In this document: in pieces, positions 1 through 34,980 of the stretch
Position numbering within the stretch: position 1 is the first letter of the stretch
Layout: every line of letters starts with the position of its first letter
Assembly (NCBI GenBank): GCA_017462485.1
Contig: JAFTRA010000010.1
Location: 1 to 34,980, forward strand
Direction: 5' to 3'
From: Clostridia bacterium
GTDB lineage: Bacteria; Bacillota; Clostridia; Oscillospirales; CAG-272
DNA length: 34,980 nucleotides
Notes under the pieces: generated by a model
The model's input: only the letters and a program-made list of their open reading frames with translations
Told to the model about the DNA's origin: nothing
The model's database searches: none
Position numbers and translations under genes: made by a program

Positions 1-7
1 GGGATTT

Positions 8-161
8 TCGATATGTTGCTAACGCAACTCGATATGCCTACGGCTCGATATGTTTGCTCCGCAAACGAGGGATTTATCTCATATCGAATTGGAGCGTAGC
101 GACAATATATCGAGCTTAAGCGTAGCGAAAGCATATCGAGTCAACAAAGTTGACATATCGA
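8..161. repeat. Hairpin array with conserved 8-mer spacers
   Basis: The 8-mer TCGATATG occurs at 8-15, 29-36 and 45-52. Its reverse complement CATATCGA occurs at 80-87, 132-139 and 154-161, with one variant at 106-113. Between these lie small stem-loops with different stems: GTTGC-TAAC-GCAAC (15-28), GCC-TAC-GGC (36-44), GTTTGC-TCC-GCAAAC (52-66) and GTCAAC-AAA-GTTGAC (140-154), plus weaker ones at 88-106 and 114-132. The switch from the forward to the reverse 8-mer makes the whole block roughly an inverted repeat. No ORF is supported here. I do not recognise the family. Confidence 0.8.
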
Positions 162-173
162 CAGAAGAAAAAC

Positions 174-226
174 AAGAGCAAGAATAGAGGGAGATTTATC
201 CTTTTACTCTTGCTCTTTTCTGTTTG
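174..226 (+). terminator. Intrinsic terminator of an upstream gene
   Basis: A 10-bp stem, AAGAGCAAGA (174-183) with TCTTGCTCTT (208-217), is followed by TTTTCTGTTT. An A-rich stretch precedes it, so it may also work on the minus strand. It probably ends a plus-strand gene lying outside the window. Confidence 0.7.
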
Positions 227-237
227 TAATAAGGGTT

Positions 238-316
238 TGGGCTTAGCCCATATTTGCGTTTGACCAGTCAAATGCGATGCTCGCACTTAGCTGTATTTTC
301 AAATTTATCCGCTAAG
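238..316. repeat. Second cluster of small hairpins
   Basis: Consecutive hairpins continue past the terminator: TGGGC-TTA-GCCCA (238-250), GCGTTTGAC-CA-GTCAAATGC (256-275, one G-T pair), GCGA-TGC-TCGC (274-284) and CTTAGC/GCTAAG (286-316, 19-nt loop). The 2-3 nt loops match the style of the array at 8-161. From 317 to 371 I see only AT-rich sequence. Confidence 0.6.
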
Positions 317-371
317 AACATCACCCATAAATATCGTTCTTTTTTTTTATTATTTAATATTAAAAATACAC

Positions 372-400
372 TTGAAAATTTATCTGTTTCGTGCTAAAAT
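372..400 (+). promoter_or_regulatory. Sigma-A promoter of the PHP gene
   Basis: TTGAAA (372-377), a 17-bp spacer and TAAAAT (395-400) lie 34 bp before the start codon at 434. A GGAGG ribosome binding site is at 418-422. Confidence 0.75.
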
Positions 401-433
401 AGCCTTGTATTATAAACGGAGGTATTCAGTCCT

Positions 434-1453
434 ATGAGAAGATATCTTTTGCCCGACGGCAATTTTTACAAAGCTAATCTTCACTGCCACACAAATCTTT
501 CAGACGGTAAGAAAACTCCCGAGGAGGTTAAAGAGATTTATAAGTCCCTTGGATATTCGGTAGTTGCGTACACCGACCACGATATACTTATACCCCACGA
601 CGATTTAAATGACGAGGACTTCCTTGCGCTTCACGGCTTTGAGATGGAGATAAATGCAGAGGGACCTTGGTCAAGCTCAAGAAAATGCTGCCATATTTGC
701 CTTATAGGTATTGATAAGGATAATATAACTCAGCCTATGTGGCACAGAAAATATTATCTCTTCGGCAACGCTCCGAATTCCCGAGACAAAGTTAAATTTG
801 ACGAGACTCTTCCCGACTACGTAAGAAAATATTCCTCTGAGGGTATTACAGAAATAATGAAGACGGCAAGAGAAAAGGGATTTTTCGTCACCTATAATCA
901 CCCGACCTGGTCGCTTGAGCACTATCCCGACTATATGGGCTACGACGGTATGAACGCTCTTGAAATATTCAACGGCGCTTGCAATTCCTCGGGATTTATC
1001 GAGTACAATCCGAGAGTGTATGACGATATGCTAGTCGGCGGAAAGAAAATATACTGTGTCGGCGGTGACGATAACCATAATTACAACGAGCTTGGTACAA
1101 GACGCTGCGACTCCGGCTGGGCGTTCACCGTAATCAAAGCAGAAAAGCTTGAATATAACACGATAACGAAAGCGCTCGTAAACGGTGACTTTTATGCATC
1201 TGAGGGCCCCGAAATCCACGAGCTTTGGTACGAGGACGGCAAGGTACATATTAAATGCTCGGATGCGGACACGATCAACTGCACCTCTGCCACACGCTTT
1301 GTTAAGCTTGCGATGAACGAGGATTATTCACCTATAAACGAGGCGACCTTCACCGTTCCCGAGGATGCCATATATTTCAGAATTACGGTTACCGACAAGA
1401 ACGGCAAGCACGCTTGCACAAACGCTTATTTCCTTGAAGATTTGAGGGACTAG
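434..1453 (+). CDS. PHP-domain metal-dependent phosphoesterase
   Basis: The 339-residue protein has a PHP (polymerase and histidinol phosphatase) metal-site signature: H17 and H19 in NLHCHT, D24, and D48-H49 in YTDHD. Later His and Asp clusters (YNHPTW, GGDDNHN) fit the remaining metal ligands. PHP proteins of this size are cytosolic, metal-dependent phosphoesterases such as the TrpH/YciV nucleotidases, but the substrate here cannot be read from the sequence. The C-terminal ~70 residues (after about 270) look like a separate beta-rich domain. The gene is monocistronic, with its own promoter and a large inverted repeat 98 bp downstream. The family is fairly certain; the substrate is unknown. 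Confidence 0.85.
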   Translation: MRRYLLPDGNFYKANLHCHTNLSDGKKTPEEVKEIYKSLGYSVVAYTDHDILIPHDDLNDEDFLALHGFEMEINAEGPWSSSRKCCHICLIGIDKDNITQPMWHRKYYLFGNAPNSRDKVKFDETLPDYVRKYSSEGITEIMKTAREKGFFVTYNHPTWSLEHYPDYMGYDGMNALEIFNGACNSSGFIEYNPRVYDDMLVGGKKIYCVGGDDNHNYNELGTRRCDSGWAFTVIKAEKLEYNTITKALVNGDFYASEGPEIHELWYEDGKVHIKCSDADTINCTSATRFVKLAMNEDYSPINEATFTVPEDAIYFRITVTDKNGKHACTNAYFLEDLRD

Positions 1454-1550
1454 AAATTTTCTTTCGAAAAAATCGAGCCACTCGTCTCACGGCAAACAAA
1501 AAGAGCCGAGACCAAAATCCCGACTTATAAATATAAGCTTTATAATAATT

Positions 1551-1598
1551 GAAATGACCCTTGATTGCATCTTAAGTACCGCAATCAAGGGTCATTTC
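1551..1598. repeat. Perfect 18-bp inverted repeat
   Basis: GAAATGACCCTTGATTGC (1551-1568) pairs perfectly with 1581-1598 across a 12-nt loop. There is no run of T on either strand, so it is not a textbook intrinsic terminator. It may still protect the 3' end of the PHP mRNA or act as a terminator of the convergent orphan transcript. Confidence 0.6.
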
Positions 1599-1619
1599 TG
1601 TTCGCTCTTAGTATCTAAC

Positions 1620-2092
1620 ATCATTTGGTTATCCTCTCTTTCTTAATCTGCCCTTTGAATTTAACCGTCACATCTTCTTCATTCAACACACATTTCATTT
1701 TCTCTAGCGAGAACAGCTTTAAATAGAGACGTCAGGAAATTTTCTAAAAGGCGAATTTGACTTTTTATGAAGGTTACTATTTGATTTGAACTGCTTTTGG
1801 ATTTGTTTTTTTATTTACTTGTATTCAAAAGCTTCAGGTTTAATTCTCTTAATCCGACATATTTGTTAAAGCCCCACTCGCAGAAGCTTTAAAATTCTTT
1901 TATCAACCAAGACACTGACATTTGAGTATCGGATTGATTTTTGGGAAACCCTTTCAGATTCACTAAACTACCAATCAAGCTTTGAATCCTTAATCTATAT
2001 AAAGCGTCACACCGCCGTGTTTTTCAGCGTTCAAATCACTTTATATCTTTGCGCCTTCATATTGAGTCTTCAAGTAAGGTTTAATTTTTCAT
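1620..2092 (-). pseudogene. Possible decayed gene or RNA behind an orphan promoter
   Basis: A good minus-strand promoter (2121-2149) is followed by an AGGAAGG-like ribosome site (about 2102-2110) and an ATG at 2090-2092, but the frame stops after three codons (M-K-N). All three minus frames downstream are interrupted. One frame near the far end stays open for about 31 codons and ends LNEEDVTVKFKGQ... before a stop near 1623, which could be a relic C-terminus. I cannot assign a family. A non-coding RNA is an equal alternative. Confidence 0.25.
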
Positions 2093-2120
2093 TGGACTGT
2101 ACCTTCCTCTCTGTGTCTAT

Positions 2121-2149
2121 AGTATAACACAGAAAAAAGCTTTTTTCAA
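2121..2149 (-). promoter_or_regulatory. Orphan minus-strand sigma-A promoter
   Basis: On the minus strand, TTGAAA (2149-2144), a 17-bp spacer and TATACT (2126-2121). It points into the gene-free block 1454-2120, where no intact ORF follows. Confidence 0.65.
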
Positions 2150-2223
2150 TCGGCAAATTATCAAAACTTCACAATTATTTTTTGTATAAAACATAGAAAT
2201 TGTTGGTTTTGCACAGTTTTGTC

Positions 2224-2252
2224 TTTACAAATCATTGTAAGTATGCTATACT
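2224..2252 (+). promoter_or_regulatory. Strong extended -10 promoter without a gene
   Basis: TTTACA (2224-2229), a 17-bp spacer and TATACT (2247-2252), with an extended -10 TG at 2244-2245. Predicted transcription start is near 2259, a few bases before the hairpin at 2264-2284. Confidence 0.65.
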
Positions 2253-2263
2253 GAATATGTTGG

Positions 2264-2290
2264 GTCGGAGCGTAATGCGCCGACTCTTTT
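2264..2290 (+). terminator. Promoter-proximal hairpin with short T tract
   Basis: GTCGG (2264-2268) pairs with CCGAC (2280-2284), extended by an inner CG/CG pair, followed by TCTTTT. It begins about 5 nt after the predicted start of the promoter at 2224-2252, so most transcripts could end at about 30 nt. From 2291 to 2402 I see only AT-rich sequence. Confidence 0.45.
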
Positions 2291-2402
2291 GCTTTAAATT
2301 GTATTTTTTCTTAAAAGTCCTGTACTTCTATTGATAATTCACCTTATAATCTATAACTGCTATTGCTATATTTTTCTTCCGTTTCCTTGGCAAGTATTAC
2401 AT

Positions 2403-2431
2403 TTGAAATTAAGGCTCAAATATGGTATAAT
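2403..2431 (+). promoter_or_regulatory. Sigma-A promoter of the LysM-CAP gene
   Basis: TTGAAA (2403-2408), a 17-bp spacer and a perfect TATAAT (2426-2431). The transcript would begin near 2438 with a leader of about 94 nt. Confidence 0.8.
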
Positions 2432-2437
2432 TGGATA

Positions 2438-2505
2438 GGAAAGGGGCGTTTAGGTACTTATACCTGATTCAAGATTCAGCGTAGGATTGCCCGACCGAGC
2501 CCCTC
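2438..2505 (+). other. Structured 5' leader of the LysM-CAP mRNA
   Basis: GGGGC (2443-2447) can pair with GCCCC (2499-2503) to close a multibranch fold containing AGGT-ACTTAT-ACCT and a CG-rich 3' part. It lies between the promoter and the ribosome site GGAGG at about 2522. It matches no riboswitch consensus I could recall (c-di-AMP, c-di-GMP, fluoride and preQ1 were considered). Confidence 0.4.
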
Positions 2506-2531
2506 AAATAAAGAATGAAATGGAGGTTAAT

Positions 2532-3140
2532 ATGAAGAAAATTCTTATTTCTCTATCAGTTCTATTTATACTTATTTCACTATTTCCAACGAGCGCATCA
2601 GCCGACACGACGCACACCGTCGTTAAGGGCGATACTATGTGGAAAATCGCGGTAAAATACGAGGTTGGTATTTCCGAGATGAAGGCGGCAAACACTCATA
2701 TCGCAAATCCGAATCTTATTTATCCCGGTGATATTCTTAATATACCGTCGCTTTCTTCAACAGTTCTTGCCTATGAAAAAGAGGTTGTAAGACTTGTCAA
2801 CGAGGAGCGAGCGAAAAACGGACTCTCCCCTCTTACTTATGACTGGGAGCTTTCACGTGTTGCGCGCTACAAGTCCGAGGATATGCAGAAAAACAAGTAT
2901 TTTTCTCACACGAGTCCCACATACGGCTCACCCTTTAATATGATTAAAAACTTTGGTATAAGCTTTAAGAGCGCTGGCGAAAACATAGCAAAAGGCTATA
3001 AAACGCCAAAAGCGGTGGTTGACGGCTGGATGAATTCACCCGGTCACAGAGCCAATATTCTTAATAAATCCTTTACCCACATAGGCGTAGGCTATACCGA
3101 GCTCGGTAATTACTGGACACAGATGTTTATTTCAAAATAA
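2532..3140 (+). CDS. Secreted LysM and CAP/SCP-domain protein
   Basis: The 202-residue protein starts with a signal peptide (KK, then a hydrophobic core about 4-20, likely cleavage after ASA near 24). A LysM peptidoglycan-binding domain follows at about 28-72 (HTVVKGDTMWKIA ... NPNLIYPGDILNIP). A CAP/SCP domain occupies about 83-199 (VVRLVNEERAKNGL, YFSHTSPTYGSPF, AGENIAKG, WMNSPGHRANIL). This is the YkwD/SafA-like architecture found in exported proteins of spore-formers. It would act at the cell wall or spore coat; no enzymatic activity is established for bacterial CAP domains. I chose ATG 2532 over the in-frame ATG at 2487 because GGAGG sits 5 nt upstream and the signal peptide begins there. 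It is monocistronic with a strong terminator. Confidence 0.9.
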   Translation: MKKILISLSVLFILISLFPTSASADTTHTVVKGDTMWKIAVKYEVGISEMKAANTHIANPNLIYPGDILNIPSLSSTVLAYEKEVVRLVNEERAKNGLSPLTYDWELSRVARYKSEDMQKNKYFSHTSPTYGSPFNMIKNFGISFKSAGENIAKGYKTPKAVVDGWMNSPGHRANILNKSFTHIGVGYTELGNYWTQMFISK

Positions 3141-3171
3141 ACTTCTGAAAGCGGTTATTATTTTGCAGAAT

Positions 3172-3199
3172 AAAAAGGAGCGATTTTTCGCTCCTTTTT
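3172..3199 (+). terminator. Intrinsic terminator of the LysM-CAP gene
   Basis: AAAAAGGAGCGA (3172-3183) pairs with TCGCTCCTTTTT across a short T loop, with a run of T in the distal arm. The A-rich proximal arm lets it also serve the convergent feo transcript. Confidence 0.85.
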
Positions 3200-3287
3200 A
3201 TAGTTTTGTTATTATTTTCAGATTGAAAATCCGTATCGAAGCTTTAATTTGAAAGCTTTTATTTACATTTTCGTAAAATAGCGGTAT

Positions 3288-3503
3288 TTATTCTTGGGAA
3301 GAGCTCTGATTTTCCAAATCGTCAGGAGCGCTCGTGCTACTCATACAGCCGCAGCTGCAAGAAGAGCATTTACCGCTGCAAGAAGAGCTATCGGGGCAAC
3401 CGATACATTTCTTACCGCTCTTTTTAGCCTTTATAATGTACGCCACGGCGCCGCCGATTATCAAAACCATAGCGACGATTGCAATAATATCTCCCGAAGT
3501 CAT
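3288..3503 (-). CDS. FeoB-associated Cys-rich membrane protein
   Basis: The 71-residue protein has an N-terminal transmembrane helix (about residues 4-24, GDIIAIVAMVLIIGGAVAYI). A basic stretch and a cysteine cluster (KKCIGCPDSSSCSGKCSSCSCGC) follow, and the tail is Ser/Asp-rich. This is the layout of the small FeoB-associated Cys-rich family found downstream of feoB in Firmicutes, thought to assist ferrous-iron handling at the membrane. It lies 168 bp downstream of feoB on the same strand. I chose ATG 3503 rather than the in-frame start at 3581 because AAGGAG lies 9 nt upstream and the membrane helix begins there. The longer start would also run into the hairpin at 3532-3597. Confidence 0.85.
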   Translation of the reverse strand: MTSGDIIAIVAMVLIIGGAVAYIIKAKKSGKKCIGCPDSSSCSGKCSSCSCGCMSSTSAPDDLENQSSSQE

Positions 3504-3531
3504 ATTCTTGTGCTCCTTTATAATTTTTTTG

Positions 3532-3597
3532 AAGGGACTGCCGCATTCAGTCAAAACCGAGCAAAAACGACGGTATTGCAAATAAGCGCAGTCCCTT
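3532..3597 (-). other. Long mRNA hairpin between feoB and the Cys-rich gene
   Basis: AAGGGACTGC (3532-3541) pairs perfectly with GCAGTCCCTT (3588-3597) over a 46-nt loop that holds a further small GCAA/TTGC pairing. No T tract follows on the minus strand. It sits just before the ribosome site of the Cys-rich gene, so it is more likely an RNA-processing or stability element than a terminator. Confidence 0.5.
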
Positions 3598-3671
3598 TGA
3601 ATTTAGTTCACCAAGCGCTTAACCTGCAATAGACCAAAATGGAGGTTTTATGGCGAACCGTGTTAAATTCA

Positions 3672-5699
3672 TTATACCTTTGCTACCTCTTTTTTGGAAG
3701 CAAGAGCGTACTCATCCTTCAGAGTTCTCTGCTTCTTTATTATAAGAAGAGTGACAATCGCAACGATTGCAGCTACGATAATCCAACCTACAATAGGCAT
3801 CCAAGCGGAGCCGAAGTTTGCGCCCGTGAAGAGAGTGCCGAAGAAGTAAACGAGGAAGCTTATCGAATAACCGGTTGCAAACTGGAGTCCAATGCCGGCC
3901 CAGAGCCACTTTCTGCTCTTAATTTCGGAGTTCATAGCGCCGATAGCAGCGAAGCAAGGCGGTGTGAAGAGATTGAACATAAGGAATGCGAGAGCAGCAA
4001 CCTTGGTGATTGCGAATACGCTTGCGACAGCCTCTCCTGCGCCTTCCATAAGAGCAAGCTCATCGGTGTCAATGAGGTTTTCAAGTCCTACGAAGCAAAC
4101 CGCAAGAGTTCCTACTACGTTCTCCTTTGCGATAAAGCCCGTAACTGCCGCAGCGGCAAGCTGCCAAGCAACGACACCCACGATAGGAGCAATAAGGTAG
4201 GCAAAGGGCGTTGCTACGTCGTGAAGAATGGAATCAGCCGCATCAACAACCTCAAATCTCCAGTTGAACGTCTGCATTACGTGAACTACGAAGTTACATA
4301 CGAGAATTATCGTGCCTGCCTTAACTATGTACGCCCAACCGCGCTGACACATAGACTGCGCTGCTCGAAGGAAGCTCGGAACCTTATACTCGGGAAGCTC
4401 CATAATGAAGAAATTCTTTCTGTTCTTATAACCCGTAAGAAGATTGATAAGAAGAGCGCCGAGAAGTATAATAGCGATGCCTACGAAATACATCATAGTA
4501 CCAACCCATGCGGACTCACCGAAGAATGCGCCCGCAAATAGCGAAATAACGGGAAGCTTTGCGCCGCAGGGCATAAAGGGAGTGAGCATAGCGGTTGCTC
4601 TGCGTTCTCTCTCGTTACGGATAGTACGACAAGCCATAACGCCGGGGATTGCGCATCCCGTACCGATAACGAAGGGAATAACCGATTTACCCGAAAGACC
4701 AACCTTTTTGAAGATGGGGTCGAGAACTACCGTAGCACGAGCCATATAGCCGCAATCCTCAAGAAGAGCGATAAGGAAATACATTATCATTACAAGAGGG
4801 AGGAAGCCTATAACGGCGATAACACCGCCCATAATACCGTCAACGAGGATTGACGCCCATATGCTGAGCTCACCCGCATCGTTTGCGAGAGCGTCGGCAA
4901 CAAAGCCCTGACCTGCCTCAAGCCAGCCTACGAAGGTATCCGCAATAAACGGACCAAGCCAAGCCTGCGAAATTCCGAACACTAAGAACATAACAACCGC
5001 AAAAATCGGAATGCCTGCCCACTTATTCGTAAGAACGGCGTCTATCTTATCCTGATAGTTCTTTTCCTTTGTGAACACCTTACGCGTTTCAACATCGGCT
5101 ACAATTTTGTTTACGAACTCGAAGCGACGTCTGTCAGCCGCTTCAACTACGGCTTTGTTCGTAAGGTCGATATCAGCCTGATTGTAAGGAGCCTTCTGCC
5201 CCTTGCCTATAGCCTCGGTTGCCGCGCGGACCACGTCGGAAAGTCCGTCGTGTGAAGTGGATACGGTTTCAACAACACGGCACCCAAGCTTCTCAGAAAG
5301 CGCCGCTACGTCAATCTTAGTTTCCTTTTTCTTATTTACGTCCGCCTTGTTCAAGGCTACAACGACAGGAATACCAAGCTCAAGGAGCTGCGTTGTAAAG
5401 AAGAGGCTTCTCGAAAGGTTCGTCGCGTCAACGATATTGATGATAACGTCGGGATTCTCTTCTCTTACGTAAGAGCTGGTGATGCTTTCCTCTGACGTAA
5501 AGGGTGACATTGAGTACGCACCGGGAAGGTCAACCGCAAAGAGTCCATCCATCTCGCCGCAATAGCTCTTTTTAATGGGGTGCTCTTTTTTCTCAACGGT
5601 AACGCCTGCCCAGTTGCCGACCTTCTCACTGCGTCCGGTCAAGGCATTGTACATCGTGGTCTTACCGCTGTTAGGATTGCCCGCTAAAGCAATTCTCAT
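3672..5699 (-). CDS. feoB: Ferrous iron transporter FeoB
   Basis: The 675-residue protein is a GTPase-coupled ferrous iron importer in the cytoplasmic membrane. The N-terminal G domain shows G1 GNPNSGKTT (7-15), the switch-I region around GNWAGVTVEKK, G3 DLPG (57-60) and G4 NKAD (117-120). After a helical linker, two gate regions with Cys and pore helices follow (MARATVVLD, VIPFVIGTGCAIPGVMACR, FMPCGAKLPVI, FTPPCFAAIGA). The length fits the shorter Gram-positive FeoB form. It starts at ATG 5699 with AGGAGG upstream. feoA lies upstream, separated by a terminator-like hairpin and a metal-box palindrome, so feoB may be transcribed at a lower level than feoA or through its own regulated read-through. 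Confidence 0.97.
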   Translation of the reverse strand: MRIALAGNPNSGKTTMYNALTGRSEKVGNWAGVTVEKKEHPIKKSYCGEMDGLFAVDLPGAYSMSPFTSEESITSSYVREENPDVIINIVDATNLSRSLFFTTQLLELGIPVVVALNKADVNKKKETKIDVAALSEKLGCRVVETVSTSHDGLSDVVRAATEAIGKGQKAPYNQADIDLTNKAVVEAADRRRFEFVNKIVADVETRKVFTKEKNYQDKIDAVLTNKWAGIPIFAVVMFLVFGISQAWLGPFIADTFVGWLEAGQGFVADALANDAGELSIWASILVDGIMGGVIAVIGFLPLVMIMYFLIALLEDCGYMARATVVLDPIFKKVGLSGKSVIPFVIGTGCAIPGVMACRTIRNERERRATAMLTPFMPCGAKLPVISLFAGAFFGESAWVGTMMYFVGIAIILLGALLINLLTGYKNRKNFFIMELPEYKVPSFLRAAQSMCQRGWAYIVKAGTIILVCNFVVHVMQTFNWRFEVVDAADSILHDVATPFAYLIAPIVGVVAWQLAAAAVTGFIAKENVVGTLAVCFVGLENLIDTDELALMEGAGEAVASVFAITKVAALAFLMFNLFTPPCFAAIGAMNSEIKSRKWLWAGIGLQFATGYSISFLVYFFGTLFTGANFGSAWMPIVGWIIVAAIVAIVTLLIIKKQRTLKDEYALASKKEVAKV

Positions 5700-5750
5700 A
5701 GGATAATATCCTCCTGTATGTAAAAAAATTAGTAACCACCGTAAAGCTTT

Positions 5751-5769
5751 GAGTTAGCCATGGCTAACC
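5751..5769. promoter_or_regulatory. DtxR-like palindrome between feoA and feoB
   Basis: GAGTTAGCCATGGCTAACC contains a perfect 16-bp palindrome (5753-5768). It matches the sites at feoA (6231-6249) and copA (25545-25564). No convincing promoter accompanies this copy. It may act as a roadblock or belong to a weak feoB promoter. Confidence 0.65.
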
Positions 5770-5777
5770 AAAGCGGT

Positions 5778-5808
5778 TAAAAAAAGGAAACTTTAAATTT
5801 CCTTTTTT
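5778..5808 (-). terminator. Terminator/attenuator after feoA
   Basis: On the minus strand AAAAAAGGAAA (5808-5798) pairs with TTTCCTTTTTT (5790-5780), followed by a further T. It is an 11-bp stem with a T-rich distal arm placed inside the feoA-feoB operon, so it is expected to reduce feoB transcription. Confidence 0.7.
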
Positions 5809-5815
5809 AAAAAAA

Positions 5816-6031
5816 TTACTCAACTATAATAGCTTCCGCTAAGAGACTATCAAGACTGTACCTACCGTCCTTTATAGCTACCACGCAGCCGCTCTTACGG
5901 TGCGAAATAACCGTTATAGGCTCACCGCTATAGCATCCAAGAGAAAACAAAAACGAATTCAAGTCCTCGTCATCGGTTTCGATGCGTTTAACTATATACT
6001 CTTTTCCCTCTTCAGCTAATCTCAAGTTCAT
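5816..6031 (-). CDS. feoA: Ferrous iron transport protein A
   Basis: The 71-residue protein has the SH3-like FeoA fold pattern: beta strands around YIVKRIE, a conserved LGC turn (FLFSLGCYSGEPITVI) and a C-terminal VAIKDGRYSL segment. FeoA is a small cytosolic partner of the FeoB G domain. ATG 6031 has AGGAG upstream. It is the first gene of the feo operon, with a leader of about 220 nt behind a consensus promoter and a DtxR-like box. Confidence 0.9.
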   Translation of the reverse strand: MNLRLAEEGKEYIVKRIETDDEDLNSFLFSLGCYSGEPITVISHRKSGCVVAIKDGRYSLDSLLAEAIIVE

Positions 6032-6059
6032 AATAATCTCCTATAAATAACAATATACT

Positions 6060-6180
6060 AAGTTCGCATCTGTCGGCTTGCCAGCAAGGGCGAACGACTA
6101 TATTTCAAGGAATGTGCGAAAATCTCTGATTTTCGACGTGCTGCCGCAAGGCAACACTGTTAATTTTGGGTTGAACAAAA
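6060..6180 (-). repeat. Hairpins in the feoA leader
   Basis: The leader holds several small hairpins: GTTCGC/GCGAAC closing about 6062-6096, CTTGC-CA-GCAAG inside it, CGAAAATC-TCT-GATTTTCG (about 6118-6138), and TGCC-GCAA-GGCA nested in GTG/CAC. The style is the same as the arrays at 1-316 and 9243-9455. No riboswitch is recognised. Confidence 0.55.
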
Positions 6181-6230
6181 TTAATGACACGTAAATTGTA
6201 ATCATCTTAATTAATTCATACGACAAATTA

Positions 6231-6249
6231 GGTTAGCCTACGCTAACTC
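6231..6249 (-). promoter_or_regulatory. DtxR-like iron box at the feoA start site
   Basis: GAGTTAGC-GTAG-GCTAACC (minus strand) begins 9 nt after the -10 box, covering the predicted transcription start. With flanking bases (TTAGGTTAGC on the plus strand) it closely resembles the half-site of IdeR/DtxR operators. Binding of a metal-loaded repressor here would block feo transcription. Confidence 0.75.
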
Positions 6250-6258
6250 ACGCAGGTA

Positions 6259-6287
6259 ATTATACTACTTTATTCAAAATTTGTCAA
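6259..6287 (-). promoter_or_regulatory. Consensus promoter of feoA
   Basis: Perfect TTGACA (6287-6282), a 17-bp spacer and perfect TATAAT (6264-6259) on the minus strand. A fully consensus promoter under an operator suggests strong expression when derepressed. Confidence 0.92.
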
Positions 6288-6476
6288 TACTTTTTTTGAA
6301 AAAGGAGCATTTTTTTGAAAAAATTGGTTTAACTGACAAAAAAATTCATAAATATCTTTTCAAGCTTATGCACAATTGATACTATACAGAACAAGTCAAG
6401 GTGTTGTTAGACTCAAGTTGATATCGGGTTAATTTTTTTGAGAAATTACAAAATCCTTTACATCGGGCTAAAGCTC

Positions 6477-6505
6477 TTGAATATATCTTCAAGTTGTGAT
6501 ATACT
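6477..6505 (+). promoter_or_regulatory. Promoter of the glycerol-1-phosphate dehydrogenase operon
   Basis: TTGAAT (6477-6482), a 17-bp spacer and TATACT (6500-6505), 32 bp before ATG 6538. The 190 bp between this and the feoA promoter is AT-rich with no other feature seen. Confidence 0.75.
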
Positions 6506-6537
6506 TTAGCCGTAAAACAGATGACAAGGAGATTGTT

Positions 6538-7809
6538 ATGGATATAAACAAGCTTTTATCGGGCGTTGATTGCGCTTGCGGCAATATGCACAGATGCGAT
6601 ATCAAATACGTCTTTGTTGAACGTGATGCTATGAAGCATCTTACCGAAATGTGCGACGGATATGAGAATATTCTCATCGTAGCAGACGAAAATACTTACG
6701 GAGTCGGCGGTGAGAAGACCGAGAGATATCTTGTCGGAAAAAATCTTAATAGAGTCATCTTCCCCGCATCCCCTCTGCTTATCCCTAACGAGCTTGCTAT
6801 AGACACGGCAATCAAAAAAACCTCGGGAGTTGACCTCATTATAGGAATAGGCTCAGGGGTCATACAGGATTTATGCAAATACGTTTCGCACACCACAAAA
6901 ATCCCCTACTACATAGTTGCGACCGCTCCCTCTATGGACGGCTACGCTTCAAGCGGAGCCGCTATGATAACCGACGGTATGAAGGTTACATACTCCGCAA
7001 AGGTGCCGAGCGCAATAATAGCTGACACGGGAATTCTGAAAGACGCTCCTATGGATATGATAAAGGCAGGCTACGGAGATATCATAGGAAAATATTCGGC
7101 TCTAAACGACTGGAAGCTTGGCGCGGTTGTTAACGGTGAATATTTCTGCGATTATATCTACGACCTCACCTACGATATGCTCCTTAAGGTGCTACCTCTT
7201 GCAGAAAAGCTTCTTGAAAGAGACGAGGATAGCATAAAAACTCTTATGGAAGCCTTGATTCTCGTCGGAGTGGCTATGAGCTTTGCGGGAAATTCGAGAC
7301 CCGCATCGGGCAGTGAGCATCACTTATCCCACTATTTTGAAATAACCGGAATAGTTGACGGTACAGAATATCTTCCTCACGGAATTGACGTAGTATATTC
7401 TACGGCGGTCACGTCGAAAATCCGTGAAAAAATAAAAAGCGCCGCCTTCCCGAAGGAGCAGTTCGTTATGAACGAGGACGAGCGCAAGCGTGAGATTTCA
7501 AGAGTTTATAAATCGGTTGCCGACGGCTGCATAGCGCTGCAGGAGAAGCTCGGAACGTATAGGGACAACCGCCTCGCGCGTTATATAGTTAATGAAGAAA
7601 AAATCAAAAATATTCTTTCGGAAGCTCCAACTCACGACGAAATAATCGCAATACTCGGAAAAATTGAGCTCGACCCGAAGGAATTTTACAATACGTATTC
7701 CGAAGAAAAGATTCGGGATGCGGTAAGATACGCAAAAGACCTTAAGGACAGATACACTGTTCTTTGGATGTATTATGACGTTTTTGGAATAGAGGATTTT
7801 GACAAATGA
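6538..7809 (+). CDS. sn-Glycerol-1-phosphate dehydrogenase family (AraM/EgsA-like)
   Basis: The 423-residue protein belongs to the iron/zinc alcohol-dehydrogenase-like G1PDH family, which reduces dihydroxyacetone phosphate to sn-glycerol 1-phosphate with NAD(P)H. Visible signatures are the dinucleotide segment LIIGIGSGVIQD, the TAPSMDGYAS substrate motif, and metal ligands in GDIIGKYSALNDW (Asp), SEHHLSHYFE (His) and LPHGIDV (His). The C-terminal ~100 residues form a helical extension. ATG 6538 was chosen because AAGGAG lies 6 nt upstream; the in-frame ATG at 6496 lies within the promoter -10. The HAD phosphatase gene overlaps its stop by 4 bp, so the two are translationally coupled. In Bacillus subtilis the homologue AraM makes G1P for archaeal-type lipid precursors and sits next to the HAD phosphatase AraL. 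Confidence 0.85.
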   Translation: MDINKLLSGVDCACGNMHRCDIKYVFVERDAMKHLTEMCDGYENILIVADENTYGVGGEKTERYLVGKNLNRVIFPASPLLIPNELAIDTAIKKTSGVDLIIGIGSGVIQDLCKYVSHTTKIPYYIVATAPSMDGYASSGAAMITDGMKVTYSAKVPSAIIADTGILKDAPMDMIKAGYGDIIGKYSALNDWKLGAVVNGEYFCDYIYDLTYDMLLKVLPLAEKLLERDEDSIKTLMEALILVGVAMSFAGNSRPASGSEHHLSHYFEITGIVDGTEYLPHGIDVVYSTAVTSKIREKIKSAAFPKEQFVMNEDERKREISRVYKSVADGCIALQEKLGTYRDNRLARYIVNEEKIKNILSEAPTHDEIIAILGKIELDPKEFYNTYSEEKIRDAVRYAKDLKDRYTVLWMYYDVFGIEDFDK

Positions 7810-8522
7810 AAAATATAAAGCTTATAGCTATGGACCTTGACGGAACTCTTACCCAACACAAAACACCGCTCGACGAGGAGCACACGGAAGCGCTTATTGC
7901 ACTCTCAAAAAAGTATAAGCTTCTTATGGTTGGGGCCGGTATGTGCAACAGAATATTCAATCAGATGAACAAATTCCCTATTGATATCCTCGGAAATTAC
8001 GGTATGCAATACGCAGAATACAACGAAGAAACGAAATCCCTTGACATCGTATTTGACGAGGTGCGCCCCTGCGACAGAGAAAGTGTAGAAAAGAGAGTTA
8101 CCGCTATGAGAGAAAAGCACGGCTTCACAAGCTTTGCGGGTGATAGCGTTGAATATCATTCCTCAGGCTGCGTAACCTTCCCCATTCTCGGCACAAAGGC
8201 CGTTACCGAGGACAAGCTTGCGTTTGACCCCGACAGAAAGAAGCGCCGCGCTATCTACGACGAAATAAAGGAAGTCTTTTCCGATTACACAGTTTTCGTT
8301 GGAGGCTCCTCCTCGTTTGATATGGCTCCCTTCCCCTTCAATAAGGCGTATGCTCTCGGTAAATACTGCGACGAGAGAGGAATAGCTCACGACGAGGTCG
8401 TTTACATAGGAGACGACTACGGTCCCGGCGGCAACGACGAGTCTGTTTATCTTTCAGACTTTAACTATATAAAGATAGACGATTACAGAGATTTCCCTAA
8501 GCTTATAGAAGAGCTTTTATAG
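7806..8522 (+). CDS. HAD-IIB phosphatase, phosphomannomutase-like
   Basis: The 238-residue protein has HAD motif I MDLDGTL (nucleophile D10, acid D12), a mid-protein cap segment, GSSSFDMAPFPFNK, and motif IV IGDDYGPGGNDE. The last two resemble the eukaryotic-type phosphomannomutase branch of HAD-IIB, though the protein is equally compatible with a sugar- or polyol-phosphatase. It starts within an ATGA overlap with the dehydrogenase gene, so it probably acts on the same metabolite pool, perhaps glycerol 1-phosphate or a dihydroxyacetone-phosphate-related compound. That substrate assignment is inference. A terminator follows at 8599-8659. Confidence 0.8.
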   Translation: MKNIKLIAMDLDGTLTQHKTPLDEEHTEALIALSKKYKLLMVGAGMCNRIFNQMNKFPIDILGNYGMQYAEYNEETKSLDIVFDEVRPCDRESVEKRVTAMREKHGFTSFAGDSVEYHSSGCVTFPILGTKAVTEDKLAFDPDRKKRRAIYDEIKEVFSDYTVFVGGSSSFDMAPFPFNKAYALGKYCDERGIAHDEVVYIGDDYGPGGNDESVYLSDFNYIKIDDYRDFPKLIEELL

Positions 8523-8534
8523 CGACAATCCAAA

Positions 8535-8574
8535 GTCGAAACCCACAGAATTTCGACATACTATAATCATTATA
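8535..8574. repeat. Fragment of the MITE-like element
   Basis: GTCGAAA (8535-8541) pairs with TTTCGAC (8551-8557). Bases 8551-8574 (TTTCGACATACTATAATCAT, then TATA) match the right end of the element at 9243-9455 with three or fewer differences. Confidence 0.6.
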
Positions 8575-8598
8575 AAAATACGCCAAAAGCAAAAAAGC

Positions 8599-8659
8599 AA
8601 AGAAGTCCGAAGAAATGCATTATCCTTGTGGAAAAGCAGTTTTTTCGAACTTCTTTTTT
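8599..8659. terminator. Bidirectional terminator between convergent genes
   Basis: AAAGAAGT (8599-8606) pairs with ACTTCTTT (8649-8656), with further pairing CGAA/TTCG inside. A T run follows on the plus strand, and on the minus strand the stem is followed by GCTTTTTT. It serves both the HAD gene and the CarD-like gene. Confidence 0.7.
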
Positions 8660-8709
8660 ATTTGCACCTTTACGGTACAAATTCTTTGTTTTATTATATT
8701 TTTGAGTAG

Positions 8710-9222
8710 TTATTTATTTTTTCGGCAAGCCGCAGATATATAATCGGCAACCTCGCACTCGGGTATGCCGAGAGAAGCCGCAAGCTCGGAATAAAGAATA
8801 GCTTCGGCACGCTTTATCATATTTTCATCGCTTGCGTACGCTTTCTTTCCCTCGCTCTTTCGGCTCTCGCAATTCAGCCAAACCGACTTGATTACAGAGA
8901 TTATATCCCTATGACTTGCGCTGCCAATCAGCTTCTTGTAGTTATCGGTTCTTTGCTTTGAATCCTTTTTCCATTCGGCAGCGGGTATATCCGGAATTTC
9001 TTTTATGAGCTTTTCGGCATCCTTTTTCGTTATAGGATATCTCATTTGCGACGTCAGCGCCTCGTTATCCACGGGAACGAAAACGAAGGACTCTCTTTTT
9101 TCACCTACAGGTCTCATAACGTAATATTTATGAGTTTCGCCTAATACGTTCTCTTCCCTCACGTCTTCTATTTCAAAGACTCCGTTAGTTCCATAGACAA
9201 CCTTTTCTCCAATCTTATACAT
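8710..9222 (-). CDS. CarD/CdnL-TRCF-family transcription regulator
   Basis: The 170-residue protein begins with the RNA-polymerase-interacting CarD Tudor-like domain (YKIGEKVVYGTNGVFEIEDV ... YYVMRP ... FVFVPVDNE, about 1-60). An all-helical C-terminal domain follows (about 75-165), which in CarD contacts upstream-fork promoter DNA. The family binds the RNAP beta subunit and stabilises open promoter complexes. I chose ATG 9222 (MYKIGEK) because GAGGTGGG is the ribosome site; the longer version would start at a TTG inside that site. It is monocistronic, with the hairpin element immediately upstream, so its promoter is either within that element or displaced by it. Confidence 0.85.
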   Translation of the reverse strand: MYKIGEKVVYGTNGVFEIEDVREENVLGETHKYYVMRPVGEKRESFVFVPVDNEALTSQMRYPITKKDAEKLIKEIPDIPAAEWKKDSKQRTDNYKKLIGSASHRDIISVIKSVWLNCESRKSEGKKAYASDENMIKRAEAILYSELAASLGIPECEVADYISAACRKNK

Positions 9223-9242
9223 TTCCCACCTCAAAAAACGTC

Positions 9243-9455
9243 GATAATGTTTATAGAATGTCGAAACGACTATTTCCGTTTCGACAAGCCGATTTTATCG
9301 GCTTTTGCATAATTAACTTTCAAAAAATTTAATTATGCTCTACATTCATTGCAATGGGTTAGTCCAAATTTTTATAAAAAATTTGGCACAATATCAAAGA
9401 TATTGTGTCGAAATAGCGTGAAATCATGCTATTTCGACTTACTATAACCATTATA
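9243..9455. mobile_element. MITE-like element with 24-bp terminal inverted repeats
   Basis: The ends at 9243-9266 and 9432-9455 are inverted repeats matching at 20 of 24 positions (consensus TATAATGNTTATAGNA then GTCGAAA). The 213 bp between is almost wholly hairpins: GTCGAAACG/CGTTTCGAC, GCCGAT-TTT-ATCGGC, GCATAATTAA/TTTAATTATGC, CCAAATTTTT/AAAAATTTGG, CACAATATC-AAA-GATATTGTG and TCGAAATAGC/GCTATTTCGA. It has no coding capacity. A fragment lies at 8535-8574. No obvious target-site duplication was identified. From 9456 to 9565 I see only AT-rich sequence. Confidence 0.65.
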
Positions 9456-9565
9456 CTCACCCAGTATGACTTTATATATCTATTTTAACATATTTTAGCG
9501 TTTTTTGTAATAGGCATTATGAACAAAAAGTCGTATGCGAAAATACAGCAAAAATTATAAAGAAA

Positions 9566-10483
9566 TCAATCCATTTCGGATAAAAGAGCGGTAACGTCAC
9601 GAGGATTCGGGGGATTCGTTCCCGAGGTAAGACAAGCGGCGCTTCCAAAGGCAACAGCCGTCTTTAATGCCCGCTCAGTATCATGGCCGCCCGATAATGC
9701 GTAGAGGAAGCCTGCTATCATACTGTCTCCCGCGCCTATCGTAGATAGCGCTTTGACGCTTGGAGCTTTAGCGTAGTAAGTCCCCGACGGAGAAGCAATC
9801 ACAGCACCCCTCTTGCCTAGACTTATCATAACGTTTTCAATTCCGAGGCGTCTTAATTTTTCTGCCGTCTCTTTTGCATCATCGATGCCATATATCTCTC
9901 TTTTTATATAGCTTGCAATTTCCTCTTCGTTCGGCTTGATGAGGAAGGGCTTAAGTTCAACTAAATCATCGAGTGTAAAGGAACGTGAATCGACGACAAC
10001 ACGAACGCCCTTTGATTTGAGGCGCAGAATATACTCCCTCGCTTCTTCTATCAAAACGCCCTCGGGCAGTCTGCCAACGAAAGCAAGAACCGTATCACCG
10101 TCGCATATTTTTTCGGTAAGCTCTTCTACCGTTTTCATCAATCCACACGGAGATTTCGCACCTGTAAAGCTGATCCTGGTTTCCCTGCCGTCAGCGGTAT
10201 GTATAGTTATATTTTCTCTTATTCTGCCGGGAATTTCTATTTTTTGCAAACAAATATTTTCTTTTTCGAGCATTTTCTCAAAATCACTACCATTTTCGTT
10301 GCCAACGACTACGACCGCAACGCTATCGGTATCAAAGGCTCTTAATGCTCTTGATATATTGACGCCCTTGCCGCCTGCGTTGGTTTCGGTAACGGTGGCA
10401 ATATTTTCGTGATTAACTTCAATAGTTCCGGCATCACAGTGAATATCGTATGCCGCAGAAAGAGTAAGAGTAACTATTTTCAT
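9566..10483 (-). CDS. PfkB-family sugar-phosphate kinase (1-phosphofructokinase-like)
   Basis: The 305-residue protein has the ribokinase-fold layout of FruK/LacC. It starts MKIVTLTLSAAYD, then carries the substrate motif NAGGKGVNISRAL (about 36-48), the KPNEEE motif, and the anion-hole/catalytic-base signature STIGAGDSMIAGF near 248-260. FruK phosphorylates fructose 1-phosphate; LacC phosphorylates tagatose 6-phosphate. The sequence alone does not decide between them. It follows the sorbose-1-phosphate-reductase-like gene by 46 bp on the same strand, with AAGGGGAG before ATG 10483. With the divergent DeoR regulator this suggests a hexose- or ketose-phosphate pathway ending in fructose 1,6-bisphosphate. 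No phosphotransferase transporter is in view. Confidence 0.87.
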   Translation of the reverse strand: MKIVTLTLSAAYDIHCDAGTIEVNHENIATVTETNAGGKGVNISRALRAFDTDSVAVVVVGNENGSDFEKMLEKENICLQKIEIPGRIRENITIHTADGRETRISFTGAKSPCGLMKTVEELTEKICDGDTVLAFVGRLPEGVLIEEAREYILRLKSKGVRVVVDSRSFTLDDLVELKPFLIKPNEEEIASYIKREIYGIDDAKETAEKLRRLGIENVMISLGKRGAVIASPSGTYYAKAPSVKALSTIGAGDSMIAGFLYALSGGHDTERALKTAVAFGSAACLTSGTNPPNPRDVTALLSEMD

Positions 10484-10529
10484 AATATCTCCCCTTTTTA
10501 TTTTTTAGCTTCTGATAACAAGAAGCCCA

Positions 10530-11804
10530 TTACCGTGTTAAGTTTTTTGCTTTTATTTTCGGAGCGTTCTCTAAAAGATACTTTTCCGCTTCGTAGCACC
10601 AGAGTCCGCCGTTTTTCTTTACTATTCTTGAGAGCTCAAGGTAAAGAGAATCCTTCTCTCCGAGAGCTTCAAGCTCATCTATTGCTATATAGGGAATGTC
10701 CAGCCCCGTGTAACAAATTTTCTTTACTCCGCTCGGTTTTTCAAACGCAAGAGTTGCACTGATATATTCGTTAAGTCCCATAATATGCGATACGAGTACT
10801 GCGGGATTTATTTTCTCGTTTTCTATGAGAGTTATAGTATCAACCGTATCCTCGGGAATACTTCCCGCAGTTCCGACAACGTGAATACCGTCGTAGTGAA
10901 TACGGTAGAGATTTACAGAGCCTGCCATATCCTTAACCGCCGGGCCCGCAAAGAAGTTTACGCATCCGTCCTCACGGCAAATCTCTTCTGCCATAGAGAA
11001 AAGAGCGGGAACGGGGACCATAACGAACACGTCGTCAAAGCCACCGTCGGAAATTTCTATGAGCGTCTTTTTAGGGTCGTCAAGCCTCGAGGTATTAAGA
11101 TATATAAGCTCGCAGCCGCATTTTGCGGCATTTTCTACGGTGCATTTACCTCTTGCGTATTCAAGTCTTTCTTCGGAAAGGTCGGTGACCACTATCTGAC
11201 CGACTCCCGCATAGCCCTTGGCAAGCTCAACTGCGCTGATGCCCATAGGTCCCGCGCCGCCGAGAATTGCTATTCTGCCGCCTCTCTTTGCACCGTCAGT
11301 GCGCTTATAATTCGTGTAATCGGTATGATAGAAGCCCTTATATCCACGAAGAACGCAGCCTATGGATTCCACGAGCGAGCCTTTAAAGAAGGAATCTCCT
11401 CTGTAATGCACAAGGCAGCCTCTTTCGATAACTATTTTGGGAACTACTACGTAAGTGGCTGCGCCGCCTACGCATTTATATGAATAACCCGGGTCGTAAC
11501 CGCTCTCAAGCTTCAAGGCAGGCTGGATAACCGCTCGGTCGCCCACACGCCACTCGCTCTTAAGATTTTCACCGACCTCGATAATTTCGCCGCACATTTC
11601 GTGACCTATAATTATAGGCTCTTCGGAAATATTTTCGGGCACTCTTTTATGGTTGCTGCCCTGCTTTACCGCCTTATAGGTTGATGCGCAAAGACTGTCC
11701 GTAACTACGCGCATTAAAACCTCGTCAGCACAGATTTCGGGCAATTCAAATTCTTCAAGGCGCAAATCGAGTGCGCCATACATTCTTACCGCTTTTGTTT
11801 TCAT
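10530..11804 (-). CDS. Zinc-dependent dehydrogenase, L-sorbose-1-phosphate reductase-like
   Basis: The 424-residue medium-chain dehydrogenase has catalytic zinc ligands C39 (DSLCAST), H68 and E69 (IIGHEMCGEI) and a Rossmann motif ILGGAGPMGISA. The four-Cys structural zinc lobe typical of alcohol dehydrogenases is absent. The N-terminal pattern (TKAVRMYG..DLRLEEFELPE, VVTDSLC, KRVP, PIIIGHE) resembles SorE, which reduces L-sorbose 1-phosphate to D-glucitol 6-phosphate. The protein is about 60-80 residues longer than typical members, with a C-terminal helical extension. It is the first gene of a minus-strand pair with the PfkB kinase, divergent from deoR across a 146-bp region with operator-like repeats. 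Family is confident; exact substrate is not. Confidence 0.8.
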   Translation of the reverse strand: MKTKAVRMYGALDLRLEEFELPEICADEVLMRVVTDSLCASTYKAVKQGSNHKRVPENISEEPIIIGHEMCGEIIEVGENLKSEWRVGDRAVIQPALKLESGYDPGYSYKCVGGAATYVVVPKIVIERGCLVHYRGDSFFKGSLVESIGCVLRGYKGFYHTDYTNYKRTDGAKRGGRIAILGGAGPMGISAVELAKGYAGVGQIVVTDLSEERLEYARGKCTVENAAKCGCELIYLNTSRLDDPKKTLIEISDGGFDDVFVMVPVPALFSMAEEICREDGCVNFFAGPAVKDMAGSVNLYRIHYDGIHVVGTAGSIPEDTVDTITLIENEKINPAVLVSHIMGLNEYISATLAFEKPSGVKKICYTGLDIPYIAIDELEALGEKDSLYLELSRIVKKNGGLWCYEAEKYLLENAPKIKAKNLTR

Positions 11805-11842
11805 AAAAATACCTCTTGCTTAATGATATATTTTATGATACA

Positions 11843-11871
11843 ATTAAATCAAAAAATCATAAATATGTCAA
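11843..11871 (-). promoter_or_regulatory. Promoter of the dehydrogenase-kinase operon
   Basis: On the minus strand, TTGACA (11871-11866), a 17-bp spacer and TTTAAT (11848-11843), 38 bp before ATG 11804. Confidence 0.65.
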
Positions 11872-11892
11872 CAAACGCCACAGATTTATATA

Positions 11893-11934
11893 AATAATCA
11901 CGCTTGGCGCAAGGAATAATCACAAATAATCACA
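11893..11934. promoter_or_regulatory. Direct-repeat operator for the DeoR regulator
   Basis: The 10-mer AATAATCAC(A/G) occurs three times: 11893-11902, 11915-11924 and 11925-11934. The last two abut, and the first is 22 bp upstream, so all lie on about the same helical face. DeoR-family repressors often bind such direct repeats. The array sits between the divergent promoters and could control both directions. A small CTTG-GCG-CAAG palindrome lies between the first two copies. Confidence 0.65.
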
Positions 11935-11950
11935 AGTCAGAGGAAATTAT

Positions 11951-12694
11951 ATGCTTATAGAAGAAAGACAAAACGCAATACTCGAGCTGCTTCACAAAAA
12001 TCCCGATATTACGGTTAAGGAAATCTCGAAGCTTCTTTTCGTCAGCGAGCCAACCGTAAGACGAGATTTTACCGAGCTTCACAAAAGAAAGCTTATCACG
12101 AAGGTTTACGGCGGAGCTATTCTCAATCAAGGCACGGCAGACAGAGAAATCCCCTTTCTCCTCCGCGAAAACGAAGGCAGTACCGCAAAGTCTCAAATCG
12201 GAAGACTCGCGGCAAGGCTCGTTATGGACGGAATGGTGGTTATGCTTGACGGCTCCACGAGTGCTTACAGATTAGTTCCCTACCTTGCTGATAAAAAGGA
12301 CATTATCGTTGTTACCAGCGGAGCGAAAACCGCCGTTGCTCTCGCCGAGGCAAATATCCGCACCTTCTCCACGGGCGGAAAAATGATTATAAACTCATTC
12401 TCCTACGTAGGCGAGAGCGCCGAGAAATTCGTCGAAAAAATCAATGCGGATATTCTCTTCTTCTCCTGCCACGGACTCGATACCGACGGCGCTATGACCG
12501 ACCGCTCGATAGAGGAAGCGAATCTTCGCCGAGTTATGTTTTCTCGCTGCAAGAAAAAAGTGCTTCTCTGCTCCTCGTCAAAAATAGGAAAGTGCTATTT
12601 TTATAATATGGGAAACGTATCCGAAATTGATGAAATAATATCGGAAAAGCCGCTTCCGACGGAAATTGAGGAAATAATGGCGTCAAAAAAATGA
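11951..12694 (+). CDS. DeoR/GlpR-family transcriptional regulator
   Basis: The 247-residue protein has the DeoR winged helix at the N-terminus (ERQNAILELL, VKEISKLLFVSEPTVRRDF, ITKVYGGA; about 5-55). A C-terminal sugar-phosphate-sensing domain with an ISOCOT/ribose-isomerase-like fold follows (VMLDGSTSAYRL, VVTSGAKTAVALA, FSCHGLD, LLCSSSKIGK). The family typically represses a sugar operon until a phosphorylated sugar binds. It is divergent from the dehydrogenase-kinase pair and is separated from it by three direct repeats, its probable binding sites. A GAGGAAA ribosome site precedes ATG 11951. It probably also autoregulates. Confidence 0.9.
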   Translation: MLIEERQNAILELLHKNPDITVKEISKLLFVSEPTVRRDFTELHKRKLITKVYGGAILNQGTADREIPFLLRENEGSTAKSQIGRLAARLVMDGMVVMLDGSTSAYRLVPYLADKKDIIVVTSGAKTAVALAEANIRTFSTGGKMIINSFSYVGESAEKFVEKINADILFFSCHGLDTDGAMTDRSIEEANLRRVMFSRCKKKVLLCSSSKIGKCYFYNMGNVSEIDEIISEKPLPTEIEEIMASKK

Positions 12695-12998
12695 TTTATA
12701 AAAAATTTATTAGGAAGAACGACCTAAAAATCACCGTCGTTGGCTTGTAGATTTTCTTCATCAAACCTGACGAGAGGAAATTATTGGTTTAGTCTCTAAC
12801 GAGTAACAAGGTGGTCTTTTGGTAATAATTAAAAAACACAGAAGCCAAGCAAAACGCTCACGTCTTTAAAGGTTTGTCTTTAGCCGTTTTTTAAACTTCG
12901 CGAGCAAGGTTTTGTACGATAAATTTATTGTCTTTTTGCCCGCTTATTTGATTTATTTACGGCACGGCTTGGCGCTGATTATTACCACGGAGATTTTT
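12695..12998 (+). other. Non-coding stretch upstream of sigG
   Basis: There is no ORF with a good ribosome site here. Weak imperfect hairpins occur (AACGAC/GTCGTT near 12724-12748, AAACC/GGTTT near 12764-12789). I found no convincing terminator for deoR and no confident sigma-A or sigma-F promoter for sigG. Confidence 0.4.
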
Positions 12999-13769
12999 AT
13001 GAGCAAAGTTGAGATATGCGGAGTAAACACATCTAAGCTTATGACTCTGACAGAAGACGAAAAACAGGACCTATTAAAAAGGGTGCGCGAGGGCGATATG
13101 GAAGCTCGTGAGAAGCTCACCCTCGGAAATCTTAAGCTCGTTCTCAGCGTGATAAGACGCTTTAATCCAAAAAACGACACCGCCGACGACCTTTTTCAAG
13201 TCGGCTGCATCGGACTTATGAAGGCTATCGACAATTTTAATCCCGCTTTCGAGGTGAAATTTTCAACCTACGCAGTTCCTATGATAATAGGAGAGGTAAG
13301 ACGCTTTCAGCGAGACAACAATTCAGTACGTGTCAGCAGGAGTATAAGAGACCTTGCCTACCGCGCGCTTCAGGTAAAGGAAGACATTATGCACCGCGAG
13401 CTGCGAGAGCCGAAGGCGGCAGAAATAGCTAAAATTCTCGGCGAGAAGGAGCGGGCGGTTGAAGAGGCTATGGAGGCGATAGTTGAGCCCGTGTCACTTT
13501 ACGACTCGGTTTTTGGTGACGGCGAAGATTCAATGTACGTCATTGACAAGCTTTCCGATGAAACTCAAAGCGATGAAATCCTTATCGAGAATATCGCACT
13601 CAAGGAAGCCTTAAAAAAACTGAACGACCGAGAAAAAAGTATTATCACAAGGCGCTATTACAACGGCAAAACTCAAATGGAAATTGCCGAAGAAATAGGA
13701 ATTTCGCAAGCCCAGGTTTCAAGGATTGAAAAGGGCGCAATAGATAAATTAAGACGCAATATGGAATAA
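12999..13769 (+). CDS. sigG: Forespore RNA polymerase sigma factor SigG
   Basis: The 256-residue sigma-70 family protein begins with the SigG-specific N-terminus (KVEICGVNTSKL). Region 2 follows (GNLKLVLSVIRRFNP, DDLFQVGCIGLMKAIDNF, FSTYAVPMIIGEVRRFQRDN). Region 3 comes next (VRVSRSIRDLAYRALQVKE), then region 4 with its helix-turn-helix (LNDREKSIITRRYYNGKTQMEIAEEIGISQAQVSRIEKGAI). SigG drives late forespore genes after engulfment. Length matches the Bacillus protein. I chose ATG 12999 because GGAG lies 6 nt upstream and the conserved N-terminus begins there; the in-frame ATG at 12912 adds 29 hydrophobic, unconserved residues. Unlike in many spore-formers, it is not next to spoIIGA-sigE in this window. 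Confidence 0.95.
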   Translation: MSKVEICGVNTSKLMTLTEDEKQDLLKRVREGDMEAREKLTLGNLKLVLSVIRRFNPKNDTADDLFQVGCIGLMKAIDNFNPAFEVKFSTYAVPMIIGEVRRFQRDNNSVRVSRSIRDLAYRALQVKEDIMHRELREPKAAEIAKILGEKERAVEEAMEAIVEPVSLYDSVFGDGEDSMYVIDKLSDETQSDEILIENIALKEALKKLNDREKSIITRRYYNGKTQMEIAEEIGISQAQVSRIEKGAIDKLRRNME

Positions 13770-13791
13770 AATCTATTCTTAACAATGATGC

Positions 13792-13822
13792 ATCGGCAGG
13801 GGCAAATCAGGCTTCTGCCGAT
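13792..13822. other. Hairpin downstream of sigG
   Basis: ATCGGCAG (13792-13799) pairs with CTGCCGAT (13815-13822). Only a weak T-containing tail follows (TTGTAATG), so sigG termination here is uncertain. Confidence 0.45.
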
Positions 13823-13878
13823 TTGTAATGACAATATATATTTACAATTATGGACCTTTGCGGTCTGCTTGACTATAA

Positions 13879-13911
13879 CAAAAGCCCCTACGCCAAAATC
13901 TGTCTTAGGGG
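13879..13911 (-). terminator. Terminator of the 26-residue gene
   Basis: On the minus strand CCCCTA (13911-13906) pairs with TAGGGG (13890-13885), followed by CTTTTG. It lies 29 bp after the stop of the small ORF at 13940-14020. Confidence 0.55.
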
Positions 13912-13939
13912 GTTATTATTATTTCAATGCCGTTGCGGA

Positions 13940-14020
13940 TTATTCCTCGTCTAGAAAAAACTTTTTATTGAGTCGAGATAGACGGCTGCCATATCGGAAC
14001 GTTATGTCGTATTTGTTCAT
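13940..14020 (-). CDS. Candidate 26-residue basic small protein
   Basis: ATG 14018-14020 opens a 26-codon frame rich in basic and aromatic residues (MNKYDITFRYGSRLSRLNKK, then FFLDEE). AGAGG lies 7 nt upstream. A promoter (TTGACA-N17-TAAACT, 14077-14049) would start the mRNA about 22 nt before the ATG, and a CCCCTA/TAGGGG hairpin with a T-rich tail ends it. The full set of signals for a tiny transcription unit is therefore present, although no homologue is known to me. It is divergent from the glycosyltransferase gene, and their -35 boxes form an inverted repeat. Alternatives are a non-coding RNA of about 165 nt or chance. Confidence 0.45.
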   Translation of the reverse strand: MNKYDITFRYGSRLSRLNKKFFLDEE

Positions 14021-14048
14021 AAAAGAACCTCTGTAAGAACATATCTAC

Positions 14049-14077
14049 AGTTTATCATAATCTTATTTATTTGTCAA
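14049..14077 (-). promoter_or_regulatory. Promoter of the 26-residue gene
   Basis: On the minus strand TTGACA (14077-14072), a 17-bp spacer and TAAACT (14054-14049). Its -35 is one arm of the inverted repeat TGTCAATC-N5-GATTGACA shared with the glycosyltransferase promoter. Confidence 0.65.
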
Positions 14078-14086
14078 TCTCGGCGA

Positions 14087-14115
14087 TTGACATTTCAGCC
14101 GCTTTATGATATATT
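14087..14115 (+). promoter_or_regulatory. Promoter of the glycosyltransferase gene
   Basis: TTGACA (14087-14092), a 17-bp spacer and TATATT (14110-14115). Predicted leader of about 105 nt to ATG 14228. Confidence 0.75.
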
Positions 14116-14227
14116 TAAAATAAAGATATACACGTAGGCGCGGAGAAACAACACAAAGCTCGCACTGAAGCCTAAATTTTCAGCTTTTTTGTACTTATCC
14201 CTCTTGCCTAAGAAAAGGAATTCTATT

Positions 14228-15457
14228 ATGAAGCTTTCCGTCGTTATATGCCTATACAATACTGACGAAAAATACTTTGAAAATTGCCTTAAATCCGTAA
14301 GACGCAGCACGCTCGCTGCCGACGATTACGAGATACTCGTTATAAACGACGGCTCGGATAAGGACTACTCGCGGCTTTTTGAAAAATATTCACCAAGAGT
14401 TATAAGAACCGAAAACAGAGGCATTTTCAAAGCAAGACTTCTCGGTATAAGAGAAGCGCTCGGAGATTATATCGCTTTTGTTGACAGCGACGACACGGTC
14501 AGTATAAATTATCATATGCCGATGCTTAAATACGCTCTCGAAAACGGTACGGATATTGTTTTCAACGACTGGGCGTTCCACACCGATAGAACAAGATATT
14601 GCTGTATGGCGGACTCCACGCTTTCGAGAGATTTTTCGGTGTCGGGTGATGCGGTTCTTCTTGAATTCGCAAGGCAAGGCGGCAGAGAGCACGCATATTT
14701 CGTGCTTTGGAACAAGCTGTTCAAAGGAGAAATTCTAAAAAAATCGGCAGAATTTCTTTGGAGCACTGCCGAGGAGGTCGGCAAGTATAATTACTCCGAG
14801 GACGCTCTTATCAACTTTTTCGCCTTCAAGGGAAGCAAAAGCACTGCAAATATTCACACGGGCTACTACTTTTACAGAAAGCACGAGGCTCAAAGCATAA
14901 ATGTTATCAGTGAGGAATCGCTTGCAAGTAAAATAAAGCTTATGAGCAAGACCTTGGATATAATGCTATCGAATATCGGCGAAAACGCATATGCAGACGA
15001 AATAAGCGAGTCTATAAAAAAATGGAAAGGACTTATGTCAAGGGCGCATTATTCGCACGCAAAAGCAAACAAATATTATCATTTGTTCGATTTTATTAAG
15101 GAAAGTTATCACGTAGATAAGCTTTGCCGCTCAAAATTCAAGGATAGCAGCGCTTACTCAAAAAACAGAGTCCTGCCTATGAATTTTGAGAAGATAGACG
15201 AAGCTCTTCTTCGGGTATGGGAGAGCGGTGAGATATCAGACAGTAGCGCTCTTACATACGCTTACACCGCGAAATTTCTCGATTATATGAGAGCAATTAA
15301 TAAAGAAATAAAGCTTTCACCGAGTGGCGCGGTGATACCTAAGCCAAAATTTAAGACGGTAGATAAAATACTTATGAATGATTTCGTATATACCGCCGGG
15401 CTGATTTTCTTCAAGAAAGGCTCTAAAATAAGAGAGTTCCTCAAAAGACACATATAA
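14228..15457 (+). CDS. Family 2 glycosyltransferase
   Basis: The 409-residue protein has a GT-A fold domain in its first ~220 residues: LSVVICLYNTDEKYFENCLKS, the nucleotide-binding INDGSD, GIFKARLLGI, and the metal-binding DSDD in YIAFVDSDD. The remaining ~190 residues are helical and not assignable. Such enzymes add sugars to cell-wall or capsular polymers at the inner membrane face. ATG 14228 was chosen since AAGGAA precedes it and the GT2 core starts there; an upstream in-frame ATG at 14189 adds 13 unconserved residues. The ABC exporter genes follow behind their own promoter, so the link to polysaccharide export is by neighbourhood only. Confidence 0.85.
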   Translation: MKLSVVICLYNTDEKYFENCLKSVRRSTLAADDYEILVINDGSDKDYSRLFEKYSPRVIRTENRGIFKARLLGIREALGDYIAFVDSDDTVSINYHMPMLKYALENGTDIVFNDWAFHTDRTRYCCMADSTLSRDFSVSGDAVLLEFARQGGREHAYFVLWNKLFKGEILKKSAEFLWSTAEEVGKYNYSEDALINFFAFKGSKSTANIHTGYYFYRKHEAQSINVISEESLASKIKLMSKTLDIMLSNIGENAYADEISESIKKWKGLMSRAHYSHAKANKYYHLFDFIKESYHVDKLCRSKFKDSSAYSKNRVLPMNFEKIDEALLRVWESGEISDSSALTYAYTAKFLDYMRAINKEIKLSPSGAVIPKPKFKTVDKILMNDFVYTAGLIFFKKGSKIREFLKRHI

Positions 15458-15558
15458 GTTGTTGCTTTCGAGGCAGGCATCTTACAGTTTGATTAAAAGC
15501 AGAACGCAACCGATATTTCTCAAACAAGAAAATATTGAACTCTATAACTTTTTTTACA

Positions 15559-15587
15559 TTGACTTTTTATTTTGCCTGTGCTAAAAT
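15559..15587 (+). promoter_or_regulatory. Promoter of the polysaccharide ABC exporter
   Basis: TTGACT (15559-15564), a 17-bp spacer and TAAAAT (15582-15587), 32 bp before ATG 15620. Confidence 0.75.
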
Positions 15588-15619
15588 ATTTATCGGTATT
15601 TAAATATATGGAGAAGCTG

Positions 15620-16411
15620 ATGAAAGAAAGTAAACTCAGGTCACTTATTACGAAGTGCAAGAAATACGGATTCCTTTTTACAGAGCTTGTAAAACGCGAC
15701 TTTAAGAAAAAATACAAAAGAACTTATCTTGGTATGCTTTGGAGCATTTTATCGCCGCTTTTAACACTTTTGGTTATGCGCGTCGTTTTCGGGCAGTTTT
15801 TTGGCAAGGCAGTTGAGCATTACATTATTTATCTCTTCTGCGGCAATATCATTTTCAGTTACTTTTCAGATGCCACGAGCGGCGGAATGGGCTCGCTTTT
15901 AGCAAATGCCGATATCTTTACGAAAATTAATATCCCTAAATATCTTTTTCTCTTCTCAAGAAACATCTCTTCTCTTATAAACTTCGGACTTACGTTTGCG
16001 GTATTTCTTATTTTCTGCATTATCGACGGCATTACGTTTACGTTTGCGTTCTTCCTTCTCATAATACCGATAGTATGTCTTATCTTCTTCAATATCGGAG
16101 CGGGACTCGTGCTTTCAGCACTTTTCGTCCTCTTCCGAGACCTGCAATATCTATGGAGCGTTTTTACTACTCTGCTTATGTACGCCTCCGCAATTTTCTA
16201 CACGGTTGACGGGTACTCACCCTTAATGCAAAGACTTTTCCTTTGCAATCCCATTTACGTTTATATAAAATATTTCAGAATCATAGTAATAGACAACGCG
16301 ATTCCCTCTATCCAGTTCAACCTTCTAGCTATAGGATACGCTGCTCTGGCCTTTGTCATCGGAATCTTCGTTTATAAGAAGCTTAACCACAAATTCCTCT
16401 ATTACGTCTGA
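15620..16411 (+). CDS. ABC-2 polysaccharide/teichoic-acid exporter permease (TagG/Wzm-like)
   Basis: The 263-residue protein has a basic amphipathic N-terminus (VKRDFKKKYKRTYLGMLWSI, with the conserved YLG-LW motif of TagG/RfbA/Wzm). Six hydrophobic segments follow, ending with the FRDLQYLW and NPIYVYIKYFR motifs typical of polysaccharide ABC-2 permeases. It would form the membrane channel with the ATPase encoded 74 bp downstream. I chose ATG 15620 because GGAGAAG lies just upstream. The longer start at 15572 would overlap the promoter -10 box, and the ATG at 15608 lacks a ribosome site. Confidence 0.9.
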   Translation: MKESKLRSLITKCKKYGFLFTELVKRDFKKKYKRTYLGMLWSILSPLLTLLVMRVVFGQFFGKAVEHYIIYLFCGNIIFSYFSDATSGGMGSLLANADIFTKINIPKYLFLFSRNISSLINFGLTFAVFLIFCIIDGITFTFAFFLLIIPIVCLIFFNIGAGLVLSALFVLFRDLQYLWSVFTTLLMYASAIFYTVDGYSPLMQRLFLCNPIYVYIKYFRIIVIDNAIPSIQFNLLAIGYAALAFVIGIFVYKKLNHKFLYYV

Positions 16412-16485
16412 TTTAGCGTTATAAAGATTGATTTTTATGAAAAAGTCATCTTAATTCCCGAGTAGCCAACAAATCAAGGAGTACT

Positions 16486-17250
16486 ATGGAACAAATTAAA
16501 GAGAACAGTGAGCCGATAATATCTCTTGAAAACGTATCTATAAGATACTTCACGGGGGATTTTAAGGAAATCGGAATCAAAGAATTTTTAATAAGAAAAT
16601 TAACGGGAAACTATAAAATCCGTGAATTTTATGCTGACAAAAATATCACCTTTTCGATAAACCGCGGCGATATGCTCGGCATTATCGGCACGAACGGGGC
16701 AGGAAAATCCACTCTGCTTAAGGCAATCGCGGGAATAATGGTTCCGACGGAGGGCACGGTAAGGGTCAGTGGAAAAATCGCCGCTCTTCTCGAGCTTGCT
16801 TCCGGCTTTGACGACGAACTAACCGTTAGGGAGAACACCTATCTTCGCGGCGCTATGCTTGGTTATACGAAAAGATTTATGAACGATACGTACGAAAGTA
16901 TAATTGATTTTGCGGGACTTCGCGAGCATCAGGACAGAGCGTTCAAGCATCTGTCATCCGGTATGAAATCCCGTCTCGCCTTCTCTATCGCGTCACTAGT
17001 GAATCCCGATATTCTCATACTCGACGAGGTGCTTGCGGTAGGTGACGGAGCATTCAGAGAAAAGAGCGAAGCAAAGATGAAATCCATCATCGGAGGCGGC
17101 GCAACGACGATTCTCGTATCACATTCTATTCCGCAGGTACGCTCTATGTGCAATAAAATTCTTTGGCTTGACCACGGAAGTCAAATAGCGTTCGGAGATG
17201 ACGTTCAGGGAATTTGCGACGCTTATGAGAATTTTTTGAAAACAACGTAA
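16486..17250 (+). CDS. Polysaccharide/teichoic-acid exporter ATPase (TagH/Wzt-like)
   Basis: The 254-residue ATPase has the TagH/Wzt-type N-terminus (ENVSIRY..., then the insertion with IGIKEFLIRKL). It also has Walker A GTNGAGKST, a Q-loop-equivalent region, signature LSSGMKSRLAFSIA, Walker B ILILDEVLAVGD and the H-loop VSHSI. It lacks a long C-terminal carbohydrate-binding extension, so substrate selection may rest on the permease or another protein. It pairs with the upstream permease. AAGGAG precedes ATG 16486, and a strong terminator closes the unit. Whether it exports teichoic acid, O-antigen-like glycan or capsule is not decidable from this window. Confidence 0.9.
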   Translation: MEQIKENSEPIISLENVSIRYFTGDFKEIGIKEFLIRKLTGNYKIREFYADKNITFSINRGDMLGIIGTNGAGKSTLLKAIAGIMVPTEGTVRVSGKIAALLELASGFDDELTVRENTYLRGAMLGYTKRFMNDTYESIIDFAGLREHQDRAFKHLSSGMKSRLAFSIASLVNPDILILDEVLAVGDGAFREKSEAKMKSIIGGGATTILVSHSIPQVRSMCNKILWLDHGSQIAFGDDVQGICDAYENFLKTT

Positions 17251-17268
17251 ATTTTCGCTTTGTATAGC

Positions 17269-17300
17269 AAAAAGGTCTGCTCAAATCGAGCAGACCTTTT
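17269..17300 (+). terminator. Intrinsic terminator of the exporter operon
   Basis: AAAAGGTCTGCTC (17270-17282) pairs perfectly with GAGCAGACCTTTT (17288-17300). It is symmetric enough to serve the convergent apt-like gene too. Confidence 0.88.
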
Positions 17301-17329
17301 ATATTTCTTTTATGAGACCGTATTGGTAT

Positions 17330-17881
17330 TTAGATAGGATTTCCGTTACCGTCAAAGAGCGGAAGCTTTTCGAGATATATAATATCATCACGGGTAGTAG
17401 CATCACCCTCGGCAAGTATGGTCATCTTTCCGACTATCTCTCCGCCCGCAAGACGAACGAGATTTTCAAGAGATTCAAGCGAGCCGCCAGTGCTTATAAC
17501 GTCATCAACGATAAGCACACGCTTTCCGTGCATAAAAGCGGCATCCTCGCCGTCTATGTAAAGAGTCTGCTTTGCCGAGGTCGTTATAGACTGAGTCTCG
17601 CAGGCAACAACGTCCTTCATATAAAGCTTTATGGATTTTCTCGCAAGCACGTAACGGTTTTTGCCAGAAAGAGAGCACATTGCGTGAACAAGCGGAATTC
17701 CCTTAGATTCGGCAGTTATCATAACATCATGCTCGGGAGCCTTCTCGTAAAGAGCCTTGGCGCACTTCTCGGTAAGCTCAACGTCTCCAAAGAGGACAAA
17801 TGCTCCTATATAAAGATTCTCTCCTATCGGGCAAAGAGGAAGGTCTCTCTCGATACCCGCTACTTTAAGTCTATATTTCAT
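17330..17881 (-). CDS. Purine-type phosphoribosyltransferase (Apt-like)
   Basis: The 183-residue type I phosphoribosyltransferase carries the PRPP-binding loop VLIVDDVISTGGS (about 122-134), the PPi-loop region AESKGIPLVHAM, and RKSIKLYMKD, as in adenine/xanthine phosphoribosyltransferases. It would convert a purine base plus PRPP to the nucleotide in the cytosol. The fit is closest to the adenine phosphoribosyltransferase group, but base specificity is not proven. AAGGGG precedes ATG 17881, and a consensus-like promoter lies 42 bp upstream. Confidence 0.82.
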   Translation of the reverse strand: MKYRLKVAGIERDLPLCPIGENLYIGAFVLFGDVELTEKCAKALYEKAPEHDVMITAESKGIPLVHAMCSLSGKNRYVLARKSIKLYMKDVVACETQSITTSAKQTLYIDGEDAAFMHGKRVLIVDDVISTGGSLESLENLVRLAGGEIVGKMTILAEGDATTRDDIIYLEKLPLFDGNGNPI

Positions 17882-17922
17882 AACGTACCCCTTTATTGAA
17901 TTTTATTTTTCAGACCAAGTAT

Positions 17923-17951
17923 ATTATACATCAGGTGAAAATATTTTTCAA
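17923..17951 (-). promoter_or_regulatory. Promoter of the phosphoribosyltransferase gene
   Basis: On the minus strand TTGAAA (17951-17946), a 17-bp spacer and TATAAT (17928-17923). Confidence 0.82.
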
Positions 17952-18043
17952 GACCTATGACTCTTTATTTTGAAAAATTTACGGAGACAGTGCATTTATG
18001 TGAAAACGAATTTTCTCTCTAATCCATTTGTCCGCGGTGCACG

Positions 18044-18080
18044 AGAGGGTAGCTCAAGTTTTAAACTTGGTCTACCCTCT
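18044..18080 (-). terminator. Long hairpin downstream of the SleB-like gene
   Basis: AGAGGGTAG (18044-18052) pairs with CTACCCTCT (18072-18080). A perfect inner stem CAAGTTT-T-AAACTTG (18055-18069) is separated by 2-nt internal mismatches. There is no T tract on either strand, so termination is uncertain; 3'-end protection is possible. Confidence 0.45.
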
Positions 18081-18094
18081 TCACGTCACTTACA

Positions 18095-18991
18095 TCAATA
18101 AAAGAAATAGTGATTCGATATGGAAAAGGCATACGGGCGATTCTTATATATCCACGATGAAGTCGATTTATTCGGCTCCATAAAGAAAAGTATTTTATCC
18201 GAAACGCTCACACCCTCAAGACAGATTTTTGCCGCAAGAACCGAGTTGTACGACGGAACTCTGTAAATGCTTCCGTCGATAATAGGACTGAACTGAACGC
18301 CGTACTTCTTATCAAATATAACGCCGTATATGGTGTTAGGATAATCCTTATGTCTTACACGGTTAAGGACTACGTTACCAACCGCAACCTGACCGAGCAG
18401 CGGCTCCCCCTGACTTTCCGCGCTGATTATACGTGATAACCAATAAAGGTTGTCCTTATTATAGTAATAATCTGCGTGTATAAGCGGCCTCACCGTTCCC
18501 GAAAGCACAACCTCACGGGTAGGTAACCACTTAACGCCAAGCGAAAGAGCCTTTGCCATACTTCTCACGGGTACGTACATACGATTATCCGAAAGTATAA
18601 CCGACGGAGCGTAGGACATAATGGGACGCTCGTTTGCGTAAAGAATATACGCGCCCTCAGAGATGCTTACCGAAAGGCCAGACATCGTTATATACGCAGT
18701 TCTGGTCTTATCATTAAAAGCAACGCTGGCGCCCGCAAGAGTTGATACCGCTCGAAGCGGTATGTAGGTCGTGTCGTTTATAAGATATGCTTTTTCATTT
18801 ATGTACTTATCGCCAAGATAGAGATTTACCGAGGGGAGATTGTTTACGTTCTTATCCTTTATAGGAGTGAAATATTCAAGCTCGTTTCGGTCAACGTTAA
18901 TAGACACCGCATTCGCAGAAAAGGACGCAAAGCCAAAAAAGACGATAAGGCATATAAGAAAAGATGCTCCTATTTTTTTCGCTCTCTTCAT
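18095..18991 (-). CDS. SleB/CwlJ-type cell-wall hydrolase with copper-amine-oxidase-N repeats
   Basis: The 298-residue protein starts with a signal peptide (MKRAKKIGASFLICLIVFFG..., cleavage likely after SANA). Two repeats of the copper-amine-oxidase-N fold follow, a common clostridial surface module (TTYIPLRAVSTLAGASVAFN and MYVPVRSMAKALSLGVKW). The C-terminal SleB-type hydrolase domain begins YWLSRIISAESQGEP, with the presumed catalytic Glu in ISAES, then GQVAVGNVVLNRV and QFSPIIDG. SleB-type enzymes are lytic transglycosylases that degrade spore cortex or peptidoglycan. I chose ATG 18991 (AAAGGAG upstream, signal peptide start) over the extended frame to 19123. The leader of about 170 nt contains a second strong GGAGG motif. 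Confidence 0.88.
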   Translation of the reverse strand: MKRAKKIGASFLICLIVFFGFASFSANAVSINVDRNELEYFTPIKDKNVNNLPSVNLYLGDKYINEKAYLINDTTYIPLRAVSTLAGASVAFNDKTRTAYITMSGLSVSISEGAYILYANERPIMSYAPSVILSDNRMYVPVRSMAKALSLGVKWLPTREVVLSGTVRPLIHADYYYNKDNLYWLSRIISAESQGEPLLGQVAVGNVVLNRVRHKDYPNTIYGVIFDKKYGVQFSPIIDGSIYRVPSYNSVLAAKICLEGVSVSDKILFFMEPNKSTSSWIYKNRPYAFSISNHYFFY

Positions 18992-19168
18992 TTTTTCTCC
19001 TTTCTTATTAAATTTTAAAATAACCTGCCGACTCACCTCCTTCGTTTTATATCCGATAGATAATCGGGAATGATAAAGCGAGACTTCACCCGATACGTTC
19101 GGTACGCTGTCCCGAAAAATCAAGAATGTGTCAAAAGTGATTTACCAAACCAATTAACCTATGTAAAA

Positions 19169-19197
19169 ATTATACACTTTTTTCAAGAGATAGTCAA
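19169..19197 (-). promoter_or_regulatory. Promoter of the SleB-like gene
   Basis: On the minus strand TTGACT (19197-19192), a 17-bp spacer and TATAAT (19174-19169), giving a leader of about 170 nt. A vegetative-type promoter suggests a role outside strict late sporulation. From 19198 to 19352 I see only AT-rich sequence. Confidence 0.75.
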
Positions 19198-19352
19198 CGC
19201 AAAGTATATGGAAATATAGGAAAAATTAAGTATTTGATAACTATTATTTACATTTTTTCGTTTTGTGCAGCTTTTTATTAAAACAAATTTTCTCGTTTGT
19301 TTCGCTTTTATGACAACAAGCAAAAAAAGAATTTTAGAGTTAAAAAACTCTA

Positions 19353-19381
19353 TTGACTTTCATATGAAAAAATGATATAAT
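19353..19381 (+). promoter_or_regulatory. Promoter of the marR-type gene
   Basis: TTGACT (19353-19358), a 17-bp spacer and TATAAT (19376-19381). The palindrome at 19386-19404 covers the predicted start site. Confidence 0.85.
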
Positions 19382-19385
19382 CATT

Positions 19386-19404
19386 TTGTTGTTTAAAACA
19401 ACAA
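19386..19404. promoter_or_regulatory. Probable MarR autoregulatory operator
   Basis: TTGTTGTTT-A-AAACAACAA is a perfect palindrome with 9-bp arms, placed 5 bp after the -10 box. Position and symmetry fit binding by a dimeric MarR protein encoded 105 bp downstream. Confidence 0.65.
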
Positions 19405-19509
19405 TTTTTATTTTTCCCTAACGCCATCATATATGGCAGCAAAAAATATAAAAAATCAAGGCACTTACCCGAATTAATATTATCCTCGACACGAAAGGAC
19501 GAATGCAAA

Positions 19510-19971
19510 TTGGTTGCCAGATTCGAAAAATTCTCATACTTGATTTCTGAATTATCAAAGCTTTTACATAAGCTTGAAGCTGAGGTTCTTGAGCCGCTCG
19601 GACTTAAAGGTCCTCACGCAATTTATATTCTGACAATAGCAAAGTACAAGGACGGAATTACGGCTTCAGAGCTTTCAAAGGCTTGTTCGAGAGACAAGGC
19701 GGACGTTTCCAGAGCAATAAGCGCCCTTGTTTCAAGCGGACTTGCCGAAAAAAGCATTAGAGAAAACGCTAAATATAAAGCCGAGATATCGCTTACCGAA
19801 GAGGGATACAAGGTTGCGAAGAGCCTTTCCGAGACCGCAAAGAATGCCGTTGAATTCGCAAGCCGCGGAGTATCCGACTGCGACCGAAGTGTTTTCTATG
19901 AAACGCTCGAGGCTATCTTTAATAATATGAAAAGAATGAGCGAGCTTGGAGTTCCCTCCGACGCTGATTAA
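19510..19971 (+). CDS. MarR-family transcriptional regulator
   Basis: The 153-residue protein has the MarR winged helix: helices around LKGPHAIYILTIA, the recognition unit ITASELSKACSRDKADVSRAISAL, and the wing GLAEKSIRENAKYKAEISLTEEG. Terminal helices form the dimer interface. The start is TTG at 19510, with AAAGGA upstream; no in-frame ATG is available nearby, and the protein start fits the family. It has its own promoter, a palindromic operator and a structured terminator. FakB-FakA lie next downstream behind the terminator. Because FabT, a MarR protein, controls fatty-acid genes in Firmicutes, a lipid-related role is a reasonable but unproven guess. Confidence 0.87.
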   Translation: MVARFEKFSYLISELSKLLHKLEAEVLEPLGLKGPHAIYILTIAKYKDGITASELSKACSRDKADVSRAISALVSSGLAEKSIRENAKYKAEISLTEEGYKVAKSLSETAKNAVEFASRGVSDCDRSVFYETLEAIFNNMKRMSELGVPSDAD

Positions 19972-19988
19972 TTTTTCCAAAACAGGTC

Positions 19989-20062
19989 ATACTTAAAGTG
20001 GACAGATACGAGACTCACCGTATGAGTTACCGTTTCCCCGCTTTAAGTATTTTTTATTTTTT
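19989..20062 (+). terminator. Terminator with a structured loop after marR
   Basis: ATACTTAAAG (19989-19998) pairs with CTTTAAGTAT (20041-20050), then GG/CC. A second hairpin ACTCA-CCGTA-TGAGT lies inside the loop, and a T run follows to 20062. It is larger than most intrinsic terminators. Confidence 0.75.
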
Positions 20063-20164
20063 CATAAGGAAAGTCTCACAGATAATATTAAATCGAACGA
20101 ATACGAAGTTCTCATCATAAGACAGATAAGCCATATACATAAATTTCGAAAGGCGGATATACTT

Positions 20165-21028
20165 ATGAGAGATTACGTGATTTTTACCGACTCGGGCTCG
20201 GATATCAGCCCCGAGGCGCTTCGACGGTGGGGAGTCGTTTCCTTGCCGCTTTCATTTAAATTCTCCGACTCGGATAAGCAGTATCTTGACGGGGAGCTTT
20301 CATCCGGCGTTTTTTATAAGCAGCTACGCGAGGGTAAGATTTCAAAAACAGCCGCGGTAAACTGCGAAGCGTTCAGGGAAAAATTCATAAAAACACTCGA
20401 TGGCGGAAAAGACGTTTTATACCTTGGTTTTTCCTCTGCGTTAAGCTCAACCTTCAATTCGGCAAGGCTTGCTGCGGAAAAAATTTCAAAGGAAGGTTAT
20501 ACGGGAGAAATCGTTACGGTAGATACTCGCTCGGCTTCGGCGGGACTCGGACTGATAGTTTATCTCACAGCAAGAAAAAAGGCAGAGGGACTGAATTTGC
20601 ACGACGCCGCCGCATATGCGAGGGGGCTTATAAAAAGCCTATGCCACTGGTTCACGGTTGACGACCTTACGCACTTAAAAAGAGGTGGCAGGATATCTCC
20701 GAGCGCTGCCTTTTTAGGCAATATTCTGTCTATAAAGCCCATTCTTTATATGGATAACGGCGGACACTTGAAAAGCCATTCAAAAGCACGCGGCAGGCGT
20801 GCGGCACTAGAGGCACTCATATCAAAATACGGAGAGTTAGCAGAGAAGAAAAACAGCACGGATATATTTATCTCGCACGCTGACTGTGAAAAGGACGCAA
20901 AGCTGCTTTCTAAAATGCTAAGTGAAAAATACGGAGCGTCTGTAAAGGAGATTTTCAACATCGGTTCTGTCATAGGCTCTCATGCGGGAGCAGGTACGAT
21001 TGCCATTTTCTTTTTAGGCAAGCGATGA
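20165..21028 (+). CDS. fakB: DegV-family fatty acid-binding protein (FakB)
   Basis: The 287-residue DegV protein has the N-terminal TDSGSDISPEAL motif and the ligand-head-group motif SSALSSTFNSARLAAE. It also has DTRSASAGLGLIV, HLKRGGRIS, and the C-terminal IGSVIGSHAGAGTIAIFF, which completes the carboxylate site. FakB proteins hold a free fatty acid in a buried tunnel and present it to FakA for phosphorylation in the cytosol. The fakA gene follows after 21 bp in the same direction, which supports this role strongly. Acyl-chain preference cannot be read from the sequence. Confidence 0.92.
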   Translation: MRDYVIFTDSGSDISPEALRRWGVVSLPLSFKFSDSDKQYLDGELSSGVFYKQLREGKISKTAAVNCEAFREKFIKTLDGGKDVLYLGFSSALSSTFNSARLAAEKISKEGYTGEIVTVDTRSASAGLGLIVYLTARKKAEGLNLHDAAAYARGLIKSLCHWFTVDDLTHLKRGGRISPSAAFLGNILSIKPILYMDNGGHLKSHSKARGRRAALEALISKYGELAEKKNSTDIFISHADCEKDAKLLSKMLSEKYGASVKEIFNIGSVIGSHAGAGTIAIFFLGKR

Positions 21029-21049
21029 ATTTATCTTGTTAGGAGTATT

Positions 21050-22861
21050 ATGGAAAGTACGAATTTCAGTACAAAAGATACAGAAAAGAAAACTAAGATT
21101 TACAAAAGCAGGCATTTAGTCTCCGAAGAGATTTGCAAAAACAAAAACGAAAGCGAGTCGCAAAAAAGAAAAAAGCTTGATGGATTTCTCCTCACTCAAA
21201 TGGTTCGTGGAGGCGCTGACGAGCTGCGCTCGAATGCCGAAGAGGTCAATCGACTGAACGTATTCCCCGTTCCCGACGGAGACACGGGGGATAATATGAG
21301 TATGACGATAGACTCGGGAGTTGCCGCAATAGACGGACTTAATACGGGGGACCTTGCCGAAGTTATGCGAGTTTTATCTCACGGAATGCTTCTTGGCGCA
21401 AGAGGTAACTCCGGAGTTATCCTTTCACAGTTTTTTGCGGGCGTCGCCTCCGGGTTTGAGAACTCAAGTGACGCAGACCCTAAAACGCTTGGAGCTGCGC
21501 TTGAGCTTGGCGTAAAGCAGGCTTATGAAACTGTTATGACTCCCACCGAGGGTACGATACTTACGGTAGCCAGAGAAGCGGTAGAATACGCTGTATCAAA
21601 AATCACGCCCAGGACTACCATAAGAAGCTTTTTCGGAAATTTCGTTCGTGAGATGCACGCTTCGGTGGAAAGAACTCCCGAGCTTCTTCCCGCCTTAAAG
21701 GAAGCGGGCGTGGTTGACAGCGGCGGAGCCGGACTTTTCTATATAATGGACGGCTTCAACAGAGTTCTTAACGGTGAAAAAATACCAAATAGTACCGCAA
21801 AGCAAAAAAAGGACAAAACGGAAATACGCGCGCACGGCTTTGACGAGTCGAGCGAGATGACCTACGCTTATTGCACCGAGACTTTGGTGCAGCTTACCAA
21901 AAAGAAGTGCGACGTTGACCGCTTCGATATAGAAAACTTACGTTCATATCTTAACGAAATAGGAGATTCGGTGGCTACGGTCAAAAGCGGAAGTATTGTG
22001 AAAATCCATACGCACACCTACGCTCCGAACAAGGTACTCGAGGCGGCATTAAAGGTTGGAGAGCTTATATCCGTTAAGGTTGAAAATATGTCCGTGCAGC
22101 ACAGCGAGCTTGACGGGGGCGATAATAAATCAGTAAAGCCGACGGAAGAAAAAGCAGCGAGCGGATTAGAGAAAGAGGGCAAAAAAACGGACGGTATGCG
22201 CAAAAAATACGGAGTCGTTGCGGTTGCTTCGGGAAAAGGAATAGCAGAGCTTTTTAGAAACCTCGGAGCTGACGAAACGGTATTCGGCGGCCAGACGAAC
22301 AATCCCTCCGCAAACGATTTTCTAGAGGCGTTCCTCCGAATAGACGCCGATTATATTTTTGTTTTGCCTAACAATTCGAATATATTTCTTGCAGCAGAAC
22401 AAGCAGCATCAATGTATGAAAAGTCAAAGGTTTTCGTCATAAAAACGAAATCCATAGGTACGGGATACGTGGCGCTTTCGTGCATAAATTTTGAGAGAAG
22501 CTCTCCGTACGAAATAATAGACGAGGTAGAAAAGACTACGAAGGATGTAATTTCAGGCTTTATCGCGCCTGCGATAAGAGATACTAATATTGACGGCTTC
22601 AAGGTTAAAGTCGGAGACACGATAGGAGTTATAGACAAGACCGTTGCGGTCTGTTGTGCAAAACGAAGCTCTGCGGCTCTTTCTCTTGCCAAAAAAATGC
22701 TTAAAGAAAAGCACACGCTGACGGTCTTCTTCGGCTGCGACACATCACAGGCCGAAGCACAAAAGCTTATTGACAAGATAAAAAAATCCCGCCCCGACAG
22801 AGAAGCTTATCTCATTGACTCGGGGCAGGAAATTTATCCTTATATATTTATTGCTGAATAA
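21050..22861 (+). CDS. fakA: Fatty acid kinase FakA (DAK2/YloV family)
   Basis: The 603-residue protein has an N-terminal DhaL-like ATP domain (NVFPVPDGDTGDNMSMTI, with the Mg-binding aspartates, and HGMLLGARGNSGVILSQ). A middle domain (KIHTHTYAPNKVLEAAL) and a C-terminal DegV-like domain follow, ending YPYIFIAE. FakA phosphorylates FakB-bound fatty acids to acyl-phosphate for PlsX/PlsY phospholipid synthesis. An unusual feature is the ~45-residue charged N-terminal extension (rich in K, E, S, T) before the canonical start near LDGFLLTQMVRGGADEL. The interdomain linker around 355-385 is also charged and low-complexity. TAGGAG precedes ATG 21050. It ends 10 bp from the convergent copA stop, with no obvious terminator between. 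Confidence 0.93.
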   Translation: MESTNFSTKDTEKKTKIYKSRHLVSEEICKNKNESESQKRKKLDGFLLTQMVRGGADELRSNAEEVNRLNVFPVPDGDTGDNMSMTIDSGVAAIDGLNTGDLAEVMRVLSHGMLLGARGNSGVILSQFFAGVASGFENSSDADPKTLGAALELGVKQAYETVMTPTEGTILTVAREAVEYAVSKITPRTTIRSFFGNFVREMHASVERTPELLPALKEAGVVDSGGAGLFYIMDGFNRVLNGEKIPNSTAKQKKDKTEIRAHGFDESSEMTYAYCTETLVQLTKKKCDVDRFDIENLRSYLNEIGDSVATVKSGSIVKIHTHTYAPNKVLEAALKVGELISVKVENMSVQHSELDGGDNKSVKPTEEKAASGLEKEGKKTDGMRKKYGVVAVASGKGIAELFRNLGADETVFGGQTNNPSANDFLEAFLRIDADYIFVLPNNSNIFLAAEQAASMYEKSKVFVIKTKSIGTGYVALSCINFERSSPYEIIDEVEKTTKDVISGFIAPAIRDTNIDGFKVKVGDTIGVIDKTVAVCCAKRSSAALSLAKKMLKEKHTLTVFFGCDTSQAEAQKLIDKIKKSRPDREAYLIDSGQEIYPYIFIAE

Positions 22862-22871
22862 CCGTTTTTTA

Positions 22872-25481
22872 TTAAAGCACCTTGTAACCTGCAGCGGTAA
22901 CTATATCACGAAGCGCATTAACGTTTTCTTCGGTTACCATAGCGCCCTTGACGAGAACTATTTTTGCCATTCCCTTCTCGTGCGACACGTCTGCAGAGAA
23001 TACAAGCTCAGACTCCTCGAGCGCGCTCTTTACTCTGCCAGAGCAGTGATGGCACATCATACCCTCAATACTAAGCTTGACCGTCTTTTTCATTTCCATA
23101 TCTCCCTCTTCTTCGTTTGTTTCAAAGTCATTTATATTTGTTTTAATATTTACCGGCGCCGTTTCCTTGGAATCGGCGTTCGTTTTTTGCGATTTTAATG
23201 CCTTTTTTGATACACGGGTGGGGTCAAACAGATTTAACCTTAAGGCGTTACTTACTACGAGAAAGCTTGATATACTCATAGCCGCCGCACCGAACATAGG
23301 CTTAAGGCTCCAGCCGAAAGCTCCTATAAACACGCCTGCCGCAAGGGGTATTCCGACTAAGTTATAGCAAAATGCCCAGAAAAGATTCTCATACACGTTA
23401 AGAAGAACTCTTCTTCCGAGTTTTATGGCAGCAACAACGCCCGACATACCGCCCCGTGCTAAAACAACGTCGGCAGAATCAATAGCCACGTCAGCTCCCT
23501 TACCTACCGCTATTCCGACGTCGGCTTCGGTCAAGGCAACCGAATCGTTTATTCCGTCGCCAACCATAGCTACGGCACGTCCGCCCGCGGAAAGCTCTTT
23601 TATTACCTTTGCCTTATCAAGAGGTAAAACCTCCGAAACAACTCGGTTAATTCCGACACGCCCTGACACGTATTCGGCAGATTTGCGGTTATCACCCGTT
23701 ATCATAACGGTTTCTATTCCAAGAGATTGAAGACCTTTTATTGCCTCGGCACTGTCGTCTCTTATCCTATCCGCAACAGCGATAAGACCTAAAATCCTTC
23801 CGCACTCGGCAAAAATCAGCACCGTTTTTCCCTCAGCAGAAAGCCTATCAAAATCGACAAGGAGCTTACCCGAAAGGTCGGTGGACGCTTCCCTTTGAAT
23901 GAATGCTCTGTTTCCTCCGAAAATGCGATTTCCGCCCACGATGCCGCTTACTCCTCCAAGCTGCGCCAGAAATTCTTCGCATACGGGATATTCGAGCGAA
24001 TGTAGATTGTTTTTCTCAGCCACTATAGCGCGGGCAAGGGGATGCTCGCTCTTTTCTTCGAGCGATATCGCAAGCTTGAGAAGCTCACCGCTATCAACAC
24101 CTGCTGAGGATATTACGTCTTTAACCTCAGGCTTGCCCTCGGTTATAGTACCAGTTTTGTCAAACGCGACGGTTTTGATTTTTCCTGCCGCTTCAAGACC
24201 TGCGGCGGTCTTAAACAGTATTCCGTGCTTTGCGCCAACACCGCTTCCCACCATTATTGCAACGGGAGTCGCAAGCCCAAGAGCGCACGGACAGCTTATA
24301 ACAAGCACCGTTACGGCTCTTTCAAGAGCTACGCCAACGTCCACCCGAAGAAACAGCCACGTGATGAGCGTTATAACGGATACGAGAATTACGAACGGTA
24401 CGAAAACGCCTGCAACCTTGTCAGCCGCCTTTGCGACCGGAGCTTTACTTCCGGAGGCTTCCTTAACCATTTTTATAACTGCAGCGATAGCGGTCTGCTC
24501 TCCAACCTTCACAGCTTCGATTTTTGCATAGCCCGAAAGCACCGTGGTTGCGCCGAAAACAGAAGCTCCGACTGTTTTATCGACGGGAATCGACTCGCCC
24601 GTCAAGGCAGACTCATCTACCGAAATTTCTCCGAAAATTACTTTTCCGTCAACCGCAAGATTTTCTCCTCTTTTAGCGATAAAGACATCTCCGACCTTTA
24701 TTTCCTTCACGGGAATCACGGTCTCTTCTCCGTCTCTTATTACCGTTACCATTTTAGGAGTCAGGTCCATAAGAGATTTAATCGCGGAGGTAGTTTTACC
24801 CTTTGCGTGCGCTTCAAGAAGCTTGCCCACGGTTATAAGCACCAGAATCATCGCCGCTGACTCAAAATAGAGTCCGTGGAGCCTTGAATGAGCTAAAGCC
24901 ACGTCGCCCGACACTAAATCAGACGACATAAGATATACGATAACGACGCTGTAAACGAAGGATACGAAGGAGCCCAGCGCCACCAGCGTGTCCATATTGG
25001 GAGAGAGCTTTATAATTCCCTTTGCTCCGTTTATGAAAAAGCGCTTATTGATTATCATTACGATAGCCGAGAGAATCATCTCGCTTAAAGCAATCGCAAT
25101 AGGATTATTTGCCATAAAGGCGGGTAAGGGTAAGGAGAGCATCATATGCCCCATTGATATATACATAAGAACTAGAAGCAGAGCGAGTGAAAAAACGAGA
25201 CGTATCGCAGTACGGTTTTTTTCCAAATCGTCTATATTGCTCGAGGACTCGCTCTCACCCTTTGATTCATTGTTTATTCCCTCGGGTCTTGCGGAATATC
25301 CGGCGCGCTTTACGGCAAGCGAAATCTCGTCGGAAGAAGCATCGCCGACAACGTCCATCGTGCCAAGCAAAAGATTAACCTCGCACCCCTCGACCCCCTC
25401 GAGCGCAGAAACTGCCTTTTCAACTCTCGCAACGCAAGCGGCGCAGCTCATTCCGCTCACCTTGTATCTTTTTTTATCCAC
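22872..25481 (-). CDS. copA: Copper-transporting P1B-type ATPase with N- and C-terminal HMA domains
   Basis: The 869-residue protein starts with a heavy-metal domain (GMSCAACVARVEKAV; C13, C16). P-type core features follow: TGES actuator loop, the CPC metal site in VISCPCALGLATP, DKTGT phosphorylation site, SEHPLARAI, MITGDN and GDGINDS. The last membrane helices show the Cu(I) signature (YNLVGIPLAAG, MSISSFLVVSNALRL). A second heavy-metal domain is fused at the C-terminus (about 797-869; GMMCHHCSG with C810 and C813), joined by a charged linker. It exports Cu(I) from the cytosol. The C-terminal domain resembles a free CopZ chaperone and has its own ribosome-site-like sequence. A consensus promoter and DtxR-like palindrome lie upstream. 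Confidence 0.95.
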   Translation of the reverse strand: MDKKRYKVSGMSCAACVARVEKAVSALEGVEGCEVNLLLGTMDVVGDASSDEISLAVKRAGYSARPEGINNESKGESESSSNIDDLEKNRTAIRLVFSLALLLVLMYISMGHMMLSLPLPAFMANNPIAIALSEMILSAIVMIINKRFFINGAKGIIKLSPNMDTLVALGSFVSFVYSVVIVYLMSSDLVSGDVALAHSRLHGLYFESAAMILVLITVGKLLEAHAKGKTTSAIKSLMDLTPKMVTVIRDGEETVIPVKEIKVGDVFIAKRGENLAVDGKVIFGEISVDESALTGESIPVDKTVGASVFGATTVLSGYAKIEAVKVGEQTAIAAVIKMVKEASGSKAPVAKAADKVAGVFVPFVILVSVITLITWLFLRVDVGVALERAVTVLVISCPCALGLATPVAIMVGSGVGAKHGILFKTAAGLEAAGKIKTVAFDKTGTITEGKPEVKDVISSAGVDSGELLKLAISLEEKSEHPLARAIVAEKNNLHSLEYPVCEEFLAQLGGVSGIVGGNRIFGGNRAFIQREASTDLSGKLLVDFDRLSAEGKTVLIFAECGRILGLIAVADRIRDDSAEAIKGLQSLGIETVMITGDNRKSAEYVSGRVGINRVVSEVLPLDKAKVIKELSAGGRAVAMVGDGINDSVALTEADVGIAVGKGADVAIDSADVVLARGGMSGVVAAIKLGRRVLLNVYENLFWAFCYNLVGIPLAAGVFIGAFGWSLKPMFGAAAMSISSFLVVSNALRLNLFDPTRVSKKALKSQKTNADSKETAPVNIKTNINDFETNEEEGDMEMKKTVKLSIEGMMCHHCSGRVKSALEESELVFSADVSHEKGMAKIVLVKGAMVTEENVNALRDIVTAAGYKVL
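23091..23109 (-). promoter_or_regulatory. Internal ribosome site for a standalone C-terminal HMA domain
   Basis: Within copA (minus strand) GAGGGAG is followed by ATATGGAA and ATG (codon 797). The spacing to this ATG is 8 nt, which is optimal. Initiation here would yield a 73-residue CopZ-like protein (MKKTVKLSIEGMMCHHCSG...). Confidence 0.45.
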
Positions 25482-25544
25482 TTTATTTTCCTCTGTGTCT
25501 TTTTTGGGATATCGTATTATACTTTAGTAATTATTTTCCAAAGC

Positions 25545-25564
25545 GAGTTAGCATATGCAAACTC
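25545..25564 (-). promoter_or_regulatory. DtxR-like palindrome at the copA start site
   Basis: GAGTTTGC-ATAT-GCTAACTC (minus strand) is palindromic at 18 of 20 positions. It begins 9 nt after the -10 box, the same geometry as the feoA operator at 6231-6249. Confidence 0.7.
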
Positions 25565-25573
25565 ACCTTTATT

Positions 25574-25602
25574 ATTATATATTCTTTCTCTCCGTTTGTC
25601 AA
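25574..25602 (-). promoter_or_regulatory. Consensus promoter of copA
   Basis: Perfect TTGACA (25602-25597), a 17-bp spacer and perfect TATAAT (25579-25574) on the minus strand. The leader to ATG 25481 is about 85 nt and carries a second, weaker TATAAT near 25516-25521 without a good -35. Confidence 0.9.
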
Positions 25603-25670
25603 GTTCGAGGTTGAAAAATACGATGCCATATTGGTAAAAATTGAAATAATCAAAGCGTAAGATTTACAGA

Positions 25671-25740
25671 AACTCGGCTCAGGTTATGATTTAAACAAAC
25701 TCGGCTATGGTTTCTATTGACAGAAGAATTCGGTTATGGT
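25671..25740. repeat. Three degenerate direct repeats over the helicase promoter
   Basis: AACTCGGCTCAGGTTATG (25671), AACTCGGCTATGGTTT (25698) and AATTCGGTTATGGT (25727) repeat at 27-29 bp intervals. The third overlaps the spacer and -10 of the promoter. They could be regulator sites or a local duplication. Confidence 0.55.
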
Positions 25741-25745
25741 AAAAT
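25717..25745 (+). promoter_or_regulatory. Promoter of the helicase gene
   Basis: TTGACA (25717-25722), a 17-bp spacer and TAAAAT (25740-25745), 51 bp before ATG 25797. Confidence 0.8.
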
Positions 25746-25796
25746 AAATAGGCATACAGCAAGTAAATTCGAACAGTCCGTGAAAGGAGGAGAAAT

Positions 25797-28184
25797 ATGA
25801 AATACGACACATCTTCGGGAAAGCTTTCCGTCAGCGTAAGAGAAGCCGTTGCTACCGCAAGGCGCGGCATCAGCGGATATACGCCGCTCGATAGTGAAGA
25901 GCCCGAATTTTCCACTTCTCCTCTGCCGGATTTCTATAAAAATGACAATAAACGTTTACTTTCTCGTGATTTTGATATTGAAAATTATACTTTCTGCGTC
26001 TATGGAGAATTAAACTTTGCAAAAGAAGACGAGATACATTTTATTTCTACGATTCCCACGGTAAAGGACTCGAAAAAGGGGGAGGTCGTAAAACAGACAC
26101 GGGGCGAAGCGTTTATGCTTGGCGCTATGTATCTCTTCTCGGAAAAAGAGAATTTTGACTCCCTGAATATCAAAATACTATATATTGCATCAGACACGCG
26201 AGAGGTAAAGGAAACGGAAGAGACCGTTACCCGTGATAAGCTTTTCGCATTTTTTGACAAATGTATGAGAGAGCTATGCGACTCGGGAAAAGCCGAGATT
26301 GAGAAGGTAACGAAAAGGCTTCCTTCTATGAAGATGGTAAAATTCCCCTACGGCAAGGCTCGTGACGGACAGGACGAATTTATTCGCACCGCTTACAAGG
26401 CAATAGCCAGAGGCTCACGCCTTTATGCCACAGCACCGACAGGCACAGGTAAAACCGTTTCGGCTCTCTTCCCCGCCATTCGCGCGCTTGGAAATAAAAA
26501 GTGCGAAAAGGTCTTCTATCTCACCCCTAAGCAGACTACCGCCACGGCAGCCAAGGAGTGCATTGAAAAGCTTTCCGAAAACGGAGCGAAAATACGCTCG
26601 GTCATACTCATAGCAAAGGAAAAGCTTTGCAAAAATTCTCTCGTTTGCCGCGAGAGTAAGCGACTTTGCAAAAATCTTTCCTCGGGGCATATGAAGGATG
26701 CCGTAATGGCGCTCTTCGATGCGGATATACCAACCGTATCCCCCTCGGAAATTTCAAAATTCGCAGAAGAGTTCGGGGTTTGCCCATACGAGCTTTCGCT
26801 CACCTACTCGGAGCTTTGCGACGTTATAATATGCGACTTCAATTATCTCTTTGACCCGCAGGTTTATATAAGGCGCTTCTTCTCTCACGGTGGAAACTAC
26901 GCTTTCCTAATAGACGAGGCGCATAACCTCTCGGAGCGCGCGAGAGAAATGTACAGTGCTGAAATTTCACTTGCCGATATACAGAATACCGAGCCGCTTG
27001 GCACGTTTTCGGAGCTAAAAAGATTAGCCTCTGACGTCTCAGAAGCCTTTAAGCTTATTCTTCTTCCGCTCCTTCACGACGAAGTGCGGCGTGACAAGGA
27101 CGGTATTCCTCATGGAGCGTATCACACACGCTCCCTCCCCGGTGAATTCTATACGCTTTTCTCAAAGCTTTCAGAGGTGGCAGAGAACGAGCTTTTCGCA
27201 AGCTTTTCGGCAAAAGACGAGGAAAAAGATGCGAGAATAAGCTATTTGCGTGAATACCTTTTCAAAGTAAATAAATTCTATAATGCCGTTTTACGATTCG
27301 ACGATGGATTTGAGCTATTTGCTTTTCTTGACGGTGATGAGCTTCGCGCAAAAATATTCTGTCTTGACACGGGTGGGGTTATAAGTAGCCGACTCGACCT
27401 TGGAAAAAGTGCGGTTCTTTTCTCGGGAACTCTATCCCCCTTATCCTATTACCGCTCGGTGCTTGGCGGAGACCGTTCTTCGATGACTCTCACGCTTGAT
27501 TCTCCGTTTTCTCCCGAGCAGCTTTCCGTATCCGTTATGGACAAAATAACGACGAGATTTTCCGAGCGCGAGGACTCGCTTCTTGCGGTATGCCGTGTTA
27601 TTGCCGCAACGCTTTCGGCAAGGCGCGGAAATTATATGATATTCTCTCCCTCGTTCGCATATGCAGAGGCTCTTGCAAATGCATTCTCGAAAAAATATCC
27701 TAAAATAAAGATGATACTGCAAAAGCCTAACATGACACGGAAAGAAAAGGACGATTTTCTTCTCGAATTTTCAAAAAGCAACGGCACGTATCTTGCCGCA
27801 TTCTGCGTTATGGGTGGAATCTACTCCGAAGGAATAGACCTCTCGGGTGACAAGCTGATTGGCGCGATAATAGTAGGTATTGGAATGCCCTCGCTTTCAT
27901 TCGAGCGTGAGGCTATTGCGGCATATTACCAGGAAAAGCTTGAATCGGGAACAGAATACGCATATATTTATCCGGGAATGAACAGAGTTTTGCAGGCGGC
28001 AGGAAGAGTTATAAGAACGGAAGACGACAGAGGCGTTATAGTCCTCATAGACGACCGCTTTGACGACCCGATTTACAAGAAAACAGCACCGTCGCTATGG
28101 TCTGGAATGGAATTTTTACCAGACGCAAAAATTCTAAAGGAACGTCTTGAGGAATTCTGGCACGGAGTCGATGAAGAGGAATAA
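25797..28184 (+). CDS. XPD/DinG-type iron-sulfur DNA helicase
   Basis: The 795-residue superfamily 2 helicase has Walker A ATAPTGTGKTV (211-221). Four cysteines (C278, C284, C291, C329) are placed like the XPD iron-sulfur ligands (KEKLCKNSLVC...RLC ... GVCPYEL). It also has DEAH at 373-376 and motif VI QAAGRVIR near 735. The family unwinds DNA 5' to 3', usually in repair of R-loops or damage. The N-terminal ~190 residues occupy the place of the Cas4-like nuclease domain of related bacterial helicases, but the usual D-E-x-K residues are replaced (IHFISTIP). It is therefore probably a degenerate, non-catalytic version. AAAGGAGG precedes ATG 25797. It is monocistronic, with a clear terminator. 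Confidence 0.88.
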   Translation: MKYDTSSGKLSVSVREAVATARRGISGYTPLDSEEPEFSTSPLPDFYKNDNKRLLSRDFDIENYTFCVYGELNFAKEDEIHFISTIPTVKDSKKGEVVKQTRGEAFMLGAMYLFSEKENFDSLNIKILYIASDTREVKETEETVTRDKLFAFFDKCMRELCDSGKAEIEKVTKRLPSMKMVKFPYGKARDGQDEFIRTAYKAIARGSRLYATAPTGTGKTVSALFPAIRALGNKKCEKVFYLTPKQTTATAAKECIEKLSENGAKIRSVILIAKEKLCKNSLVCRESKRLCKNLSSGHMKDAVMALFDADIPTVSPSEISKFAEEFGVCPYELSLTYSELCDVIICDFNYLFDPQVYIRRFFSHGGNYAFLIDEAHNLSERAREMYSAEISLADIQNTEPLGTFSELKRLASDVSEAFKLILLPLLHDEVRRDKDGIPHGAYHTRSLPGEFYTLFSKLSEVAENELFASFSAKDEEKDARISYLREYLFKVNKFYNAVLRFDDGFELFAFLDGDELRAKIFCLDTGGVISSRLDLGKSAVLFSGTLSPLSYYRSVLGGDRSSMTLTLDSPFSPEQLSVSVMDKITTRFSEREDSLLAVCRVIAATLSARRGNYMIFSPSFAYAEALANAFSKKYPKIKMILQKPNMTRKEKDDFLLEFSKSNGTYLAAFCVMGGIYSEGIDLSGDKLIGAIIVGIGMPSLSFEREAIAAYYQEKLESGTEYAYIYPGMNRVLQAAGRVIRTEDDRGVIVLIDDRFDDPIYKKTAPSLWSGMEFLPDAKILKERLEEFWHGVDEEE

Positions 28185-28248
28185 ATACACCTCAGATTGC
28201 GCATTTTTGCAAATAATTGTTTTCATATTCAAACATTTTAATTAAAAG

Positions 28249-28290
28249 AGCGAGGAGAAACACAGTTTTCTCCTCGCTTTGCTTTTTTGT
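28249..28290 (+). terminator. Intrinsic terminator of the helicase gene
   Basis: AGCGAGGAGAAA (28249-28260) pairs perfectly with TTTCTCCTCGCT (28267-28278), followed by TTGCTTTTTT. Confidence 0.92.
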
Positions 28291-28404
28291 TTATATCAGC
28301 GTTTTCGTATCAGGATTCTTTGCCGGTAATCATAAGATTCCCTCACCGCTTTTTATAGATGATACTTTAATTTGTAATTTATAGTGCCGCTCTATGCGCA
28401 CGTT

Positions 28405-28734
28405 CTATGGATGATACGCCGTCAGCTTGATTATCAAATCAAGGTCATCGGGCTGAACCTTTGCCTCGTGGGCGGCTTTATTTCTCACCACGGCTCCGCA
28501 CCTTTCGCACTTATGCAAGATAACGTATCCACGCTTGGCGTCAGGCTCTGCGCCTGCGGGGCGCAGTATTCCGCGGCAGGAATTGGCACGGTCACCGGGG
28601 TTTATATCGACGTGCAGAGAGCATAAGCAAAACGGGCAGTGATTTCTCGAGGTGTAGCCAAGGGGTAAGACCTCTTTTCCGCAATTTTCACATATGAATC
28701 CGTTGTCATTTTTAGAAAATCTTTTCGTTTCCAT
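28405..28734 (-). CDS. RNHCP-domain zinc-ribbon protein
   Basis: The 109-residue protein carries the diagnostic RNHCP motif (30-34) with paired cysteines C15/C18, C33/C36 and C76/C79. That makes two or three zinc-ribbon half-sites. The C-terminal part contains VILHKCERCGAVVRNKAA. RNHCP proteins are small, widespread in Firmicutes and of unknown function; the zinc pairs suggest nucleic-acid binding. GAGGAAA precedes ATG 28734. It appears monocistronic. I saw no clear promoter in the 95 bp up to the divergent small ORF. Confidence 0.85.
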   Translation of the reverse strand: METKRFSKNDNGFICENCGKEVLPLGYTSRNHCPFCLCSLHVDINPGDRANSCRGILRPAGAEPDAKRGYVILHKCERCGAVVRNKAAHEAKVQPDDLDLIIKLTAYHP

Positions 28735-28752
28735 AAAATTTCCTCAATTAAA

Positions 28753-28782
28753 GTATTTTTTCTATCCCCCGGGGGAATGATA
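28753..28782 (+). promoter_or_regulatory. Possible forespore (sigma-F/G) promoter
   Basis: GTATT (28753-28757), 15 bp and GGGAATGATA (28773-28782) match the sigma-F pattern GYATA-N15-GGNNANANTR with two differences. The overlapping AATGATA resembles the sigma-G -10. The palindrome CCCCCGGGGG (28766-28775) overlaps it. Confidence 0.3.
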
Positions 28783-28829
28783 AATTTAACAATTTATACG
28801 GTCGCCTATGGCGGCGGAATGGAGTTTTT

Positions 28830-28934
28830 ATGAAAAGGATTCTTGGGATAGGAGCCGTTATTCTTATCTGTATGGCTCTCGGATTAAGCCTTAACGATGA
28901 ATTTGGAGAAATATCGTCGCTTATCATAAAATAA
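28830..28934 (+). CDS. Candidate 34-residue membrane peptide
   Basis: ATG 28830 opens a 34-codon frame (MKRILGIGAVILICMALGLS, then LNDEFGEISSLIIK) with GGAG 7 nt upstream. Residues 4-21 form one hydrophobic helix after a KR start, followed by an acidic amphipathic tail. This looks like a real small membrane protein rather than chance. It may be forespore-expressed, judging from the promoter-like sequence at 28753-28782, though that link is weak. A short AAAATAAG/CTTATTTT hairpin covers its stop codon. It is not SpoVM or any small protein I recognise. Confidence 0.45.
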   Translation: MKRILGIGAVILICMALGLSLNDEFGEISSLIIK

Positions 28935-29019
28935 GCGTCTAATCCTTATCATCTTATTTTAAGGCGCAGATACCTGTTTTCAGGCTAAGGCGCGGCTTCA
29001 GTTACGGAAAATTAACGGA

Positions 29020-30438
29020 TTATTTTCCAACGCAGAACTTCGCAAAAATATCTTCGACTACCTCTTCCGTAACGCTTCTGCCGTCAAGCTCGGATATTGC
29101 TCCAAGTGCAAGCTCGATATCCGAGCTTGCCGCATCGTCAGGCAGACCAAGCAAAAAGGCAGACTTGGCGCAGCTTATGAACTCCATTGCCCTCAAAACT
29201 GCCGAGTTCTGACGCGCAGATGATATGATAGCGTCGTCGCCTATACTTATCTTTTCATCGGTAAACAGCTCTCCGACAAGTCCCGTAACGGCTTTAAGAG
29301 AGCTTTCCTTTTTCTCCTTTGCGGATATGGTTAATACACCCGAAAAATCATACACTTGCAGCTCGTGCTTTATCGAATCGGCAAAATTTTCAGAGCCGCC
29401 TGTCAGAGCCCATTCGCCGTCGCATTTAGTGATAAGCGCAAGCTTTACCGCAGGACTCGTCTTTATAAAATCAAGAATTTCAAGGTCAGCTTTATCAAGG
29501 GGACGTGAGGAATCAAAGAGAGCGAATACAAGCTCAGCCGTGTCGATTTTCTCGCGCGAGCGCTCGATGCCTATCGCTTCAACGGCGTCAACCCTTCCGC
29601 CTCTGATTCCGGCGGTATCGTAGAGCCTCAGCATTACGTCTCCGAGAGGAACGCTTTTCTCGAGTACGTCTCTCGTGGTGCCGGGAATATCGGTAACTAT
29701 CGCCGCATTCTCGCCTACCAATAGGTTATACAGCGTGCTTTTTCCAACGTTTGGCTTTCCGCATATAACCGTATTTATTCCCTCGCTGACAGCCCGTCCC
29801 GTTTTATAGGTGGAGGCAAGCGCTTCAAGCCTTTCGTATATTACGGAAAGACTCTCAAGTATCTCTTCGCTCGAAAGCTCACCGAGGTCCTCCTCGGGAT
29901 AATCAATCCTTGCGTAAACCGAGCTTAAGAGCGACACGAGCGCTTCTCTTATTTCATTTACAGCGCCTTTAAGCTTCGAGCGTGATTTCTCTCTGGAAAG
30001 CTTTATTTGCGCATCGCTTTCAGCCTCAAGAAGCATAGATATAGCCTCGGTTTCGGTAAGCGAAAGCTTTCCGTTCACGAAGGCTCTTTTGGTGAATTCT
30101 CCTCGCTCGGCAGGCGAAGCGCCGGCAATAAGAGCGCTCTCGAGAACCTTTTTCGAAATAAGCATACCTCCGTGGCAGCTTATTTCTATTACGTCCTCCC
30201 CCGTGTATGAATTTGGAGCGTTAAAATAAGTTATAAGTCCGTCATCAATCGGCTCGCCCTGATAGAGTATATCGCCGTACATCTGCACTCTCGGAAAGTC
30301 CTTTATGCTTCTTTTCCCTTTTGGCAGAAATATCTTGTTCGCTATACCGATGGCATCAGCGCCCGATATTCTTATAACCGCAACCCCACCCTTGCCGGGT
30401 GGGGTTGAAATTGCTGCTACCGTTGACGTAAATAGCAT
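29020..30438 (-). CDS. mnmE: tRNA modification GTPase MnmE
   Basis: The 472-residue protein has the N-terminal folate-binding domain (TSTVAAISTPPGKGGVAVIRISG, about 1-118) and a helical domain. The inserted G domain follows (GKPNVGKST, TDIPGTTRD, DTAGIR, and TKCD as G4). The C-terminal FAKFCVGK carries the conserved C-x-G-K motif needed for catalysis. With MnmG it installs the 5-carboxymethylaminomethyl group on wobble U34 of tRNAs. The gene starts 1 bp after the jag stop, so it is translationally linked. It is the last gene of the rpmH-region cluster in this window; mnmG and rsmG, its usual followers, are not present. Confidence 0.97.
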   Translation of the reverse strand: MLFTSTVAAISTPPGKGGVAVIRISGADAIGIANKIFLPKGKRSIKDFPRVQMYGDILYQGEPIDDGLITYFNAPNSYTGEDVIEISCHGGMLISKKVLESALIAGASPAERGEFTKRAFVNGKLSLTETEAISMLLEAESDAQIKLSREKSRSKLKGAVNEIREALVSLLSSVYARIDYPEEDLGELSSEEILESLSVIYERLEALASTYKTGRAVSEGINTVICGKPNVGKSTLYNLLVGENAAIVTDIPGTTRDVLEKSVPLGDVMLRLYDTAGIRGGRVDAVEAIGIERSREKIDTAELVFALFDSSRPLDKADLEILDFIKTSPAVKLALITKCDGEWALTGGSENFADSIKHELQVYDFSGVLTISAKEKKESSLKAVTGLVGELFTDEKISIGDDAIISSARQNSAVLRAMEFISCAKSAFLLGLPDDAASSDIELALGAISELDGRSVTEEVVEDIFAKFCVGK

Positions 30439-30439
30439 A

Positions 30440-31519
30440 TTATTTTACGTCTTCATCTTCGCCGTCTTCCGCATAGTCCTCGGCGGGATGAGTCTGCTCA
30501 AATACTACCGTTTCACTCTCAACCTCTTCGTCGGAGGTAACAGAAGGCTCTACAGCTGCGATGCTTGAAGTCAAATCATCGGAGTCGGGAGCAAATTCGG
30601 TTTTAAGAGGAGTAACGGTCTCTTCCTCTTCAAAGATGCCCTGTGGCTTCTTATCGGTAAGGAAAATAACTATCTTTCTATTGCTGTCAGAGCCGATGGA
30701 ATTTGTAGAAACACCCTCAATGCCCTGAATCTCGGAATGAATTATTCTTCTCTCGTAGGGGGTCATAGGCTCGAGCATAACACTTCTTCTGTTACGAAGA
30801 GCCTTAGCAGCCATACGTCGCGCAAGCGCACGGAGAGTTTCCTCTCTCTTTGCGCGGTATCCCTCGATATCAAGAGTAACGCGGCTCTTATCACGCTCAC
30901 CGTTAATATTCTTTCTTGCGGACGCAAGGTTTGCAAGATACTGAAGAGCGTCAAGCGTGTCACCGTGGTGACCTATAAGAGTTGCGGCGTCATCACCAAC
31001 GATAGTGATTCTTCTCGTACCGTCCTCGCAAGCGTAAAGCTCTGCGGTAGCGTTAAGGCCGATATCCGAAAGAACAGTCTTTACGAAATCGTAAGACATA
31101 TCCTCTCCGTCACCAACCTCGCGGCGCTCCATTTTGAGCGATTCCTCGGGTACAACGACAGACTTAGGAGCGTCATTCTTGGCTTCCTTCGCCTTCTTGT
31201 TATCGTTCTTTTTGTGGTTATTCTTCTTGTGGTTGCTAGGCTTGCGGTTTTCCTTTACCTCGCTACTGTTTGCGCCGTTTTCAGCGTTCTCTTTCTCGCG
31301 GCGGGGACGCTCCTTTCTCTGACGGGGCTCGTGAGCATCGGGAATCTCAATAGTAGCCTTTACCTTTGCGGGCTTAGCCATAAAACCGAGGAAGCCGCGG
31401 CTTCCAAGGTCGATTATTTCAAAATTAACGTCGTCAAGAGGACCTGCGCCGAGCGCTGCTCTCGCGTTTTCCTTAGCAATGTTTATATCCTTGCCTGTTG
31501 CAATAATTTCCTTTAACAT
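30440..31519 (-). CDS. jag: RNA-binding protein Jag (KhpB/SpoIIIJ-associated)
   Basis: The 359-residue protein has the Jag-N domain (about 1-55, IATGKDINIAKENARAALGA and GSRGFLGFMAKPAKV). A low-complexity Lys/Asn/Glu linker (about 65-125) follows. Then come a KH domain with the expected GxxG region (LIGHHGDTLDALQYL) and an R3H domain (MTPYERRIIHSEI, VSTNSIGSDSNRKIVIF). The tail of ~75 residues is very acidic and longer than in Bacillus, and it adds length to this copy. The protein binds RNA and acts with KhpA in cell elongation control; next to yidC it matches the conserved spoIIIJ-jag pair. AAAGGC precedes ATG 31519. Confidence 0.95.
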   Translation of the reverse strand: MLKEIIATGKDINIAKENARAALGAGPLDDVNFEIIDLGSRGFLGFMAKPAKVKATIEIPDAHEPRQRKERPRREKENAENGANSSEVKENRKPSNHKKNNHKKNDNKKAKEAKNDAPKSVVVPEESLKMERREVGDGEDMSYDFVKTVLSDIGLNATAELYACEDGTRRITIVGDDAATLIGHHGDTLDALQYLANLASARKNINGERDKSRVTLDIEGYRAKREETLRALARRMAAKALRNRRSVMLEPMTPYERRIIHSEIQGIEGVSTNSIGSDSNRKIVIFLTDKKPQGIFEEEETVTPLKTEFAPDSDDLTSSIAAVEPSVTSDEEVESETVVFEQTHPAEDYAEDGEDEDVK

Positions 31520-31535
31520 TTTTATGCCTTTCTTA

Positions 31536-32621
31536 TTAGTCTTTAATTTCGGGTTTATCGGAGCTTATAGACTTACTGTCACTGCTCTTCGATTTGGATT
31601 TAACCTCGGGAAGCTCCTCGTAATCGTCCTCATCAATATAATGAAGAGATTTGTACTTAGGCTGAGTTTTGATAATTGCGTTCTGTGCCTTCTGCTGCGC
31701 ACGGCGTGCCTTCTGCATAGCCTTAAGCTCCTCTTCCGTATACTTCGGAATGGGCATAAGCTTTGCAAGAATAAGAGTCTGAATAATGGTGATTATCGAC
31801 TGGTATATCCAGTAAAGACCCATCATAGCGGAGAACGAGAAGGTGAAGAAGAGAGTCATCGCGGGCATCATAAGGTCCATCATACGCATAGACATCTGCG
31901 TCTGATCGTCAGCGCTCTGAAGCTGAGCGGCACCGTTTCCTGATACCTTTCTCGAAACGAACATTGAGAGCCACTGGAAGCCTGCTGCAAGTATGGGAAT
32001 GAGAATAAGCCAACTAAAGTTTACAAGTGAGGGCTTTTCCGCAAGATTAAGTCCCCAAAGATTGAAGTTGGGAACTGCCTCTTGAATTTCCCAGATAGTC
32101 GTATTATGACCTGCTTCTGCAAGAGAGTTGTTGATTGCTACAATAGTACCGGAATCGGTAACAGATCTTATCTGACCCGCAAGCAATATTTCGTCGATGC
32201 TTCCGCTATTGCCAAGCGCGGTGTTGATAATTTCGATAACGTCCTCGCCAAGCTTTGCGATATAAGACAAGGGTTTTCTGATAACGTTATAAAGGAAGAT
32301 AATTATAGGCATCTGAATGAGAAGAGGAAGGCATCCCGAAAGAGGACTGTATCCCTCATCCTGCTGAAGCTTCATTATTTCTTCCTGCTGTTTACGCATT
32401 GTAATTTGGTCGGTTCTGCCTCTGTACTTCGCGCGTATAAGCTCAATTTTAGGTGTGAGCTTTGCCATTTTTATCTGGTTTTTCTGCTGCTTAATCGTGA
32501 AGAAGAGAAATACGATTTTAAAAAGCAATGCGTAGAGCAAAAGAGCTAACGCATAGCTACCCGTAATGCTTGAGAACCATGCAAGCATCGAGCCTAACAG
32601 TTTATAAAGCCAATCTAACAT
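31536..32621 (-). CDS. yidC: Membrane protein insertase YidC/SpoIIIJ
   Basis: The 361-residue Oxa1-family insertase has a hydrophobic N-terminal region (ALALLLYALLFKIVFLFF). The cytoplasmic hairpin loop follows (KMAKLTPKIELIRAKYRGR). The membrane core includes GYSPLSGCLPLLIQMPIIIFLY and FLITFSFSAMMGLYWIYQ-type segments near the C-terminal membrane helices. The tail is Lys/Ser-rich. It inserts membrane proteins with or without Sec; in spore-formers SpoIIIJ is needed at the engulfed forespore. It lacks the large periplasmic domain of Gram-negative YidC. An extra ~70-residue extracytoplasmic loop (about 125-190) separates the first conserved helices. It follows yidD by 65 bp. Confidence 0.95.
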   Translation of the reverse strand: MLDWLYKLLGSMLAWFSSITGSYALALLLYALLFKIVFLFFTIKQQKNQIKMAKLTPKIELIRAKYRGRTDQITMRKQQEEIMKLQQDEGYSPLSGCLPLLIQMPIIIFLYNVIRKPLSYIAKLGEDVIEIINTALGNSGSIDEILLAGQIRSVTDSGTIVAINNSLAEAGHNTTIWEIQEAVPNFNLWGLNLAEKPSLVNFSWLILIPILAAGFQWLSMFVSRKVSGNGAAQLQSADDQTQMSMRMMDLMMPAMTLFFTFSFSAMMGLYWIYQSIITIIQTLILAKLMPIPKYTEEELKAMQKARRAQQKAQNAIIKTQPKYKSLHYIDEDDYEELPEVKSKSKSSDSKSISSDKPEIKD

Positions 32622-32686
32622 TTAACTTTAATTTTCCTTTTCTGAATGTTTTTGTGTTAGCCGTAAGAGAATCGAACTAATAAGTC

Positions 32687-32956
32687 TTACGACTGCTCGG
32701 ATGAAACATTTTCTTCCGTTTTTATTTCCTTATTTCTAAATCCCCTCTCGGGAACAGGATCGTAGCCACCCTTGCAAAACGGGTTGCAACGAAGAACTCG
32801 CCATACCGTAAGTATAAGTCCTACAAAGAAGCCTCGCTTCTGAAACGCTTCGAGAGCGTATGAGGAGCAAGATGGCGTAAATCTGCAGCATCTCGGCTTT
32901 ATCGGTGAGATGAATTTTTGGTACAGCTTGATAATTCCAATCATTAAATATTTCAT
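32687..32956 (-). CDS. yidD: Membrane protein insertion efficiency factor YidD
   Basis: The 89-residue protein shows the YidD signature: [29 protein letters not shown], then [25 protein letters not shown]. It supports YidC-dependent insertion at the inner membrane. Its start overlaps the rnpA stop by 4 bp (ATGA), showing translational coupling, and yidC follows. Confidence 0.95.
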
Positions 32957-33330
32957 TTTTCGTACATTCCGAGCTTTACGAATGCTTCATCGAGACATCT
33001 CTCGATATCGTAGCTTTTCAGCTTCGGCGCAGAGCTCCTTGCTGCAATAACTATGAGGAAGCCCTGTTTTAAAGTACCGCGTCCTTCAATAGAGCGCAAG
33101 CCCTCTCGAATAATTCTACGGCATCGGCTTCTCGTAACTGCGCCGCCAATTTTAGTTGAAACCGTTATTCCGTAACGGTTTTTTATCTGCTTTCTCGTGT
33201 CGCTTTTAGCGAGTCTCTTCGCGGCATAATCGGGCAAAACGTAGATAGCCAGAGCCGACGTCACTGCTCTTTTCCCTTTTGCATACGCTTTTCCGAAGAG
33301 ATGGTTTTCCTTAATAGCTCTGAATTTCAT
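32953..33330 (-). CDS. rnpA: Ribonuclease P protein component
   Basis: The 125-residue basic protein has the N-terminal F/K-rich start ([21 protein letters not shown]) and the RNR-type motif region [14 protein letters not shown]. It binds RNase P RNA to process tRNA 5' ends. I chose ATG 33330 because GGAG lies just upstream and homologues start there; the in-frame start at 33360 adds ten unconserved residues. It overlaps yidD by 4 bp and lies downstream of rpmH behind a terminator-like hairpin. Confidence 0.94.
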
Positions 33331-33368
33331 AAAATCTCCATCAAAGATTTTAGGGGACAACCCCCACT

Positions 33369-33420
33369 AAACAAAAACCCCGATAAATGCACCCTAGCGC
33401 TACTTATCGGAGGATTTGTA
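33369..33420 (-). terminator. Attenuating terminator between rpmH and rnpA
   Basis: On the minus strand CCGATAAGT pairs with ATTTATCGG (33420-33380), then GGTTTTTGTTT. A second GGGG/CCCC hairpin follows at 33353-33364. It would raise rpmH expression over the downstream genes. The rnpA mRNA could arise by read-through. Confidence 0.75.
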
Positions 33421-33442
33421 TGTCACTTATCTATGTGACCGA

Positions 33443-33577
33443 TTAATAGGTGAGACGAGCTCTACCCTTGGCGCGTCTTCTTTTAAGAACTTTTCTACCG
33501 TTTGCTGTAGCCATTCTTTTTCTGAAACCGTGTTCTTTGTTTCTCTGTCTCTTCTTAGGCTGATATGTTCTTTTCAT
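33443..33577 (-). CDS. rpmH: Ribosomal protein L34
   Basis: The 44-residue basic protein reads [20 protein letters not shown], then [24 protein letters not shown]. This is the near-invariant bacterial L34, a 50S subunit protein. AAGGAGGTG lies 6 nt upstream of ATG 33577. It has a near-consensus promoter and heads the rnpA-yidD-yidC-jag-mnmE cluster. Confidence 0.98.
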
Positions 33578-33649
33578 GAACTGCACCTCCTTGTGAATTT
33601 ACTAACGTCTTTCCCGTACACTCGTGACGACCATACGAAAGCAGAATAC

Positions 33650-33678
33650 ATTATATATTATTTTTTAGTGTTTGTCAA
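33650..33678 (-). promoter_or_regulatory. Promoter of the rpmH cluster
   Basis: Perfect TTGACA (33678-33673), a 17-bp spacer and TATAAT (33655-33650) on the minus strand. The leader is about 65 nt. No dnaA gene or DnaA-box cluster lies upstream; the next gene is the SpoU methyltransferase. Confidence 0.9.
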
Positions 33679-33770
33679 GTCTTTTTTTATTTTTTTATCA
33701 AACTTATTAAAACTATTTCCTATTATAATAGTACGCTTGAGCATTTTAGCACAAAAACTTAACAAACGAA

Positions 33771-34601
33771 TCAGACGTTTGCCGCAAGCTGCCAGAAGGC
33801 AACCGCGCTTGCCGCGGCAACGTTCAGCGAGTCAACACCGTGTGACATCGGAATCTTTACCGTGTAATCACATTCGGCAATAGTCGTCTTCGAGAGTCCG
33901 TCACCCTCAGTGCCGAGTATTATCGCAAGCTTCTCTTCCCTTTTCAGTCTTTCATCGGCAATGCTTACCGACTTATCGGAAAGCGCCATAGCGCAGGTTT
34001 TAAAGCCCGCCTCACGAAGAATATTCATAGCGGGACTGGGCCAATCCTTATAAGAATCCCCTATCCGTGTGAAAGGAACTTGGAAAACGGTACCCATACT
34101 GACTCTTACGGCCCTTCTGCAAAGAGGGTCGCAGCACGTGGGGGTTACCAGCACCGCATCTATTCCGAGCGCTGCCGCGGAACGAAAAATTGCCCCGATA
34201 TTCGTAGAGTCGGTTATACCCTCCAAAACTGCCACTCGGCGAGCATCCTTAAGAAGAGCGGAAGGCTCGGGGAGTATAGGTCTTCTCATAGCAGCGAGTG
34301 CGCCCCGTGTCAACTCAAAGCCTGTTAAATCCTTCAAAACCTCTCTTTTAGCAACGTAAACGGGAATGTCCTTGACCTTAGACAAAATGCCATTGAGTCC
34401 CTCTCCCAAGAGTCTTTCATCGGTAAGAAGCGACACGGGCTCGCAGCCTGCAGCGAGCGCCACCTCTATAACGGTCGGGCTTTCGGCAATAAATATGCCT
34501 TTTTCAGGCTCAAGCTTATTTCGCAGCTCAGCTCCCGTAAGTCTTACGTAAACGTCAAGCTCGGGAGCAGAGAAATCGGTTATATTGATTATATTTGCCA
34601 T
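33771..34601 (-). CDS. SpoU/TrmH-family RNA 2'-O-methyltransferase
   Basis: The 276-residue protein has an N-terminal substrate-binding region (ELRNKLEPEKGIFIAESPTVIEVAL, L30e-like). The SPOUT knot follows: motif 1 STNIGAIFRSAAALGID, motif 2 AIILGTEGDGLS and motif 3 IPMSHGVDSLNVAAASAV. Such enzymes methylate rRNA or tRNA ribose with S-adenosylmethionine. The target here is unknown; an rRNA site is the usual annotation. AAGGAAA precedes ATG 34601. Its -10-like box is at 34630-34635 in a partial copy of the upstream tandem repeat. A TGn-type TATAAT occurs in each repeat unit. Confidence 0.9.
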   Translation of the reverse strand: MANIINITDFSAPELDVYVRLTGAELRNKLEPEKGIFIAESPTVIEVALAAGCEPVSLLTDERLLGEGLNGILSKVKDIPVYVAKREVLKDLTGFELTRGALAAMRRPILPEPSALLKDARRVAVLEGITDSTNIGAIFRSAAALGIDAVLVTPTCCDPLCRRAVRVSMGTVFQVPFTRIGDSYKDWPSPAMNILREAGFKTCAMALSDKSVSIADERLKREEKLAIILGTEGDGLSKTTIAECDYTVKIPMSHGVDSLNVAAASAVAFWQLAANV

Positions 34602-34658
34602 TACTTTGTTTCCTTTTATATTTCCCTTTATTGTATCATAAACAAAAATTCTTGCACA

Positions 34659-34931
34659 GCAAGGATTTCTGCGTATATTATATCACAAGCAAAAATGCTT
34701 GCTCGCAAGGGCATTTTTGCGACCTGATTCAAGGCACGCAGGATGCGAAGCATCAGGCGCGAAGCGCCAAAGACTTGCGTAGCAAGGATTTCTGCGTATA
34801 TTATATCACAAGCAAAAATGCTTGCTCGCAAGGGCGTTTTTGCGACCTGATTCAAGGCACGCAGGATGCGAAGCATCAGGCGCGAAGCGCCAAAGACTTG
34901 CGTAGCAAGGATTTCTGCGTATATTATACCA
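34659..34931. repeat. 123-bp tandem repeat with hairpins
   Basis: Units begin at 34659, 34782 and 34905, exactly 123 bp apart: two full copies and a partial third, with a decayed partial copy before 34659. The two full copies differ at few positions (one turns GGGCATTTTT into GGGCGTTTTT). Each unit contains CTTGC-GTA-GCAAG, GGCGC-GAA-GCGCC, GATGC-GAA-GCATC, GCAAAAATGC/GCATTTTTGC and CCTGAT/ATCAGG. A minus-strand TGn-TATAAT occurs at 34677-34682, 34800-34805 and 34923-34928. The period is divisible by 3, so a repeated minus-strand frame stays open, but I do not consider it a gene. Confidence 0.9.
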
Positions 34932-34951
34932 CACTTTTTGACAAAAGTCCA
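34923..34951 (-). promoter_or_regulatory. Upstream promoter of the SpoU gene
   Basis: On the minus strand TGGACT (34951-34946), a 17-bp spacer and TATAAT (34928-34923) with an extended TGG. Only this outermost repeat copy has a recognisable -35. Confidence 0.5.
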
Positions 34952-34980
34952 CACGTCTCTTTTATTTTACATATTATTTA

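Follow-up and report, generated by a model that had tools for sequence, protein, structure and literature searches.

Bacteria usually place copper export under a copper-sensing regulator, for instance CsoR, CopY or CueR. In the locus examined here, copA, which encodes a Cu(I)-exporting ATPase, is preceded by a palindrome of the type found at the ferrous iron uptake genes feoA and feoB, and this raises the question of which regulator acts on a copper pump through an apparently iron-type site. The initial annotation had proposed that a single metalloregulator encoded outside the window represses both sets of genes. The window, i.e., the whole stretch of DNA that was analyzed, comprises 34,980 bases and corresponds to one of the 49 contigs that make up a 2.23-Mb genome. 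Its minus strand carries feoA-feoB and copA, which are approximately 17 kb apart, together with the following features.

3672..5699, minus strand: feoB, 675 aa; TIGR00437 over the cut-off, with FeoB_N, Gate and FeoB_C domains
5751..5770 (core 5753-5768), minus strand: second Feo candidate operator, in the feoA-feoB gap, GTTAGC-CATG-GCTAAC; score 25.3
5816..6031, minus strand: feoA, 71 aa; Pfam FeoA PF04023, 51.7 bits against a cut-off of 23
6230..6249 (motif 6232-6249), minus strand: feoA candidate operator, GAGTTAGC-GTAG-GCTAAC; matrix score 26.2
6259..6287, minus strand: feoA promoter TTGACA-N17-TATAAT, 12/12 consensus match
22872..25481, minus strand: copA, Cu(I) P1B-type ATPase, 869 aa; N- and C-terminal HMA domains and a CPC motif
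25545..25564 (motif 25547-25564), minus strand: copA candidate operator, GAGTTTGC-ATAT-GCTAAC; matrix score 17.7
25574..25602, minus strand: copA promoter TTGACA-N17-TATAAT, 12/12 consensus match

The assignment of feoAB to ferrous uptake and of copA to Cu(I) export was confirmed by Pfam and TIGR profiles and by the CPC and HMA features. In a profile search, CopA scored 526.4 bits against TIGR01511 (copper-translocating; cut-off 397) and matched PF00122, PF00702 and HMA, the last in two stretches, with CPC present in the translation. It shows the P1B-1 features (TIGR01511, HMA and CPC), and its score of 567.1 against the equivalog NF007952 lies below the cut-off of 1316. Regarding the palindromes, the site reported 9 nt past a perfect feoA promoter was read as described, with a 12/12 promoter and a 17-nt spacer, and the third copy reported between feoA and feoB was located at the core given above. 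The distance from TATAAT to GAGTT is exactly 9 nt at both feoA and copA, and both spacers are 17 nt. At copA, the perfect promoter and the 9-nt gap were confirmed, whereas the description "the same palindrome" is slightly too strong because the site differs from GTTAGC-N4-GCTAAC by a single base in one arm.

This mismatch leaves room for the explanation that the copA box is a functionless near-match arising by chance and that copA is constitutive or otherwise controlled, and raw counts near background point in the same direction. In the window, six oriented matches with up to three mismatches were found against 2.96 expected, and 9 of 100 shuffles reached six; in the genome, 48 matches with up to two mismatches compare with 58 for the reversed control, and six with up to one mismatch compare with four. 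Since the pattern equals background at two to three mismatches, we rejected raw mismatch counts as stand-alone evidence. The genome-wide scan suggested in the initial annotation revealed a placement that is not random: of the six sites that deviate by no more than one base, three are in the window and the others are C4:8555, C4:8888 and C22:23080; five of the six are at two feoAB operons and copA. The palindrome exceeds chance by position and not by raw mismatch count. The 9-nt register after a perfect promoter, as at feoA, also argues against a chance origin at copA. The second feoA-feoB operon of the host genome (L020, G000:C4, about 6455-9000) has the same two-operator layout. The site at C22:23080 is a one-mismatch box 5' of a gene for a GlpA-like FAD oxidoreductase with a BFD-like [2Fe-2S] domain, and may be a regulon member or a chance occurrence.

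We then considered how far this palindrome accompanies ferrous uptake genes across the bacterial family. A FeoA search gave 59 matches in 56 of 118 genomes, and 30 loci were studied, one per genome with the host included. A box with at most two mismatches was present 5' of feoA in 27 of these 30 loci; every one of the 30, the host's included, has such a box in the feoA-feoB gap. In 24/30 loci, a promoter with no more than two mismatches ends 7-11 nt before the feoA box, and such a promoter was found ahead of the intergenic box in none of the 30. The 57 feo boxes yield the consensus RGTTAGY-N4-RCTAACY, the arms of which are invariant partly because the boxes were picked by similarity. A match to the pattern within one mismatch is present in 107/118 family genomes, a count that is weak alone because the reversed control is also common in these genomes. 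When the best box locus of each of 30 genomes was inspected, 23 also held a feoA, feoB, dtxR or copA match and seven did not. Among these seven, L051 has a DUF454 gene directly downstream, and L036 has a ZIP-family transporter gene starting approximately 0.5 kb downstream. Tandem boxes with starts 34 bp apart were observed in G094, G002, G070, G114, G055, G108 and G087, and other pairs, 20, 29 and 31 bp apart, in G020 and G064; a T run lies between the boxes in several cases, and these arrangements may mark cooperative binding. On these patterns, RGTTAGY-N4-RCTAACY is a candidate ferrous-uptake operator in many genomes of the family.

An inverted repeat of this kind may instead function at the RNA level, where it could form a 5' hairpin, a terminator or a processing site. 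The repeat begins at about the position at which transcription should start at feoA and copA, the RNA can fold, and the feoA box itself was listed as terminator-like by a terminator scan. We nevertheless regard this explanation as very improbable: the box overlaps the -35 element in L086 and L087 or the -10 element in L220 (by eye), where it would not be transcribed from that promoter, C-A mismatches interrupt the stem in L244, L245 and L246, and the box is also found in front of dtxR.

Whether the box is a property of copA promoters beyond the host was assessed at 199 copA loci (170 + 29), of which 194 remained after the removal of four repeats and one truncated gene, and 192 unique loci after the removal of two cross-collection duplicates; the family set contributed loci from 88 genomes, out of 106 having a copA match. 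A box was defined as a site at most 300 nt upstream found with a symmetrised matrix from the 57 feo boxes. It was present at 12 of the 192 unique loci with scores of 7.9 to 22.9 (host, 17.7), and the next scores, 5.8 and 5.4, belong to two palindromes that were left uncounted. Eleven loci score at least 9, for which permuted matrices give 0-2. Three of the boxes (L086, L087 and L098) are among the 78 named loci; L086, from Ruminococcus flavefaciens ND2009, has a weaker box. Within the same loci, 13 matrix sites were found in the 60,365 bases directly 5' of copA and 10 in 1,566,546 bases elsewhere, a 34-fold difference in density; eight of the 10 sites elsewhere are in loci that also have feo or dtxR matches, and without these eight, the difference is approximately 168-fold. 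On a FastTree tree of 178 CopA sequences, from which 16 of the 194 were excluded as short and in which all 12 box loci were kept, the box state is scattered and requires at least nine changes (gains or losses); copA appears to have been placed under a feo-type box several separate times in related bacteria.

Considering that the box recurs at copA elsewhere, a function at this gene is favored. The nearest CopA relatives, G129 (L253, 66%) and G122 (L254, 59%), are box-free, which speaks for chance; the 34-fold density and the scattered recurrence on the tree speak against it, and we judge a chance near-match to be improbable. These relatives also bear on an outcome that the initial annotation had counted against itself, namely, that copA orthologues in close relatives lack the box and carry CsoR sites instead. 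The first part was observed in these two, and the second was not: csoR is also missing upstream of both genes, and a search of the two genomes (81-82% complete) gave no CsoR match. Within the genus, csoR lies upstream of copA at 16 of 30 loci and the box at two (the host and G175), and neither is present at 12.

The position of the box relative to the copA promoter, as judged by eye, varies. It overlaps or closely follows the -10 element in L053, L170 and L220, as does the weaker palindrome of L140, and lies approximately 30 nt behind it in L219. It overlaps the -35 element in L086 and L087 and is just upstream of the expected -35 element in L098; given this position, the box in these three might serve activation instead. 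In L182, L189 and L262, the box and copA are separated by 128-234 nt, and the box may act on another promoter. Variant palindromes occur directly after the copA -10 box in L202 (GTTACC-N4-GGTAAC) and L140 (ATTTGC-N4-GCTAAC); these weaker or variant forms are outside the count of 12 and are perhaps diverged forms of the same candidate operator. Box-like sites in L121 and L133 coincide with the location of csoR and were taken as chance.

The same loci allow a comparison with csoR-copA, the usual arrangement. With one CsoR query, searched on the same strand within 1500 nt or to the locus end, csoR was found 5' of a homologous copA at 113 of the 192 unique loci and not at 79, 22 of these csoR-free calls resting on less than 1500 nt of upstream sequence. 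All 12 box-bearing loci fall among the 79 (hypergeometric 1.4e-5, ignoring relatedness). The contrast is not significant on tree-independent pairs; therefore, a swap with csoR is only suggestive, and the recurrence of the box is firmer. Of the nine G-numbered genomes with a box at copA, six have no CsoR, and G098, G089 and G175 have one elsewhere, so that the exclusion of csoR at these genes is local. The absence of CsoR is common in any case because it was found in only 52 of the 118 family genomes. The host differs from the usual arrangement in having a Feo-type box at the copA promoter and no CsoR: no PF02583 match was found in its genome (G000). With no CsoR gene in the genome or beside copA, control of the window copA by CsoR was rejected. 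CopY was rejected as well: the CopY-type operator TACANNTGTA is absent from 25401-25800, and the two PF03965 proteins over the cut-off each adjoin a frame resembling a membrane metallopeptidase and have no CxC tail, so that neither is a CxC-type CopY candidate.

The remaining question concerns the protein that recognizes the palindrome. A search of the host genome for DtxR-family genes, as suggested in the initial annotation, found a single protein with both DtxR domains, encoded on another contig than the window.

C35:18655-19032: dtxR, 126 aa; the host genome's one protein with both DtxR domains

The protein scores over the cut-offs for PF01325 (N-terminal DNA-binding, 41.9 bits) and PF02742 (metal-binding and dimerisation, 56.7 bits); two more PF01325 matches in the genome are both under the cut-off. 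Homologues were found in 111 of the 118 family genomes. The classical DtxR/IdeR box is a 19-bp palindrome with GTTAG and CTAAC arms 1 bp apart. The DtxR/IdeR half-sites claimed earlier are present here as the same arms, whereas the spacing does not follow the classical form: a 6-bp gap separates the arms, both at the three sites of the window and in the feo boxes of the matrix, 57 sequences that were chosen by this pattern. The system shares with the DtxR/IdeR iron repressors both Pfam domains, the Met/Cys/Glu/His ligands, the arms and, presumably, the control of ferrous uptake, and differs from them in a length of 126 aa without an SH3 domain and in a copper exporter among the candidate targets.

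Another protein, for example, a member of the Fur or MerR family, may bind the palindrome, and a Fur-like open frame was seen by eye after copA in G090. We consider this improbable since box loci also hold dtxR in 9/30 genomes, a box is present at most 300 nt 5' of dtxR in 6/30 dtxR loci (0.05 with permuted matrices), and the arms are closer to DtxR half-sites than to Fur boxes. No box was found in the 300 nt upstream of the host's own dtxR. Gene neighborhoods associate these genes in other genomes: dtxR lies at most 400 nt from feoA in 10 of the 55 genomes in which both were found, and copA and dtxR are within about 8 kb of each other in 9 of the 102 genomes holding both, for which approximately one is expected by our own estimate for 2-Mb genomes. 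In three genomes (G021:C6, G087:C25 and G089:C47), the distances from dtxR to copA are 201, 232 and 318 bp, and in G089, feoA, feoB, copA and dtxR form one same-strand cluster.

Regarding the metal, an MntR-like sensor of manganese, or of manganese and iron, would tie feo and copA to manganese. The protein resembles MntR of Bacillus subtilis in its two-domain size, its best PDB matches are MntR chains, and its top NCBIfam matches are also MntR entries; an SH3-like C-terminal domain is absent, the 126-aa frame ending after the dimerisation domain; and the ZIP-family gene of L036 starts approximately 0.5 kb from a box. The DtxR/MntR equivalog cut-offs of NCBIfam were not reached (77.1 of 153, 71.6 of 138, 48.8 of 290 and 37.7 of 350 bits). 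In alignments to PDB chains, the two positions that discriminate MntR, which has Asp and Glu there, are occupied by Met and Cys in this protein, and the best chain, 1on2, although from MntR, carries Met in place of Asp. The Met residue and a DAC[KR]xEH segment are conserved in all 30 homologues examined, the host's included. The protein therefore has Met, Cys, Glu and His at the primary site by alignment to MntR and DtxR chains, which we take, from the roles of these residues, to be the iron-sensing DtxR pattern. The conserved targets, feoAB, also differ from what manganese sensing would suggest, and copA joins them as a candidate. A review states that the SH3-less members reported so far showed no in vivo response to Fe2+ (PMC7762939), and with the SH3 domain missing here, we regard manganese or mixed sensing as a plausible, though less probable, alternative.

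The intergenic feo box has a further feature, located directly upstream of it in the direction of transcription.

5779..5802, minus strand: terminator-like A+T-rich hairpin (GGAAATTTAAAGTTTCC) in the feoA-feoB gap, followed by a T7 run that ends 10 nt ahead of the intergenic box

In 21 of the 30 family loci (L223-L252), the intergenic box is preceded by a run of at least five T residues; the distance from the end of this run to GTTAG is exactly 8 nt in 14 of these loci (range 8-12). In the second host feoAB operon (L020), it also ends 8 nt before the box. Across 182 unique boxes, the commonest distance to the nearest T run is 8 nt, with 23 cases, 20 of which are before feoB, and T runs at 3-7 nt amount to 10 cases in all. 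A second, broad peak at 45-49 nt upstream contains 30 of 364 oriented boxes (182 unique). Of 39 cases before feoB, 26 have a stem of five or more pairs directly adjoining the T run, compared with 3.6 expected from shuffles; elsewhere, the figure is 6 of 30 (2.9 expected). The base pairs of these stems vary between loci. A terminator accordingly fits better before feoB, where these stem counts also disfavor the T run as a mere A-tract for DNA bending. Folding gave mixed results: the hairpin of the second operon folds well (z -4.55) and the whole hairpin-plus-box stretch of the window exceeds shuffles (z -3.47), whereas a 33-nt stretch of the window that contains the hairpin but not the T run does not outperform shuffles (z -0.89), and a terminator scan of the window did not list the hairpin. 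In L163 and L164 (genus g28), a hairpin and then a box lie 5' of copA with no promoter by eye; both resemble the feoA-feoB layout, L163 has no T run, and the stem test did not score L164.

DNA-bound LacI inside a transcription unit has been reported to stall polymerase and lead to termination (PMC6593788). The present layout differs from this roadblock in that a terminator-like hairpin and T run often end 8 nt ahead of the candidate operator. A repressor bound at this distance could stall polymerase on the U tract, and we therefore propose repressor-assisted termination. No report of a feoA-feoB terminator with a DtxR site was found in the open-licence literature searched, and the excerpts of PMC7764795, PMC5605881 and PMC9240420 describe neither such a terminator nor a DtxR-controlled copper ATPase. 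The hairpin, 8-nt gap and candidate operator represent a clean test case for termination of this type.

Taken together, the conserved Feo box, the boxes at dtxR and the DtxR protein, with no CsoR in the genome and no CopY candidate at copA, support the proposal of one metalloregulator encoded outside the window for feo and copA. We consider it probable that a short DtxR-family repressor, probably loaded with Fe2+, governs feoAB and copA through the shared palindrome. In its metal-loaded form, most likely with Fe2+, DtxR would cover the start region of the feoA and copA promoters, and both feoAB and copA would be shut; when iron falls, or copper upsets the iron pool, the repressor would be released and both would be made. 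Binding by DtxR, iron as the metal and repression as the direction are inferred. A more far-reaching combination, in which DtxR repeatedly replaced CsoR, Cu(I) may displace iron at the soft Met/Cys/His site, and the holo-repressor both blocks initiation and gates the feoA-feoB terminator, is doubtful as a whole; if true, one protein would answer both iron shortage and copper excess.

The benefit of joint control by such a repressor would presumably be the export of copper that enters with iron or that is more harmful at low iron. In Streptococcus pneumoniae, iron ABC importers are described as raising copper accumulation, and metal-binding regions of Staphylococcus aureus FeoB have been reported to coordinate copper (cited in PMC13317198); making the exporter alongside the importer would be sensible for these reasons. 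The pneumococcal case shares with ours the reason for pairing a copper pump with iron importers and differs in that the importers are ABC transporters, copA is under CopY, and the excerpt of that report (PMC13317198) mentions no operator common to iron and copper genes. No report of DtxR-family control of a copper ATPase was found in the open-licence literature searched. This arrangement suggests that iron hunger and copper defense are wired together. It also defines a candidate operator through which iron may control genes in little-studied Clostridia, and a copper pump under a putative ferrous-iron operator would be a naturally occurring regulatory swap in which to test whether iron supply and copper toxicity are connected, as has been suspected.
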